Positions 1-64,000 of a DNA stretch of 64,000 bases are shown piece by piece. Origin of the DNA: Dyella dinghuensis (GTDB taxonomy: Bacteria; Pseudomonadota; Gammaproteobacteria; Xanthomonadales; Rhodanobacteraceae); the NCBI RefSeq assembly GCF_003977615.1, contig NZ_RYZR01000002.1:373214-437213 (forward strand). Direction: 5' to 3'. Under the pieces are notes generated by a model that worked only from the letters and a program-made list of their open reading frames with translations, searched no databases and was not told the DNA's origin. Each line of letters starts with the position of its first letter. The stretch's first letter is position 1. The position numbers and the translations under genes are program-made.

Positions 1-2
1 TA

Positions 3-2987
3 GGCGGCATCGCAAGTGCCGTTTACATGCCGGTGGCATTGTTTCCGAACGTCGCCTTTCCGCGTGTGCAATTGACGATCGATGCTGGCGACCGTCCAGC
101 CGATCAGATGGCGATTGCAGTCACCACGCCTATCGAAGATGCATTGCGACGCGTGCCCGGTGTGCGCGACGTGCGTTCCACCACCAGCCGCGGCAGTGCC
201 GATATCGAAGTCACCTTCGATTGGGGCACGGACATGAGCCGTGCGTTGGGCGATGTGAATGCGGCGGCCAGTCAGGTTCTGCCCGAGCTTCCCGCGGGTA
301 CGCAGCTCAGCAGCCGGCGCATGGACCCGACCACGTACCCGATGCTTGCGTACAGCTTGCGCTCGCATACGGTGTCACCGAGCGCGCTGTACGATTTGGC
401 GCAGTATCAGTTGCGCCCGTTGCTCAGCAGTATCCCTGGTGTTGCGCACGTCGGCGTGCAAGGTGGCGAAGTCGCCGAGTTTCACGCTGACGTCGATCCA
501 GATCGCCTGCGTGCGCAGGACCTGAGCCTGACCGATGTCGCCAACGCCGTCAGTCACGCGGCGACTATCGAGGCGATGGGTCACGTATCTGATCACTACA
601 AGCTGTATTTGCTGCTGGCTGAAAATCAGCCTTCCACTATTGCCGCGTTACGCGGCATCGTGGTTCGCGCGGATAGTCATGGCGTTGTACGGCTTGGCGA
701 TATTGCCGATGTGACGCTCAGCCACGTTCCACAGTGGATTCGCGTCACGGCCGACGGTCAGGACGCCGTGCTGATGCAGATCTTTCAGCAGCCTGATGGC
801 AACAGCGTACAGATCGCGAGCGACGTCAAGCAGCGCCTGCACGATTATGCGGCGCAGATGCCCGCTGGCGTGCAGGTCGCCAACTGGTATGACCAGTCGC
901 AGCTGGTGACGGGCGCGGCCGGAAGTGTGCGAGACGCGATTCTCGTCGGTATCGTGCTGGCCGGTCTGGTGCTTTTTGTCTTCTTGCGCAATACGCGCGT
1001 GATCATCGTTGCGATGCTCGTCGTGCCAGCAGTGCTGGCCATCACCGTCTTGCTGCTTCATGTGCTCGGCATGAGCTTCAACATGATGACGCTGGGTGGC
1101 ATGGCGGCCGCGGTTGGCTTGATCATCGACGACGTCATCGTGATGCTTGAGCACATCATGCGGCGCCTGCGTGATGTGCGAGGCGAAGTCAGTGAACGTA
1201 TCGCGCATGCGGCATGGGAATTCACACGGCCGCTGACGGGTTCCAGCGCTGCGACGGTCGTGATCTTTCTGCCGTTGGCATTTCTCACCGGTGTCACCGG
1301 TGCGTTCTTCAAGGCGCTGTCGTTGACGATGGCGAGTGCGCTGGTTATTTCGTATCTGCTGACATGGGTGGTCGTGCCCCTGCTTTCCGAGCGATTGCTT
1401 GACCGCAAGCATGTCGCCGATCATGCGCCAGGCAAATTCTCACAGCGTGCGATGACGCGGTATCAAGGCACCTTGCAACGTTGGCTCAAGCAACCGGTGT
1501 GGGTGTTGGTGATTGTCATTCCCTTGCTGGTTGTCGGTGTACTTGCATACAACCGTGTCGGTACCGGCTTTATGCCTGCAATGGACGAAGGCGGTTTCAC
1601 CTTCGACTACATTTCCAAGCCCGGTACATCGCTGGAAGAAACCGGGCGTTTGCTCAATCAGGTCGAAGCGATCATTCGCGCCAACCCGTATGTGGACACC
1701 TATTCGCGTCGTACCGGCTTGCAGTTGGGCGATGGCCTGACCGAGGCCAACACAGGCGATATCTTCGTGCGCCTGAAAAATGGCTCGCGTCCGTCTACCG
1801 AAGATGTGATGAACGATATTCGCAAGGAGGCCGAGCAAAAGGTGCCGGGTCTCGATGTGGATGTATCGCAGCTGATGGAAGACATGATCGGCGACTTGGT
1901 TGCCGTGCCCGAGCCGATCGAAATTCAGCTCTACAGCGACAACGCAGATGAACTGAATGACACGGCACAGCATGTGGCCGACGCGCTTGGCAAGATCAAT
2001 GGCGTGAATGGTGTGCTCAACGGCATCAATCCCGCAGGCGATGCGTTGACGATGACCGTCGATCCCGCCAAGGCAGCGTTGCAAGGTCTCGATCCTGCAG
2101 CGGTCACTGATCAGGTGACCGCCGCTATCGACGGTACGGTTGCGGCGCAATTGCCTGCCGAAGGCAAAGTCGTCGGCGTGCGCGTGCGATTGCCGGTGTC
2201 GTCATCCAAGCATCTGGAAGACGTGTCTGCATTGCCGATTCGCGCGGCCGATGGCCATCTGTTGCCGCTATCGCAAGTGGCGACGCTGCAAGTGGTGCAA
2301 GGCCAGCCGGAGATCACCCGCAACAACCTCAAACGCATGGTGGCGGTTACGGGTCGCATTGCGGGTCGCAGTATGGGCGCGACCATTGATGATGTGAAAG
2401 CCATGCTCGCCAAGCCGGGATTGTTGCCTAAAGGCATGTATTACCAGCTTGGCGGTTTGTACCAACAGCAGCAGGAAGCCTTTCGAGGGCTGACGGTTGT
2501 GCTGCTTGCCGCTATTGCGCTGGTATTTGCATTGCTTCTGTTTTTGTATGAAAGCTTTCGCATTGCGCTGGCCATCCTCGCCATGCCGTTGTTGGCGATG
2601 GGTGCCGTGTTTATCGGCCTATGGGTGACCGGGATAGAACTCAATATTTCCGCGATGATGGGCATGACCATGATTGTCGGCATCGTGACGGAAGTGGCGA
2701 TCTTCTATTTCTCGGAGCTGGAAGAAACATCCGGAAAACTGCCGCTTCACGATGCATTGCTCGCCGCCGCACAGTTCCGCACGCGCCCGATCCTGATGTC
2801 GACACTCGCGGCCATTCTTACGCTGTCGCCGTTAGCATTAGCGCTGGGCAGCGGATCGCAGATGCAACAGCCGCTGGCTGTGGCCATCATCGCGGGCATG
2901 CTGGTACAGGTGCCGTTGGTCTTGCTGGTGATGCCCGTGCTGTATGCGACGCTTATGCGCCGGGGAAAATCCAGTCAGCCGGTGTGA
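3..2987 (+). CDS. RND-family efflux transporter permease, 5' end outside window
   Basis: Inner-membrane proton-driven efflux permease of the AcrB/CusA superfamily, which works with a periplasmic adaptor and an outer-membrane channel. The reading frame is open from the first bases of the window, so the start and first transmembrane helix (roughly 25-30 residues) lie upstream; about 994 residues are visible. The early motif GDRPADQM, the two large periplasmic loops and two blocks of hydrophobic helices (about nt 930-1400 and 2490-2970) fit the family. The paired aspartates of TM4 that carry protons are present in GLIIDDVIV (nt 1128-1133). Adaptor and outer-membrane genes are not visible downstream and may lie upstream. 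Whether it exports drugs or metals cannot be decided from the sequence. Confidence 0.9.
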   Translation, partial: GGIASAVYMPVALFPNVAFPRVQLTIDAGDRPADQMAIAVTTPIEDALRRVPGVRDVRSTTSRGSADIEVTFDWGTDMSRALGDVNAAASQVLPELPAGTQLSSRRMDPTTYPMLAYSLRSHTVSPSALYDLAQYQLRPLLSSIPGVAHVGVQGGEVAEFHADVDPDRLRAQDLSLTDVANAVSHAATIEAMGHVSDHYKLYLLLAENQPSTIAALRGIVVRADSHGVVRLGDIADVTLSHVPQWIRVTADGQDAVLMQIFQQPDGNSVQIASDVKQRLHDYAAQMPAGVQVANWYDQSQLVTGAAGSVRDAILVGIVLAGLVLFVFLRNTRVIIVAMLVVPAVLAITVLLLHVLGMSFNMMTLGGMAAAVGLIIDDVIVMLEHIMRRLRDVRGEVSERIAHAAWEFTRPLTGSSAATVVIFLPLAFLTGVTGAFFKALSLTMASALVISYLLTWVVVPLLSERLLDRKHVADHAPGKFSQRAMTRYQGTLQRWLKQPVWVLVIVIPLLVVGVLAYNRVGTGFMPAMDEGGFTFDYISKPGTSLEETGRLLNQVEAIIRANPYVDTYSRRTGLQLGDGLTEANTGDIFVRLKNGSRPSTEDVMNDIRKEAEQKVPGLDVDVSQLMEDMIGDLVAVPEPIEIQLYSDNADELNDTAQHVADALGKINGVNGVLNGINPAGDALTMTVDPAKAALQGLDPAAVTDQVTAAIDGTVAAQLPAEGKVVGVRVRLPVSSSKHLEDVSALPIRAADGHLLPLSQVATLQVVQGQPEITRNNLKRMVAVTGRIAGRSMGATIDDVKAMLAKPGLLPKGMYYQLGGLYQQQQEAFRGLTVVLLAAIALVFALLLFLYESFRIALAILAMPLLAMGAVFIGLWVTGIELNISAMMGMTMIVGIVTEVAIFYFSELEETSGKLPLHDALLAAAQFRTRPILMSTLAAILTLSPLALALGSGSQMQQPLAVAIIAGMLVQVPLVLLVMPVLYATLMRRGKSSQPV

Positions 2988-3043
2988 TGGTCTCGTGAGC
3001 ACATCGGCCAGAGATAAAGCTTTGCCTTCTACGCAAAAATCAT

Positions 3044-3049
3044 CACACT
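3044..3049 (+). promoter_or_regulatory. candidate -10 element of the photolyase gene (leaderless start)
   Basis: The hexamer CACACT lies exactly 6 nt before the ATG at 3056, with TTGCCT at 3022-3027 as a weak -35 (16-nt spacer). No Shine-Dalgarno sequence precedes the ATG. If used, transcription would start at or next to the start codon. The same arrangement is seen before ligA and the moeB-like gene. The hexamer match is modest, so confidence is low. Confidence 0.3.
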
Positions 3050-3055
3050 GATGGC

Positions 3056-4471
3056 ATGAGTACTGCCATTGTCTGGTTCCGACGCGATCTTCGTCTAAGC
3101 GACAATCCCGCGCTTCATCAGGCGTGCGCCCATCATGCCGAGGTGGTGCCGCTTTATATCCATGCGCCGGATGAGGAGGGTGACTGGGCGCCAGGAGCAG
3201 CTAGCCGCTGGTGGCTGCATCACGCGTTGCAGGCGTTGGATGCTGAGTTGCGCGAACGCCACGGTTCCCTTCATATCCGCACGGGCGACAGTCTTAAGTC
3301 GCTCATTGAAATCGTAAAGCAAAGCGGTGCCGATACGGTTTATTGGAACCGCTTGTACGAACCGGCGTTTATTGAACGTGACAAGCGCATCAAAGCCGCG
3401 TTGCGAGAGCAGAGCATTGAGGTTCACAGCTTCAACGGCGCGTTATGGCAAGAGCCGTGGCAGTTGCTGACGAATGAAGAGCAACCTTATCGGGTCTTTA
3501 CGCCTTACTGGCGTAAATTGCGCACCATGCTTGAAGAGACGGAACCTTTACCGGTTCCGTCTCCGCTTCGTGTTGCGTCAATCAAGAACGGCGTATCGCT
3601 TTCATCGCTTGAACTATCGCCGAAGATTGCCTGGGACCAAGGCATGCTCGAAGCGTGGACGCCTGGCGAGTCAGGCGCGCGCAGCATGCTGGAATTGTTC
3701 GCCGATGACGCCGTGAGTGACTACGCAACGGCGCGCGACCTGCCGGCACGGCACGGTACGTCTAGGTTGTCGCCGCATCTGCATTTTGGCGAGATATCGC
3801 CGCGGCAGATTCATCACGGCTTATCTAATCTGCTGCGAAAGCGCGATCCGAAAAAGCGGCCGGACATCGAGCCGTACCTGCGCGAATTGGGTTGGCGCGA
3901 ATTTGCGCATTACCTGTTGTATCACTTTCCGAAGACACCCACGGAAAACTTCAATCCGAAATTCGAGCGCTTCAAATGGGCGCCTGCAAACAAGGTGCGA
4001 CTCGAGCGTTGGCAACAGGGTAGAACAGGCATTCCGCTGGTCGATGCGGGTATGCGCGAGCTTTGGCATACCGGCTGGATGCACAATCGCGTGCGCATGG
4101 TAGTGGCCAGTTTCCTGACCAAGAATTTGCGCATCCATTGGCATCACGGCGCGCGTTGGTTTTGGGACACGCTGGTCGATGCCGACTTGGCCAATAACAC
4201 GCTAGGTTGGCAATGGGTCGCCGGATGCGGAGCTGATGCGGCCCCGTATTTTCGTATCTTCAACCCGGTCACGCAGGCGCAGAAGTTCGATGCCAAAGGT
4301 GTTTATTTGCGCCGGTGGTTGCCGGAACTTCGCGACTTACCCGATGCATTGCTGCATGAGCCCTGGAAAGACGGTGAGTTGCTTAAACGCAGAGGTTATC
4401 CATCGCCGATGATCGATCTTGGCGAATCGCGCCAGGCGGCGCTGTACGCTTATCAAGCGTCGCGCGGTTGA
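3056..4471 (+). CDS. phrB: deoxyribodipyrimidine photo-lyase (class I CPD photolyase)
   Basis: Flavoprotein that uses blue light to split cyclobutane pyrimidine dimers in DNA. The 471-residue length is that of class I photolyases. The N-terminal alpha/beta antenna-cofactor domain begins IVWFRRDLRLSDNPAL; the C-terminal FAD-binding domain has WREFAHYLLYHFP, TGIPLVDAGMREL and DADLANNTLGWQWVAG, the latter holding the conserved Asn near the flavin. The terminal DARIFNP-type element appears as FRIFNPVTQAQKFD. The ATG has no Shine-Dalgarno sequence and a -10-like hexamer 6 nt upstream. The 3' end overlaps the convergent antiporter gene by 19 bp. It appears to be transcribed alone. Confidence 0.95.
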   Translation: MSTAIVWFRRDLRLSDNPALHQACAHHAEVVPLYIHAPDEEGDWAPGAASRWWLHHALQALDAELRERHGSLHIRTGDSLKSLIEIVKQSGADTVYWNRLYEPAFIERDKRIKAALREQSIEVHSFNGALWQEPWQLLTNEEQPYRVFTPYWRKLRTMLEETEPLPVPSPLRVASIKNGVSLSSLELSPKIAWDQGMLEAWTPGESGARSMLELFADDAVSDYATARDLPARHGTSRLSPHLHFGEISPRQIHHGLSNLLRKRDPKKRPDIEPYLRELGWREFAHYLLYHFPKTPTENFNPKFERFKWAPANKVRLERWQQGRTGIPLVDAGMRELWHTGWMHNRVRMVVASFLTKNLRIHWHHGARWFWDTLVDADLANNTLGWQWVAGCGADAAPYFRIFNPVTQAQKFDAKGVYLRRWLPELRDLPDALLHEPWKDGELLKRRGYPSPMIDLGESRQAALYAYQASRG

Positions 4472-5661
4472 ACGTTGGTTTCGCTGACCGTTCGTCGTAG
4501 CAGCCACGCGAGAATCGGCGGCGTAACCATGGCTGTCAGTAACGACATTGCGACGATGATCGCGTACATCTGATCGTTGAATACACCAGCGGCAAGACCA
4601 AGGCTGGCAATCACCACGCCGACTTCACCACGCGGCACCATCCCGAAGCCAACAATGGCTGCGCCCATCCGGCCCAGTGACAGTGCGCCGAGAAAGCCAC
4701 CCAGCAGTTTGGAGATGATCGCAATGACGGTGACCACGGCCAGTGCGATCAATGCATCCGCATTGGCAAGCTGATGTAGATCGATCTTGCTGCCCGTCAG
4801 GACGAAGAAGAATGGCGTGAGTAGTGCAAGCAACGGTTGAATCTGCTGTTCCAGCGTATGTTGCTGACGTGTCTCCGAAGCAATCATGCCGGCGAGGAAG
4901 GCGCCGATGATCGCCGCCAATCCGAACAGCGTGGATACGTAGGCGAGCCCCAGGCACAGCGCTAGCACGATCAATAAGGGCGAATACACACTGCGGGGCT
5001 TTTCAAGCCACGTCGAGTTCCAGCGCATGACGCGTGTGCCGCCCCAGCCGATGACGGCGATAAAGCCGATGGCGCCAGCGAGTACGGCGACTAGATGGAA
5101 AAGGTCGAAGCCTTCGCCGCCTTGCAACGACACGACAACGCCTAACAGCAACATCGCAAGGATGTCATCGATGACCGCCGCGCCAAGAATGACCTTGCTT
5201 TCTACGCGCTGCAGCACGCCCAGTTCCTGCAATACGCGGGCTGTAATGCCGGCCGACGTTGCGACAAATGCGGCAGCGACAAAAAGCGATTTGCCCCAGG
5301 GATATCCGCTTGCGTGCGCCCAGAAACCGCCCATGCCAAATGGCAGCAGCACGCCAAGTATCCCAACAAGCATCGCAGACTTGCCAACCTTCTTAAGATC
5401 TTCCAGCCGCGTTTCGAGACCGACGGAGAAGAGCAGCAGCACCACGCCAATCTCGGACAGCACATCCAGGGGCGTTCCGGAAGCAATCTGCTCCGGGGTA
5501 ATCCAGCCAAGTAACGATGGGCCAATGACACAACCCGCAGCGATTTCACCCACCACGCCCGGCAATTTCAGTCGTTGCGCAATCTCGGCACCGAGCTGTG
5601 CCGCCACGAAGACGATAAACAGCGAGAGTAGAATTTCATTGGCATGGTGCATGGTCGGCAT
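4453..5661 (-). CDS. cation:proton antiporter, CPA2 (Kef/NapA-type)
   Basis: Integral membrane antiporter of 402 residues, exchanging Na+ or K+ for protons. It is hydrophobic almost throughout, consistent with 11-13 helices. The ion-binding pair of electrogenic CPA2 members is present as VIDDILAM (D165 and D166). There is no C-terminal RCK/TrkA-N domain, so it resembles the short NapA/GerN-like members rather than full-length KefB/KefC. Two Met codons (residues 1 and 4) could start the protein. It converges on the photolyase gene with a 19-bp overlap and lies 35 bp downstream of the MFS gene on the same strand, so read-through from that gene is possible. The transported ion is not predictable. 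Confidence 0.85.
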   Translation of the reverse strand: MPTMHHANEILLSLFIVFVAAQLGAEIAQRLKLPGVVGEIAAGCVIGPSLLGWITPEQIASGTPLDVLSEIGVVLLLFSVGLETRLEDLKKVGKSAMLVGILGVLLPFGMGGFWAHASGYPWGKSLFVAAAFVATSAGITARVLQELGVLQRVESKVILGAAVIDDILAMLLLGVVVSLQGGEGFDLFHLVAVLAGAIGFIAVIGWGGTRVMRWNSTWLEKPRSVYSPLLIVLALCLGLAYVSTLFGLAAIIGAFLAGMIASETRQQHTLEQQIQPLLALLTPFFFVLTGSKIDLHQLANADALIALAVVTVIAIISKLLGGFLGALSLGRMGAAIVGFGMVPRGEVGVVIASLGLAAGVFNDQMYAIIVAMSLLTAMVTPPILAWLLRRTVSETNVQPRDA

Positions 5662-5696
5662 CCATCGATCATGAGCATTTGGGCCATGCTACTCGC

Positions 5697-7208
5697 TCAA
5701 GGGGTGGATGGGGCAGGCGTTTTCGGTGTCTTGTCGAGTCGGGCAAACACGCGGCTGGCGACAGCCGTGACGACAGCCAGCACGATGACGGTCCAGCGGA
5801 ATGCGACCACGTAGGCATGACTACCCTGACCATGCAGGAATGCTTGCATCAGCAGGGTGGCCATCGCAATGCCGAAGCTCATCGAGAGGTATTGCGTAGT
5901 CGATGCCATGGACGACGCCATCGAGGCATATTTGACGTCCAGGTCCGTATAGATAAGCGTGTTCATGACCGTGTATTGCATGCCCATGAAACCGCCGTAG
6001 ACGTACACCAGCAACGCAATCAGCGCCATCGGTGTTTCGGGGCCAAGCAGCGCGAACATCGCAATCGATAGCGCGACGATCAGCGTATTGGCGAACAGCA
6101 GGCGTCGATAGCCAAAACGGATAAGCATGCGATTGACCAGCCACTTCGCACTGATCGAGCCCAGCGCCTGCGGCACCATCATCAGGCCCGCCATAAGTGG
6201 CGACCATCCGCAGCCCACCTGCAGGAACAACACGATCAGCAGAAACATGCCGCTGACGCCCAGCCGTGTGAGCAAGTTGCCCGACAGCGCAACCCATACG
6301 CTGCGTACCCGCAGCAAGCGCAGATCCGCCACCGGATGATCCGTGCGGCGGCTATGCCAGACATAGGCGAATCCAAACAGGACAGCCATCACGACGAGCG
6401 AACCCATTTCAACCCAGCGGATGTTTTCGTCCGCTGCAAATTCCGACGCAGCCAGCAGCAATGCGGAGGCTGCCGCAAACAGCAGAAATCCGAACAGATC
6501 GAAACGATTGGCTGTATCCAGCCGGTATTCCGGCATTTCGCGGTGATTGAGCCACATTCCCACAATGCTTACCGGCACATTGATCAGAAAGATCAAACGC
6601 CAGCTCGTGTATTGCACCAGCACGCCGCCGAGCAGCGGCCCAAGCACCGAGCCAAGTAAGCCGAACGTTGCGACCGTGCTCATCACTTGGACGAAGTCGC
6701 GTTTGTCGATACTGCGAACCAGGACGTAACGACCCACCGGCATGAGCGCGGCGCCGCCACAACCTTGCAGCACACGCGCTAATACCAGTTCGGGAAGTGT
6801 CTGGGAGAGGCCGCATAACAACGAGCCGATGGCAAAGGTGCCGATGGCTACGCCAAATACGCGTCGCGTGCCGAAGCGGTCGCACAGCCAGGGGCTGGCC
6901 GGGATGAGGATCGCCAGCGTCAGCACATAACTGGTGAGCGCGCTGCGCATGTTCAGCGGCGTTTCGTTCAACGCGCTGGCGATGGCAGGGACGGCCGTGT
7001 TGACGATCGTGGAGTCCAGCGCCTGCATAAAGAATGCGGCAGACACCAGCCAGATCAGGCCAATGTAACGCTCCCGGGAGGCTCGCGTACCGATATCCGC
7101 GAGAGCCGCATCAGCGGTGGCGGTGGATACGGCAGGGGACGGCGGCATAGGCGTTATGATACCTGCTATGGCAGCTAATTGCTTGAACGCAGCCTTTCTG
7201 GCAACCAT
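5697..7208 (-). CDS. MFS drug exporter, DHA2 family (EmrB/QacA-like)
   Basis: Inner-membrane proton-coupled exporter with about 14 predicted helices in 503 residues, the DHA2 layout. The first helix has the family motif ALDSTIVNTAVPAI, and motif A follows as LCDRFGTRRVFG. The first 50 residues are polar. Two starts are possible: ATG at 7208, or the internal ATG at 7148 (MPPSPAV), which would give 483 residues; neither has a strong ribosome-binding site. No EmrA-like adaptor gene is adjacent. A second DHA2 member lies at 18684-20126; the two are clearly different in sequence. Substrate unknown. Confidence 0.87.
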   Translation of the reverse strand: MVARKAAFKQLAAIAGIITPMPPSPAVSTATADAALADIGTRASRERYIGLIWLVSAAFFMQALDSTIVNTAVPAIASALNETPLNMRSALTSYVLTLAILIPASPWLCDRFGTRRVFGVAIGTFAIGSLLCGLSQTLPELVLARVLQGCGGAALMPVGRYVLVRSIDKRDFVQVMSTVATFGLLGSVLGPLLGGVLVQYTSWRLIFLINVPVSIVGMWLNHREMPEYRLDTANRFDLFGFLLFAAASALLLAASEFAADENIRWVEMGSLVVMAVLFGFAYVWHSRRTDHPVADLRLLRVRSVWVALSGNLLTRLGVSGMFLLIVLFLQVGCGWSPLMAGLMMVPQALGSISAKWLVNRMLIRFGYRRLLFANTLIVALSIAMFALLGPETPMALIALLVYVYGGFMGMQYTVMNTLIYTDLDVKYASMASSMASTTQYLSMSFGIAMATLLMQAFLHGQGSHAYVVAFRWTVIVLAVVTAVASRVFARLDKTPKTPAPSTP

Positions 7209-7245
7209 GGAACCCTGCAGAAAGGCACGCGTCTGACGTCGCTAA

Positions 7246-9717
<2,472 letters not shown>

Positions 9718-9719
9718 CC

Positions 9720-10691
9720 ATGGACGCCAATTTGGTCGTCACGCCATTTCGCCGGCGCTTGCAGGGACGCGCGCAACTGTACGCGCTGATTCGTGCGTTC
9801 TTTGCCGAGCGCAACGTGCTGGAAGTGGAAACGCCGATACTTTCCGCAGCAGGTAACACGGACCCGAACATCGAAAGTTTTACCGCGCCTTTCAGTGGTC
9901 ACATCGATGCCGGTGCGCGCGAACGCTGGCTGCGCACATCACCGGAGCATCCGCTCAAACGTTTGCTCGCCGATGGCGTGGGCGATTGCTACGAGCTGGG
10001 CCGCGTTTTTCGCAACGGTGAAGCCGGCGAGCGGCATAACCCCGAATTCACCATGTTGGAGTGGTACCGCGTTGGTTGGAGCCACCGGCAACTGATGGAA
10101 GAGACGATTACGCTGGTCGAATCCGCGCTGGCCATGGTTGGGCGTCGAGCGGAAGTCTTGATCGAAGGCTATCGTCAATTTTTTATCGATGAGTTATTGC
10201 TTGATCCATTGCATGCCGAGATTGACGAGTTGCGTGCACCGCTTGCCGAATACAACATCGAGCCGTCGGGACTCACGCGTGATGATTGGCTGGATTTGCT
10301 AATCACGCACAAATTGCAACCGGCGTTTCCGCTCGATCGCATCACCGTCATTCACGACTTTCCGGCGAGCCAGGCGGCACTGGCTCGTATACGTCCGGGC
10401 GATCCGCCGATGGCAGAACGCTTCGAGCTGTATCTTGGGCCTTACGAGCTGGCGAACGGTTATCAGGAACTCAACGATCCATCGGAACAGCGCGCGCGTT
10501 TTCAGCGCGATAACGCGCGCCGGCGCGAGCGTGGTTTGCGGGAGATGCCGATTGATGAGCAACTGCTTGCAGTGCTTGGCAAGATGCCTGAATGTGCGGG
10601 TGTCGCGCTCGGTATTGAGCGCTTGCTGATGTGCTTGGCGGGGACGGACAAGATTGGTGACGTACTGGCCTTCCCATTTTCCCAGGCTTAA
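9720..10691 (+). CDS. epmA: elongation factor P--(R)-beta-lysine ligase
   Basis: Paralogue of the catalytic core of class II lysyl-tRNA synthetase that attaches (R)-beta-lysine to a conserved lysine of elongation factor P, helping ribosomes through polyproline stretches. At 323 residues it matches E. coli EpmA (325) and lacks the N-terminal anticodon-binding domain of true LysRS. Class II motif 2 is visible as FRNGEAGERHNPEFTMLEWY and motif 3 as GVALGIERLLMCLAG. The start (MDANLVVTP) is the ATG 2 bp after the ligA stop; an upstream in-frame start would overlap ligA. The partner genes epmB and efp are not in the window. Confidence 0.93.
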   Translation: MDANLVVTPFRRRLQGRAQLYALIRAFFAERNVLEVETPILSAAGNTDPNIESFTAPFSGHIDAGARERWLRTSPEHPLKRLLADGVGDCYELGRVFRNGEAGERHNPEFTMLEWYRVGWSHRQLMEETITLVESALAMVGRRAEVLIEGYRQFFIDELLLDPLHAEIDELRAPLAEYNIEPSGLTRDDWLDLLITHKLQPAFPLDRITVIHDFPASQAALARIRPGDPPMAERFELYLGPYELANGYQELNDPSEQRARFQRDNARRRERGLREMPIDEQLLAVLGKMPECAGVALGIERLLMCLAGTDKIGDVLAFPFSQA

Positions 10692-10710
10692 ATGCCCCGA
10701 GGCTCTTTTG

Positions 10711-10817
10711 CTCGTCATTCCGGCGCAGGCCGGAATCCAGTGTCGAAAAGCTGCATAACTGCGTTTACATATTATGCGTTGCCGTTACTGGATTCCGGCC
10801 TACGCCGGAATGACGAG
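10711..10817. repeat. REPIN-like pair of inverted REP units
   Basis: Two 30-bp units, 10711-10740 and 10788-10817, are reverse complements with one mismatch. Each holds its own hairpin (arms ATTCCGGC and GCCGGAAT in the first). They flank a 47-bp spacer between epmA and the convergent response regulator. The same unit recurs at 36361-36497, so this is a dispersed repeat. It could also form a large hairpin terminating both flanking genes. Confidence 0.85.
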
Positions 10818-10848
10818 CAACCAAGCGACCTTCTCGCAAATTACATTT

Positions 10849-11499
10849 CTATTCCGCCGGCGACTTACGTGTCAGCCCAAGCTCAATCGCATATTTGAAA
10901 AGATCAGCATCGGTCTCGATACCAAGCTTGCGCATCGCGCTGACTTTTTGCGTGCTGATGGTCTGCTTGCTTCGCTGCAATTTTTCGGCAATGACGTTGA
11001 TACTGTCGCCCCCGACATATAGCGCGATAACTTCCGATTCCCGTTGCGACAGACGTGCAGAGCCTGTCGCCGGCAATGCTTTGAGCATGCTGGAAATGCG
11101 TGGCGAGTAGTAACGGCGACCCGTACGCGTAGCTTGTATAGCCGCGCGCAAATGCGACATATCGTCGGTCTTGCTGAGAATGGCGTTGACCCCATGCGTC
11201 ATCAGGCTGCGAATCAACGCCAGCTTTTCCATGCCGGTCAGCACAATGATGCGCAAATCGGGATAACGCTGACGGATGAAGGTAATCAGCTCCATGCCAT
11301 CACCGTAATCACCGCCCGGCATGGCGTAATCGGTTACCAGGACGTCGCATGGCTGAGAGTCCAGCAGTGCAACAAGCTGCGTCGAATCGGCAGCCGAGCC
11401 AATCCGTTCGAGGGAAGATATATCGTCGAGCAACGCCTCGATGCCCATCCGTATCACCGGATGGTCGTCGGCCACTACGACTCGAATGTGAGTGTCCAT
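10849..11499 (-). CDS. RcsB-like response regulator (receiver plus LuxR HTH)
   Basis: Two-component DNA-binding regulator of 216 residues. The receiver domain (1-125) has the acidic pair D11/D12 in VVADDHP, phospho-acceptor D57 in DVLVTDYAMPGGDYGDG and K110. A LuxR-type helix-turn-helix occupies about residues 150-207. The YGDG turn after the phosphorylation site and the SKQTISTQKVSAMRKLG recognition region resemble RcsB. It is divergent from a paralogue starting at 11661; no sensor kinase is adjacent. Target genes are unknown; the adhesin at 13027 is a plausible one by position. Confidence 0.88.
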   Translation of the reverse strand: MDTHIRVVVADDHPVIRMGIEALLDDISSLERIGSAADSTQLVALLDSQPCDVLVTDYAMPGGDYGDGMELITFIRQRYPDLRIIVLTGMEKLALIRSLMTHGVNAILSKTDDMSHLRAAIQATRTGRRYYSPRISSMLKALPATGSARLSQRESEVIALYVGGDSINVIAEKLQRSKQTISTQKVSAMRKLGIETDADLFKYAIELGLTRKSPAE

Positions 11500-11547
11500 T
11501 CCGGTGGCGCCTATTCATCGCATAGCCTGAGGATATTAGCGCTTGCC

Positions 11548-11570
11548 CAGTGGGATAATCGTAGTACTAG
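11548..11570. promoter_or_regulatory. candidate regulatory element CAGTGGG-N7-TAGTACTAG
   Basis: In the 161-bp divergent space between the two response regulators, CAGTGGG (11548-11554) is followed after 7 nt by the nine-base palindrome TAGTACTAG (11562-11570). The same two words recur before the adhesin gene at 12799-12828, there separated by 14 nt. A shared binding site for one of the regulators is an inference. Confidence 0.35.
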
Positions 11571-11660
11571 ACGTCAGCTTCAGTCAGGCCGCGCATACAG
11601 GGGCTGTGCTAGTTTAGACAATGCCGTGCCGCGGGTTTGTGACATTGCGAGGACCAGGGA

Positions 11661-12362
11661 TTGACCATACGGGTTGCCGTAGCCGATGACCATCCGACCT
11701 TACTGGCCGGCATGGAGCATTTGTTGACCGGACTCAACGGTATCTCCCTTATTGGAGCGGTTACCAGCTCAACAGACTTGGTGGCCTTGCTGACCGGATC
11801 GGCCTGCGATGTTGTAGTAACGGATTTTTCGATGCCTGGCGGGCGTTATGGCGATGGTTTGTCGTTATTGCGCTTCCTCAAGCGCCGTTTTCCTGCTACG
11901 CGCCTCGTCGTGCTCACCGGTATCGAGAACGACGCAGTGATGCAAGGAATTCGTGACTTGGGTGCCGTTGGGATCGTCAGTAAATCCGACGATCTTCAAC
12001 ATCTTGAATCCGCCATTGGTACGGCTTTTGCCGGGGGCAGCTATGTCTCGCCACGGGTAGCACAAATTCTTGAGCGAGCTGTTTCTGATGCAGACACGGC
12101 CAATCCGTCGCCGCAACTGAGCAAGCGAGAAACCGAAGTGCTGCGCCTTTATGCAGAGGGATTGTCGGTATCCGAAATCGGCGCGCGCGCCGGCCGCAGC
12201 AGCAAAACCATCAGCGCACAAAAAATGGCGGCCATGAAGAAACTTGGTCTTCAGCGCGATGCAGATGTATTCAAATACGCCGTTGCACACGGCCTTGTTT
12301 CCGCGTCGCAAACATCGCGGCAAAAAGCACGTCAATCCGACGAAGATGTAAGTAACGACTGA
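11661..12362 (+). CDS. RcsB-like response regulator, paralogue of the divergent gene
   Basis: Second receiver-LuxR regulator, 233 residues. Acidic pair D9/D10, phospho-acceptor D55 in VVVTDFSMPGGRYGDG, conserved K108, and a LuxR helix-turn-helix at about 153-212 (SKTISAQKMAAMKKLG). It resembles the divergent regulator along its whole length, so the pair probably arose by duplication. The start must be TTG at 11661: the first in-frame ATG comes after the receiver's acidic pocket, and GAGG lies 8 nt upstream of the TTG. The C-terminus carries a short polar tail of about 20 residues absent from its partner. No cognate kinase is in the window. Confidence 0.88.
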   Translation: MTIRVAVADDHPTLLAGMEHLLTGLNGISLIGAVTSSTDLVALLTGSACDVVVTDFSMPGGRYGDGLSLLRFLKRRFPATRLVVLTGIENDAVMQGIRDLGAVGIVSKSDDLQHLESAIGTAFAGGSYVSPRVAQILERAVSDADTANPSPQLSKRETEVLRLYAEGLSVSEIGARAGRSSKTISAQKMAAMKKLGLQRDADVFKYAVAHGLVSASQTSRQKARQSDEDVSND

Positions 12363-12376
12363 CGTCGTGTGCGTGC

Positions 12377-12413
12377 GCATGCTGTGTGTGATCGGCGCTG
12401 TCCGATAGCATGC
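12377..12413. other. imperfect hairpin after the response regulator
   Basis: GCATGCT (12377-12383) pairs with AGCATGC (12407-12413), enclosing a second stem ATCGG/CCGAT (12391-12395 with 12402-12406); a 7-nt GTGTGTG bulge separates the two stems on one side. No T-run follows, so it could be a weak terminator, an mRNA end-protecting hairpin or a leader structure for the small ORF downstream. Confidence 0.4.
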
Positions 12414-12488
12414 CTTCAATCACGTGGATAGCCTTTGTGTACTTCAGGACCGATTCGGGGCGGCCCTCCTTGCACAGAGGCATGCATC

Positions 12489-12746
12489 GTGGACGACTCG
12501 TACGATACGGAAGTATCAACCGTACTACTCGGGTTCGGCCTGCTCGACAGGGCGCAACGTCTTGCATTTTCCGAGCAATTCAACAATTTCATGTACGGCT
12601 CGCCGCAGCGGCAACGGTCGTTGATGGAGTATTGGTCCAGCCAGTGCCGCGAATCTGAAAATCCGACGGCGCGAATGATTGCCGAATCCGCCGCCGATTA
12701 TGTCGTCAGCAAAAAAAAGCGGCGTAAAGGTAAGCGTAGCAAGTAA
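12489..12746 (+). CDS. small uncharacterised protein upstream of the adhesin
   Basis: I do not recognise this family. The preferred start is GTG at 12489, with AGAGG 8 nt upstream, giving 85 residues beginning MDDSYDTEVSTVLLGFGLL; an upstream in-frame TTG-type start at 12435 would add 18 residues without a good ribosome-binding site. The protein is acidic at the N-terminus, has a helical-looking middle, and ends in a strongly basic tail (KKKRRKGKRSK). It has no signal peptide or membrane helix. It lies between the response regulator and the trimeric autotransporter on the same strand, 280 bp before the latter. Codon use looks ordinary, which supports a real gene. Confidence 0.55.
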   Translation: MDDSYDTEVSTVLLGFGLLDRAQRLAFSEQFNNFMYGSPQRQRSLMEYWSSQCRESENPTARMIAESAADYVVSKKKRRKGKRSK

Positions 12747-12798
12747 GCGCTAAGACGCATTGCCTGTATCGACGCCCCCGGAAAGGAGCGTTTTATCT

Positions 12799-12828
12799 CA
12801 GTGGGCGCAAATTTAAGACTAGTACTAG
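12799..12828 (+). promoter_or_regulatory. candidate regulatory element CAGTGGG-N14-TAGTACTAG before the adhesin
   Basis: CAGTGGG at 12799-12805 and TAGTACTAG at 12820-12828 lie about 200 bp upstream of the adhesin start. Both words also occur between the divergent response regulators. The 280-bp space 12747-13026 holds no other gene; I see no convincing sigma-70 promoter in it, and the ribosome-binding region is CCAGGAAACC just before the ATG at 13027. Confidence 0.35.
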
Positions 12829-13026
12829 CGCAAATTAGGTCTGGTCCGATAGGTCCGAGAAGGCCTCTTTCCTAGCATTCCTGGTGTGGCCTCGCGACAT
12901 CACCGCGATGCCGGCGCATCTAACGGAATCGTCTCTTCTTCATCGAATGGAATCGTTGCGTGATCAAACGATCGGGCAACAAAAGGTGCGTCCGAATCTC
13001 ATCCAAACTCACCAGGAAACCATCGT

Positions 13027-16000
13027 ATGAACACCATCTATCGCATCGTCTGGAACGCCGCCACCGGTAAGTGGGTAGTGGCATCCGAATTGGCCAAAGG
13101 CCGCAAGAAAAAGTCGACCCGCTCGATGGCGTCATTGATTGCACTGACAGCCGCTGTCGCGGGTGTGGGCTTTACCGGTTATGCAAGCGCGCAGACCCTG
13201 GGCAACAACGTGACCCAGGGCAATGCCGGCAATGTCGTGTTGGGTGATAACGCAGCCGGTGCATCGGCTTGTACTGCCGATCCCAGCTTGCCCGCCGGCG
13301 CTTATGGCTGCAGCGTGGTCATTGGTAATACCGCTTCGGCCGCCACGGGAAATACGGTTGTCATCGGTGATCATGCATCGACGACGGCCAACGCCAGCGT
13401 CGCGATTGGTGCTTATTCAACCGCTGGCAAATATTCACAAGCCATCGGCGCGGGTGCTCAAGCAACCGGTGGTTGGGCTACAGCCATTGGTCAGAGCGCA
13501 CAGGCAACGAGTACCAACGCGACCGCGATCGGTACAAACAGTACGGCAACGGGCGATGCCGCTACGGCCATTGGCGGCGGCGCTCATGCTAGTGCGGACA
13601 AGAGCTTTGCCATGGGGTGGAGTTCCAACGCCACTGGCACCGGCTCCATGGCCTTCGGATACCAAGTCACGGCAGCTGGCGAAAATGCCATCGCCATGGG
13701 TCTCAGTTCGCAAGCCAATGCGGACAATGCCGTTGCTTTGGGCTCAGGTGCTCACGCCAACACCACCAACTCTGTCGCACTGGGTACGAATTCGGACGTG
13801 GGTACGCGTACCGGTGTCGTCTCTGTCGGCGCAGTGGGCAGCGAGCGCCAAATCATCAACGTCGCAGCCGGCACGGCCGACACCGACGCGGTGAATGTAT
13901 CGCAGATGAAAGCAAGCGGCCTGATCGACGGCAGCGGCAACGCTGTCGCTGCGGTGACCTACGATCAGAACGCCGACGGCTCGCCGAACTACAACAGCGT
14001 GACCATGGGCAACGGTCAGTCGACCGGTCCGGTGGCGATCCATAACGTGGCAGCTGGCACATTGTCTGCCACAAGTACGGATGCTGTGAACGGTTCGCAG
14101 CTGTACACGACCAATCAGCAAGTGGGTCAGAACACCTCTGACATCACCAACCTTGGCAACCGTGTAACCATCAACGAAGGCGACATCACTACGCTGCAAG
14201 GTCAGATGGCCGATGCCGTCATGTACGACGACAGCTCGCATGGCAGTGTGACGCTGGGTGGTGCTACAGCGACTGCGCCAGTGGCGTTGCACAATGTCGC
14301 TGCGGGCGAATTGTCGAGTACGAGCACGGATGCTGTGAACGGTTCGCAGTTGTACGCGACCAATCAGCAGGTGAGCCAGAACACCACGGACATCACCAAT
14401 GTGCAGAATAGCGTCGCTGCCAGCACGCGTTATTTCCAGGCCAATGGCAAGAACGATGGTACGGATGATGCGTCTGCAACGGGTCAAAACGCGGTGGCTG
14501 TGGGTGCCAGTGCGTTGGCCTCTGCTACTCAAGCTACCGCGTTGGGCGCTAACACTGTTGCAACCCAGGCGAATGCAACGGCGATCGGTGCCGGCGCTCA
14601 GGCACCTGCGCAAAACTCTACGGCGATCGGCGCCAACAGTGTGGCCGCCGTTGTCGGCGCAACGGCGATTGGTAACAGCGCTCAGGCAACGGCGCAAAAC
14701 GCGACGGCGATCGGCCCCAACAGCGTGGCCAACGTTGCCAACACCATTTCCGTAGGTAGCGCCAGCAACCAGCGTCGGATCACCAACGTCGCCGCGGGTA
14801 CCGGCGACACCGATGCGGTCAACGTGGCCCAGCTGAAGTCATCCGGCCTGATCAACAACGATGGCAATGCCGTTGCAGCGGTGACCTATGACGAGAACGC
14901 CGATGGCACGCCGAACTACGGTAGCGTCACGATGGGTGGCCCTGTCTCGACCGATGGCGGCCTGACGGGTGGCACCAAGATCACTAATGTGGCCCAGGGC
15001 AGCCTGTCCGCGACTAGTACTGATGCGGTGAACGGTTCGCAGTTGTACGCGACCAATCAGCAGGTGAGCCAGAACACCACCGACATCACCAATCTGCAAA
15101 ACGGCGTTGCCGCCAGCACGCGTTACTTCCAGGCTAATGGCAAGAACGATGGCACAGACGACGCTTCGGCAGGTGGTCAAAACTCGGTGGCTGTAGGTGC
15201 TAGTGCCTCGGCCTCTGCCGAACGCTCGGTTGCCGTGGGTCAAGGTGCCACCGCATCGCTTAGCGAAGGCCGTGTGGCCGGCGCGAATATTCCGGGATAT
15301 GCCGGTACTCCGATCACCAACACCGCGATTGGTGCGAACACGCAAGCCAGCACCGGCGGTACGGCGCTGGGTGATAGCGCGCAGGCCACGGGTTTGGCCA
15401 GTGCCGCCGTCGGTGCTTACGCCAACTCGACGGGCGACTTTGGTACGGCTGTGGGCTTCGGTGCTCAGGCAACAGGTTCATCGAGTACGGCGCTGGGTGT
15501 GAATGCACAAGCTACTGCAAACAATTCGGTTGCCTTGGGTGTCAGCTCCGTCGCCGATCGTGCCAACACGGTCTCTGTGGGGAGTGCCGGCAAGGAGCGT
15601 CAGATCACCAATGTCGCGGCGGGTACGGAAGATACCGATGCTGTGAACGTGGCGCAGCTGAAGTCGGCGGGCCTGGTCGATGACAACGGCAACACGATGG
15701 ACGCTGTGGTTTACGACCCTGGCACCAACCGTGGTCAGGTAACGCTGGGTGGTATGGGTGCAGCGGCTCCGGTGGTGCTCACCAACGTTGCGAATGGCGT
15801 TAATCAGTATGACGCGGTGAACTTCGGTCAGCTGTCCGGTTTGCAGACCGACCTGCAGAATCAGATCAACACCGTCAACGGTCAGGTGACGAATATCGAC
15901 AACCGCGTGACTACGCTGGAGAACGATGGCGGCAGCGGCGGTGGTACTCCGGATTACGTAGCGGCCAACGCCAGTGCACAGCCGTCGGCAGCCGCTAATG

Positions 16001-16767
16001 TGGGCGACACCACAGGCGTCGCGCTGGGTTACAACACGGCGGCCACGGGTGATAACGCTTCCGCAGTGGGCGACAGTGCACAAGCGACGGGCGACAACAG
16101 CACGGCGGTCGGTAGCAATGCCGTTGCCAGCAACACCGGCGGTACGGCATTGGGTTCCAGCGCTAGTGTGAATGCCAGCAACGGCGTGGCCGTGGGCAAC
16201 AATGCGACAGTGGCGTCGTCGGCCTCGAACGGCACAGCGGTCGGGTCGGGCAGCAGCGTCAACGCGGCGTCGGGCACGGCGGTGGGTCAGGGTGCTTCGG
16301 TGGCCTCCAACGCGACTAACTCGGTCGCATTGGGTGCCGGATCGGTCGCCACGCAGGCCAACAGCGTGTCGGTGGGTTCGGCGGGTAACGAGCGCACGAT
16401 CACCAACGTGGCGGCAGGCGTGAATGCAACGGACGCCGTGAATGTGTCGCAGCTGCAGTCATCACAGAACTGGGCGCAGAGCTACGTCGACCAGAAGGCC
16501 AGTCAGTTGAATAGCCGTATCACCAGCGTTGGTCGGCATGCGGATGCGGGTACGGCAGGCGCCATCGCCATGACGAACATCCCGCAGGCGTATCAGCCGA
16601 ATCAAAGCTCGGTCGGTGCTGGTGTCGGTGCGTTCAATGGTCAGGCGGCGATCGCGGTGGGTATGTCCACCATTACGCCGGGCGGCCGCTGGGTGTTGAA
16701 GGGTAGCCTCACCGGTACCACGCAGGGTGATGTGGGTGTGGGCTTCGGTGCTTCGATGGTGTGGTAA
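13027..16767 (+). CDS. trimeric autotransporter adhesin (YadA/Hia-like) with ESPR signal
   Basis: Outer-membrane adhesin of 1246 residues, expected to form a homotrimer whose C-termini build a 12-stranded barrel (type Vc secretion). The N-terminus is an extended signal peptide: ESPR motif MNTIYRIVWNAATGKWVVAS, then a hydrophobic core and probable cleavage after YASA (about residue 55). The passenger holds many YadA head repeats of the AIGxxAxAxG type (about 85-270, 480-590, 700-880 and 1010-1130), alternating with neck/stalk modules of the form STSTDAVNGSQLY and AAGTxDTDAVNVxQLK. The last 70 or so residues are the YadA anchor, ending in an aromatic residue (GFGASMVW). Repeated modules are near-identical at DNA level, so copy number may vary. 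A strong terminator follows. Confidence 0.95.
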   Translation: MNTIYRIVWNAATGKWVVASELAKGRKKKSTRSMASLIALTAAVAGVGFTGYASAQTLGNNVTQGNAGNVVLGDNAAGASACTADPSLPAGAYGCSVVIGNTASAATGNTVVIGDHASTTANASVAIGAYSTAGKYSQAIGAGAQATGGWATAIGQSAQATSTNATAIGTNSTATGDAATAIGGGAHASADKSFAMGWSSNATGTGSMAFGYQVTAAGENAIAMGLSSQANADNAVALGSGAHANTTNSVALGTNSDVGTRTGVVSVGAVGSERQIINVAAGTADTDAVNVSQMKASGLIDGSGNAVAAVTYDQNADGSPNYNSVTMGNGQSTGPVAIHNVAAGTLSATSTDAVNGSQLYTTNQQVGQNTSDITNLGNRVTINEGDITTLQGQMADAVMYDDSSHGSVTLGGATATAPVALHNVAAGELSSTSTDAVNGSQLYATNQQVSQNTTDITNVQNSVAASTRYFQANGKNDGTDDASATGQNAVAVGASALASATQATALGANTVATQANATAIGAGAQAPAQNSTAIGANSVAAVVGATAIGNSAQATAQNATAIGPNSVANVANTISVGSASNQRRITNVAAGTGDTDAVNVAQLKSSGLINNDGNAVAAVTYDENADGTPNYGSVTMGGPVSTDGGLTGGTKITNVAQGSLSATSTDAVNGSQLYATNQQVSQNTTDITNLQNGVAASTRYFQANGKNDGTDDASAGGQNSVAVGASASASAERSVAVGQGATASLSEGRVAGANIPGYAGTPITNTAIGANTQASTGGTALGDSAQATGLASAAVGAYANSTGDFGTAVGFGAQATGSSSTALGVNAQATANNSVALGVSSVADRANTVSVGSAGKERQITNVAAGTEDTDAVNVAQLKSAGLVDDNGNTMDAVVYDPGTNRGQVTLGGMGAAAPVVLTNVANGVNQYDAVNFGQLSGLQTDLQNQINTVNGQVTNIDNRVTTLENDGGSGGGTPDYVAANASAQPSAAANVGDTTGVALGYNTAATGDNASAVGDSAQATGDNSTAVGSNAVASNTGGTALGSSASVNASNGVAVGNNATVASSASNGTAVGSGSSVNAASGTAVGQGASVASNATNSVALGAGSVATQANSVSVGSAGNERTITNVAAGVNATDAVNVSQLQSSQNWAQSYVDQKASQLNSRITSVGRHADAGTAGAIAMTNIPQAYQPNQSSVGAGVGAFNGQAAIAVGMSTITPGGRWVLKGSLTGTTQGDVGVGFGASMVW

Positions 16768-16825
16768 CCGAAATCATGGGTCAGCGGTGAAGGTGCCTTT
16801 CCTGGTGAGCCTTCGCTGCATTGAC

Positions 16826-16851
16826 ACGGGCGCTTCGGCGCCCGTTTTTTT
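16826..16851 (+). terminator. rho-independent terminator of the adhesin gene
   Basis: Perfect 8-bp stem ACGGGCGC/GCGCCCGT with a TTCG tetraloop, followed directly by seven T residues. It lies 59 bp after the adhesin stop codon and just before the stop of the convergent oxidoreductase gene. Confidence 0.95.
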
Positions 16852-16856
16852 GTGCA

Positions 16857-17864
16857 CTACCAGCGTAAGAGGATCTTGCCGATGTGCGCACTGCTTTCCA
16901 TCAATGCATGCGCGCGCGGCGCTTCATGTGCAGGAAATATTTCGTGGATAACCGGGTGCAGACGTTTTTCCGCAAAGAGCGGCCAGACATGTTCGTACAG
17001 ATTCGCTGCAATGGCCGCCTTGTAAGCCACGGATCGTGGGCGCAACGTGGAACCGGTAATGCTGATTCGACGCTGCATCAACTTGTGAACATCGATGGTC
17101 GTCTTCGCGCCGCCGAGTGTGGCGATGAGTACAAGTCGACCGTTGTCGGCGAGCGCGTCCATTTCGCGCGGAATGTAATCGCCCGCGACCATGTCGAGAA
17201 TCACATCCACGCCGCAACGGTCGGTCAACGTCTTGATGCGTTCGACAAAATCTTCCGTGCGGTAATTGATGGCTTCGGCGCCGAGCGATTCGCAAGCGCG
17301 GCATTTGTCGTCGCTGCCTGCGGTGGCAAAGACACGATGGCCTAACGCATGAGCCAGCTGAATCGCGGTGACGCCAATGCCGCTGGACCCGCCTTGCACA
17401 AGCAGGCTCTCCGGCAAACCATCTTCGTTGAGCCCCAGGCGGCCGCGGTCGAAGACGTTGGTCCAGACGGTGAAGTAATTTTCAGGCAACGACGCCGCTT
17501 CGAGCGGGTTTAATCCTTCAGGAAGCGGCAAACATTGAGCGAGCGGTGCCACCGCGTATTGCGCGTAACCGCCACCTGTCAGCAACACGCAGACGAAATC
17601 GCCCGGCTTCAACCCGAACGGGTTGTAGCCACTGAAGTCGCCGTCAATCAACTCGCCACCCACCTCCAACCCGGGCAAGTCCGAAGCGCCCGGCGGCGGG
17701 TCGTACTTGCCCATGCGCTGAAATACATCAGGGCGGTTGACGCCCGATGCCGCCACCTTGATCAGTACTTCGCCGGGACCGGGTTGCGGAACAGGCCGCT
17801 GCGTAAGACGCAGCACATCCGGCCCACCGGGATGACTGATTTCGATGGCGTGCATCGTCGGCAT
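16857..17864 (-). CDS. NADPH:quinone oxidoreductase (zinc-free MDR family)
   Basis: Medium-chain dehydrogenase/reductase of the quinone oxidoreductase/zeta-crystallin (PIG3-like) group, 335 residues, expected to reduce quinones or related enones with NADPH in the cytosol. The N-terminal GroES-like domain has GEVLIKVAASGVNRPD; the Rossmann domain has GGSSGIGVTAIQLAHALGH. No structural zinc cysteine cluster is seen. ATG codons at 17864 and 17855 (MHAIEISHPGG) are both possible starts; the latter aligns better with relatives. The pirin gene ends 20 bp upstream on the same strand, so the two probably form an operon. Confidence 0.88.
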   Translation of the reverse strand: MPTMHAIEISHPGGPDVLRLTQRPVPQPGPGEVLIKVAASGVNRPDVFQRMGKYDPPPGASDLPGLEVGGELIDGDFSGYNPFGLKPGDFVCVLLTGGGYAQYAVAPLAQCLPLPEGLNPLEAASLPENYFTVWTNVFDRGRLGLNEDGLPESLLVQGGSSGIGVTAIQLAHALGHRVFATAGSDDKCRACESLGAEAINYRTEDFVERIKTLTDRCGVDVILDMVAGDYIPREMDALADNGRLVLIATLGGAKTTIDVHKLMQRRISITGSTLRPRSVAYKAAIAANLYEHVWPLFAEKRLHPVIHEIFPAHEAPRAHALMESSAHIGKILLRW

Positions 17865-17884
17865 GCATGCAACTCCTTGTGGTT

Positions 17885-18586
17885 TTATCGACTCGAATCC
17901 ACCAGCACGAGTTCGGTATCTTCAAGCGCTTTCACTTCCAGTACCGCTTCATCGCGAATTGCCGCGCCATCACGAGCATTCAGTCGGGTGCCGTTGATGT
18001 CAACCGAGCCTTTTGCGGGAACGAGATAAGCGTAACGATCTTTCGCCAGCGAATAGCTCGTCGTTTCCCCGGCCTTGAGCGTTGCGCCCAGCACGCGTGC
18101 GTCGGTGCGCAAGGGCAGGGCCTCACCGTCTTCCTTGAAGCCGCTGGCGAGTGGCACAAAGCGCCCCGAGCGCTCGCCAGCCGGAAACGGTTTGGTGCCC
18201 CACGATGGCGGCAAACCACGACCATCCGGAATGATCCAGATCTGAAAGATGCGCGTGTCACCGGGCTCCAGGTTGTACTCGGCGTGGGTGATGCCGCTGC
18301 CTGCGCTCATCACCTGCACATCGCCCGCGACCGTGCGGCCTTCATTGCCGAGGCTGTCGCGATGCGTGATGGCGCCTTCGCGCACATAGGTGATGATTTC
18401 CATGTCCGCATGCGGATGCGGAGGGAAACCGGTTTGCGACGCGATGATGTCGTCGTTCCACACGCGCAAAGCACCCCAGCCCATACGCTTGGGGTCGTTG
18501 TAGCTGGCGAACGAAAAATGATGCTTGGCCTTGAGCCAGCCGTGGTCGGCTCCACCAAGGCTTTCAAAGGGGCGATGTTCGATCAT
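17885..18586 (-). CDS. pirin family protein
   Basis: Bicupin protein of 233 residues, of the E. coli YhhW/YhaK type, some members of which oxidise quercetin. The metal-binding cupin motif is seen in GFPPHPHADMEIITY followed by EGAITHRDS, and the second part SAGSGITHAEYN carries a further family signature. It has no signal peptide and is expected in the cytoplasm. It is followed after 20 bp by the quinone oxidoreductase, which suggests a shared role in redox or aromatic-compound stress. The true substrate cannot be read from the sequence. Confidence 0.88.
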   Translation of the reverse strand: MIEHRPFESLGGADHGWLKAKHHFSFASYNDPKRMGWGALRVWNDDIIASQTGFPPHPHADMEIITYVREGAITHRDSLGNEGRTVAGDVQVMSAGSGITHAEYNLEPGDTRIFQIWIIPDGRGLPPSWGTKPFPAGERSGRFVPLASGFKEDGEALPLRTDARVLGATLKAGETTSYSLAKDRYAYLVPAKGSVDINGTRLNARDGAAIRDEAVLEVKALEDTELVLVDSSR

Positions 18587-18683
18587 GGGGACACCTTAGG
18601 TTTCATGGCAGATGCAGGCAAACATAAGGGCGGTCGCGACAGTGTAGAACTGTCGCCGGGGAAACAGTGTGTTGCGGCGTTCG

Positions 18684-20126
18684 TCAGCGTTGACGATGGC
18701 CGCTCATCTCATGCCCCGCATCGTGGGCGAACGCCCGATGCCAGCGGGTGGAACTGAGCGATATCAAGGTAACAATCAGGAAGGCGGCTGAAAAATTGAG
18801 CCGGCTGGGCTCGGCGTTATTCGCCAGCGCCATCGTGAATTTCAGGATCAGGGCACCGAAACACACGCCGATGGAGAGCATCAGCTGCTGCAGCGTGGAA
18901 TAGAAGCTGTTGGCGACGCTCACCCGTTCCGTGGGGACGGCTTCATAGGCCACCGTGTTGTACGCAGCGAACTGGAACGACATAAACGCGCCGCAACACA
19001 CCAACAGCCCGAACATCAGCCAGAACGGCCAGTTAGGCTGGAAGAACGCGCAGACCGCATACCCCAGGCTTGCGAGCACGCCGTTGTAAACCATGGCACG
19101 GCGATAGCCGACCCAGCGCAGAATGCGTGTGGTGAACCCGCGTGCCAGCAGCGCGCCCAACGAGGTCGCCAGAATCAGCTGGCCGCTGCGTACCGCGGAG
19201 AAACCGAAGCCGATCTGGAACAGCAACGGCAACAGGAACGGCTGCGCACCTTGCGTGATGCGCATCAGCGAACCGGAAATGACCGACAAGCGGAACGAGT
19301 CGATGCGAAGCAGCGTCAGATCCATCACCGGATTGACGCGGCGCTTGGCGTACCAGACGTATGTCATCAGCGACGCGGTGCCCAGCGATATCAAGGTCAA
19401 CGCGTGAAACAGGTTGGTGTTCTCGCCGATCAGCTCCAGTCCGAACAGCAAGCAACCAAGCCCGATACTGCACAACGCAAAGCCGGGCCAATCAAACCGC
19501 GAAGGCCGCACGGCGCATTCCACCACCGGGATGTATCGCCGAACCAGCCAGTAGCCAAGAACGCCGATCGGCACGTTGATGTAGAAGATCCAGCGCCAAT
19601 CGAGATATTCGACGATAAAACCGCCGAGCGGCGGACCGGCGAGTGTGCCGAGAATCGCGGGCATCAATGTCCATGTCATCGATGAAATCAGATGGCGGCG
19701 TTCGACGGTGCGCAGAATCACCAGGCGTCCTACTGGCGCCATCATCGCGCCACCCGTGCCCTGCAGTAGCCGCGACGCGACCATCATCGGCAGGCTGTGC
19801 GTGAGCGAGCAGAGGATCGAGCCGATGATGAAAACGACAATCGACGAATTGAATACGCGCTTGGCACCGAAGCGGTCTGCAATTGTGCCGCTGACGGGAA
19901 TGAGGATCGCCAGCGCAAGCAGGTAACTGGTCACGGCAACGCTCATCGCCGGTGCCGACACCTGAAAATCGCGTGCCATGGTGGGCAGAGCGGTGGCGAG
20001 GACGGTGCCGTCGACCTGCTCGAGAAAAATTGCACAGCCGACGATCAGGGAAATGACGCGGTAATCAGGGAACACCGGCTGCAGCATCGCCGGTGCGTCG
20101 ACCTTTTCCTCACTCAAGACGGTCAC
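18684..20126 (-). CDS. MFS exporter, DHA2 family
   Basis: Second 14-helix DHA2 exporter, 480 residues. The first helix reads GCAIFLEQVDGTVLATALP, motif A is IADRFGAKRVFN, and the antiporter motif C region is around TGGAMMAPVGRLVILR. The C-terminal end extends into a polar tail (HDAGHEMSGHRQR). It has no adjacent adaptor or regulator; 97 bp separate its stop from the pirin start on the same strand. Substrate unknown. The 217 bp between its start and the thiolase terminator holds no recognised gene. Confidence 0.86.
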   Translation of the reverse strand: MTVLSEEKVDAPAMLQPVFPDYRVISLIVGCAIFLEQVDGTVLATALPTMARDFQVSAPAMSVAVTSYLLALAILIPVSGTIADRFGAKRVFNSSIVVFIIGSILCSLTHSLPMMVASRLLQGTGGAMMAPVGRLVILRTVERRHLISSMTWTLMPAILGTLAGPPLGGFIVEYLDWRWIFYINVPIGVLGYWLVRRYIPVVECAVRPSRFDWPGFALCSIGLGCLLFGLELIGENTNLFHALTLISLGTASLMTYVWYAKRRVNPVMDLTLLRIDSFRLSVISGSLMRITQGAQPFLLPLLFQIGFGFSAVRSGQLILATSLGALLARGFTTRILRWVGYRRAMVYNGVLASLGYAVCAFFQPNWPFWLMFGLLVCCGAFMSFQFAAYNTVAYEAVPTERVSVANSFYSTLQQLMLSIGVCFGALILKFTMALANNAEPSRLNFSAAFLIVTLISLSSTRWHRAFAHDAGHEMSGHRQR

Positions 20127-20343
20127 GAATGCGTTCCTGGGGCGTGCGCAACCGTACTACACCGAGGCGCGGCGAAGTCTGGAAAGTGCACGCAAAATGC
20201 GGCGCCCGGGGTTGTGCGTCGCAGCACGTTTATTATTCGCCTGTTCGTTTTCAGCAGCAAGGGTAAGACGGCCTATCGGCAGGCGTTTTGGATCAGGGTT
20301 TATCTCGCCGACATGAAAGAGGGCGCTTTCTTGTGGACGCTTC

Positions 20344-20374
20344 AAAAAAACATGGCGCCCTTGAGGGCGCCATG
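20344..20374 (-). terminator. rho-independent terminator of the beta-oxidation operon
   Basis: Read on the minus strand: a perfect 10-bp stem CATGGCGCCC/GGGCGCCATG with a 4-nt loop (20351-20374), followed by seven T residues (A-run 20344-20350 on the plus strand). It lies 30 bp after the thiolase stop and ends the leftward operon. Confidence 0.95.
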
Positions 20375-20403
20375 TCGGGTGCTGCAGCGTTTTATGAAGA
20401 TCT

Positions 20404-21609
20404 TCAGAGGGCTTCGAAAATACCCGCCGCGCCCATACCGGTGCCGATGCACATCGTCACCATGCCGTACTTCTGCTTGCGGCGGCGCATACCGTGCAGC
20501 AGCGTGGCAACGCGAATCGCACCCGTCGCACCGAGCGGATGACCCAGCGCAATCGCGCCACCGAGCGGGTTGACCTTTGACTTGTCCAGGCCGAGGTCGC
20601 CGATGACCGCGAGCGCCTGCGCAGCGAACGCTTCGTTGAGTTCGATCCAGTCGAGCTGATCCTGCTTGATGCCGGACTGCTTGAGTACCTTCGGAATCGC
20701 TTCCTTCGGACCGATACCCATGATGTCCGGACGTACACCGGCGACGGAGTAACCGACAAAGCGTGCGAGCGGCTGCAGGTTGTATTCCCTTACCGCCTGT
20801 TCGCTGGCGAGCAGCACCGCACCGGCGCCGTCCGACGTTTGCGACGAGTTACCTGCCGTCACCGTGCCGCCGAACTGGCCGTTGCGGAAGACCGTCTTCA
20901 GCTTCGACAGCACTTCCATCGTGGTGCCCGCGCGCGGACCTTCATCGATGCTGATCGTACGGCTGTCGGTCTTGATACCGCGCGATGCGAGATCCGGGTA
21001 GTGATCATCTAGCTGGAACGGTGTGATTTCTTCCTTGAATTCACCGGCTGCGATGGCGGCAAGCGCACGGCGGTGACTTTCCACCGAGAACTCGTCCTGC
21101 TGTTCGCGCGAGACTTTCCATTGCTTAGCGACGTTCTCGGCCGTGATGCCCATGCCATAAGCGATGCCGATGTGTTCGTTGTCGAAGATCGCCGGATTCA
21201 TCGCGATCTTGTTGCCCATCATCGGCACCATGCTCATGCTTTCGGTACCGCCAGCAATCATGATGTCGGCTTCGCCCAGGCGAATGCGGTCGGCGGCCAT
21301 CGCGACAGCCTGCAGACCGGACGAGCAGAAGCGGTTGATGGTGACGCCCGGCACGGTGTCCGGCAGGTCGGCCAGCAGCAGGCCGATGCGCGCTACGTTC
21401 ATGCCTTGCTCGGCTTCAGGCATCGCACAGCCGATGATCACGTCGCCGATGCGACGCGGATCGATGCCCGGCGCCTGCGCCATCACGGCGCGGATCACGT
21501 GAGCGAGCATGTCGTCAGGACGGGTGTTGCGGAATACGCCGCGCGGCGCCTTGCCGACCGGGGTGCGGGTGGCGGCGACGATGTAGGCGTCTTGCACTTG
21601 CTTGGTCAT
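20404..21609 (-). CDS. fadA: acetyl-CoA C-acyltransferase (3-ketoacyl-CoA thiolase)
   Basis: Last step of fatty-acid beta-oxidation: cleaves 3-ketoacyl-CoA with CoA to acetyl-CoA and a shortened acyl-CoA. At 401 residues it has normal thiolase length. The nucleophilic cysteine is C95 in INRFCSSGLQ; the C-terminal catalytic residues are H357 in ALGHPLGATGAIR and C387 in MCIGTGMGAAG. It is the promoter-distal gene of a leftward operon after the FadN-type enzyme, 159 bp away across a REP-like repeat, and is followed by a strong terminator. Symbol by function and partner; thiolase subfamilies are hard to separate by eye. Confidence 0.92.
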   Translation of the reverse strand: MTKQVQDAYIVAATRTPVGKAPRGVFRNTRPDDMLAHVIRAVMAQAPGIDPRRIGDVIIGCAMPEAEQGMNVARIGLLLADLPDTVPGVTINRFCSSGLQAVAMAADRIRLGEADIMIAGGTESMSMVPMMGNKIAMNPAIFDNEHIGIAYGMGITAENVAKQWKVSREQQDEFSVESHRRALAAIAAGEFKEEITPFQLDDHYPDLASRGIKTDSRTISIDEGPRAGTTMEVLSKLKTVFRNGQFGGTVTAGNSSQTSDGAGAVLLASEQAVREYNLQPLARFVGYSVAGVRPDIMGIGPKEAIPKVLKQSGIKQDQLDWIELNEAFAAQALAVIGDLGLDKSKVNPLGGAIALGHPLGATGAIRVATLLHGMRRRKQKYGMVTMCIGTGMGAAGIFEAL

Positions 21610-21663
21610 GGTCTTTACTCCGTGGCGTCGCGCACCTTGCAGCGACGCGCTTTGGTTTTTTGT

Positions 21664-21764
21664 TCGTCATCCCAGTGAGGTGCTTCATAACAGCGAAGCT
21701 GGTCAAGCTGGGCTAACTGATGCGTGCGAAAGTCGCTGGACCCCAGCTTGCGCTGGGGTGACGA
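21664..21764. repeat. degenerate inverted REP-like pair between fadN-like gene and thiolase
   Basis: The ends TCGTCATCCCAG (21664-21675) and CTGGGGTGACGA (21753-21764) are inverted copies with one mismatch. The right unit holds a perfect 8-bp hairpin ACCCCAGC/GCTGGGGT (21740-21759); the left partner has decayed. The outer bases resemble the unit at 10711 and 36361 (TCGTCATTCC), so it may be a related REP type. Confidence 0.65.
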
Positions 21765-21768
21765 GTGT

Positions 21769-24156
21769 TTAGTTCCTCAGCGGTTTGCCGGTGGTCATCG
21801 TGTGAGCGATGCGCGCCTGCGTCTTCTCGGTTTGGGCGAGTTCGACGAAGTGCTTGCGCTCCAGATCGAGCAACCATTCTTCATCGACCAGCGATCCGCG
21901 TTCGATCACGCCGCCGCACAGCGTGTCGGCGATTCGCGTTGCGATCTCGACATCGTGCTCGGAGGCGAAATAACCGGCCTGCAAGTTGGCAAGCGATGCC
22001 CTGAACGTGGCCGTGCCCACATCGCCAGCCACCGGAATGTTGCGAGCGTAGAGCGGTGCGCGCCAGCCGCTTTCGGCGAGTGAGATGGCCACTTGCTTGG
22101 CGACGTAGAGCAATTCGTAGGCGTTGAACACCACGACGTCGCTGTCGCGCAAAATGCCTGATTGCTTGGCTTCGAGCGCGCTGCCCGAGACCTTCGCCAT
22201 CGCGACGGTTTCGAAGATTTTCTTCAGCGCTTCGAACGGATCGGTTGGGTTGCTTTGCGCCGCGCGGACCGCGAGTTCATGCAAACCGCCGCCGGCCGGC
22301 AGCAGGCCAACGCCGGCTTCGACCAGCCCGATGTAGCTCTCCAGCGCAGCAACCGTACGTGCCGAGTGCATCTGGAATTCGCAGCCGCCGCCGAGCGCGA
22401 GACCGCGCACCGCCGACACCACCGGCACCAGCGAATGCTTGATACGCATGCTGGTGCGCTGGAAGTTCTCGACCATCTTGCGGAAGTCGTCGATCTTGCC
22501 AGCCTGCAGCAGACCCAGCGCACCCTTTAGATCGGCGCCAGCAGAGAAGGGCTCGCCGGTTTGCCAGATCACCACCGCCTTGAGCTGCTCTTCGGCGATG
22601 CCGATCGCATGCTGGATACCATCGAGCACGAAATCGTTGACGGTGTTCATCTTCGTCTTGAACGAGATGATGCCGACGCCGTCGTCACCAAGCGTCCAGA
22701 GGCGAACGCCGTCGTTTTCCCAAACGGTCGTGCCTTGATCGAACTTCTCGCCAAGGATCGGATCGGGGAACAGCTGACGCTTATAGACCGGGTGCTGCGA
22801 GCGCGGCTTGTCGGTGTTGGATGCCGCCGAATAGGAGCCGCTCTTGCCGTGCACGCCGGTGCGACCGTCAGTCACCCACTTCGGCAGCGGTGCCTTGCTC
22901 ATGGTCTTGCCGGCGTCGATGTCTTCCTGAATCCACGTCGCCACCTGCTGCCAGCCGGCGGCCTGCCAGGTTTCGAACGGGCCGAGCTTCCAGCCGTAAC
23001 CCCAGCGAATGGCGAAGTCGACGTCGCGCGCGGTGTCGGCGATATCGGCCAGGTGATAGGCGGTGTAATGGAACAGGTCGCGGAACGTAGCCCACAGGAA
23101 TTGCGCCTGCGGATCGTTCGATGCGCGCAGCTTGCCGAACTTCTCGGCCGGATCCTTGATGGCAAGAATGGCGACGACGTCATCCGACGCTTTTTGCTCG
23201 GAAGCACGATAGTCGCGCTTGGCGACATCCAGCACGACGATGTCTTTGCCGGCCTTCTTGTAGAAACCGGCACCGGTCTTCTGACCCAGTGCGCCTTGTT
23301 CGATCAAGCCGCTTAACCATGCCGGCGCCTTGAAGTAGTCGTGCCACGGATCATCGGGCAGCGTGTCGTTCATCGTCTTGATGACGTGCGCCATGGTGTC
23401 CAGGCCAACGACGTCGGCGGTGCGGTACGTTGCACTCTTCGGACGGCCGACGGCAGGGCCGGTCAGCGCATCGACGGTGTCGAAGCCAAGTTTGAACTGC
23501 TCGGTGTGATACATCGTCGCCAGCATCGAGAAGACGCCGATACGGTTGCCGATGAAGTTCGGTGTGTCCTTGGCGTAGACGACGCCCTTGCCGACGGTGG
23601 TCGTGAGGAATGCTTCCAGACCTTCCAGCACGTTCTTGTCGGTGAGCCTGGTCGGAATCAATTCGACCAAATGCATGTAGCGCGGCGGATTGAAGAAGTG
23701 CACACCGGTGAAGCGATGGCGCATGTCTTCCGGCAACGCTTCGGCCAGGCCGTTGATGGAAAGGCCCGAGGTGTTGCTCGCCAGGATCGCGGTCTTCGAA
23801 ACGTGCGGGGCGATCTTCTTATAGAGATCGAGCTTCCAGTCCATCCGTTCGGCAATCGCTTCGATCACCAGATCGACGTCCTTCAGGTGCTCGAGATCTT
23901 CTTCGTAGTTGGCCGGAATGATGGCGGCCGCACGCGTGCTGTCGGCCAGCGGAGCAGGCGAGAGCTTTTTCAGGTTTTCGATGGCCTTGATGGCGATACC
24001 GCTCTTCGGACCTTCCTTGGCAGGCAGGTCGAACAGGACGGTTTCGACGTTGGCATTGGTCAGGTGCGCGGCGATCTGCGCGCCCATGACACCGGCACCG
24101 AGCACCGCGGCCTTACGGATGCGCAGCGCTGGCTTCGATGAAGATGGAGCGGTCAT
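21769..24156 (-). CDS. fadN: FadN-type 3-hydroxyacyl-CoA dehydrogenase/enoyl-CoA hydratase
   Basis: Multifunctional beta-oxidation enzyme of 795 residues. The NAD-binding 3-hydroxyacyl-CoA dehydrogenase domain comes first (GxGxxG in AVLGAGVMGAQIAAHL, about 15-200; C-terminal dehydrogenase domains to about 400), and the enoyl-CoA hydratase/isomerase domain last (about 490-700; FSAGADLKG and AVRGLALGGGCEF). This order is the reverse of FadB/FadJ and matches Bacillus FadN. The start at 24156 (MTAPSSSKP) has GGAG 8 nt upstream; an open frame extends 36 codons further but is low-complexity and lacks a good site. It lies between the TetR regulator and the thiolase in a leftward operon. Confidence 0.9.
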   Translation of the reverse strand: MTAPSSSKPALRIRKAAVLGAGVMGAQIAAHLTNANVETVLFDLPAKEGPKSGIAIKAIENLKKLSPAPLADSTRAAAIIPANYEEDLEHLKDVDLVIEAIAERMDWKLDLYKKIAPHVSKTAILASNTSGLSINGLAEALPEDMRHRFTGVHFFNPPRYMHLVELIPTRLTDKNVLEGLEAFLTTTVGKGVVYAKDTPNFIGNRIGVFSMLATMYHTEQFKLGFDTVDALTGPAVGRPKSATYRTADVVGLDTMAHVIKTMNDTLPDDPWHDYFKAPAWLSGLIEQGALGQKTGAGFYKKAGKDIVVLDVAKRDYRASEQKASDDVVAILAIKDPAEKFGKLRASNDPQAQFLWATFRDLFHYTAYHLADIADTARDVDFAIRWGYGWKLGPFETWQAAGWQQVATWIQEDIDAGKTMSKAPLPKWVTDGRTGVHGKSGSYSAASNTDKPRSQHPVYKRQLFPDPILGEKFDQGTTVWENDGVRLWTLGDDGVGIISFKTKMNTVNDFVLDGIQHAIGIAEEQLKAVVIWQTGEPFSAGADLKGALGLLQAGKIDDFRKMVENFQRTSMRIKHSLVPVVSAVRGLALGGGCEFQMHSARTVAALESYIGLVEAGVGLLPAGGGLHELAVRAAQSNPTDPFEALKKIFETVAMAKVSGSALEAKQSGILRDSDVVVFNAYELLYVAKQVAISLAESGWRAPLYARNIPVAGDVGTATFRASLANLQAGYFASEHDVEIATRIADTLCGGVIERGSLVDEEWLLDLERKHFVELAQTEKTQARIAHTMTTGKPLRN

Positions 24157-24235
24157 TGGCTTCTCCGAGGGTACGAAAGCGAAAAACGAGGGAACGAAAC
24201 GGTTGGGGGTGGCCACGAGGGCCGGTGGTACGAAT

Positions 24236-24850
24236 TCAGGGGGCGCTGAGGCCTGCCGCGGCAAAACGGATCAGATGGGCCGCAGTCTGCTCGCGATGTG
24301 TGACTTCACTGACATCGCTTTTGCGCTGGATGATGCCGAAGCCGGACATGGCGTGGGTCAGGGCGCCCGTCACCAGGTCGATGCGCCAGTAAAGCTCTTC
24401 CTTGCTCAGATGCGGCAGCATCCGGGCGAATTCGGTGGTGAACTGGCGCATCACGTGGCCGTAGTTGTCCGACAGGAACTTGCGAAGAGAGTCGTCATGT
24501 TCGGCGAAGGCACGAGCCAATACGCGCATGAAAAGGCCGCCGCCGCCGTCGTGGGACAGGTCCAGGGCGGGGCGGATAAAGGCCCCCAGGACGTCTTCCA
24601 GTGTGGCGTCAGGCTGGCCGGAGATCAGTCTCAAGGCAGCCAGGCGGCGCGCATTGAGCTGGTCCAGGCGCCGTTTAAAGACCTCCTCGACGAGGTTGTC
24701 CTTGGAGCCAAAGTGGTAGTTCACCGCGGCCAGATTCACCCCTGCGGCGGCGGTCAGTTGCCTGAGGGACGCACCTTCAAAACCACGCTGGGCGAACAGT
24801 GCTTCGGCAGCGGTGAGAATGCGTTCCTTGGTGTTCGCTGAGCTATTCAC
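24236..24850 (-). CDS. PsrA-like TetR-family regulator of fatty-acid oxidation
   Basis: DNA-binding repressor of 204 residues. The TetR helix-turn-helix occupies about residues 8-55 (TLRQLTAAAGVNLAAVNYHFGSK in type), where AGVNLAAVNYHFGSK is as in Pseudomonas PsrA; the C-terminal ligand domain with LYWRIDLVTGALTHAMSG also resembles PsrA, which releases DNA on binding long-chain acyl ligands. It is first in the operon, 79 bp before the FadN-type gene, and is likely autoregulated through two palindromes at 24875-24930. Assignment as PsrA-like is by eye. Confidence 0.82.
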   Translation of the reverse strand: MNSSANTKERILTAAEALFAQRGFEGASLRQLTAAAGVNLAAVNYHFGSKDNLVEEVFKRRLDQLNARRLAALRLISGQPDATLEDVLGAFIRPALDLSHDGGGGLFMRVLARAFAEHDDSLRKFLSDNYGHVMRQFTTEFARMLPHLSKEELYWRIDLVTGALTHAMSGFGIIQRKSDVSEVTHREQTAAHLIRFAAAGLSAP

Positions 24851-24874
24851 GAGGGTGCGGCCTGTCGTGTGAAA

Positions 24875-24930
24875 TCAAACGATCGTTTGAGCATACGCGC
24901 GATGCCCGGGACCAGTCAAACGAACGTTTG
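24875..24930 (-). promoter_or_regulatory. pair of palindromic operators for the PsrA-like regulator
   Basis: Perfect palindrome TCAAACGATCGTTTGA (24875-24890) and CAAACGAACGTTTG (24917-24930) lie 25 and 67 bp upstream of the regulator start. Their centres are 41 bp apart, close to four helical turns. The CAAAC-N4-GTTTG form is the type reported for PsrA-family sites. They are in the divergent space shared with ndk, but closer to the regulator. Confidence 0.75.
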
Positions 24931-25081
24931 GAAGGGCGGCTTATCGGGGTTGCTTATGGGCTAGAATCTGTCAAACTTTCGTGAGCTAAATCCGCATTTC
25001 GTGACGCATTTAGTTCTAAATTCATCTGACTGAACCGTCAGACCGCCCTCTAAAAATAATCCGAATACCCGGAGCAGACGT

Positions 25082-25507
25082 ATGGCGCTGGAGCGCACCC
25101 TTTCCATCATCAAACCCGACGCTGTCGTCAAGAACGTTGTCGGTGAAATCTACGCTCGTTTCGAAAAAGCGGGCTTGAAGGTTGTTGCAGCAAAAATGAA
25201 GCATCTTTCGCGTAAAGAAGCGGAAGGCTTTTATGCCGTGCATCGCGAGCGTCCGTTCTTCAATGCGCTGGTCGAATTCATGATCTCCGGTCCGGTCATG
25301 ATCCAGGTGCTGCAGGGCGAGAACGCGATTCTCAAGAATCGCGAATTGATGGGCGCCACCAATCCGAAGGACGCGGCCAAGGGCACCATTCGTGCCGACT
25401 TCGCCGATTCCATCGATGCGAATGCCGTGCATGGTTCGGATGCTGCAGAAACCGCCGCTGTCGAAATCGCGTACTTCTTCGCAGCGACCGAAGTTTTCCC
25501 GCGTTGA
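25082..25507 (+). CDS. ndk: nucleoside diphosphate kinase
   Basis: Transfers the gamma phosphate of ATP to nucleoside diphosphates through a phosphohistidine. The 141 residues match the family length, the N-terminus is [12 protein letters not shown], and catalytic H117 lies in [13 protein letters not shown] stands about 7 nt before the ATG. It heads a rightward series ndk-rlmN-pilF-rodZ-yfgM-bamB-der that is conserved in many gammaproteobacteria. The 231-bp space before it holds the operators of the divergent regulator and presumably the ndk promoter; TAGAAT at 24962-24967 is a possible -10 but I see no good -35. Confidence 0.97.
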
Positions 25508-25519
25508 GGTCGTGATGTC

Positions 25520-26638
25520 GTGAGCCAGGTGGAAAAAGTCAATCTGCTCGACTTCGATCGCCAAGGGCTGCGCGAATTTTTCGCGCAGCTCGGCGAGAAG
25601 CCTTATCGTGCCGAGCAGGTGATGAAGTGGATGTATCACCACCTGGAAGACAACTTCGAAAACATGACCGATGTGGGCAAGGCGCTGCGCGCCAAGCTCG
25701 AAGCTTCGTGCTACATCGGTCCGCCGAAGACGCTGTTCGACAAGGCTGCCGCAGACGGCACCCATAAATGGCTGCTCGGCATGGACGGCGGAAACGCCGT
25801 CGAAGCCGTTTATATCCCGGAGCCGACACGCGGCACGCTCTGCGTTTCCTCGCAAGTGGGTTGCGGTTTGAACTGCCAGTTCTGTTCGACCGCCACGCAG
25901 GGCTTCAACCGCAATCTGGCTACTTCCGAAATCATTGGCCAGATGTGGGTGGCGGCGAAGTATCTCGGCAACGTCACGCATCAGAACCGTCGTATCACCA
26001 ACGTGGTGATGATGGGCATGGGCGAGCCGCTGTTGAACTTCGACAACGTCGTGAAGGCGATGAGCCTGATGCGCGACGATCTTGGTTTCGGCCTTGCCTC
26101 CAAGCGCGTGACGCTGTCGACGGCGGGTCTGGTTCCGATGATCGACAAGTTGTCCGAAAGCATCGACGTCTCGCTCGCTGTCTCACTGCATGCCGCCAAC
26201 GATGAGCTACGCACGGAACTGGTGCCACTCAATAAGCGCTTTCCGCTTGCCGAACTTACGGCCGCTTGCCAGCGCTGGATCGCGCGCAAGCCGCGCACTT
26301 CGATCACGTTCGAATACACGTTGATGAAGGGCGTGAACGATCAACCCGAGCACGCGCGCCAGTTGATCAAGTTCATGCGTCGTCTGCCGACGTGCAAGGT
26401 CAATCTGATTCCGTTCAATCCGTTCCCTGGTACACGCTTCGAACGTTCCGATAAGGAAGTGATTCACGCGTTCCAGACACAACTGTTGAACGCAAACATT
26501 CTCACCATGCTGCGTCGTACGCGCGGTGACGACATCGACGCCGCTTGTGGTCAGCTCAAAGGGCAGGTGCTCGATCGCACTCGCCGTCAGGCCGAATTCC
26601 GTAAACGTTTGGAAGAGGATGCAGCGCATGCGGCATAA
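25520..26638 (+). CDS. rlmN: dual-specificity 23S rRNA/tRNA adenine C2-methyltransferase
   Basis: Radical SAM methyltransferase that makes 2-methyladenosine at A2503 of 23S rRNA and A37 of some tRNAs. 372 residues, as usual. The [4Fe-4S] ligands are C115, C119 and C122 in [12 protein letters not shown]. The GEPLLN motif is seen in [13 protein letters not shown]. The start is GTG at 25520, with GAGG 10 nt upstream and 12 bp after the ndk stop. Its 3' end overlaps the start of pilF by 11 bp, so the genes are tightly coupled. Confidence 0.96.
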
Positions 26639-27428
26639 GGGGATGCTGGTCGGCTTGGGTGTGGCGATGTTGTTGGCGGGTTGCCATCGGCAGGGCGTCG
26701 TGAATCCCGTGCCGCCGCCTAGCGACCCCAAGTTGCCGCAGGAAACCAAGGCCGAAAAGGCCCAGGGCGCTGCGGATGTGCATACGCGCCTCGCGCAGCA
26801 CTACATCGATATCGGCAATCTGCAAGGCGCCCTCGAGAAAATAAAGATCGCCGTCACCGACGATCCGACCTATGTGCCGGCGCAGACGGTGATGGCGTAC
26901 ATCTACGAGCGCATCGACGATATGCCGAACGCGGAGATTCATTACCGCAGGGCCGTCGAGCTCAAACCCAATCAGGGCGACGTCAACAACAATCTGGGCC
27001 AGTTTCTGTGCAGAACGGGCAAGGTGCAGGAATCCTTGTCGTATTTCTCCAGGGCTGTTGCCGATCCTTTTTATCAGACGCCTGATGTTGCGCTCGTCAA
27101 TCAGGGTGTCTGTCAGCTGAAGTTGAACGATCGTGCGGGTGCCGAAGTCAGCCTTCGTCAGGCCATACAGCGCAATCCCAACAATGCCAATGCATTGCTG
27201 CAACTCACCGATGTGCTTTACCTCAATAATGACCTGTTCCACGCCAGCGCCTTCATGCAGCGCTTTGATTCGGTAGGCCAGCCGAGCGCCGATTCCTTGA
27301 AACTTGGTTATGACATTGAATCCCGTTTGGGCAATACGGAAGCAGCCCAGAATTACAGTAAACGGCTAATCAGTCAGTTCCCGGATTCGGAACAGGCACA
27401 AGCCCTCAATCAAACAACACGCCCATGA
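26628..27428 (+). CDS. pilF: type IV pilus biogenesis lipoprotein with TPR repeats
   Basis: Outer-membrane pilotin lipoprotein (PilF, called PilW in some species) that helps the PilQ secretin assemble. 266 residues from ATG 26628, which has AGAGG 9 nt upstream and overlaps the end of rlmN. The signal peptide ends in the lipobox LLAGC (lipidated C19). The mature protein is a run of TPR helices, for example [20 protein letters not shown]. The order rlmN-pilF-rodZ is typical of pilus-bearing gammaproteobacteria. pilU lies separately at 62541. Confidence 0.93.
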
Positions 27429-28480
27429 TTTCCGAGCCGTCCAATCCGGCAGGCCAGGAGGAGTCAACCTCCCCGGCACCTGCTACGACCGCAGTGAACA
27501 TGGAACACAACACTGCCGAATTCCGCTTCAACGAAGCACCTGGCTTTGGTTCGCGTCTGCGCGCTGTGCGTGAGGCGAAAGGCCTTGATCTGGAAACGTG
27601 CGGTCACGCGTTGCGCCTTCCGTTGCGCGTTCTCAAGCAGTTGGAGAACAGCGAGTTCACCGGCAACGATTACCAGGTTTATATCGGCGGTTATATCCGC
27701 AAATACGGCCGTTACCTCGACATCGACGATAGCGAAATTGAAGAAGCGGTCGCACGCCTCAAGCCTGAGGAGCCGCCGCTGGTGGCGACGGGCGGCATTT
27801 CGCATTCGCGTTACCTGCTTGATCGCTATGCGACAGCGGCGACCTATGTCGTGCTGACGTTGGTCATCGCCGTGCCCACGGTATGGCTTGGCATGCGTGG
27901 CACGCTGACGCACGACATGAGCCATCTGGCACCACTCGATGCGGCACCGGTTGCACAACAGGATGCGCCGGCACCGGTTGCTCCGGCTGCTTCGTCAAGC
28001 GCTGCAGCAAAGGTTGCAAGCAGTGCAACGCTCGCGCAGCAAACAACGTCCGTCGCACCCGCCACCGCGCCAGCACCGACGTCGTCTGCTGCCGCGCATA
28101 CTTCCGAGCAGCCGTTGCTGGCTTCGATGGTGCCGGTGCCGAACCTCGACAGCGATGCGAACGTTACGCCGCCGGATACCAATATCAATCCTGCGACGGT
28201 CGGCAGTGGCAGTCATAGTCTGACGCTCAACCTGTCCAACAGCAGCTGGGTGGAAGTGATCGGTAAAGACGGTTCGAAGATGGAATACGGTCTGCTGCCC
28301 GCGGGCACCGTGAAGACCTATCGCAGCGATCAACCGTTCGAAGTGCGTATTGGCAATGCCACCGGCGCACAGGTAAATCTCGACGGCCAGCCGATGACAC
28401 TGGACCCCTACCGCCACTCCAACGTAGCGCACTTCCGCGTCGATATTCAGGATGGCAAAGCGGCGCCGGCTGGCGCTTAA
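27425..28480 (+). CDS. rodZ: RodZ-like cytoskeletal/shape protein
   Basis: Bitopic membrane protein that links MreB filaments to the cell-wall elongation machinery. 351 residues: N-terminal Xre-like helix-turn-helix (about 38-115; RLRAVREAKGLDLETCGHAL), one transmembrane helix near residue 140-160 (ATYVVLTLVIAVPTVWLGM), an Ala/Pro/Ser/Thr-rich periplasmic linker, and a C-terminal beta domain (DUF4115; SWVEVIGKDGSKMEYGLLPA). It overlaps pilF by 4 bp (ATGA). In E. coli ispG and hisS follow; here a 153-bp hairpin-rich gap and yfgM follow instead. Confidence 0.92.
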   Translation: MISEPSNPAGQEESTSPAPATTAVNMEHNTAEFRFNEAPGFGSRLRAVREAKGLDLETCGHALRLPLRVLKQLENSEFTGNDYQVYIGGYIRKYGRYLDIDDSEIEEAVARLKPEEPPLVATGGISHSRYLLDRYATAATYVVLTLVIAVPTVWLGMRGTLTHDMSHLAPLDAAPVAQQDAPAPVAPAASSSAAAKVASSATLAQQTTSVAPATAPAPTSSAAAHTSEQPLLASMVPVPNLDSDANVTPPDTNINPATVGSGSHSLTLNLSNSSWVEVIGKDGSKMEYGLLPAGTVKTYRSDQPFEVRIGNATGAQVNLDGQPMTLDPYRHSNVAHFRVDIQDGKAAPAGA

Positions 28481-28633
28481 GGGCACGCCCGGCGCCCCTA
28501 GACCGATCCCTGATCGGTTATGCTTGCGCATTGCCCACCCGCAAAGTGGGCCATGCCGCCTGTTGCCGGATGATGGCGGCCGAAGAACACCCCAACTGGC
28601 GCCTGACGGCGTCTCTCGCGATACGGTGATTGC
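28481..28633. other. hairpin-rich intergenic region between rodZ and yfgM
   Basis: Three consecutive stems are visible: ACCGATC/GATCGGT (28502-28518, 3-nt loop), GCATTGCCCAC with GTGGGCCATGC (28528-28556, one mismatch), and GCCGCC/GGCGGC (28555-28580, overlapping the previous by 2 nt). No T-run follows any of them. This could be a terminator-attenuator array, a processing site or the remains of lost genes; no open frame here looks coding. Confidence 0.5.
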
Positions 28634-29284
28634 ATGGCATTTGATGCATACGACGACTACGAACAGAGCGAACGCGTACAAAAATGGCTACGGCAGAATG
28701 GCCTGTCGATCGTCGTGGGTATTGTCATTGGTTTGATCGGCATCTTCGGCTATCAGCAGTGGCGCAATCACCAGGCCTCCCATCAGGCCGCCGCATCGGG
28801 TCTCTATCAGCAGCTTCAGGCCGTTATTGATAACGGCAACACCGCTGCATCGGACGCTCTTGTTCAGCAGCTGATGAACGATTACGCCGAATCGCCGTAC
28901 GCCTTGTTCGCCGTCAGTGATCGTGCGCGCCGCCAGGTGGAAGCAAAAGATTACGATAAGGCACTCGATTCGCTCGCCTGGGCCGAACAGCATGCGTCCA
29001 GCCCGTCTTTGAAAGCGCTGGTGGAACTGCGTATGGCGCACGTGCAGTTCGCCAAGGGTGATGCAAAAGAAGCGTTGGCAGCGCTCGATCGCATGCCGCC
29101 GGACAGCTATACCATCGTGAGCCAGGAACTACGCGGCGATGTGCTGGTCAAGCTTGGAAGGCCAGACGATGCCCTCAAGGCGTATCAGGCCGCCGTCAAG
29201 GCGATGGGCCCGGAAGCGCAGCAGGGTAATGAAGTGCAAATGAAAATCGACGATCTGGCCACGGCCGGGAAGCAGGGTGCATGA
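28634..29284 (+). CDS. yfgM: YfgM-like tetratricopeptide protein (Sec translocon ancillary)
   Basis: Inner-membrane protein of 216 residues with a short cytoplasmic N-terminus, one transmembrane helix at about 24-41 (GLSIVVGIVIGLIGIFGYQQ) and a periplasmic TPR-like helical domain. E. coli YfgM associates with SecYEG and PpiD and helps hand secreted proteins to chaperones. The N-terminal motif DYEQSERVQKWLRQNG is typical of the family. Its stop overlaps the bamB start by 4 bp, as expected for the yfgM-bamB pair. Confidence 0.92.
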   Translation: MAFDAYDDYEQSERVQKWLRQNGLSIVVGIVIGLIGIFGYQQWRNHQASHQAAASGLYQQLQAVIDNGNTAASDALVQQLMNDYAESPYALFAVSDRARRQVEAKDYDKALDSLAWAEQHASSPSLKALVELRMAHVQFAKGDAKEALAALDRMPPDSYTIVSQELRGDVLVKLGRPDDALKAYQAAVKAMGPEAQQGNEVQMKIDDLATAGKQGA

Positions 29285-30480
29285 AACGTTTTTGGCTGAT
29301 CGTAGCGGCAGGTTCGCTGGTAGCTCTTGCGGGCTGCCACTCCTTCAAGAAAGAAAACATCCAGCCGCCGACGCCGCTGGACAAGAATTTCAAGCCGACG
29401 GTTCAAGTGACCAAGGTGTGGTCGACGCGAGTCGGTCATGGCGCGGCTGAGAGTGGTGTGCGCATGGAGCCCGCCGTGGTGGATGGCGTGGTCTATGCCG
29501 CCAGCACAGACGGTGCGATCGGTGCCTACGATGCCGCCACCGGCAAGACCATCTGGGAAAAGAAGCAGCGTACGCATGGCTGGTTCGGCTGGGGCGACAA
29601 GAATCGTCCGGACGCCGTCTACGCCGGCGGTCCGTCCGTCTCTGGTGACCTTCTGGTCGTCGGCACGCTTAACGGCCACGTCTACGGCTTGAACACGAAG
29701 GATGGCAGCGAGCGCTGGCACGTCGCGTTGCCTTCCGAAGTAATCGATGGCCCGACGCTCGCCGGCGACCTGATCATCGTGCGCACGCAGGATGGTCGCG
29801 TTTACGGTCTGGATAGCAGCAATGGCGATCGTCGTTGGGTGAACGACCAAGGCAACGTTCCGCTGCTCAGCCTGCGCGGCAATGGTCCGATGCTGGCTGC
29901 CAACGGTGTGGTGTTCTTCGGTAGCGACGACGGCAAGCTGATCGCGTTGCGCCAGGACAACGGCGACAAGCTGTGGGAACAGAAACTCGCCAGCGGTGAA
30001 GGCCGTACCGACATCGAACGCATGAACGATGCCGATGGCGCCGTGATCCTCGATGGCACCAGCCTCTACGCCGCTGCCTACCACGGCAGCCTGACTTCGA
30101 TTGATGGTCCCAGCGGCCGTCCGTTGTGGGCACGCCCGTTCTCCACGTACACGTCACTGGCCATCACCGGCAATAGCCTTTTCGCCGCCAATGAGGAATC
30201 CCAGATCTGGGCGTTCGACAAGAGCAGCGGCGCCGACATGTGGAAGAACGACGCGCTGCGTTATCGCTGGGTGTCGGCACCGGCCGTGCAGGGCAACTAC
30301 GTCGTCCTTGGCGACATCGAAGGTTACGTGCACTGGCTGCAGACGAGCGACGGCGCACTGGCTGGTCGCGAGCGTCTGTCCAAGAAGGCTATTCGCGCAC
30401 AACCGGTGGTCGTGGGCGATCTGGCCTACGTCATCGATGTGCAGGGTCATCTCGTCGCCTATCGCCTCGGCGCGAAATAA
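29281..30480 (+). CDS. bamB: outer membrane protein assembly factor BamB
   Basis: Lipoprotein of the BAM complex, which folds beta-barrel proteins into the outer membrane. 399 residues: signal peptide with lipobox LVALAGC (C19), then an eight-bladed PQQ-like propeller with repeated blades such as GRVYGLDSSNGDRRW and GKLIALRQDNGDKLWEQ. It overlaps yfgM by 4 bp and is followed 18 bp later by der. The trimeric autotransporter in this window would be a client of this machinery. Confidence 0.95.
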   Translation: MKRFWLIVAAGSLVALAGCHSFKKENIQPPTPLDKNFKPTVQVTKVWSTRVGHGAAESGVRMEPAVVDGVVYAASTDGAIGAYDAATGKTIWEKKQRTHGWFGWGDKNRPDAVYAGGPSVSGDLLVVGTLNGHVYGLNTKDGSERWHVALPSEVIDGPTLAGDLIIVRTQDGRVYGLDSSNGDRRWVNDQGNVPLLSLRGNGPMLAANGVVFFGSDDGKLIALRQDNGDKLWEQKLASGEGRTDIERMNDADGAVILDGTSLYAAAYHGSLTSIDGPSGRPLWARPFSTYTSLAITGNSLFAANEESQIWAFDKSSGADMWKNDALRYRWVSAPAVQGNYVVLGDIEGYVHWLQTSDGALAGRERLSKKAIRAQPVVVGDLAYVIDVQGHLVAYRLGAK

Positions 30481-30498
30481 TCCCTGGAATTATGATTC

Positions 30499-31893
30499 GT
30501 GCTACCCGTCATCGCCCTGGTCGGTCGTCCCAACGTCGGTAAATCGACCCTTTTCAATGCTATGACGCGTAGCCGTGACGCCCTGGTCGCTGACATGCCG
30601 GGCGTCACGCGCGATCGACATTACGGTGTCTGCCGAACGGGCGCGCGCCCGTTCGTCGTCGTCGATACCGGCGGCTTGTCCGGTGTCGAGGAAGGTCTCG
30701 ACGCACTGACTGCGCAGCAAGTGCGCTTCGCCATTGAAGAAGCGCAAGTGCTCGTCTTTGTCGTCGACGCACGCGACGGTTTGATGCCGCAGGACCGCCA
30801 CATTCTTGATGAGCTGCGCCGCAGCGGCAAACCGATCATTGCCGCCGTCAACAAGACCGATGGTCTTGATGAACAAAACGCGCTGGCCGAATTTGCGGGC
30901 TTTGGCATCGCCATAACTTTGCCGCTTTCCGCGGCACACAATCGCGGCACGGAAGATTTGATTGCCGCGGCGCTTCCGCTTCTGCCGGAAGATGTACACG
31001 AAGAGCTGGCGCCCGATGATGCGGGGATTCGCGTCGCCATCGTCGGTCGTCCGAACGCTGGCAAATCGACATTGATCAACCGCTTGCTCGGTGAAGATCG
31101 ACTGATCGTTTCCGACGTCGCCGGCACCACGCGCGATCCCATCCGTGTGCCGCTCGAGCGCGATGGCAAACGTTACACCTTGATCGACACCGCTGGTGTT
31201 CGCCGCAAGGCGCGCGTCGAAGAGGGCGTCGAGAAGTTCAGCGTCATCAAGACGCTTCAGTCGATGGCGGCGGCGCAGGTTGTCGTCGTCATGATCGACG
31301 CCCGCGAAAACCTTGCCGATCAGGATCTCACCCTGATCGGTCACGCCATCGACGAGGGCAGGGCGCTGGTTATCGCCGTCAACAAGTGGGACGGCATGGA
31401 TACATATCAGCGCGAACAATGTCAGCGCGCGCTGGAGCGACGCCTGGTATTCGTCAACTGGGCCAAGCAGGTTTTCATCTCGGCGCTGCATGGTTCGGGT
31501 TTGCGCGAGCTGATGCGTGCGATTGTGCGTGCGCACACCTCGGCCACGCGCGAACTTGGATCGTCCGATCTCACGCGCACGCTGGAGCGTGCCTACGAAG
31601 GCTATCAGCCGCCGTTGGTACGCGGTCACGCGCCGAAGCTGCGTTTCGCCCATCCTGGCGGCAGCAACCCGCCAACCATCGTCATTCACGGCAGTCGCAC
31701 GAAACACATCGCACCGGCCTATCGGCGCTATCTGGAAAACTTCTTCCGCCAGCGCTACAAGCTCGAAGGCACGCCGATTCGCATCGACTTCCGTGACGGC
31801 GAGAACCCCTACGCTGGCAAAAAGAACGTTCTCACCGAAGGGCAGCAACGCAAGCGCCAGCGCATGATTCGCGAGATGAAGCGCAGGCGTTAA
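30499..31893 (+). CDS. der: ribosome biogenesis GTPase Der (EngA)
   Basis: Double-GTPase protein needed for 50S subunit maturation. 464 residues with two complete G domains, Walker A motifs VGRPNVGKST and VGRPNAGKST, G4 motifs NKTD and NKWD, and a C-terminal KH-like domain ending in a basic tail (KRQRMIREMKRRR). The start is GTG at 30499; no strong Shine-Dalgarno sequence is visible. It ends the conserved gene series and is followed by a hairpin at 31894-31921. Confidence 0.97.
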   Translation: MLPVIALVGRPNVGKSTLFNAMTRSRDALVADMPGVTRDRHYGVCRTGARPFVVVDTGGLSGVEEGLDALTAQQVRFAIEEAQVLVFVVDARDGLMPQDRHILDELRRSGKPIIAAVNKTDGLDEQNALAEFAGFGIAITLPLSAAHNRGTEDLIAAALPLLPEDVHEELAPDDAGIRVAIVGRPNAGKSTLINRLLGEDRLIVSDVAGTTRDPIRVPLERDGKRYTLIDTAGVRRKARVEEGVEKFSVIKTLQSMAAAQVVVVMIDARENLADQDLTLIGHAIDEGRALVIAVNKWDGMDTYQREQCQRALERRLVFVNWAKQVFISALHGSGLRELMRAIVRAHTSATRELGSSDLTRTLERAYEGYQPPLVRGHAPKLRFAHPGGSNPPTIVIHGSRTKHIAPAYRRYLENFFRQRYKLEGTPIRIDFRDGENPYAGKKNVLTEGQQRKRQRMIREMKRRR

Positions 31894-31921
31894 AGGCATC
31901 AGCCCTTCGTCGGGGATGCCT
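31894..31921 (+). terminator. probable terminator hairpin after der
   Basis: AGGCATC/GATGCCT (7 bp) enclosing CCC/GGG with a 6-nt loop, starting at the base after the der stop. There is no T-run, so termination is uncertain. Confidence 0.45.
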
Positions 31922-31958
31922 GATATTGCCCTTGAGCCAGGTACCGCAGTCCCCACGG

Positions 31959-31964
31959 TACAAT
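31959..31964 (+). promoter_or_regulatory. candidate -10 element of the moeB-like gene (leaderless start)
   Basis: TACAAT, five of six bases of the -10 consensus, lies 6 nt before the ATG at 31971. No Shine-Dalgarno sequence precedes the ATG. A -35 at the right distance is not clear. The spacing is the same as at the photolyase and ligA genes. Confidence 0.4.
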
Positions 31965-31970
31965 ACATCC

Positions 31971-33140
31971 ATGAGCGAACCTCTCGACCGAGACTCCTGG
32001 CTGGCAGCACTGCGTCAGAGCGTGCCGGAGATTTCTCCCGCCGACGCATTCAGCCGGCAAGCCCAAGGCGCGTTGTTGATCGACGTGCGTGAAGACAACG
32101 AACGCGCCGCCGGATTGCCTGCCGGTGCATTGGGCATATCGCGCGGCTTTCTCGAACTTCGTATTGAAGATCACGAACCCGATCGTGCGCGCCCCGTTCT
32201 CTTGCTTTGCGCCAGCGGCCGGCGCTCTTTGCTCGCCGCCGAAACCTTGCAGCGCATGGGGTATCGCGACGTTGCTTCCGTTGCCGGTGGTTTTCAGCGC
32301 TGGAGCGGCGAAGGATTTCCCGTCGCCACGGGCAACCTCGACGCCGACGCGGCAGATCGTTACGCACGCCAGTTGCGTTTGCCGCAAGTAGGCGAAGCGG
32401 GACAGCTGAAGCTCGGTAAGGCGAGCGTCGCGCTGTTGGGTGCCGGAGGATTGGGCGCACCTGCAGCGCTCTATCTCGCTGCGGCAGGCGTCGGACGGCT
32501 CACGCTTGTCGATGATGATCGCGTCGAACGCTCTAATCTGCATCGCCAGGTCATTCACGCCGATGCACGCGTCGGCATGGCCAAGACGGAGTCGGCACGC
32601 ATGACGCTGACTGCGCTCAACCCGCGCATCCAGATCGATCTGCGTAACGAACGTCTTCAGGCCGATAACGTCGAACGCTTGCTTACGGGTCACGATCTGG
32701 TGATCGACGGCGCCGATAATTTCCCTGCACGCTATTTGCTGTCGGCCGCGACGCGCCGCTTGAACATGCCGATGGTTTATGGCGCCGTGGAGCGCTTCTC
32801 CGGTCAGGTCAGCGTATTCGATCCGCGCGAGCCGGACTCACCGTGCTACCGCTGTTTGTTCCCCGAACCACCAGCAGCCGAAGACGCACCCAATTGCAGC
32901 GAAGCGGGCGTCCTGGGTGTGTTACCGGGCATCGTAGGTCTGTTGCAGGCGACGGAAGCGCTAAAGCTCATCCTCGGCCTTGGTGATCCGCTGACCGGGC
33001 GTCTTTTGACCTTCGATGCACTCGGCATGCGTTTTCGCGAGACGCGGTTGCCACGCGATCCCGCATGTCCGGGCTGCGGCCCGAACGCGGTATTCAAGGG
33101 CTATGAAGACATCGCGCAATGGTGTGCGGCAGCAGGTTAG
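31971..33140 (+). CDS. moeB: ThiF/MoeB-type adenylyltransferase with N-terminal rhodanese domain
   Basis: E1-like enzyme expected to adenylate the C-terminus of a MoaD/ThiS-type sulfur carrier, with a rhodanese domain that can supply persulfide sulfur. 389 residues from ATG 31971. The rhodanese domain is N-terminal (about 20-115; active-loop C80 in LLLCASGRRS). The ThiF domain follows (about 125-375) with GAGGLGAPAALYLAAAGVG, zinc cysteines in CYRCLFPEPP and CPGCG, and a candidate catalytic Cys in NCSEAGVLG. In the better-known fusions (MOCS3) the rhodanese is C-terminal. The stop overlaps the convergent GNAT gene by 4 bp. Whether it serves molybdopterin, thiamine or another thio-modification is not decided. 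Confidence 0.88.
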   Translation: MSEPLDRDSWLAALRQSVPEISPADAFSRQAQGALLIDVREDNERAAGLPAGALGISRGFLELRIEDHEPDRARPVLLLCASGRRSLLAAETLQRMGYRDVASVAGGFQRWSGEGFPVATGNLDADAADRYARQLRLPQVGEAGQLKLGKASVALLGAGGLGAPAALYLAAAGVGRLTLVDDDRVERSNLHRQVIHADARVGMAKTESARMTLTALNPRIQIDLRNERLQADNVERLLTGHDLVIDGADNFPARYLLSAATRRLNMPMVYGAVERFSGQVSVFDPREPDSPCYRCLFPEPPAAEDAPNCSEAGVLGVLPGIVGLLQATEALKLILGLGDPLTGRLLTFDALGMRFRETRLPRDPACPGCGPNAVFKGYEDIAQWCAAAG

Positions 33141-33700
33141 GCAAGGTCGCCAGGAAGCAGCCCATACACCACGGCGTCGTCCGATTGCCCATGCATGACG
33201 ATGCGCTGCCGTGCGACGCCCTCGCGCTGCGCACCGATGCGTTCGGCGGTGCGCTGACTTGCATGATTGCCGACGGCCGCGACGATCTCGATGCGTCGCA
33301 GCCCCAGCGTTTCAAAACCAAACGCAGTCAGCACGCGCCCGGCAAGTGCCGCATACTCTTTGCCCGTGGCGGAGGGGCGCAGCCAATAGCCCAGGTTTGC
33401 GCGCAGGTTGTGTCCGTCTAGTTGGTTTAGCCCAACGTCGCCAATAAGCCGGTCCCGCGCATCGAACACGGCAAACGTGTAGTGCTCGCCCTTCTGCCAA
33501 CCGTGCCTGGAAAACGCAATCCACTTGAGCGCGTCCGCCATGCCGTATCCGGCATGGCACCATGGCAGCCAGCGGCCCACGCTTTGCAGCGACTCCTGTG
33601 CGGCCTCGCACAACGCCGTTGCATAGTCCTCTTGCCATGGACGCAGAGTGAGCGGCGGGGCATCGAGCGTTATCGGATCGGGGCGGCACAGATCGGACAT
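33137..33700 (-). CDS. GNAT-family N-acetyltransferase (RimJ/RimL-like)
   Basis: Acetyl-CoA-dependent acetyltransferase of 187 residues. The start at 33700 ([12 protein letters not shown]) fits the usual RimJ/RimL beginning, where a beta strand [14 protein letters not shown] follows; a longer open frame upstream overlaps the folD leader and is improbable. [18 protein letters not shown] and [24 protein letters not shown] are typical of the fold, including the acetyl-CoA region. The start faces folD across an 82-bp divergent space. Substrate, protein N-terminus or small molecule, is unknown. Confidence 0.85.
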
Positions 33701-33782
33701 AGGCAGCACGTTTGTGCGAGCAAATTTGTGTGAGCGCAGGGGAGTCGGGATAATGTTGCACTTTGAGGGGCAGGAAAACACT

Positions 33783-34637
33783 ATGAATGCACGCATCCTC
33801 GACGGAAAACGCATCGCGCAGGAAGTGCTCGAGCGAATCGCCAAACGTGTCAGCGAGCGCAAGGCTCAGGGTCTGGACGAACCCGGCCTCGCCGTCGTGC
33901 TGGTCGGCAACGATGCCGCGTCTTCGGTTTACGTGCGCAACAAACGCAAGGCCTGCCATCAGGTCGGCTTCCGTTCCTTCGATTACGACTTGCCTTCCAC
34001 CACGACAGAAGCGCAGTTGTTCGCGCTGATCGATCGCCTCAATGTCGATCCCGCCGTGCACGGCATCCTGGTGCAATCGCCGCTGCCCGATCACATCGAC
34101 GAAGACGCCTTGGTGGATCGCATCGATCCGAACAAAGACGTGGATGGCTTCCAGGCCGTCAACGTCGGCCGGCTTGCCCTGCGCCGTTTCGGTTTGCGGC
34201 CGTGCACGCCCAAGGGTGTGATGACGTTGCTCGGTCATACCGATCGCCCTGTGCGCGGACAGCACGCTGTGGTGGTCGGTGTCTCCAATCACGTCGGACG
34301 TCCACTGGTGCTCGAACTTCTGATCGCTGGCTGCACTACCACATGCTGCCATCGTTTCACGCACGATCTGGAAACCTACGTGCGACAGGCGGACATCCTT
34401 GTCGTCGCCGTCGGCAAACCTGGGTTGGTCAAGGGCGAGTGGATCAAGCCCGGCGCAGTGGTTGTGGATGTGGGAATCAATCGTCTGGAAGATGGACGTC
34501 TCGTCGGCGACGTGGACTTCGATATCGCTTCGCAACGAGCCAGCTGGATTACGCCGGTGCCGGGCGGGGTGGGGCCGATGACGGTCGCGACCCTGATGGA
34601 AAACACGCTGGAAGCAGCCGAAGCGCGCACGCCATGA
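33783..34637 (+). CDS. folD: methylenetetrahydrofolate dehydrogenase/cyclohydrolase
   Basis: Bifunctional enzyme interconverting 5,10-methylene- and 10-formyl-tetrahydrofolate, supplying one-carbon units for purines. 284 residues. The substrate-site motif is [14 protein letters not shown] with the catalytic Lys, and the C-terminal signature is [13 protein letters not shown]. The NADP-binding region reads [19 protein letters not shown], where the usual Arg of GRSxxVG is Val. AGGAAA stands 7 nt before the ATG; GATAAT at 33748-33753 is a likely -10. guaB follows after a repeat-rich gap, so purine-related genes are grouped here. Confidence 0.96.
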
Positions 34638-34640
34638 TTT

Positions 34641-34770
34641 TCCCCTCTCCCCTTCGGGGAGAGGGTAGGGTGAGGGGGCGCGCTTGCGACAAGCCTGAAT
34701 AATTGCGCATTGAAAATCAGCGCAAGCCCCAACCCCTCACCTCAATCCTCTCCCCGAAGGGGGAGAGGAG
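34641..34770. repeat. inverted pair of CCCTCTCCCC REP-like units
   Basis: Left unit: 10-bp arms CCCTCTCCCC/GGGGAGAGGG (34643-34665) followed by TAGGGTGAGGGGG. Right unit: CCTCTCCCC/GGGGAGAGG (34747-34768) preceded by CCCCTCACCTCAAT, the inverted counterpart. It lies just after the folD stop. It is a different repeat family from the TCGTCATTCCGG units and resembles a GGGAGAGGG repeat common in proteobacterial genomes. Confidence 0.8.
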
Positions 34771-34774
34771 GCAA

Positions 34775-34801
34775 ACGCGACAAACGCGACAAGCGCGACA
34801 A
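34775..34801. repeat. three tandem 9-bp repeats before guaB
   Basis: ACGCGACAA, ACGCGACAA and GCGCGACAA follow each other without gaps and end directly before the guaB promoter. The last copy differs at one base. A short slippage repeat or three half-sites spaced at 9 bp; function unknown. Confidence 0.8.
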
Positions 34802-34806
34802 GCGCA

Positions 34807-36320
<1,514 letters not shown>

Positions 36321-36329
36321 GATGGATAA

Positions 36330-36360
36330 CGGGGATGAGTGCCTCAACGCCTCATCCCCG
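36330..36360 (+). terminator. probable terminator hairpin after guaB
   Basis: Perfect 10-bp stem CGGGGATGAG/CTCATCCCCG with an 11-nt loop, 10 nt after the guaB stop. It lacks a T-run and abuts the REPIN, so it may attenuate rather than stop transcription toward guaA. Confidence 0.55.
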
Positions 36361-36497
36361 TCGTCATTCCGGCGCAGGCCGGAATCCAGTAGACGTGCCG
36401 CTAGATTGTCGCGAGCAACCTGCAAATCGTGCTGTTGCGATAAGGCGACAATCGAAGCGCGTCGACACTGGATTCCGGCCTGCGCCGGAATGACGAG
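36361..36497. repeat. REPIN-like pair of inverted REP units, second copy
   Basis: Units at 36361-36389 and 36468-36497 are perfect reverse complements over 29 bp and nearly identical to the units at 10711-10817. The 78-bp spacer has its own inverted repeat, GATTGTCGC (36414-36422 region) and GCGACAATC (36446-36454 region), so the element can fold as nested arms. It lies between guaB and guaA. Confidence 0.88.
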
Positions 36498-36551
36498 AAG
36501 GCACACAAAACGCATTCCCAAGAACGCAACGCTTCTTTGGCTTTCGGCACT

Positions 36552-38132
36552 ATGACAAACATCCATAGCGACAAAATCCTCATCCTCGATTTCGGCGCGC
36601 AATACACGCAGCTGATTGCACGACGCATCCGCGAGATCGGCGTCTATTGCGAAATCTGGGCCTGGGACCACAACCCCTCGGAAATCGCTGCATTTGGCGC
36701 CAAGGGCATCATCCTGTCCGGCGGCCCCGAATCGACCACGCTGCATGGCGCACCGAAAGCACCGCAGGAAGTATTCGATTCCGGCCTGCCGATTCTGGGC
36801 ATCTGCTACGGCATGCAGACGCTCGCCGCGCAGCTGGGCGGTGCAACCGAAGCGGCCGATGCACGCGAATTCGGACATGCGCGCGTGGACGTCGTCGCGG
36901 CTGATCGCTTGCTTACGGGGCTGAGCGATCACGATTCCTTGCAGATGCTCGAAGTCTGGATGAGCCACGGCGATCACGTCGCCAAGGCTCCTCCAGGCTT
37001 CACGATCACCGCCACGACCGATCGCATTCCGGTCGCCGCCATGTCGAATGAAGCCAAGCGCTGGTACGGCGTGCAGTTCCATCCGGAAGTCACGCACACG
37101 AAGCAGGGCAACGCGTTGCTCAAGCGCTTCGTCGCCGACATCTGCGGTTGCCAAACGCTTTGGACCGCTGCGCATATCATCGACGACCAGATTGCGCGCG
37201 TACGCGAGCAGGTCGGCCAGGATCACGTGCTGCTCGGGCTTTCCGGCGGTGTGGATTCCTCCGTCGTCGCTGCGCTTCTGCATCGCGCGATTGGCGATCA
37301 GCTGACGTGCGTCTTCGTGGACACCGGCTTGTTGCGCTGGAAAGAAGGCGATCAGGTCATGGACACCATGGCCGAGCACATGGGCGTGAAAGTCATTCGC
37401 GTCAATGCGGCTGATCGCTACTTCAAGGCATTGGAAGGCGTTGCCGATCCGGAAGCCAAGCGCAAAATCATTGGCCGCCTGTTCGTGGAAATCTTCGACG
37501 AGGAGTCGGCCAAGCTCACCGCCGCCGGTGGCGGCCATGTGAAATGGCTGGCGCAGGGCACCATCTATCCCGACGTCATCGAATCGGCGGGCAGCAAGAC
37601 GGGCAAGGCGCACGTCATCAAAAGCCATCACAACGTCGGCGGTTTGCCCGAGCACATGAAGCTCAAGCTGGTCGAGCCGCTACGTGAGCTGTTCAAGGAC
37701 GAGGTACGCCGCATCGGTGTCGAACTCGGCTTGCCGCGCGAGATGGTTTATCGCCATCCGTTCCCGGGTCCGGGATTGGGTGTGCGCATACTGGGCGAGG
37801 TGAAGCGGGAGTACGCCGAGCTGTTGGCTCGCGCCGATGCCATCTTTATCGAAGAACTTCGTAAGGCCGATCTGTACGACCAGGTCAGCCAGGCTTTCGC
37901 AGTGTTTCTGCCGGTCAAGTCGGTGGGCGTCGTTGGCGATGCGCGCGCTTACGAATGGGTTATCGCGCTACGGGCGGTGGAGACCATCGATTTCATGACC
38001 GCGCACTGGGCACCGTTGCCATACGATTTCCTCGGTACAGTTTCAAATAGAATTATCAATGAGTTACGTGGTATTTCTCGTGTCGTCTATGACATTAGCG
38101 GCAAGCCGCCCGCAACCATCGAGTGGGAATAA
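36552..38132 (+). CDS. guaA: GMP synthase (glutamine-hydrolysing)
   Basis: Converts XMP to GMP with glutamine and ATP. 526 residues: class I glutamine amidotransferase domain with nucleophile C85 in [18 protein letters not shown]-pyrophosphatase domain with the P-loop [15 protein letters not shown] at about 230-245, and the C-terminal dimerisation domain ending KPPATIEWE. The start at 36552 ([15 protein letters not shown]) agrees with the family; no Shine-Dalgarno sequence is visible. It follows the REPIN 55 bp downstream and precedes tadA. Confidence 0.97.
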
Positions 38133-38138
38133 TGAAAT

Positions 38139-38179
38139 CATGGGCTTAGCGGATACTCTTCGCGCCCATGGCATCCGCT
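38139..38179 (+). other. interleaved inverted repeats between guaA and tadA
   Basis: CATGGGC (38139-38145) pairs with GCCCATG (38164-38170), and AGCGGAT (38148-38154) pairs with ATCCGCT (38173-38179). The order is A-B-A'-B', so the RNA could form an H-type pseudoknot or one of two exclusive hairpins. The linkers are 2, 9 and 2 nt. Function unknown. Confidence 0.5.
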
Positions 38180-38200
38180 TACTCGAAGAACATTATCTAA

Positions 38201-39547
<1,347 letters not shown>

Positions 39548-39676
39548 ATTTCAGGCCTTGCGAACATAAAAATTCATAGTCCGATTATCGCGCGATTTGA
39601 TGAGCGGCGTTGAAATATGCCGCCCCGGCCATTAGAACGGCTTCAGGCCCATGCGCTTTCCTTAAGGAAAACCTTT

Positions 39677-40348
39677 ATGAACGTTCTGTTGTTTGGCGCA
39701 ACCGGCATGGTCGGTCAGGGTGTTCTGCGTGAATGCCTGCAAGCCCGCGATGTTGCGCTCGTGCAGACCGTGGGCCGCAAAGCGACCGGCCAGCAGAACG
39801 CCAAGCTCAAGGAGGTCGTCTATGACAATCTCTTCGACGTCAACGCCATGGGTTCTGAACTCCAGGGCTTCGATGCCTGCTTTTTCTGCCTGGGTGTGTC
39901 GTCGGCAGGCATGACGGAGGCGACCTATAGCCATCTTACTTACGACCTCACACTCGCTATTGCCGAAAAGCTCGCGGCCCTGAATCCCGGCATGACGTTT
40001 ACTTATGTATCGGGCGCGGGTACGGATAGCACCGAGCAGGGCCGCAGCATGTGGGCGCGCGTGAAAGGGCGCACGGAAAATGCCTTGCAACGGTTGCCGT
40101 TCAAAGCCGTGTATCTGTTCCGCCCGGGCGTTATTCAGCCCCTGCACGGCATTCGATCCAAAACAGCCTCTTATCAAATGCTCTATAGCCTCACCAAACC
40201 GCTGCTTACGCCATTACGCACACTTTTCCCCAACCATATCCTCACCACCGAGATGGTGGGACAAGCGATGCTCGCGGCGGCGCGACATGGCTACGCCAAA
40301 GCCGTGCTTGAAGCCGCTGACATTCGAGCCTTGGCAGCCACTGCGTAA
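39677..40348 (+). CDS. NAD(P)-binding Rossmann protein (NmrA/YbjT-like)
   Basis: Atypical short-chain dehydrogenase-like protein of 223 residues. The dinucleotide-binding motif is LFGATGMVGQGVLREC at the N-terminus, and TYVSGAGTDSTEQGRSMWAR follows the central sheet, where a classical YxxxK is not seen. Start at 39677 with AAGGAA 7 nt upstream. It stands alone between the sirtuin (divergent) and the stress protein. Similar proteins are annotated as NAD-dependent epimerases or oxidoreductase-like; no reaction can be named. Confidence 0.82.
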   Translation: MNVLLFGATGMVGQGVLRECLQARDVALVQTVGRKATGQQNAKLKEVVYDNLFDVNAMGSELQGFDACFFCLGVSSAGMTEATYSHLTYDLTLAIAEKLAALNPGMTFTYVSGAGTDSTEQGRSMWARVKGRTENALQRLPFKAVYLFRPGVIQPLHGIRSKTASYQMLYSLTKPLLTPLRTLFPNHILTTEMVGQAMLAAARHGYAKAVLEAADIRALAATA

Positions 40349-40488
40349 GGCATGATGCATTCCGCCAGATTCGTACGGCGGGTGTAAAATGGGAGCACGT
40401 CTTTTGATGAGGGCGGCAAATCTGTCGCATTCAACATGGACATCACGACGATGCGTTCGATGCGGGTCAGCAGACTCGGGGAGGCATC

Positions 40489-40926
40489 ATGTTCTCGCAC
40501 TTTCTGATACCGACAGACGGTTCCGATCACGCCATGCATGCGGCGCAGATTGGTATCGACTTGGCGAGCAAAATCGGTGCTCGCATCTATGCATTTCACG
40601 TGCTGGCGCCACTTCCCGCCGTGGCCTATTTCACGGATGTGATTCAGCACACTGAAGACTCCCACGTGGAGCGTGCCATTGGACGCGCCCAATATCATCT
40701 GGCTGAAATTCAGGCCATGGCAGAACGGGCAGGTGTCATTTGTCAAAGCGGCTACGCGTTTGATCGGCGCCCTTATGTGGCCATAGTCGGCGCGGCCAAA
40801 GTGCAACTGTGCGATTTGATTGTGATGGGTACGCACGGGTACACGAGCCTTGATCGGCTTTTACTTGGCAGCGAAACCAATAAGGTGCTGACGTGTTGCA
40901 GTATTCCGGTTCTGGTGTGCCACTGA
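40489..40926 (+). CDS. universal stress protein, UspA family
   Basis: Single-domain Usp of 145 residues. The N-terminus is FSHFLIPTDGSDHAMHAA and the nucleotide-binding signature G-x2-G-x9-G-S is met by GTHGYTSLDRLLLGS, so it probably binds ATP like MJ0577. GGGGAGG is 5 nt before the ATG. TAAAAT at 40385-40390 could be a -10 of its promoter. The gene is monocistronic, converging on the CHAD gene 9 bp later. Confidence 0.92.
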   Translation: MFSHFLIPTDGSDHAMHAAQIGIDLASKIGARIYAFHVLAPLPAVAYFTDVIQHTEDSHVERAIGRAQYHLAEIQAMAERAGVICQSGYAFDRRPYVAIVGAAKVQLCDLIVMGTHGYTSLDRLLLGSETNKVLTCCSIPVLVCH

Positions 40927-40935
40927 CGGCATCGA

Positions 40936-41826
40936 TTAACGGCCGAGGTGGCTGGAATCCTGGGCAACGTACGCCCGGAGGGCTTTTCCCTTCAGCGTGG
41001 ACAAAGCGGTCTGCGATGAAAGATCTGACGACTTCCGTTTAAGCGCATGGCTCAACGCCGCTGCATCGGCACATGTGTCTGCCAGCGCATCGAGCGTTTG
41101 CAGGAAAACCTGAAAGTCCTGGCGCCAACCCAGGCGGTCTGTCACCAGCAGCAATTTCTTTGCGCGCTCTGCATAACGCTTTGAGCGCGCATTCTTCATG
41201 CTTGCCGCACGACGAGCTTTACTAGCAAGTTCGAGTTCGTATCGGAGTTTTCGTGCGCGCCGACGCCATCGATGAAACGCATCGGGTGTACGTTCGTCCA
41301 TGGCTTTCTTGCGCGCTTTCCTGACGCGTTTGGCGCTATGGCCAATCACTTCCTTGATCTGTGATGGAGTGACGTCCTGCCAGGGCAAGCTCTGCAGCTT
41401 GGTTGTAAGTCGCTCCACCTTGCTGCGCTTTCGTCGCCAATCGGGGTCGGCTTTAAGCGCGTCACGCAACAGTTTGGTGCTGTGGTTTCGAAGTGCGTCC
41501 AAAAGCGCAGGCGTCAATCTGGCCTCGTGTGCCGAAGCCAGCGATTTTGCCGTTCGTTTGGCTATGTGCGCATCGCGCAGGCCAGAGAATCCACGCAAAA
41601 GCTGCCGCAGTGCATTATCCAGCGCGGCCACTTGCCTAGTTGGTGGCGGAGCCACGAATGCAAGTAGGCTCCGCAGGCGCCGGCATGACTTACGGGCACG
41701 GTGAATATTTTCATGGCGCTGCTTTTTCAGCGCCAGCGAACGCTGGAGTGATCGGCACTCCTTTACGGCTGCAGCGCGCAACGCCAGCCCAATCGTCAGG
41801 TCGCTTTCATTTCTCGCAACAGTCAT
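40936..41826 (-). CDS. CHAD-domain protein
   Basis: All-helical, strongly basic protein of 296 residues. The conserved histidine/basic elements of CHAD appear as VHRARKSCRRLRSLL-like NIHRARKSCRRLRSLLAF near the start and FHRWRRRARKLRYEL in the middle. CHAD domains bind inorganic polyphosphate. There is no adjacent CYTH triphosphatase or polyphosphate kinase gene, the usual neighbours. It lies 57 bp after the glycosyltransferase gene on the same strand and may be co-transcribed with it. Confidence 0.87.
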   Translation of the reverse strand: MTVARNESDLTIGLALRAAAVKECRSLQRSLALKKQRHENIHRARKSCRRLRSLLAFVAPPPTRQVAALDNALRQLLRGFSGLRDAHIAKRTAKSLASAHEARLTPALLDALRNHSTKLLRDALKADPDWRRKRSKVERLTTKLQSLPWQDVTPSQIKEVIGHSAKRVRKARKKAMDERTPDAFHRWRRRARKLRYELELASKARRAASMKNARSKRYAERAKKLLLVTDRLGWRQDFQVFLQTLDALADTCADAAALSHALKRKSSDLSSQTALSTLKGKALRAYVAQDSSHLGR

Positions 41827-41883
41827 TGGTTCAGATTACTCGTAGAAATGTCTACGAACGTGCCTTATTTAGTTTGAAATTCA

Positions 41884-43815
41884 TCACAGGCCGCCGTCTA
41901 TTTGATTAGCCGAGGTTGGCGAAGGTAATGGACTGCAGCCCGGATATGTGGGATTGGGCCAGACGTCCCAATTTATTTTGCTGGCGACGACGTCGCAGGT
42001 TATGCGTTGTACGGACAGAAAGTCCTGGTGAACGGTCTTTCCGTTCCAACGCTGAATGGAATAAATATCCACCGTGTAGGGGGCTCCGGCGTTACCCACG
42101 TGGCTCGTCAGGTAGTCGACGATGACTTGATCACCGAACACCTTGGCGTCTTGTTTTGTCAGCTGTACGTGTGGAAGAACGGGTGCTTCGACGGGAGCGC
42201 CATCTGGCGCTTTGGGGATGGCTACATACACATAGCCTTCTGGCGTGGGTTGCCATTTCAGTTTCAACTTCAGGCGCGGGCGCGTGTAGGTATTGAATTC
42301 CTGCATCAATACACGGTGCTCTGCAATCCCGGGTTGTCGTGCCAAATCCAGTGCGATCTTCAGCGCACGCCCCTCATCGGGGTCATGGACGTTCCAGGTA
42401 AGCAACGCGCAGCTATCCGTGCCGGCATTGGCGGCGCGCAATGCGAGCAACTCAGGCAAGCCGGGCGTGGGGTGTCTCGCAGCGAGTTCTCGCGGCATGT
42501 AAGCCGCGGTCTGTGTTCCCGGTGGCATGTAGTAGTTGAAGTAGGCAACTCGGGTAAGCATCCGGAAAAAATCCGATTCGTGACCAAAACGATAAGGCAT
42601 CACGACAGGCAATGTTTGACCGGTGCATCCCGGAAGCTGTTGTACGTAGTGAGCGGTTGCGCGCCAGTTTTCATTCCGTGATAGCTCGCGTCCAGGCAAC
42701 AGCAGCAGATACGAACCAACCATGAGCATGGCCAACAGGGCGAGGATCGAGCTTCTGCGTGTGTCGCCTCTTGGTCCAGCGGCGTCGTAAAGACGCCCCA
42801 GCAGAAACCACGCAAATGGCGAGCACGTCAGTAGGTTGCGATCCGAGAAAGACGGTGCGACGGCAATCGATACGCCAATGCCGCAAACGATGACGCCAAC
42901 GAGGGCTGTGCTGGCGACGATGGTTGTCCAGCGCGTATCCTGATCATCAAAGACGAAAAACGGCTCGCGAGCAATGCGCTGCCGGCACGCAAAAACAAGC
43001 AGGAGCGCTACCACGATGGCAACTTCCCCGGAGACAAGCAAAGTAATTGCCTGATGTGTTTGCTGGTTAAAAAAACCGGGGTCGTTGCTGAACCACATGT
43101 CTTGCAGATTGTGCTCAGAAGCATGCATCAGTATTTTGTAGTAAACGACGTTAAAGCCGAGCACCACCAAGCCTGTAGCAACCAAGGCCGCACGTGTGCG
43201 CCACGACGGTATGGTAAGAATCAGGACAAACAAAACCATGCCCTGTCCAAGCAAAAGATAGGCGTGAGTAAAGCTGGCAACCAAAGCCAGCAGACTGAGA
43301 CCTATCCAAAGTGCCCAGGGGAAATGGGGCTGGCTGCGAACCCGTCTGCGAAATGCGATCGCAACAGCCAACATGGCCGAAGCGAGAACCATGCACAACG
43401 TATAGCTGCGTGCGTTTTGCGATTGATAAAACCAGAAGTCCGAAGTGGCCGCGACTGCACATGCAAAAGCAATCGCTGTCTTGCTGAGCACTCGCCGTGT
43501 CCCAATCGCAAAAATGATGATGGCCAGCACGGCGAAGATGGCGCTCGGCAAGCGCAGAGCCCATTCCGAAAAACCTGCAATGCGCGTCCAACCATATAAA
43601 AAGAAAGAGTAGACGGGAGGGTGTGCATCGGTCAGCTGACGACGGAAAACTTCACCCAGCCCATCGTGATGATTAACCAGATAGACAGATAGAAGCTCGT
43701 CGATCCACAAGCCGCTGTTTGACAACCCAACGAAAGCCGCCACGCAGGCGACAAGTGTAATCGCGCCAAAAACACCTGCTTGCCAGTTGGCCGGCCCCTT
43801 TAGCGCAGCATTCAT
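41884..43815 (-). CDS. GT39/ArnT-like membrane glycosyltransferase
   Basis: GT-C-fold transferase of 643 residues using a lipid-linked sugar donor on the periplasmic face. The first loop has the acidic motif SGLWIDELLSVYL and later DAHPPVYSFFLYGWTRI, both typical of the PMT_2/GT39 group. About 10-12 transmembrane helices fill the first 420 residues; the last 220 residues are a soluble periplasmic domain. Start at 43815 (MNAALKGPANW) is chosen since upstream in-frame sequence is basic and lacks a membrane segment. Acceptor, lipid A, glycan or protein, is unknown. Confidence 0.82.
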   Translation of the reverse strand: MNAALKGPANWQAGVFGAITLVACVAAFVGLSNSGLWIDELLSVYLVNHHDGLGEVFRRQLTDAHPPVYSFFLYGWTRIAGFSEWALRLPSAIFAVLAIIIFAIGTRRVLSKTAIAFACAVAATSDFWFYQSQNARSYTLCMVLASAMLAVAIAFRRRVRSQPHFPWALWIGLSLLALVASFTHAYLLLGQGMVLFVLILTIPSWRTRAALVATGLVVLGFNVVYYKILMHASEHNLQDMWFSNDPGFFNQQTHQAITLLVSGEVAIVVALLLVFACRQRIAREPFFVFDDQDTRWTTIVASTALVGVIVCGIGVSIAVAPSFSDRNLLTCSPFAWFLLGRLYDAAGPRGDTRRSSILALLAMLMVGSYLLLLPGRELSRNENWRATAHYVQQLPGCTGQTLPVVMPYRFGHESDFFRMLTRVAYFNYYMPPGTQTAAYMPRELAARHPTPGLPELLALRAANAGTDSCALLTWNVHDPDEGRALKIALDLARQPGIAEHRVLMQEFNTYTRPRLKLKLKWQPTPEGYVYVAIPKAPDGAPVEAPVLPHVQLTKQDAKVFGDQVIVDYLTSHVGNAGAPYTVDIYSIQRWNGKTVHQDFLSVQRITCDVVASKINWDVWPNPTYPGCSPLPSPTSANQIDGGL

Positions 43816-43957
43816 GCAGTAGTTCTCATTTGTTTTGGATACCCCATACGTGCGGCGACACTGGCATAAATGCGGGGTCAAAACAATGGATTGTGGCCTG
43901 CAAAGGCGCATGCTTTTACGATGGCGCCGAGCAACCACGAGAGAGGTTTCAAGTGTT

Positions 43958-44539
43958 GTGAAAGAGCGTGGTAGCCGAACTTATGTCTATGTGCTTCCGA
44001 ACCTGGGTGAGGACCTTATCAAGGTTGGCTTGACGCAGGATCCGTTCGAGCGTTTTCGGGCCTTCCACCCGCGCTTTTACGCGTATTTTGATCTGGAGCA
44101 GGGACTATTGATCGAAACCAGGCAACTGCGGGAGGCGCGCCGCGTTGAACGACTCTTTATCGAGCGCTGGTCCGAACATCGGGCTACTGCGCCTACCATC
44201 GTCCATGAAACAGCAGGTGGGCATACCGAATGGTTTCGTGGCATTGAGACCTTGGTGCCCGAATTTGCGGCGCGCATTGCCGAACGTTACGGTTACACGC
44301 TGCACACACCATTGAAAGCGTGGTTGGGAGGAAGGTTATTCGAACACGCGGATACGCTCTATCAGTGGTCGTCTACAGTGCTCGATGACATACAACAAAA
44401 AGCACTCTACGAACCCGGTGTGCGCGACCAACGATTGGAATCCATGCTGCGTAACATGCTGGACATGTACGCAGCCATGGATTTTCAAATTGAACCACTT
44501 GTGCCTGTGAGTGTTTTCACTTGGTACACGACACGGTAG
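43958..44539 (+). CDS. GIY-YIG/T5orf172-domain protein
   Basis: Protein of about 193 residues with the GIY-YIG-like T5orf172 fold: YVYVLPNLGEDLIKVGLTQD, then R in PFERFRAFHP and an ERLFIERWSEH element, which supply the Tyr, Arg and Glu expected of the nuclease site. GTG at 43958 with GAGAGAGG 11 nt upstream is my start; frames opening at 43835 (TTG) or 43886 (ATG) are longer but add basic, unconserved sequence. It is divergent from the glycosyltransferase gene. T5orf172 proteins occur in phages and mobile elements, but no phage genes are adjacent. Function unknown. Confidence 0.7.
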   Translation: MKERGSRTYVYVLPNLGEDLIKVGLTQDPFERFRAFHPRFYAYFDLEQGLLIETRQLREARRVERLFIERWSEHRATAPTIVHETAGGHTEWFRGIETLVPEFAARIAERYGYTLHTPLKAWLGGRLFEHADTLYQWSSTVLDDIQQKALYEPGVRDQRLESMLRNMLDMYAAMDFQIEPLVPVSVFTWYTTR

Positions 44540-44561
44540 CAAATGCGCTGACGCGTCGCGC

Positions 44562-45452
44562 TCAGGTTTTGAAGTAGTAAGGATTATCGAGATCGGCGAT
44601 CAGACCGATCGCTTTCGGCTGCCAGCCTAATTCCTCACGCGTGCGCTGACTCGACGCGAGATTTCCCATCGCCGCAAAATGCGTGAACCAACTGAAGTGA
44701 TTGGTCGCTTCTTCCATCGTCTTGCTGACGACGGGGATATTCAGGCGTTTACCGATGACGGTTGCAATATCCCGGAACGGTACGCCTTGATCTCCAATCG
44801 CGTGATAGCGGGATCCGGCAGAACCTTTCTCAAGTACCAGCCTGTACAAATGCGCCGCATCCAGCCGATGCACAGCAGGCCAGTGATTGTTGCCTTCGCC
44901 GATATAAACGGATTGCCCCTTTTCGCGGGCGATTCCAATAATGATGGGAACGAATCCGTGATCGCCTTCGCCATGAACCGATGGCGGCAGACGAACGACC
45001 GAAGCGTGCACGCCTTGCGGCACCATGGCCAAAGCCGTTTGTTCCGAAACGCGCGGAATCGCCGCAGACGCGGGAGGTAACGTATCTTCGGTGACCGTAC
45101 CGCCGGCCTGAAGCAAGCCTGTTCCGGATGTCACGATCAACGGTCGATTCGAGCCCGCAAGCTCGGCACCCATGACTTCAATGGCACGCTTGTCGATCTC
45201 GCAGTTTTCCGCAAATTTCGAAAAGTCGTGGATAAAGGCGGTGTGGATGACGCCATCTGACATGGCTGCGCCGCGACGCAGGCTATCCAGATCGTTCAGG
45301 TCGCCGCGATGGACCTCGGCACCCGCCGCGGCGACCGACTTGGCGCCTTCATCCGAGCGTACGAGGCCGATCACCTTGTGTCCTGCCGCGACAAGTTCTT
45401 TGACAACGGCAGAGCCCACCCATCCCGACGCGCCGGTAACAAAAACACGCAT
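44562..45452 (-). CDS. SDR-family NAD(P)-dependent oxidoreductase (extended, epimerase-like)
   Basis: Atypical extended SDR of 296 residues. N-terminal cofactor motif [23 protein letters not shown](P)-specificity region [21 protein letters not shown] for adenine binding. The active-site Tyr of YxxxK is not clear: the expected region reads [10 protein letters not shown]. It is divergent from an XRE regulator starting 125 bp away, which probably controls it. Similar proteins are induced in stress or xenobiotic reduction, but the substrate is unknown. Confidence 0.85.
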
Positions 45453-45519
45453 GGTTACATCCTCCGGTTATAGACGAGGGTTACTCTCAGCTCGTAAGCT
45501 ATCCGGGTAAAGTAGTGGC

Positions 45520-45535
45520 GTTATACGGGTATAAC
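45520..45535. promoter_or_regulatory. palindromic operator between SDR and XRE regulator
   Basis: Perfect inverted repeat GTTATAC-GG-GTATAAC in the middle of the 125-bp divergent space, 42 bp before the regulator ATG. It also resembles a -10 (TATAC) on both strands, so a bound regulator would block both promoters. Confidence 0.6.
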
Positions 45536-45577
45536 GACTAACAGCCTTAACTCTTGGGCTGAACTGACGGGTTGACC

Positions 45578-46537
45578 ATGCCTGGCTCCAACGACAATCC
45601 GCTTGGCAACTACCTCAAGGATCGGCGCTCCAAGCTCGATCCGGCGGCCCTTGGTTTTCCGATGAAACGAAGGCGGACACCCGGGCTGCGGCGCGAAGAA
45701 GTCGCGCAGCGCGCCAACGTCAGTGCCACCTGGTACACGTGGCTCGAGCAGGGAAGAGGCGGTGCACCATCGCCCGATGTGCTCGATCGCATCGCGCGCG
45801 CGTTGATGCTGACGGACGTGGAGCGCGAACACATCTTTCTGCTTGCCCTTGGGCGCACGCCTGAAGTGCGCTATCACGCGATCGATGGGGTGACGCCACG
45901 CCTTCAGCGCGTCCTCGACGCCTTCGAATTTACGCCTGCCTTTGTAAAAACGGCCACGTGGGACGTCATCGCGTGGAATCGAGCGGCTTCGGTGGTGCTA
46001 CGCGATTACGACGCGCTGGAGGCTCACCAACGAAACATACTGCGCCTCATCTTCTTCGACCCTCACGTCCGCGAAGCGCAGCTCGACTGGGAAAGTGTCG
46101 CGCGATTCTGTGTCGCCGCATTCCGTGCCGATGCAGCGCGGGCGGGTGCTTCCAGGGAGATAGAGGCACTGGTTGAAGAACTCAGCGAGCGCAGCCCCGA
46201 TTTTGCGCAGATGTGGCGCAGCAATGATGTCCAGGCTTACGGGCAGGGTACCAAATACCTGCGGCACGCGCAGCTTGGGTTGATTTCCATGGAATATTCG
46301 GCGTTTGCCGTCGATGGGCGACCTGACCTCAGCATGGTGATCTACAATCCAGCGACACCTGCCGATGCGGAACGAATCATGGCGCTGGTCAAGTCCCATC
46401 CTTCACACGCATTAAAGGATGCCGCTGATAAAACCTCGGCACGGCAAAACGGCACTCACACCAAGCCTCATTCTGCGCACGAAAACGTGGATAGGGTCGA
46501 CACAAAGCTCGCACGCAAGGTACGGATGCGTAGCTGA
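45578..46537 (+). CDS. XRE-family regulator with MmyB-like ligand-binding domain
   Basis: Transcription regulator of 319 residues. The helix-turn-helix (about 25-85) holds RRTPGLRREEVAQRANVSA followed by TWYTWLEQGRG, the standard beginning of the actinobacterial and proteobacterial MmyB group. The C-terminal domain (about 105-290) is the PAS-like MmyB ligand-binding fold: FEFTPAFVKTATWDVIAWNR. A low-complexity polar tail of about 45 residues follows. ATG 45578 is preferred; TTG 45572 is also possible. The peroxiredoxin gene starts 49 bp after its stop. Confidence 0.9.
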   Translation: MPGSNDNPLGNYLKDRRSKLDPAALGFPMKRRRTPGLRREEVAQRANVSATWYTWLEQGRGGAPSPDVLDRIARALMLTDVEREHIFLLALGRTPEVRYHAIDGVTPRLQRVLDAFEFTPAFVKTATWDVIAWNRAASVVLRDYDALEAHQRNILRLIFFDPHVREAQLDWESVARFCVAAFRADAARAGASREIEALVEELSERSPDFAQMWRSNDVQAYGQGTKYLRHAQLGLISMEYSAFAVDGRPDLSMVIYNPATPADAERIMALVKSHPSHALKDAADKTSARQNGTHTKPHSAHENVDRVDTKLARKVRMRS

Positions 46538-46586
46538 TCGGATTTTCATCCCTCGCTTCATCGAACATATCCAGAGGAAAGCCGTA

Positions 46587-47201
46587 ATGAAAAAGTATCT
46601 CGCAGCGTCGATTGCCGCAGGTGTGATCGCGACCTCGCTGATTTTCGCTACATCCGCGTTCGCCGCGCTGAGCACAGGCGCGCAGGCCCCCGATTTCACC
46701 GCACAGGCCAGCTTGGCGGGCAAGGACTTCACGTTTTCCCTCAAAGAAGCGTTGAAGAAGGGTCCCGTCGTCGTTTATTTCTATCCGTCGGCGTACACGG
46801 GCGGCTGCGATATCGAAGCGCATACCTTTGCCAGTCAAAAGGGTAAATTCGATGCCGCCGGTGCCACCATCATTGGCGTGTCGGAAGACAGCATCAAGCG
46901 CCTCAACACGTTTTCATCCGACCCGAACTACTGCGCTGGCAAATTCCCGGTCGCATCGGATGCCGACGGCAGCATTGCATCGTCGTTCAACCTGAAAACG
47001 GAAGGCGCCCAAGCCGGTGCGAAAGACGTGCGCGGTGTCGCCATCGATCACGGCTTCATTGAACGCACCACGTTTGTGATTGGCGCTGACGGCAAGATCG
47101 TCGCGACGCTTTCATCGGAAGCCGATCATCTTCATCCCGAAGATCACGTCAAGAAGTCGCTTGCTATTGTCCAGCAACTGAAGACCGGTAAGGCGCCGTA
47201 A
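46587..47201 (+). CDS. exported peroxiredoxin (BCP/PrxQ-like)
   Basis: Thiol peroxidase of 204 residues with an N-terminal signal peptide (MKKYLAASIAAGVIATSLIF, cleavage after AFA), so it acts in the periplasm. The peroxidatic Cys is in the PxxxTxxC motif PSAYTGGCDIEAHTF; a second Cys in DPNYCAGKF is a candidate resolving residue, although its position differs from PrxQ. Start at 46587 with AGAGGAAA upstream. A longer open frame begins within the preceding gene and is rejected. A hairpin at 47216-47247 follows. Confidence 0.88.
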   Translation: MKKYLAASIAAGVIATSLIFATSAFAALSTGAQAPDFTAQASLAGKDFTFSLKEALKKGPVVVYFYPSAYTGGCDIEAHTFASQKGKFDAAGATIIGVSEDSIKRLNTFSSDPNYCAGKFPVASDADGSIASSFNLKTEGAQAGAKDVRGVAIDHGFIERTTFVIGADGKIVATLSSEADHLHPEDHVKKSLAIVQQLKTGKAP

Positions 47202-47215
47202 CGTTTCATTCAATT

Positions 47216-47247
47216 GCGTTGATGCGTGGTTCGCTGCGCATCAATGC
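47216..47247 (+). terminator. probable terminator hairpin after the peroxiredoxin gene
   Basis: Stem GCGTTGATGCG/CGCATCAATGC, 11 bp with one G-U pair, and a 10-nt loop, 15 nt after the stop codon. No T-run follows. Confidence 0.5.
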
Positions 47248-47368
47248 TACCGTCCAGGGATGACTCGATAATCAGCGATCGACGAGTGCTGGCTTTCATA
47301 GGAAAGCAACCGAAGCGAATATCATCCGCGTAGCCGTGCTAACGACTTGTTCGAAAAGGAGCGCAATG

Positions 47369-47887
47369 ATGAGCAACCCAGGCAAAGTTTCACTTTCTGC
47401 AATAGCTGCATTTGTCGTCGGAATATCGCTGCAGGCGACAGCGCCTGTCGTGCATGCACAGGGACCCAGGCCAAACGTTTATTGCGCCAGCAACGACAAC
47501 CGCTTCGCCCGTTGTCCGGTCGCCTGGCGCGATGCGCAACTGATACAACAGAAGTCCCAGGTAAGTTGCGTGCGCGGCCAGACATGGGGCTTCGACCGCG
47601 GCAGCATCTGGGTCGACCGTGGATGCCGTGCCGAGTTTGCAGACGCTCGTGGCGGCGGGTGGGGGCGCCCCCCGGGTGGCGGCGGTGCTGTTCAAATTCG
47701 TTGCGAGAGCAGTGGCAACAGCTATCGCATGTGCCCTGCCAATATCGGCCGCGGCGGTGGCGTTCGCATCGTCAGACAGTTGTCCAGCGCGAGCTGCCGA
47801 CAGGGAGACAGCTGGGGCTGGCAACCTAACGGCATCTGGGTGAATCGCGGTTGTCGTGCCGATTTCGTTGTTGATCGGCGTTATTGA
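47369..47887 (+). CDS. exported protein with two DUF3011 repeats
   Basis: Secreted or periplasmic protein of 172 residues. A signal peptide ends at VVHAQG. The mature part has two tandem cysteine-containing repeats: one from IYCASNDNRFARCP-type VYCASNDNRFARCP to IWVDRGCRAEF, the other from IRCESSGNSYRMCP to IWVNRGCRADF, separated by a Gly-rich linker. Each repeat has four cysteines, probably two disulfides. AAGGAG is 7 nt before ATG 47369 (4 nt before ATG 47366). Function unknown; such proteins are common in Xanthomonadales. Confidence 0.85.
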   Translation: MSNPGKVSLSAIAAFVVGISLQATAPVVHAQGPRPNVYCASNDNRFARCPVAWRDAQLIQQKSQVSCVRGQTWGFDRGSIWVDRGCRAEFADARGGGWGRPPGGGGAVQIRCESSGNSYRMCPANIGRGGGVRIVRQLSSASCRQGDSWGWQPNGIWVNRGCRADFVVDRRY

Positions 47888-48202
47888 TCAACATCTTCCT
47901 GAGTGACGTGAGCGGTCTCATTAGTGAGATCGCTCATGCACCGCTCTGTGATTGGGTGGGCGGCCATCGGTGGGTAAGTGGTACGCAAAATCACCGGCGC
48001 GGCGGTTTTTTGCACATAAAACCCACAAATTCATTTACTTACGGCGATCTCGGGGTTTTCCTCCCTACGTGGAAACTCCCGCTCGATGATGCGCGGCCGA
48101 TCATTCCTCGGCGAAAATCGCGAAGTCTCCCGGCGCGCAATTCGCGAGTGGACATTCCGTAGCACGCTGAGCTTCAAGGCCTCTCGTCAGCGGCCGATAT
48201 CC
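47888..48202. other. 315-bp gene-free stretch before the GGDEF gene
   Basis: Apart from the hairpin at 47910-47935 I see no gene here. An open frame continuous with the GGDEF gene extends back to 48086, but it adds basic, unconserved residues. The segment 48002-48060 (GCGGTTTTTTGCACATAAAA and following) is locally AT-rich and probably holds the promoter of the GGDEF gene. No c-di-GMP riboswitch was recognised. Confidence 0.5.
47910..47935 (+). terminator. terminator-like hairpin after the DUF3011 gene
   Basis: Stem GAGCGGTCTCA/TGAGATCGCTC, 11 bp with one G-U pair, and a TTAG loop. It lies 22 bp after the stop codon. No T-run follows. Confidence 0.55.
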
Positions 48203-49291
48203 ATGCATATGAACCACCTTGTCCGCACAACTGTTCCACCCAGTCTCCTTGGCGCATTGGTCGCCACGGTGACGCACGCCCACACGCTGGAGGCATTGGC
48301 GCGGCCGCTCCTCGAGCTGCTGCAGACGGCCACCGGGATGGAGTCGACATATCTGACCAGGCTGGACGAGTCGTCGGGAGTTCTTCATGTCCTGTACGCC
48401 CGCAACACCCATCGCCTGACCGTTCCGGAAGGCCTGTCCGCACCCTGGCAAAACGCCCTATGCAAACGCGCATTGGACGAAGGCCGGTTCTACACGGACG
48501 ACGTTGCAGGGCAGTGGGGCGATTGCGACATGGGCCGGGCATTGGGACTCGTCACCTATACGAGCGCGCCTGTTCGCGGGCGAGGTGGTGAGCTTTTTGG
48601 AACCCTCTGTGCTGCGAGCGACGAACGTAGGACGTGTTCGGAGACATCCACGCATCTTCAGGCACTTTTCGCACAATTGATCGGCCAACAGGTCGAACGC
48701 GAACGGTTGCTTGCAGCGTTACAGCAAGCCAACACCTCCCTCGCAACGACGGTCCTGACCGACGCCATGACACAGTTGCCCAATCGGCGCGCGATGCTGG
48801 AAGAAATGCAGCGACGCCTTGCATCCGGGCAGGATGATCAGGCGTTGATCGTGGCCTCTGTCGACCTCGATAACTTCAAGCCGATCAACGACCGGTACGG
48901 GCACGACGTTGGCGATCTGCTGCTACAAGCCGTGTCGAAGCGATTGCGGCGAATGCTGCGCGACAGCGATATCGCTGGACGTATTGGCGGCGATGAGTTT
49001 GTGGTGCTGGCAGTGGAACAGCGGGAAAGGGCCGAAGAGGCCGGCGCCGCATTAGCCCGGCGAATCGAAAGCGCCACCAAGGGGCGCTTCAAATTGGACT
49101 CGGCGCTTATCGACTACGAGGGTGCCAGCGTCGGCGTGGTTGTGGCGGAACCAGGTTGCGCCAACGCCCAGACGCTACTGAACAAGGCCGATGCCGCTAT
49201 GAACATCGTCAAACGATCGCGCAAGCACGATGCCGCAATACCGGCGTCCGTCAGGAACATCGCTCGCTACGCATGGCCTGTTATCGAGTGA
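48203..49291 (+). CDS. GAF-GGDEF diguanylate cyclase
   Basis: Makes cyclic di-GMP. 362 residues from ATG 48203 (MHMNHLVRTTVPP). The N-terminal half (about 20-165) is a GAF-like sensor domain; the C-terminal half is a complete GGDEF domain with DLDNFKPINDRYGHDVGD and the active-site GGDEF at 262-266. An allosteric I-site RDSD (R253-D256) stands five residues before it, so product inhibition is expected. No membrane segment or EAL domain. It is probably cytoplasmic; the signal sensed by the GAF domain is unknown. c-di-GMP could affect pili and adhesion elsewhere in the window. Confidence 0.93.
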   Translation: MHMNHLVRTTVPPSLLGALVATVTHAHTLEALARPLLELLQTATGMESTYLTRLDESSGVLHVLYARNTHRLTVPEGLSAPWQNALCKRALDEGRFYTDDVAGQWGDCDMGRALGLVTYTSAPVRGRGGELFGTLCAASDERRTCSETSTHLQALFAQLIGQQVERERLLAALQQANTSLATTVLTDAMTQLPNRRAMLEEMQRRLASGQDDQALIVASVDLDNFKPINDRYGHDVGDLLLQAVSKRLRRMLRDSDIAGRIGGDEFVVLAVEQRERAEEAGAALARRIESATKGRFKLDSALIDYEGASVGVVVAEPGCANAQTLLNKADAAMNIVKRSRKHDAAIPASVRNIARYAWPVIE

Positions 49292-49412
49292 CTTACTCGT
49301 GATCGAGTGATGCGGTTTGATCTTTCGCATCTGATACGAAACCGCTCGTCATATCGAAGCGCATCGAAAGCTTCGTTTATTTCTTTTATATTGCAATTCG
49401 AATTTCCAAAAA

Positions 49413-49441
49413 TTTAGACGTCTAAAATTTAGACATCTAAA
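49413..49441 (+). promoter_or_regulatory. twin palindromes TTTAGACGTCTAAA / TTTAGACATCTAAA
   Basis: The perfect palindrome TTTAGACGTCTAAA (49413-49426) and the copy TTTAGACATCTAAA (49428-49441, one base different) are separated by one A, giving a 15-bp period. They stand in an AT-rich promoter-like region about 300 bp before the giant hydrolase start. Likely a double operator for an unidentified regulator. Confidence 0.65.
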
Positions 49442-49618
49442 TGATAACTGCATCCCAATCCCTGACTATTTACACGAAAGTGTGCGTAAAAACGTTCTCT
49501 TTTGCATTGCGGTAATTGCAAGCAGTGCGGATGATTCGGCGACCCTGAATAGGGGTTCATTCGGTACCAAGCCAGATAGCACGAATTCGTCGTGATGTGG
49601 CTTGCAACCGTCTGACGG

Positions 49619-49644
49619 AAAATATGTGGCTCGCCACATATTTT
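49619..49644 (+). promoter_or_regulatory. 26-bp palindrome in the leader of the giant hydrolase gene
   Basis: Arms AAAATATGTGGC and GCCACATATTTT are exact reverse complements with a 2-nt centre. It lies 103 bp upstream of the ATG at 49747. As RNA it would form a strong hairpin followed by T residues, an attenuator-like shape; as DNA it could be an operator. Confidence 0.65.
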
Positions 49645-49746
49645 TGTTCGAGGGCTGGATCGCAAAAGGGGACGACCGTGGGACTGCATACGTATTGGAA
49701 TGCCGTAGCTTCGAAGTGCAGTCTAGCTATCCACCGCCTAAGAACC

Positions 49747-52700
49747 ATGCGAAACCGCGCCATAAATGCGGACGCAATGCGGGCGTTTTGCGCGGTATTT
49801 GCTGCGCTGCTGACTCTGATGGCAGCGGGCCACGCCAATGCCCAACAGGTAGAAACGACGCTGCCCGCATCGCAACGCCAAACGATCAATCTCGCCGCGG
49901 GCATTCCACAATACATCGGGAACGCCAGCTCGGCGTCGAATGCACCGCAGAGCAACTGGTGGTTCGAGAACACTAATAATTCGACCGCTTACTCGACGAC
50001 TGGCTTCAACGAGAGCTCCGATACGAGTGCCACCTGGACGCAAGTGGGCTTGCCCTACGATGCAAACATCTCGCGCACCTTCATCAATCAGACCTCGGGT
50101 GGCGGGCAGGGGTCTTTGACGGGTAACTACAACTGGTACCGCCTGCATTTCAAAGTAGACCCGACCTATGCAGGCAAGAAATTCCTGCTGAATGTGCAAG
50201 GTTCGCACACCGGCATCCAGATCTTCATAAACGGTACGTTATTACCTGGCGTCAGCGCAGTCACTGCCGATGCGCAGGCGACCCACGTAGTGGGCTTCAT
50301 CCCGGTGGTTGTCGATCTGACGCCATACATCGTTGCGGATGGAAAAACAGACAACGTCATCGCCATCGACGTTTCGCGCGGTGCCTCATGGTTTGAGACG
50401 CCGAACTTTTCCGGCGCGTTTCGTTTCGGTCAGGCCATGGCGGGACTGTTCCGCAATGTGAAGCTCTACGTTACTAATCCCATTCATATCCCACCGAATG
50501 TTTATTCGAACCAGAAGACGTGGGGTACTTATGTCGGAACGGTGTCGGAGGTTCCTGCAGCGCAAGGCACGGCAAAGGCCGCGTCGGCCATCGTCGACGT
50601 GCAAACCAATGTGGTGAACGAGACATCGACGACGCAGCAAGTCACGTTGACGACGCAGATTGTCGATGCGCAGGGCAACGTTGTCGTCACGGCGCCACCG
50701 GTCACGCAGGCCGTGCCGGCGATGACGGCAAGCACGTTTCCGTCCGGCGCGACGCCGATGTTCGATCAGCAGATTACCGTACCCAATCCGACGTTGTGGT
50801 ATCCGAACAATGCGACCTGCGGAACGCCGCCGGTATTGTGCGGTTCGCCGTATCTGTACAAGGTCTACCACATCGTCAGCGTGAACGGCGTCGTAGTCGA
50901 TTCGACGCAGGACACCTTGGGCATTCGCACGATTACATGGGATGCGAATTTCCCTTACTTCAACGGTCACGCCGTCTATCTGTGGGGCGGTTCGGGTCGC
51001 TACGACTATCCCGGGCTTGGATCGTCGGTTCCCGACGAACAGGTATGGCGCGACATGGCGCAGATTGCGGCGCAGGGTGGCAACGTATGGCGTCCTGGGC
51101 ACTCCACCAGCAGTGAAGAGTTAGTGGCCGCTGCGGATGCTTACGGCATCATGATCGACCAGCCGAGCGGCGACGGCGAAGGTTACTGGAATGCGAGTTC
51201 CAATCCGACCGCTGACGATCTGCAGCTGAAGCAGGAGCTGCATCGCGACATGATCATCCGCGATCGCAGTCATCCTTCCGTTCTCGATTGGGAGCGTGAC
51301 AACGGCGGCATGAATCCGTTGCTTGCAACGGAGCTCGGAACGATCGAGACCACGTGGGACAACATTAATCCGCGCGGGAGTGCCGACCGTACATACAGTC
51401 CATCCTACGGTTTGATCGACGAATGCGATGGCGCAGGTTGCGAAGCCGGTAATAAACAGCAGAACCCGAACAATCCGGCATTTGGCGCCGAGTATTGGGA
51501 CAACATGGGCACCGGCCGTGGTCTCGCCTATGACTATGAACTCGCGTTTGCAGCGCCGTATCTCGACGATTGGCGCCGGGGAAGGGCGGCGAATGCGTTC
51601 GGCATGGCGCAATGGTATTTCGCCGAGTCGCCGGGCGAGGTAAGCCTGTGGGCCGAATATCAGAATCAACCGAACATGGTGAACTTCGTGCGTTCGCTGG
51701 GTTACTCCTCGACCGATGCGAATCGTTTTCCGCGATTGCTCTACTACATCTATCAGGCCAACTGGATTCCGTATTCGGTTCAACCGGTCGTTCACCTCGC
51801 GCATCACTGGAACCGTGCGTACGAATACACCGCAGGCACGCCGATTCAGGAAAACGCCTTCAGCAATTGCCCGGGCGTGCGTCTGCTCATCAATGGCGTT
51901 CCTGCTGATCCAGTTACCGGCACATTGCTTCAGGATCAGACGCCCAATCCGTGGAACGTCAATTCGAGCACGGATCTCACGCAGGGCACGACGGTTATGC
52001 CAGGGCAGGTTCACTGGATGGTGAACTGGGCGCCCGGCACCGTCACCGCACAATGTCTGGATGCGAATGGCAATCCGGTTGCCGGTGTGAGCGATACGCG
52101 CACGACGGCGGGAACGGAAAGCAAGATTGTTCTCAGCGTCGTTCCTGACGTGACCAAGCCGGACGGCACGAGCTTTCAGTGGACGGCCAACGGTTCGGAT
52201 GCCGCCTTTGTCGTGGCACAGGTCGAAGACGCCAATGGCAACCTCGTGCCGACAGCACAGGACAATGTCACGTTCTCCGTCTCCGGACCCGCCACCTATA
52301 TGGGCGGCACACAACAACTCGTTGCCGATCCATCGTGGACGAGCTATTACCAGGATGCCTTCTCGCAAGCGAACAGCACGGTGATCCAAGGCGTGCCTTA
52401 CGCCTTCTTCCACTCGCCCGGCGATCCGGAACTGAACTTCGAAGGCGGATTGCAGAAGATTGCTTTGCGCAGTACGTTTACGCCCGGCACCGTCACTGTG
52501 ACGGCGACTTCGCCCAATCTGCAAAGCGCCAGTGTTACGTTGACGTCGGTGGCACCGCCGGCTTCGTCGCAATCGCAATCGCAGACGCCCGTCATCATCG
52601 TTCCGCCCGTGAGCGTGGCGACGACATCAGGTTATACGGCGACGTTCAGTGTTGTCGCTTCCGGTTCGGGCACGCTCACGTATCAGTGGTCGGACGTAAA

Positions 52701-55700
52701 CGGTCCGATTGCCGGTGCAACGAGCGCCACATACACGACACCCGCGACGACTGCCGCCAATAACGGCGATACCTACACGGTGGCGATTACCAATAGCGTT
52801 GGCACCGTGACGTCGACACCTGTCACGCTCAGCGTCGATGCGCCCGCCAACGTGGTCATCACCACACAGCCTGCTTCACAAGTGGTGGTGGCTGGCGAGT
52901 CGGCCACACTGACGGTAGCTGCAACGGGTTCGCCCGCGATCACTTATCAGTGGTACCAGACGGGTTCGGGTGCCATTGCAGGAGCTAATCAAGCGTCGTA
53001 CACCACGCCGGTCTTTACCGCAGCGGGTAGTGCGAGTTTCTATGTCGTGGTTACCAATGACCTCGGCGCGGTTCAATCTTCAAACGCAGTGGTGACGGTC
53101 GGCGCTGCAACAGCCGTTTCGTTTGCCACGCAGCCTGCAAACGCCATTGCGCCGGTCAACGAGCCTGTTCAATTCACGGCCGTTGTTGCCGGGTCTCCGC
53201 CGTTTACGTATCAGTGGCAGTTCACGCCGCCGGGAGGCACTCCCACCATTCTCACCAGTGGCACGCAACAGTCGAATACGCTGACTTACACGGTTCCTGC
53301 GGTGAGCGCCGCGAACGTGGGCGCATACACCGTCACGGTGAACAATGACGCGGGCACGGCTGCCACCAGCAACGCAGCGCAAATCACGCTTGCGCCGCCG
53401 GGTGTCAATCTCGCGCTGAACACGTTGGCGACGTCAAGCAGTACGCAGAATGCGTGCAATGACGGAACGACAACGCCGCCGTACACGGGCACGGGATGCC
53501 TGGGGCCGGAAAACGCGGTCGACGGCAATCTGTCCACGCGTTGGGGTTCCGCAACGGCCGGCGCACCGCCTACGCCAGCCGTTCCCGGCGTCGATCCGTC
53601 GTGGTTGCAGATCGACCTGGGTTCGGCGCAGCCGTTCAATACCGTGATCATCAACTGGGAAAACGCGTATGCGACCCAGTATCAGATCCTGTATACCAAC
53701 GCCGATCCGGCAACCAATCCCACCTGGAACGTGGCGTACACGAACAACGCCGGTGCGGGTGGAACGGAAACGCTCAACTTCCCGACGGTCACCGGTCGTT
53801 ATATCCGGCTGCTGGGCATACAGCGCGCGACGCAGTATGGCTACTCGGTCTACGAGTTTCAGGTCTACAACGTGGCGCAATGTTGTACCGCAACGGATCG
53901 ATACACGGTCAATGCATCGACGCCCAATCTGGTGACGGATAACCTGACCGGTTTGACTTGGACGCGCACCGTGATGACCGACACGACGCCGGGTTCGCAG
54001 TTCACCGGCGTGAGTGCGCAGACGTATTGCGCGAGCATCAATATGCGTCTGCCCACGCAATCGGAAGCGTTCACCATCAGTGGTGTCAATAACAACACCA
54101 CCGCTTTTTCAGGAACGTGGAGTACGTGGACATCGACGGTCGATCCGAACGATTCCACGAAGACCGCGGTGGTGAGTTTCGACGGCACATCCAACTATCA
54201 GGTCACCAATAACTATCCCGGCGCCACATTGTGTGTATCGGGTACCGATGCTGGAACCGTACCTGTCATTACGGCGCAACCTGCCAATCAGGCTGTGGCT
54301 CTGGGACAACCAGCAACGTTCAACGTGACCGCGACCGGCCTTGGCACCTTGACCTACCAGTGGTCTGAAAACGGAACGGCTATTCCCGGCGCAACGTCGT
54401 CCAGTTACACCACACCGGCGACCGTGGCGATCAACAATGGCGCAGTCTTCAGCGTGGCGGTCAGCGATGTGTTTGGCACGACGATCAGTAACGCGGCCAC
54501 GCTCGCCGTACAACAGAACAGCTGCAACGCTGTTCCGGGTACACCCGGCACACTCGCTGCGGGCGCAAGCACCGCCAATCAGGTGAACCTGACGTGGGGC
54601 GCGAGCACGGCCGGAAGCGGCTGCACTATCGGCTACACCATCTATCGCAGCAACGTTGCCGGTTTCACACCGTCCAGCGCAAACCAGATTGCCACCACGG
54701 CTGGAACCACCTATTCGGATACCGGGGTGGCGGCTGCGGCTACTTACTACTACATCGTCGAAGCGACGGATGCGGCAGGCGCCTCGGCGGCTTCCAACAC
54801 AGCGACGGCAACGACGCCTGTCTCAACATGCACGACGAACTGCAGCAGTCCGGATGCGATCGCGATCAGTGCGGGTGGTCCTGCAGCCGGCTACTTCGCT
54901 GCCGATGAAGATTTCAATGGCGGTACGCCATCGGGTACCAATGCAACGATCAACATCAATGGCATCACCAATCCCGCACCGCAGTCGGTGTATCAGAATC
55001 AGCGCTTCGGCAACTTCACGTATACGCTTCCTGGTCTGACGCCAGGCGCAAATTACGTCGTGCGTCTGCACTTCGATGAATTCTATTGGACTCAAGCTGG
55101 GCAGCGCGTGTTCAACGTCAGCATCAACGGCACACAGGTGCTGAGCAACTTCGATATCTTCGCGGCCGCAGGCGGGCAGGGCATTGCAGTCGTCGAGCAG
55201 TTTGCGGCGACGGCCAATGCGCAGGGGCAGATCGTGCTCCAGTACGTCTCGGTCAAGGACAATGCCGCTGTCAACGGCATCGAAGTGCAAGCGGCGAGTG
55301 CGACCAATACGCCGCCCAATGCGCCGTCGAATCTGACCGCAACGGTGGCTTCTTCCAGTCAGATCAATCTGAGCTGGACGGGCTCGGCGTCGCCGGGAGT
55401 GATGTATACGGTGTTCCGTAATGGAACGGCGGTTGGCAATAGCCTGACCGGAACGACCTATAGCGATACCGGCCTTACATCCACGACCACTTACTCCTAC
55501 ACGGTCGAGGCGGTCGATTCGGCGGGTACGTCGATGGCGTCCAATACCGCTACCGCCACCACGTTCGATGTGAACTGCGCCTCGGGTTGTGGCTCGGATG
55601 TGCTTGCGATCAGTGCTGGCGGCACCGCAGCGGGTGACTATGCTGCTGACGAATATTTCAACGGCGGCGGTACGTCCGGCACGGGTTCGACGATCAATAC

Positions 55701-58044
55701 GTCCGGTGTGACGAATCCTGCGCCGCAATCGGTCTACCAGCATCAGCGTTCCGGCAACAACTTCGCCTACACGCTTCCGGGTCTGACCGCTGGCGCCAGC
55801 TACACCGTGCGTCTGCACTTCGACGAGTTCTATTGGACCAAGCCGGGGCAGCGAGTCTTCAACGTCGGCATCAACGGCACGCAGGTGCTGAGCAACTTCG
55901 ACATCATCGCGACCACCGGAGGCCAGGACATTGCCGTGGTCGAGCCCTTTACGGCGACGGCTAACGCACAAGGCCAGATCGAGCTGCAGTTCACCACGAT
56001 TACCGACAACGCCGAGATCAACGGCATCGAGGTCGTCTCCGCGCCGATCGCGTCACCGGGCAACCTGACGGCGGCATCCGCTTCCGCCAGTCAGATCAAT
56101 TTGAACTGGACGGCGTCGTCGGCGCCAGGCGTGGTCTACGACGTCTTCCGCAGCACGACGTCCGGCTTTACGCCTTCCAGCGCCAATCAAATTGGCACGG
56201 CAACGAGCACCAGCTATGCCGATACCGGCCTGACGGTGAACACGACGTACTACTACGTGGTGGAGGCTTCCAATACATCCGGCACGTCGGCGCCGACGGC
56301 GCAAGCCAGCGCCAGCACGATGGCGATTCCGCTTGCACCGACGAACCTGACGGCAACGGCTGCATCGTCCAGTGAAGTTGACTTGAGCTGGACTGCATCG
56401 GCGACGTCTGGTGTGACATACACCGTGATACGCAACGGTGTGCCCATCGTCAATGCCGTGACTGCAACGGCTTACAGCGATACCGGCTTGACCGCATCGA
56501 CCGCATACTCGTATGTCGTCGAAGCAGTCGATGCGGGTGGCACGTCTCCCGCTTCCAACACGGCCATCACGACGACACCGGCGTCAGGATCAGGTTCTGG
56601 CACGGTAACGGCACCGGTGATTACCACCGCGCCGGCAAGTCAAACCGTCACAATCGGACGCACGGCGACCTTCTCCGTGACAGCCAGCGGTGGTTCGCTG
56701 TCCTATCAGTGGTACAAGAACGGCGCCGCCGTTACGGGTGCTACCAGCGCGAGTTACACCACGCCGGGCACCACGTATCCCGATAACGCCAGCACTTTCA
56801 CCGTCTCGGTGAGCAACTCCGCCGGGTCGGCGACGTCGTCGGCCGCAACGTTGAACGTCAATCTTGCACCTGCGTACACGGTCGTTCCCGGCGTCATTGC
56901 CACCGATCTCAACAACAACACCGGCGGTGCATGGGCAGACAACCAGATCTACGTCGAAATCCTCGGCAACGATCCTGCCACCGGCGCGCTTTCGTGGGTT
57001 AACTACGACGGTACCGTCACGCCCGCCAATGTCGCGGACAACACGGCTGCCAACGCACTGGTCGCGCCGAACGGGCAGACGTATCCCAATTACGCGTTCA
57101 CGCTTGCCCAGGCCAACCATCAACTGTTGCTGCCGCCGCTGACATCTGGACGTATCTACATTTCGGAAGGCAGCCCGCTTTATATGTCGGTCATGGCTGG
57201 TGCGAACGGCGGCAACAACGGCTACGCCGGTCCCAATCCGCTCAACAACACCGATCCCAACATCAACGTCCACTACGACTGGTACGAGTTCACCTACGGC
57301 ACAAACGGCGGCATCTTTATCAACACGACGCAGGTCAATCAGTTCGGTTTGCCACTGCTGCTGGATGTGTGGGGAGCCAACGAGACCTATCACATGCAGG
57401 TAGGTATCAACGAGTCGATCGCCAACCTCGACCAGGAATACGTCAGCCAAACACCGGCCGCGTTCAACACACCGGCGCCCAGCAACTTGCGCATCCTCTC
57501 GCCTGCGGAAACTACCTTCAATGCCGGTGGAACCAACGGGACTTATTTCGATAGCTACATCGCAAGTGCATGGGCACAGTTCAGTGCCACGCCGCTGACG
57601 CTAACCCTCAATGGGCGCCAGTTCAGCGGCAGCGCTGCCGGATCGACCATCACCTTTACGGAGGTAAATCCCGCTGCGGCCAATGTCGGCGAGAGCTTCG
57701 TTGTGCAACAACCGTCCACGCAGGATGTACTGGAGTGTGCAGGCACGATGGCGAGCGGTGTTGCGGGAAGTTCGCCGCAGCAACAGGATGAGAACGCCAT
57801 ACAGCTGCAATTGGAAAATCAGATCTGCGCGGCGACGAATCGTGGCGTATTGCTTACCCCCGCGAATTGGGCGAAGGCGTCAACCTATTATCAGTCTTCA
57901 CCGGCGAACTTCTATTCGTGGTTCTGGCACCAACACTCGGTCAGTGGATTGGCATACGGTTTCTCGTATGACGACAACAACAACCAGAGCACCACGATCA
58001 CGACGCAACAACCGGAGCACATGGCATTCGGCATCGGCTGGTAA
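49747..58044 (+). CDS. giant secreted multidomain glycoside hydrolase (GH2 ... GH64-like)
   Basis: About 2765 residues from ATG 49747, with a signal peptide (cleavage after HANA, about 33). Domains in order, by eye: GH2 sugar-binding and Ig-like domains (about 50-380), GH2-type TIM barrel (390-690; candidate acids E516 in LDWERDNGG and E582 in GAEYWDN), linker domains, three Ig-like domains (947-1218; YQW signatures), F5/8C or CBM32 (1219-1377), a DUF1566-like segment (1379-1498; GLTWTRTVM, INMRLPTQSE), Ig (1499-1595), FN3 (1597-1693), malectin (1707-1852), FN3, malectin (1955-2100), two FN3, Ig (2285-2372) and a C-terminal GH64/thaumatin-like beta-1,3-glucanase domain (2373-2765; DWYEFTYGTNGGIFINTTQV). 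Probably attacks a mixed plant or fungal polysaccharide outside the cell. No sorting signal at the C-terminus. Domain limits are approximate. Confidence 0.85.
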   Translation: MRNRAINADAMRAFCAVFAALLTLMAAGHANAQQVETTLPASQRQTINLAAGIPQYIGNASSASNAPQSNWWFENTNNSTAYSTTGFNESSDTSATWTQVGLPYDANISRTFINQTSGGGQGSLTGNYNWYRLHFKVDPTYAGKKFLLNVQGSHTGIQIFINGTLLPGVSAVTADAQATHVVGFIPVVVDLTPYIVADGKTDNVIAIDVSRGASWFETPNFSGAFRFGQAMAGLFRNVKLYVTNPIHIPPNVYSNQKTWGTYVGTVSEVPAAQGTAKAASAIVDVQTNVVNETSTTQQVTLTTQIVDAQGNVVVTAPPVTQAVPAMTASTFPSGATPMFDQQITVPNPTLWYPNNATCGTPPVLCGSPYLYKVYHIVSVNGVVVDSTQDTLGIRTITWDANFPYFNGHAVYLWGGSGRYDYPGLGSSVPDEQVWRDMAQIAAQGGNVWRPGHSTSSEELVAAADAYGIMIDQPSGDGEGYWNASSNPTADDLQLKQELHRDMIIRDRSHPSVLDWERDNGGMNPLLATELGTIETTWDNINPRGSADRTYSPSYGLIDECDGAGCEAGNKQQNPNNPAFGAEYWDNMGTGRGLAYDYELAFAAPYLDDWRRGRAANAFGMAQWYFAESPGEVSLWAEYQNQPNMVNFVRSLGYSSTDANRFPRLLYYIYQANWIPYSVQPVVHLAHHWNRAYEYTAGTPIQENAFSNCPGVRLLINGVPADPVTGTLLQDQTPNPWNVNSSTDLTQGTTVMPGQVHWMVNWAPGTVTAQCLDANGNPVAGVSDTRTTAGTESKIVLSVVPDVTKPDGTSFQWTANGSDAAFVVAQVEDANGNLVPTAQDNVTFSVSGPATYMGGTQQLVADPSWTSYYQDAFSQANSTVIQGVPYAFFHSPGDPELNFEGGLQKIALRSTFTPGTVTVTATSPNLQSASVTLTSVAPPASSQSQSQTPVIIVPPVSVATTSGYTATFSVVASGSGTLTYQWSDVNGPIAGATSATYTTPATTAANNGDTYTVAITNSVGTVTSTPVTLSVDAPANVVITTQPASQVVVAGESATLTVAATGSPAITYQWYQTGSGAIAGANQASYTTPVFTAAGSASFYVVVTNDLGAVQSSNAVVTVGAATAVSFATQPANAIAPVNEPVQFTAVVAGSPPFTYQWQFTPPGGTPTILTSGTQQSNTLTYTVPAVSAANVGAYTVTVNNDAGTAATSNAAQITLAPPGVNLALNTLATSSSTQNACNDGTTTPPYTGTGCLGPENAVDGNLSTRWGSATAGAPPTPAVPGVDPSWLQIDLGSAQPFNTVIINWENAYATQYQILYTNADPATNPTWNVAYTNNAGAGGTETLNFPTVTGRYIRLLGIQRATQYGYSVYEFQVYNVAQCCTATDRYTVNASTPNLVTDNLTGLTWTRTVMTDTTPGSQFTGVSAQTYCASINMRLPTQSEAFTISGVNNNTTAFSGTWSTWTSTVDPNDSTKTAVVSFDGTSNYQVTNNYPGATLCVSGTDAGTVPVITAQPANQAVALGQPATFNVTATGLGTLTYQWSENGTAIPGATSSSYTTPATVAINNGAVFSVAVSDVFGTTISNAATLAVQQNSCNAVPGTPGTLAAGASTANQVNLTWGASTAGSGCTIGYTIYRSNVAGFTPSSANQIATTAGTTYSDTGVAAAATYYYIVEATDAAGASAASNTATATTPVSTCTTNCSSPDAIAISAGGPAAGYFAADEDFNGGTPSGTNATININGITNPAPQSVYQNQRFGNFTYTLPGLTPGANYVVRLHFDEFYWTQAGQRVFNVSINGTQVLSNFDIFAAAGGQGIAVVEQFAATANAQGQIVLQYVSVKDNAAVNGIEVQAASATNTPPNAPSNLTATVASSSQINLSWTGSASPGVMYTVFRNGTAVGNSLTGTTYSDTGLTSTTTYSYTVEAVDSAGTSMASNTATATTFDVNCASGCGSDVLAISAGGTAAGDYAADEYFNGGGTSGTGSTINTSGVTNPAPQSVYQHQRSGNNFAYTLPGLTAGASYTVRLHFDEFYWTKPGQRVFNVGINGTQVLSNFDIIATTGGQDIAVVEPFTATANAQGQIELQFTTITDNAEINGIEVVSAPIASPGNLTAASASASQINLNWTASSAPGVVYDVFRSTTSGFTPSSANQIGTATSTSYADTGLTVNTTYYYVVEASNTSGTSAPTAQASASTMAIPLAPTNLTATAASSSEVDLSWTASATSGVTYTVIRNGVPIVNAVTATAYSDTGLTASTAYSYVVEAVDAGGTSPASNTAITTTPASGSGSGTVTAPVITTAPASQTVTIGRTATFSVTASGGSLSYQWYKNGAAVTGATSASYTTPGTTYPDNASTFTVSVSNSAGSATSSAATLNVNLAPAYTVVPGVIATDLNNNTGGAWADNQIYVEILGNDPATGALSWVNYDGTVTPANVADNTAANALVAPNGQTYPNYAFTLAQANHQLLLPPLTSGRIYISEGSPLYMSVMAGANGGNNGYAGPNPLNNTDPNINVHYDWYEFTYGTNGGIFINTTQVNQFGLPLLLDVWGANETYHMQVGINESIANLDQEYVSQTPAAFNTPAPSNLRILSPAETTFNAGGTNGTYFDSYIASAWAQFSATPLTLTLNGRQFSGSAAGSTITFTEVNPAAANVGESFVVQQPSTQDVLECAGTMASGVAGSSPQQQDENAIQLQLENQICAATNRGVLLTPANWAKASTYYQSSPANFYSWFWHQHSVSGLAYGFSYDDNNNQSTTITTQQPEHMAFGIGW
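54865..56044 (+). repeat. duplicated malectin-FN3 cassette inside the giant hydrolase
   Basis: Two copies of a malectin-like module (starting 54865 and 55609) are offset by 744 bp, that is 248 residues, and share long identical stretches such as LHFDEFYWT, QRVFNV-INGTQVLSNFDI and NPAPQSVYQ. FN3 modules separate and follow them. An in-frame intragenic duplication is the simplest explanation. Confidence 0.8.
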
Positions 58045-58086
58045 CGCCCAAGAGCGTTACCAGCGCGTGATGGAATAGGGTAGGTT

Positions 58087-58110
58087 GCCGACGCGAATCA
58101 GCGCGTCGGC
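58087..58110. terminator. hairpin between convergent hydrolase genes
   Basis: Perfect 9-bp stem GCCGACGCG/CGCGTCGGC with a 6-nt loop. It spans the stop codon of the fucosidase gene (58098) and lies 43 bp after the stop of the giant hydrolase. It may terminate both genes, but no T-run is seen on either side. Confidence 0.5.
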
Positions 58111-59942
58111 GATACCTCGACGGACGTGACGGTTACTGGAAGGCGGGTGCCCTGTTCGAACGGCGAGCGCGGCGTAAGCTCCAGCTGCATCGCGTAGGGA
58201 TGCGCCTTGCGGTCCCGGCGCACTTCGATTGTTTGGCTGGCAACGTTGTGGTTACCTGCAACGGTGCTTGCCGAGTTCATCGGATAGCGCTGGCCGTCCA
58301 CCCACAGATCCATCTGCGCGGGCTGAGGCAAAGGTGTGTAGCTGATGTTGACGGAGTAATTCGATGCTTTCGCATCAAGCTGCCACACCAGTTTGTAGAG
58401 CGTGGAGGGATCTTCGTAGCCCTCACCGTTGTAGTTGAGATAGTGCGCAGCCTGTGCAGGTTGCAGATGAAAGCTTCCGTCGTCCGCTGCCGCGATAGCC
58501 TGCGGCCGCACACGAAGCGTGCCCTTGAAGGGCAGCACTACAACTGGCATGAAAGAATCGACATTCGTGCCATCGGAATCCGCTACCGGCCAATGCGGCA
58601 GACGATCCAATGGAATGCTTACGCCATCGGCATCGTGATGAATTTCAACGGTGTTCTCAGGCGACCCAAGTCGATACGCGCGGCCTAGCGCGGTGTCGGT
58701 CAATCCGGGTAGATGAAGCTGGTGGTCCGGAGGCATTTTTGTCACGAACAGATAGATCGCGTGAGGGCCTACCGTCGCATAGCCAAAGTCCAGCGCGGTG
58801 AACGGTTGTTTGCGCGTGCCGTAGATGGCATCGCCGTTACGCTGCAGCCACGCACCGATGCCATGAAGCACCTGCGCTTCGTAAGGCACCACAGAACCAT
58901 CGCCTTCCGGGCCGATATTGAGAATGTAGTTGCCGCCTTGGCTTACGACACGAACCAATCGTGTGATGTTCTCGCGAATCTTGCCTGGCAAATCCGTCCT
59001 GGGCTGCCAGGAGCGATAACCCCATGTTTCCGGAAACATCGAAGCCGGCGCTTGCCACGGCAATTCCACCGAGACATCGGGCTCGCTGTTGTCGCCCATC
59101 ACAGCGAAGTCGCCGCGATAGTTCCAAACGCGGCCTGAAATCATGGTTTGCGGTTGCAGCGCATGCACGGTTTGCGCGAAGTGCGTGCTTTGCGCTGGCG
59201 TAGGCTTACCCATATCAAACCAGATTTCGGCGATGGGCCCGTAGTGGCTCAACAGCTCCTTGAGCTGCGCCACATTGAATGCTTCCTGCCCAGGCGTGAT
59301 CGGATTGCTATTGCTTTCGATATACGTGTTTCCACCCGGATGATGCCAATCGATCGTCGAATAATAGACGCCGAACTTCAGGCCAGCGCGTGCGCAGGCA
59401 TCAGCGAGTTGTTTGACGATATCTTTGTGATAAGGCGTTCCATCGACCGCGTTATAAGGTGTTTGCGCGGTTTGGAACAAATTGAACCCATCGTGGTGCT
59501 TGGCGGTGATAACGATGAACTTCATGCCTGCGGCCTTGGCGAGGGCGGCAATCGCATCGGCATCGAAATTCACCGGATCGAAGCGTTTTGCCAACGCGTC
59601 GTAATCTTTTGGCGGTATCGGCGCATTGGCGAGGATCTGCTCGCTATAGCCGTTGTCCACGCGATGGCCGTTCCACACGCCGCCAGCCATGGAATACAGG
59701 CCAAAGTGGATGAACATGCCGAACTTGCGGTCCTGCCATGCATCGATCGTGGCGGTGCTCGGGCCAGCACCTGGAGGCGGTTGGGGCTGATCCAGCGGGC
59801 GCTGCGTCCCGACAGGGACATTGGAACCTTGTGCAGACAAGGATGTAACCCAAATGCCTTGCGACCCCACGATCATGCCGATCAGCAGACACAGCATGGT
59901 TCGCTTTCCCGCGGACCCATTCTTCATACGCTTTGCACCCAT
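58098..59942 (-). CDS. GH29 alpha-L-fucosidase, secreted
   Basis: Exo-hydrolase releasing alpha-linked L-fucose by a retaining mechanism. 614 residues from ATG 59942, with a signal peptide (MLCLLIGMIVGSQGIW, cleavage after LSAQ or nearby). The catalytic barrel begins WQDRKFGMFIHFGLYSM; the nucleophile is D243 in AEIWFDMG. A C-terminal carbohydrate-binding beta-sandwich (about residues 470-614) follows. It converges on the giant hydrolase; both probably act on the same polysaccharide. An inverted repeat at 59971-59987 upstream may be its operator. Residue numbers shift if GTG 59948 or ATG 59927 is the start. Confidence 0.92.
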   Translation of the reverse strand: MGAKRMKNGSAGKRTMLCLLIGMIVGSQGIWVTSLSAQGSNVPVGTQRPLDQPQPPPGAGPSTATIDAWQDRKFGMFIHFGLYSMAGGVWNGHRVDNGYSEQILANAPIPPKDYDALAKRFDPVNFDADAIAALAKAAGMKFIVITAKHHDGFNLFQTAQTPYNAVDGTPYHKDIVKQLADACARAGLKFGVYYSTIDWHHPGGNTYIESNSNPITPGQEAFNVAQLKELLSHYGPIAEIWFDMGKPTPAQSTHFAQTVHALQPQTMISGRVWNYRGDFAVMGDNSEPDVSVELPWQAPASMFPETWGYRSWQPRTDLPGKIRENITRLVRVVSQGGNYILNIGPEGDGSVVPYEAQVLHGIGAWLQRNGDAIYGTRKQPFTALDFGYATVGPHAIYLFVTKMPPDHQLHLPGLTDTALGRAYRLGSPENTVEIHHDADGVSIPLDRLPHWPVADSDGTNVDSFMPVVVLPFKGTLRVRPQAIAAADDGSFHLQPAQAAHYLNYNGEGYEDPSTLYKLVWQLDAKASNYSVNISYTPLPQPAQMDLWVDGQRYPMNSASTVAGNHNVASQTIEVRRDRKAHPYAMQLELTPRSPFEQGTRLPVTVTSVEVSPTR

Positions 59943-59970
59943 TGCCACACTCTTTGATCAAACTCGCTAT

Positions 59971-59987
59971 CGAGTATCAAATACTCG
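59971..59987 (-). promoter_or_regulatory. inverted repeat upstream of the fucosidase gene
   Basis: CGAGTAT-CAA-ATACTCG, a perfect 7-bp inverted repeat, ends 29 bp before the fucosidase start codon. A candidate operator in the short space between this gene and the TetR gene. Confidence 0.5.
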
Positions 59988-60050
59988 CACACTTGAGCGT
60001 GCGCTTTCTGGGCGCGGTCGCATGTGTGCTATGCCATTCCAGGCGCGGCC

Positions 60051-60650
60051 TCACTTCGCTTGAGCGTTCTCGCTCGCAAGCCCGGCGATCAGAATATCGA
60101 TAAGCCGATACGCACGCGGAACCCAATCGGTCTGATCGTTGGCTTTGGAAAATCCGAATACTGCGTAGAGAAGATCGAGCGCGCGGACGTCCTGGTGTAC
60201 ATCGCCGTTTTCGATGGCGCACGAGATCAGCTGATTCGCCGCCACGTTGATTTGCGTTGAGGAATATTCGAACAGCTCGGTGTTGTCGTTCGTCGCGGCG
60301 TTGAGTGCCTGCACAATGATCTTCTTCGTCCCGATGTATTCGGCAAACAGGCGCAGCCACGCGCGCAGTGCGTCCAGCGGTTTCATCGTTTCAAGCAGGG
60401 TGGTGGCGGCTGCGGCGAGTTGTTCCACCTCATGGCGATAAACCGCTTGAAGCATGGCGTCGCGGGTAGGGAAGTGCCGATACAACGTGCCGATGCCCAC
60501 GCCTGCGCGCTTGGCGATTTCATCGAGCGTGACATCGCCGCCGTGTTCCGCAAACGCTTTCTTCGCCACTTCCGTCAGGAGGTGGCGGTTGCGTTCCGCG
60601 TCCGCGCGCGGTTTGCGCGGGTTGCTCGAACTTTTTTTCGTGGTCGCCAT
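60051..60650 (-). CDS. TetR-family repressor
   Basis: 199 residues. The helix-turn-helix occupies about 25-65, with VTLDEIAKRAGVGIGTLYRHF as its core pattern; the C-terminal ligand domain ends near LIAGLASENAQAK. Start at 60650 with AAGGGG 5 nt upstream; the longer open frame upstream crosses the operators and is rejected. It is divergent from the SDR gene starting 144 bp away, and the two GGAG-ATCCTCC palindromes between them are probably its binding sites. A basic, Ser/Lys-rich N-terminal extension precedes the DNA-binding domain. Confidence 0.9.
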   Translation of the reverse strand: MATTKKSSSNPRKPRADAERNRHLLTEVAKKAFAEHGGDVTLDEIAKRAGVGIGTLYRHFPTRDAMLQAVYRHEVEQLAAAATTLLETMKPLDALRAWLRLFAEYIGTKKIIVQALNAATNDNTELFEYSSTQINVAANQLISCAIENGDVHQDVRALDLLYAVFGFSKANDQTDWVPRAYRLIDILIAGLASENAQAK

Positions 60651-60668
60651 GGGTACCCCTTGTAAAAC

Positions 60669-60707
60669 GGAGGAATCCTCCATATAAATATTCGGAGACA
60701 TCCTCCG
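60669..60707. promoter_or_regulatory. two palindromic operators between TetR and SDR genes
   Basis: GGAGGAATCCTCC (60669-60681) and GGAGACATCCTCC (60694-60706) agree at 11 of 13 positions and start 25 bp apart. Each is an inverted repeat with GGAG and CTCC ends. They lie 19 bp upstream of the TetR ATG and in the SDR promoter region. Confidence 0.7.
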
Positions 60708-60793
60708 GTTTTCCGTGATCATAGCGGACCCTGATCTCCACGGGTACAGACGGTAAGCCGTCCCGGCTACTTTTGAAGCAAAAAGAGGCATTT

Positions 60794-61771
60794 ATGACAA
60801 AGACATTCGACGCAACATCAACAACGGACCAGGTGCTGGACGGCATCGACCTCAGCGGCAAACGCATTCTGGTAACTGGCGTGTCGGCTGGCCTGGGCGT
60901 GGAAACGGCCCGCATTTTGGCAGCCCATGGCGCGCGGGTGGTTGGCACGGCACGCGATCTCGCCAAGGCGGAATCGGCAATCCAGGGCGTCCGCGCCGAT
61001 GCACGCGGGGAAGGTGGTTTGGAGTTGATCGAACTGGATCTGGCCTCTCTGGCCAGTGTGCGCCGTTGTGCCGATCGGCTACTGGAGCGCGGCGAGCGTT
61101 TCGACGTGGTGATCGCCAACGCCGGCGTGATGGCGTGTCCGTTCGGCTTGACTGAAGACGGTTTCGAAACGCAATTCGGTACCAATCATCTGGGCCACTT
61201 TGTGTTGGTCAATCGCATCGCGTCGCTCATCAAAGATGGCGGCCGATTGGTGAACCTTTCTTCGGCCGGTCATCGGTTTGCCGATGTCGATCTGGACGAT
61301 CCCAATTTCGAACACACACCCTATTCGGAATTCGTTGGCTATGGCCGCTCCAAGACCGCCAACATTCTGTTTGCGGTGGAGTTCGATCGGCGCCACAAGC
61401 ATCGCGGCGTTCGTGCGACGGCGGTGCACCCGGGCGGTATTAGAACCGAACTGGGGCGTCACATCTATCCAGACGAAGCGTCGTTCCAGCGGCGTGTCGA
61501 CGAAGTCAACGAAGAGAACAGGGCCGCAGGCAAGGCACCGTTTGTGCTGAAGTCCGTTCCACAAGGTGCGGCGACATCCGTATGGGCGGCGGCGGTAGCG
61601 GACGCAAACGATGTGGGAGCACAGTACTGCGAAGACTGCCATGTCGGCGAACTCGTCACCGATCCCAACCTTGGTGCGGTGAGCGAAGGCGTTCGTCCCT
61701 ACGCGCTCGATGCGGAGCGTGCGAAGGCGCTTTGGGTCAAGAGTGAAGCGATGGTGGGCGAGCGGTTCTGA
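60794..61771 (+). CDS. short-chain dehydrogenase/reductase (retinol dehydrogenase-like)
   Basis: Classical SDR of 325 residues. The cofactor motif is ILVTGVSAGLGVETARIL, with NAGVM after the third strand, active-site Ser in VNLSSAGHR and Tyr-Lys in YGRSKTANI. The overall layout resembles retinol dehydrogenase/WWOX-type enzymes, larger than the 250-residue average. AGAGG lies before ATG 60794. Its promoter is shared with the divergent TetR gene, so it is probably the TetR target, induced by an unknown substrate. Confidence 0.9.
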   Translation: MTKTFDATSTTDQVLDGIDLSGKRILVTGVSAGLGVETARILAAHGARVVGTARDLAKAESAIQGVRADARGEGGLELIELDLASLASVRRCADRLLERGERFDVVIANAGVMACPFGLTEDGFETQFGTNHLGHFVLVNRIASLIKDGGRLVNLSSAGHRFADVDLDDPNFEHTPYSEFVGYGRSKTANILFAVEFDRRHKHRGVRATAVHPGGIRTELGRHIYPDEASFQRRVDEVNEENRAAGKAPFVLKSVPQGAATSVWAAAVADANDVGAQYCEDCHVGELVTDPNLGAVSEGVRPYALDAERAKALWVKSEAMVGERF

Positions 61772-61831
61772 GCGAAAAGGACGGCGGAAGCGATTCATTT
61801 ATCCGGATGGCTTCCGCCATCTTTCCATGGC

Positions 61832-62215
61832 TCAGTTCAACGCGAATATTTCATCCGCGACATACACGATCAGGAACACCGCCACGGCGATCAGCGAGCT
61901 TGCCATTAGACGCTCAAAGAATGTTCCGCCATACGAAGTCGATTCCTCGCTAGTGATCAATGTGCGGTTTCGATAAAACCGAAGCGTCGCGAACAAAATG
62001 ATCAATGCGCCAAATAACAAAAGAATCAAACCGAGCCATTCGGAGGCTCGAACGTGCAAGACGGGGTGAGTTTGGCTGGCACTCCGGGTGACGTAGTACA
62101 GAAAGATATCGAATCTTTCCAATAGGAAACCAAAGGCCATCACGGCAATGGCCGTGCGAACCCATGCGAGATAGGTGCGCTCGTTGGCGGCGTGATCGGT
62201 AAAGCGGGGAATCAT
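61832..62215 (-). CDS. YidH/DUF202 family inner-membrane protein
   Basis: Small membrane protein of 127 residues with three predicted helices. The N-terminal signature NERTYLAWVRTAIAVMAFGFLL is cut here to its core, NERTYLAWVRTAIAVMAF, which defines DUF202. No catalytic residues are known for the family. It is separated from the upstream SDR gene (convergent) by 60 bp and has its own start facing the AT-rich gap before pilU. Confidence 0.88.
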   Translation of the reverse strand: MIPRFTDHAANERTYLAWVRTAIAVMAFGFLLERFDIFLYYVTRSASQTHPVLHVRASEWLGLILLLFGALIILFATLRFYRNRTLITSEESTSYGGTFFERLMASSLIAVAVFLIVYVADEIFALN

Positions 62216-62540
62216 GATGCGAGCCTTTGCTGTAGCCCAAGCCGATAGTCAGACGCCGCCAATGCCGCGGCAATGATATTCCAAAATCATCCTAATATAT
62301 CTTTATTATTCATGTATTTAAAAATACAATCTAATGTATATTCTATGGTTTATCGTGAAGAAGTAACGCCGCAAGAAAAGTTATTTTGAAAAGAAGATGT
62401 CCTGATGATTCGCACCAAGCTCGCTGGCTGAGTTTATTTCAGCCGTCTGTCTAAAGGCATACCGTCCTTGCCGCCACGCAAACGCCACCCTAGAGTAGGG
62501 CGATACGCATCAGTAACCATGTGTCGCGGGGAGTTAGGGT
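62216..62540. other. 325-bp AT-rich gene-free gap before pilU
   Basis: I see no gene. The part 62280-62400 is very AT-rich and holds the perfect 16-bp palindrome TGTATTTAAAAATACA (62313-62328). Further on GGCTGA/TCAGCC (62425-62443 region) can form a small hairpin. Promoters for the DUF202 gene and pilU probably lie here. Confidence 0.5.
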
Positions 62541-63671
62541 ATGGATATTTCCGATCTGCTCGCGACGATGGCATCCGAGCGTGCGTCCGATCTCTACCTG
62601 AGCCACGGTGCGCCGCCGGCCATAGTCGTTGCGGGCGTTCAGCGCTTTATCGGCGATAAGGTGCTCACTCCCATCGATACGCATGCCATCGCCTATTCGG
62701 TGATGAACGATCGGCAGCAAAAAGACTTCGAGTCGACACTCGAGATGAATCTCGGTATCGCACCGGCAGGTATTGGTCGCTTTCGCGTCAATATTTATCG
62801 GCAGCGGAACGAGGTCGCCATTGCGATCCGTTACATCACCACCGAGATTCCCTCGATCGATACTCTGCGGTTGCCACCAACGCTACGTGACTTGGTGATG
62901 CTCCCGCGCGGGTTGATTCTGGTCGTTGGCGCTACCGGTTCGGGCAAGTCGACGACGCTTGCTTCGATGCTCGATTATCGCAATCGGAATCGCGCGGGTC
63001 ATATCCTCACCATCGAGGATCCCGTCGAATATCTGCACGAGCACCATCAATCGATCATCGATCAGCGTGAAGTCGGTATCGATACGTTGAGCTATGCCAA
63101 CGCGCTGCGTAATGCCATGCGTGAAGCACCCAACGTGATCATGATCGGCGAAATTCGCGATCGCGAGACCATGCAACAGGCGATTGCGTACGCGGAAACC
63201 GGCCACTTGTGCCTCTCCACGCTGCACGCTAACAACGCGAATCAAACGCTGGATCGCATCCTCAATTTCTTTCCCGACACCGCGCGGCATCAATTGTTGA
63301 TCGATCTTTCGCTCAACCTCAAGGCCGTCGTTTCGCAGCGGCTGCTGCATGCGGTGGACCGCACGCGCGTTCCCGCCGTCGAATTGTTGCTGGTCACCGC
63401 GTATATTTCAGACCTGATCGAGAAGGGCGAGATCGCGACGATTCGCGAAGCCATGAAGCAGAACAGCGAAGTCGGCATGCAGACCTTCGATCAGGCGCTG
63501 TATGCACTTTATGCCGCCGGCACGATCGGTTATGCCGAGGCACTGGAACACGCCGATTCGCGTACCGATCTGGCGCTGCAGATTCGTCTACAGGGGCCGG
63601 CACCGCATGAAAGCGCGCGCGGTGTCATCGATGGATCGAATGCGCCGCTGTCCCTGCAGTTGGGCAAGTGA
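62541..63671 (+). CDS. pilU: type IV pilus retraction ATPase PilU
   Basis: Cytoplasmic hexameric motor ATPase of the PilT/PilU family, which depolymerises pili together with PilT. 376 residues. Walker A is GATGSGKST (130-138), the Asp box lies in ILTIEDPVEYLHEHHQSIID, Walker B is VIMIGEIRDRETM and the His box GHLCLSTLHANNANQTLD. The IDQREVGIDT element and length favour PilU over PilT (about 345). GGAG precedes the ATG. pilT, its usual upstream neighbour, is not here. Confidence 0.92.
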   Translation: MDISDLLATMASERASDLYLSHGAPPAIVVAGVQRFIGDKVLTPIDTHAIAYSVMNDRQQKDFESTLEMNLGIAPAGIGRFRVNIYRQRNEVAIAIRYITTEIPSIDTLRLPPTLRDLVMLPRGLILVVGATGSGKSTTLASMLDYRNRNRAGHILTIEDPVEYLHEHHQSIIDQREVGIDTLSYANALRNAMREAPNVIMIGEIRDRETMQQAIAYAETGHLCLSTLHANNANQTLDRILNFFPDTARHQLLIDLSLNLKAVVSQRLLHAVDRTRVPAVELLLVTAYISDLIEKGEIATIREAMKQNSEVGMQTFDQALYALYAAGTIGYAEALEHADSRTDLALQIRLQGPAPHESARGVIDGSNAPLSLQLGK

Positions 63672-63687
63672 GCGCGCGCATCGCGAA

Positions 63688-64000
63688 TCAGTCCGGCACA
63701 AAGTCCAGCGCCACACCGTTCATGCAGTAGCGCAAGCCCGATGGCGGTGGGCCATCCGGAAATACGTGTCCGAGATGACTTCCGCAGCGGCTGCAGTTCA
63801 CTTCCGTGCGCTGCATCCCGAAGCTGTGATCTTCGGTCGTATCAACAGCGTCGGGTAGCGGTGTGTCGAAGCTCGGCCAGCCGGTTCCGCTCTCGAATTT
63901 GGTCGTCGAAGCGAACAGGCGCTGACCGCAGCCTGCGCATACAAACGCGCCGGGCCGTTTTTCATAAAGCAACGCACAGCTTCCCGGGCGCTCCGTACCG
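63688..64000 (-). CDS. msrB: peptide-methionine (R)-S-oxide reductase, 5' end outside window
   Basis: Reduces methionine-R-sulfoxide in proteins. About 104 C-terminal residues are visible; the frame stays open to the window edge (GTERPGSCALLYEKRPG), so the start lies beyond it. Structural zinc is bound by CAGC and CSRC. The catalytic Cys is in RYCMNGVAL. The GTGWPSFDTPLP motif is diagnostic. It converges on pilU, with only 16 bp between the stop codons. Confidence 0.93.
   Translation of the reverse strand, partial: GTERPGSCALLYEKRPGAFVCAGCGQRLFASTTKFESGTGWPSFDTPLPDAVDTTEDHSFGMQRTEVNCSRCGSHLGHVFPDGPPPSGLRYCMNGVALDFVPD

Follow-up and report, generated by a model that had tools for sequence, protein, structure and literature searches.

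A giant, probably secreted GH2–GH64 protein of Dyella and other bacteria with non-canonical active-site residues

The window analyzed here is a 64,000-nucleotide stretch of the Dyella dinghuensis genome (contig NZ_RYZR01000002.1, positions 373,214 to 437,213). The host belongs to the family Rhodanobacteraceae, and its 4.2-Mb genome is assembled in 12 contigs. A single gene on the forward strand (49747..58044) encodes a protein of 2765 residues, and translation gave 2765 codons without interruption between position 49747 and the stop codon, whose last base is 58044. In a Pfam scan of the whole protein, the N-terminus holds the GH2 parts and the C-terminus a complete GH64 domain, and between them lie Ig-like, CBM32-like, Lcl_C-like, FN3, and malectin modules. 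An approximate signal peptide (49747..49842, +) was read by eye from the translation, a hydrophobic N-terminal stretch was also seen by eye in all 12 Dyella/Rhodanobacter orthologs (out of 14) whose N-termini were inspected, and secretion is probable. A preliminary description of this DNA had read the locus as one uninterrupted frame of about 2765 residues with a signal peptide, a GH2-like N-terminal part, a dozen Ig, FN3, F5/8C, and malectin modules, and a GH64-like C-terminal domain; all of these elements were recovered, and Pfam puts neither end outside GH2 or GH64. The base composition of the gene is 0.593 versus 0.587 in the remainder of the window and gives no sign of recent arrival. In its own genome, the sole GH64 match is the window gene itself. 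No paper on a GH2–GH64 protein was found in the open-access literature searched, where a search for the exact name returned zero records.

The GH2-type region comprises residues 75–960 (49969..52626, +), as delimited by Pfam and by the match to PDB GH2 chains, the best of which is 6hpd (residues 93–935, E 3.5e-45). The Pfam models Glyco_hydro_2 (residues 278–394, E 1.7e-12) and GH2 TIM-barrel (residues 404–519, E 1.1e-6, covering profile positions 9–134 of 302) scored above their cut-offs, as did DUF4982 (698–779) and Glyco_hydro2_C5 (811–855). The GH2 sugar-binding model (residues 127–245) reached 21.2 bits against a cut-off of 28. The sugar-binding, Ig-like, and TIM-barrel domains of GH2 follow one another in the correct order, the first of them under its cut-off.

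Between the two ends, Pfam finds a total of 12–13 accessory modules on the same strand: four to five Ig-like, four FN3, two malectin, one F5/8C, and one Lcl_C-like. The series starts with two to three Ig-like modules (52594..53421), followed by the F5/8C (CBM32-like) module (53470..53856), which matches PDB 4zy9 with an E value of 2.8e-24, and the Lcl_C-like module (53929..54237), which scored 36.2 bits when the slice was scanned alone (cut-off 34.9) and 28.6 bits in the whole-protein scan. Next come an Ig-like module (54262..54438), the first FN3-like module (54544..54807; 20.8 bits, under the cut-off of 25), malectin module 1 (54859..55236; E 8.8e-24), an FN3 module (55321..55557), malectin module 2 (55600..56010; E 3.7e-25), two further FN3 modules (56053..56310 and 56335..56568), and a last Ig-like module (56614..56859). 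The copies at loci L101 and L130 likewise run from GH2 through Ig, F5/8C, Lcl_C-like, and variable modules to GH64, and L137 is compatible with the same GH2-to-GH64 order among the best stretches listed; Lcl_C is under the cut-off in all three. The variable part consists of malectin and FN3 modules in the window and L101 and of repeated F5/8C modules in L137 and L130.

The GH64 domain occupies residues 2379–2765 (56881..58041, +). Pfam Glyco_hydro_64 (PF16483) covers residues 2385–2761 and profile positions 4–368 of 370 (E 2.9e-78), and the closest PDB chains carry the names GH64 or β-1,3-glucanase. At the proton-donor position (LPHase Glu154), E2514 (57286..57288, +) is kept, with Glu in 112 of 112 aligned rows. 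At the general-base position (LPHase Asp170), the window has N2531 (57337..57339, +), and Asn occurs there throughout the Dyella/Rhodanobacter clade. The primary source for the two LPHase residues is reportedly Wu et al. 2009. The residue that follows the NTTQV motif is Asn in the window versus Asp in six PDB GH64 chains, as far as these are aligned (five shown). The GH64 alignment had 128 rows, of which 112 with at least 250 residues were kept, and removal of identical sequences left 89 distinct domains. The general-base position is Asn in 15 of these, a set identical with the 15 distinct Dyella/Rhodanobacter copies; the remaining 74, including 16 stand-alone GH64s, have Asp. The Asp is also kept in L099 and L101 (Acidobacteriaceae ZG23-2), the closest copies from Acidobacteriaceae, and one change on the GH64 tree explains the replacement by Asn. 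According to PMC4758615, LPHase catalysis proceeds via Glu154 and Asp170, and PMC8394091 describes the GH64 Asp as the nucleophile or base and the Glu as the proton donor. The GH64 domain of the Dyella/Rhodanobacter lineage, judged from these residues, is probably slow or binds glucan only. An inactive GH64 mutant retains two laminarihexaose chains in its groove, according to PMC7915573, so that binding without cutting would be a reasonable end state. In the inverting hydrolase PcCel45A, an Asn can act as the base (PMC5829257), and the Dyella GH64 may therefore still cut.

The GH2 alignment had 125 rows; 118 with at least 500 residues were kept, and 95 distinct sequences remained after identical ones were removed, one of them being the canonical GH2 at L172. 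The acid/base of GH2 enzymes is the Glu of an N–E motif. The Asn is present in the window protein (Asn519) and in all 95 distinct sequences, and the next position holds Gly (G520; 51304..51306, +), with Gly in 90, Ala in 3, Ser in 1, and Glu in 1, the last being L172. The canonical acid/base Glu is thus kept in none of the 94 distinct subfamily sequences. In the alignment, the window segment rshpsvldwerdng falls on RNNPSVIMWSIGNE of 9bey, which ends in WSIGNE, and the Gly stands opposite the acid/base Glu. As a control, WSIGNE was found in 11 of 12 ordinary GH2 loci of the same bacterial family; the script detected no motif in the twelfth (L193). E582 (51490..51492, +) lies at what we take to be the nucleophile position, as placed by sequence alignment; it is Glu in 95 of 95 distinct sequences. 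Three further acidic positions characterize the subfamily: E478 (51178..51180, +; Glu in 94 of 95, with a gap in L172), E516 in a W–E motif (51292..51294, +; Glu in 94 of 95, with Ser in L172), and E566 (51442..51444, +; Glu in 76, Asp in 18, and Ile in L172). Where the usual Glu at 520 is lost, three acidic positions are thus gained. The named loci described below were fetched with two peptide patterns, one of them QPSGDGE[GN], so D476 and E478 were partly selected for in that set; both residues are also present in all 35 regions that a plain protein search retrieved. An alignment read by eye gives 6hpd a Glu at each of the positions matching 478, 516, 566, and 582 and a Trp at the one matching 520. 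The altered GH2 site has thus been seen in a solved structure before and is less novel for that. Neither a catalytic role of the altered pattern nor an assay of any 6hpd relative was found in the open-access literature searched.

Single ORFs comparable to the window gene (2146–2826 residues, stop to stop) were read in 35 regions, which come from 33 genomes of the host family besides the window's own. Among the 233 genomes of this family searched at E 0.001, a GH64 match was present in 45 and a GH2 match in 56, many of which are ordinary separate enzymes. In the window's genus, 13 of the 16 genomes, its own among them, have long single ORFs with both ends, and such ORFs also occur in genera g14, g16 (Luteibacter), and g22 (Rhodanobacter). 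The named loci, fetched with the two peptide patterns, number 79 and come from the best 80 of 84 hits. GH2 and GH64 are in one ORF in 59 of them, a separate GH64-type ORF lies within the locus in seven (Pfam confirms GH64 in five weak scorers), the GH2 ORF is cut by the contig end in four, and no GH64 was seen in nine. Counted as fused are L107, which runs off its contig and has a weak and split GH64 match, and L168, whose GH2 part is spread over two frames; L129, counted as having a separate GH64, has two overlapping frames. Fused copies occur in Acidobacteriaceae, Rhodanobacteraceae, Burkholderiaceae, Chitinibacteraceae, Azospirillaceae, and one alphaproteobacterial MAG, and GH2 copies without a fused GH64 also occur in one Myxococcota and one Fibrobacterota record. 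In a phylum sample, the GH2 profile at E 1e-40 matched 2 of 398 genomes, namely the window's and G464, and the G464 matches (L172 and L173) are ordinary GH2s with the motifs WSVGNE and WSIGNE. The plasmid collection yielded matches to the GH2 part in 7 of 72,556 records, six at 48–77% (one Granulicella and five Paraburkholderia) and a Hymenobacter GalA at 27%. The distribution of the GH2 subfamily is patchy. An assembly artifact joining two genes was ruled out, because comparable single ORFs recur in the 33 other family genomes and the 59 named loci, and the protein is a family and not a single-strain chimera. One Fibrobacterota MAG contains many subfamily GH2 copies (L156, L158, L161, L163, L165, and L169), some in tandem; position 520 is Ala or Ser in some of them, and a GH64-type ORF lies near L161 and L163.

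Eight neighbors of the window gene were compared by tblastn with 114 loci, which are the 35 regions and the 79 named loci from the best 80 of 84 hits and partly represent the same contigs. Four of the eight were absent from all 114 loci. An AhpC-type neighbor was found in one, and a GGDEF protein and an α-l-fucosidase in two each, each pair being one contig held twice. A conserved operon in Dyella was mostly rejected, since the window neighbors rarely recur in these loci. The fucosidase (PF01120, E 1.5e-72; 58098-59948, −) stands tail to tail with the giant gene and recurs only at L052/L114 among the 114 loci. The L114 record (G082) is titled Candidatus Eremiobacteraeota and carries a Dyella-type copy with the same fucosidase; the genome collection assigns it to the window's genus, and the title looks wrong. 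The PilT-type ATPase neighbor was matched in 20 of the 114 loci. Three of these matches are true relatives at 86–87% (L044, L045, and L096, the last two from one contig), and the true PilT neighbor recurs in two other Dyella. The remaining 17 matches cover 127–141 residues of GspE genes and led to the finding of type II secretion system (T2SS) genes at the loci.

T2SS (gsp) genes with at least 60% identity to those of L137 or L145 lie in the fetched flanks of 19 of the 79 named loci (from the best 80 of 84 hits). The linked loci belong to Burkholderiaceae, Nitrospirillum, one alphaproteobacterial MAG, and one Stenotrophomonas MAG; the evidence is partial at L151 (secretin only) and L162 (only part of GspF). 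Together with Scleromatobacter L136, these groups comprise 22 loci, and three are unlinked: L136, L142 (an 8.7-kb contig), and L166, the second Pandoraea anhela copy, whose counterpart L152 is linked. At L181, gspG, lspF, and GspE/PulE directly follow the giant gene. Both L147 and L181 have T2SS genes and no GH64, which indicates that the linkage goes with the GH2 end and that GH64 is dispensable in some lineages. At L145:1119-8839 (−), the secretin has TPR and STN parts and the GspE shares 38% identity with the nearest one of Dyella; this T2SS may be a distinct subtype. A tryptophan halogenase gene (E 1e-181) lies upstream of the giant gene in an alphaproteobacterial MAG (L159:2699-4243, +). 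No T2SS genes near the giant gene were found in the fetched flanks of the Dyella loci. In the window's own genome, a secretin and a GspE-like ATPase are encoded within about 11 kb on contig C8, and the locus-linked T2SS GspE is 38% identical to the best GspE-like protein of this Dyella; this low identity and the missing linkage count against T2SS release there. With these two components at hand, T2SS is a possible export route in Dyella.

Quick trees were built on chosen rows (68 of 83 for GH2 and 62 of 73 for GH64), omitting near-duplicates along with some rows of Fibrobacterota, Pandoraea, and Nitrospirillum. In the GH2 tree, the Dyella/Rhodanobacter sequences form a clade (SH-aLRT 99), which is joined successively by L101 (90), L099 (99), and rows of the Edaphobacter type (99), each of them from Acidobacteriaceae; they lie far from Luteibacter, their family relatives. 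The GH2 part of the window is 87% identical to L099, 85% to L101, and 49–55% to the Luteibacter copies. In the GH64 tree, L101 stands beside Dyella (99) and L099 elsewhere within Acidobacteriaceae; in some genomes, the two ends may therefore have separate histories. The Granulicella tundricola plasmid pACIX902 (L180) carries a copy of the gene near an IS5 transposase, with the GH64 Asp and the GH2 N–G, and thereby offers a possible route of gene transfer. Within the Dyella/Rhodanobacter clade, the median dN/dS is 0.063 for GH2, 0.128 for the middle part, and 0.086 for GH64 (105 pairs each); the GH64 domain with the Asn is thus still under purifying selection. The Luteibacter values (0.243, 0.378, and 0.190) mix paralogues and were set aside. 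The Gly at the GH2 acid/base position, the Asn at the GH64 base, and the nesting of the Dyella gene in Acidobacteriaceae with T2SS linkage elsewhere go beyond the preliminary description. The architecture is more ordinary and the chemistry is odder than that first reading held. The combination that it took for an unusual one-off recurs as a fusion in the named loci counted above, and its tethered two-enzyme protein stands as two domains in one polypeptide; that both are ordinary enzymes is not supported as stated, given the missing acid/base Glu in the GH2 subfamily and the missing base Asp in the lineage's GH64. Of its composite polysaccharide target, a β-1,3-glucan-containing one is plausible.

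The explanation that we consider best overall, and to which we give about an even chance, is a horizontally spread secreted protein acting on or gripping glycan walls rich in β-1,3-glucan, with a non-canonical GH2 and a lineage-specific change of the GH64 base. We infer its secretion route in Dyella, its substrates, its activity, and the identity of its GH2 acid as follows. The giant protein would be exported by Sec and then most likely released by the T2SS. The C-terminal GH64 domain may dock into helical β-1,3-glucan, and the CBM32-like and malectin modules may grip neighboring sugars. The N-terminal GH2-type domain would attack another glycan of the wall through a retaining mechanism that uses E582; it still has the nucleophile Glu, and its acid is most likely relocated to E478, E516, or E566. 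The gene would have moved from Acidobacteriaceae to the Dyella/Rhodanobacter lineage, where the GH64 base Asp was presumably replaced by Asn afterwards. A bolder version, tentative and rather doubtful, holds that the whole GH2 subfamily moved its catalytic acid: the N–E Glu would have been lost, one of the gained residues E478, E516, and E566 would have taken over with a different chemistry inside clan GH-A, the gene would have traveled between phyla as one unit with GH64, and the Dyella GH64 would be a naturally occurring variant with an Asn base, as in GH45 subfamily C.

The substrate assignment comes from family resemblance, and plant callose or bacterial glucans would fit equally. Hosts of the family live in soil and peat and include chitin degraders; these habitats and the closeness of the F5/8C module to glucanase and chitosanase discoidin domains favor fungal walls. 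A weak fungal link is also given by PMC11497827, which counts Luteibacter and Burkholderia as dominant among the organisms that decompose fungal necromass. Against the fungal-wall reading stands a secreted GH64 protein of the chitin degrader Andreprevotia ripae, which is not known to be a member of the giant family: its abundance was low and did not rise on chitin (PMC8802321). It is quite improbable that the target is an exopolysaccharide of the bacterium itself or of a neighbor and not a fungal or plant wall. On pACIX902, capsule assembly Wzi and glycosyltransferase genes were observed beyond the IS5 transposase downstream of the giant gene. This context would suit such a target but comes from one locus, and glucan or chitosan is what the GH64 domain and the module of chitosanase type suggest.

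Two further alternatives concern the activity of the ends. Both could hydrolyze as in an ordinary bifunctional enzyme, the GH2 domain via another acidic residue and the GH64 domain with its Asn base in the imidic form proposed for GH45 subfamily C. The conserved surroundings of the active sites and the purifying selection on GH2 and GH64 are what such an enzyme would show, PcCel45A provides the precedent for the Asn base (PMC5829257), and the PDB gives the name β-galactosidase to 6hpd, whose GH2 pattern is the same. However, the other 74 distinct GH64 domains, 16 of them stand-alone, all have the base Asp, and two papers call this Asp catalytic (PMC4758615 and PMC8394091); we regard this alternative as rather unlikely. 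If both ends were instead binding domains, the protein would be an adhesin or scaffold on β-glucan surfaces, in keeping with the canonical acid/base missing from the GH2 subfamily, the base missing from the Dyella GH64, and the 12–13 accessory modules. A pure binding domain need not keep the GH2 nucleophile Glu, which is present in all 95 distinct sequences, and most relatives keep the full GH64 pair, so that a double pseudo-enzyme appears improbable. The preferred reading, a wall-directed protein with a non-canonical GH2 and an altered GH64 base, describes a giant secreted protein widely shared by mostly soil bacteria, in which an active-site rule is broken in GH2, and in one lineage in GH64 too, while purifying selection stays strong. 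An active protein would illustrate how the acid/base can be replaced in a textbook glycosidase family, and the automatic names (β-galactosidase and glucanase) would then be misleading as to mechanism. Having spread between Acidobacteriota and Pseudomonadota, and being paired with T2SS in some lineages, the protein offers a testable system for bacterial action on β-glucan-rich walls.

With the GH64 endo-β-1,3-glucanases of known structure (PDB 9vp9, 5h4e, 5h9x, and 3gd0, the last being LPHase), the window protein shares the full-length domain and the proton-donor Glu. Its lineage differs from them by the Asn in place of the general-base Asp, and its domain is the tail of a 2765-residue protein. 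The single F5/8C module has its best PDB matches in discoidin domains named glucanase or chitosanase (4zy9 and 2rv9); this comparison covers the module only, and the matched chains lack the remainder of those proteins. The GalA/GalB-type GH2 β-galactosidases (NCBIfam NF041462 and NF041463; PDB 7cwd, 4ypj, and 9bey) are related to the window protein by profile, but the latter scores 220.8 bits against the GalA cut-off of 900 bits, and 9bey, unlike the window protein, closes the aligned motif with N–E. The nearest known counterpart of the GH2 end is 6hpd, which we take to be the Formosa agariphila P17_GH2 of the ulvan locus. It shares the Glu pattern of the window protein without a Glu at 520, whereas its chain has 990 residues and no GH64 part.
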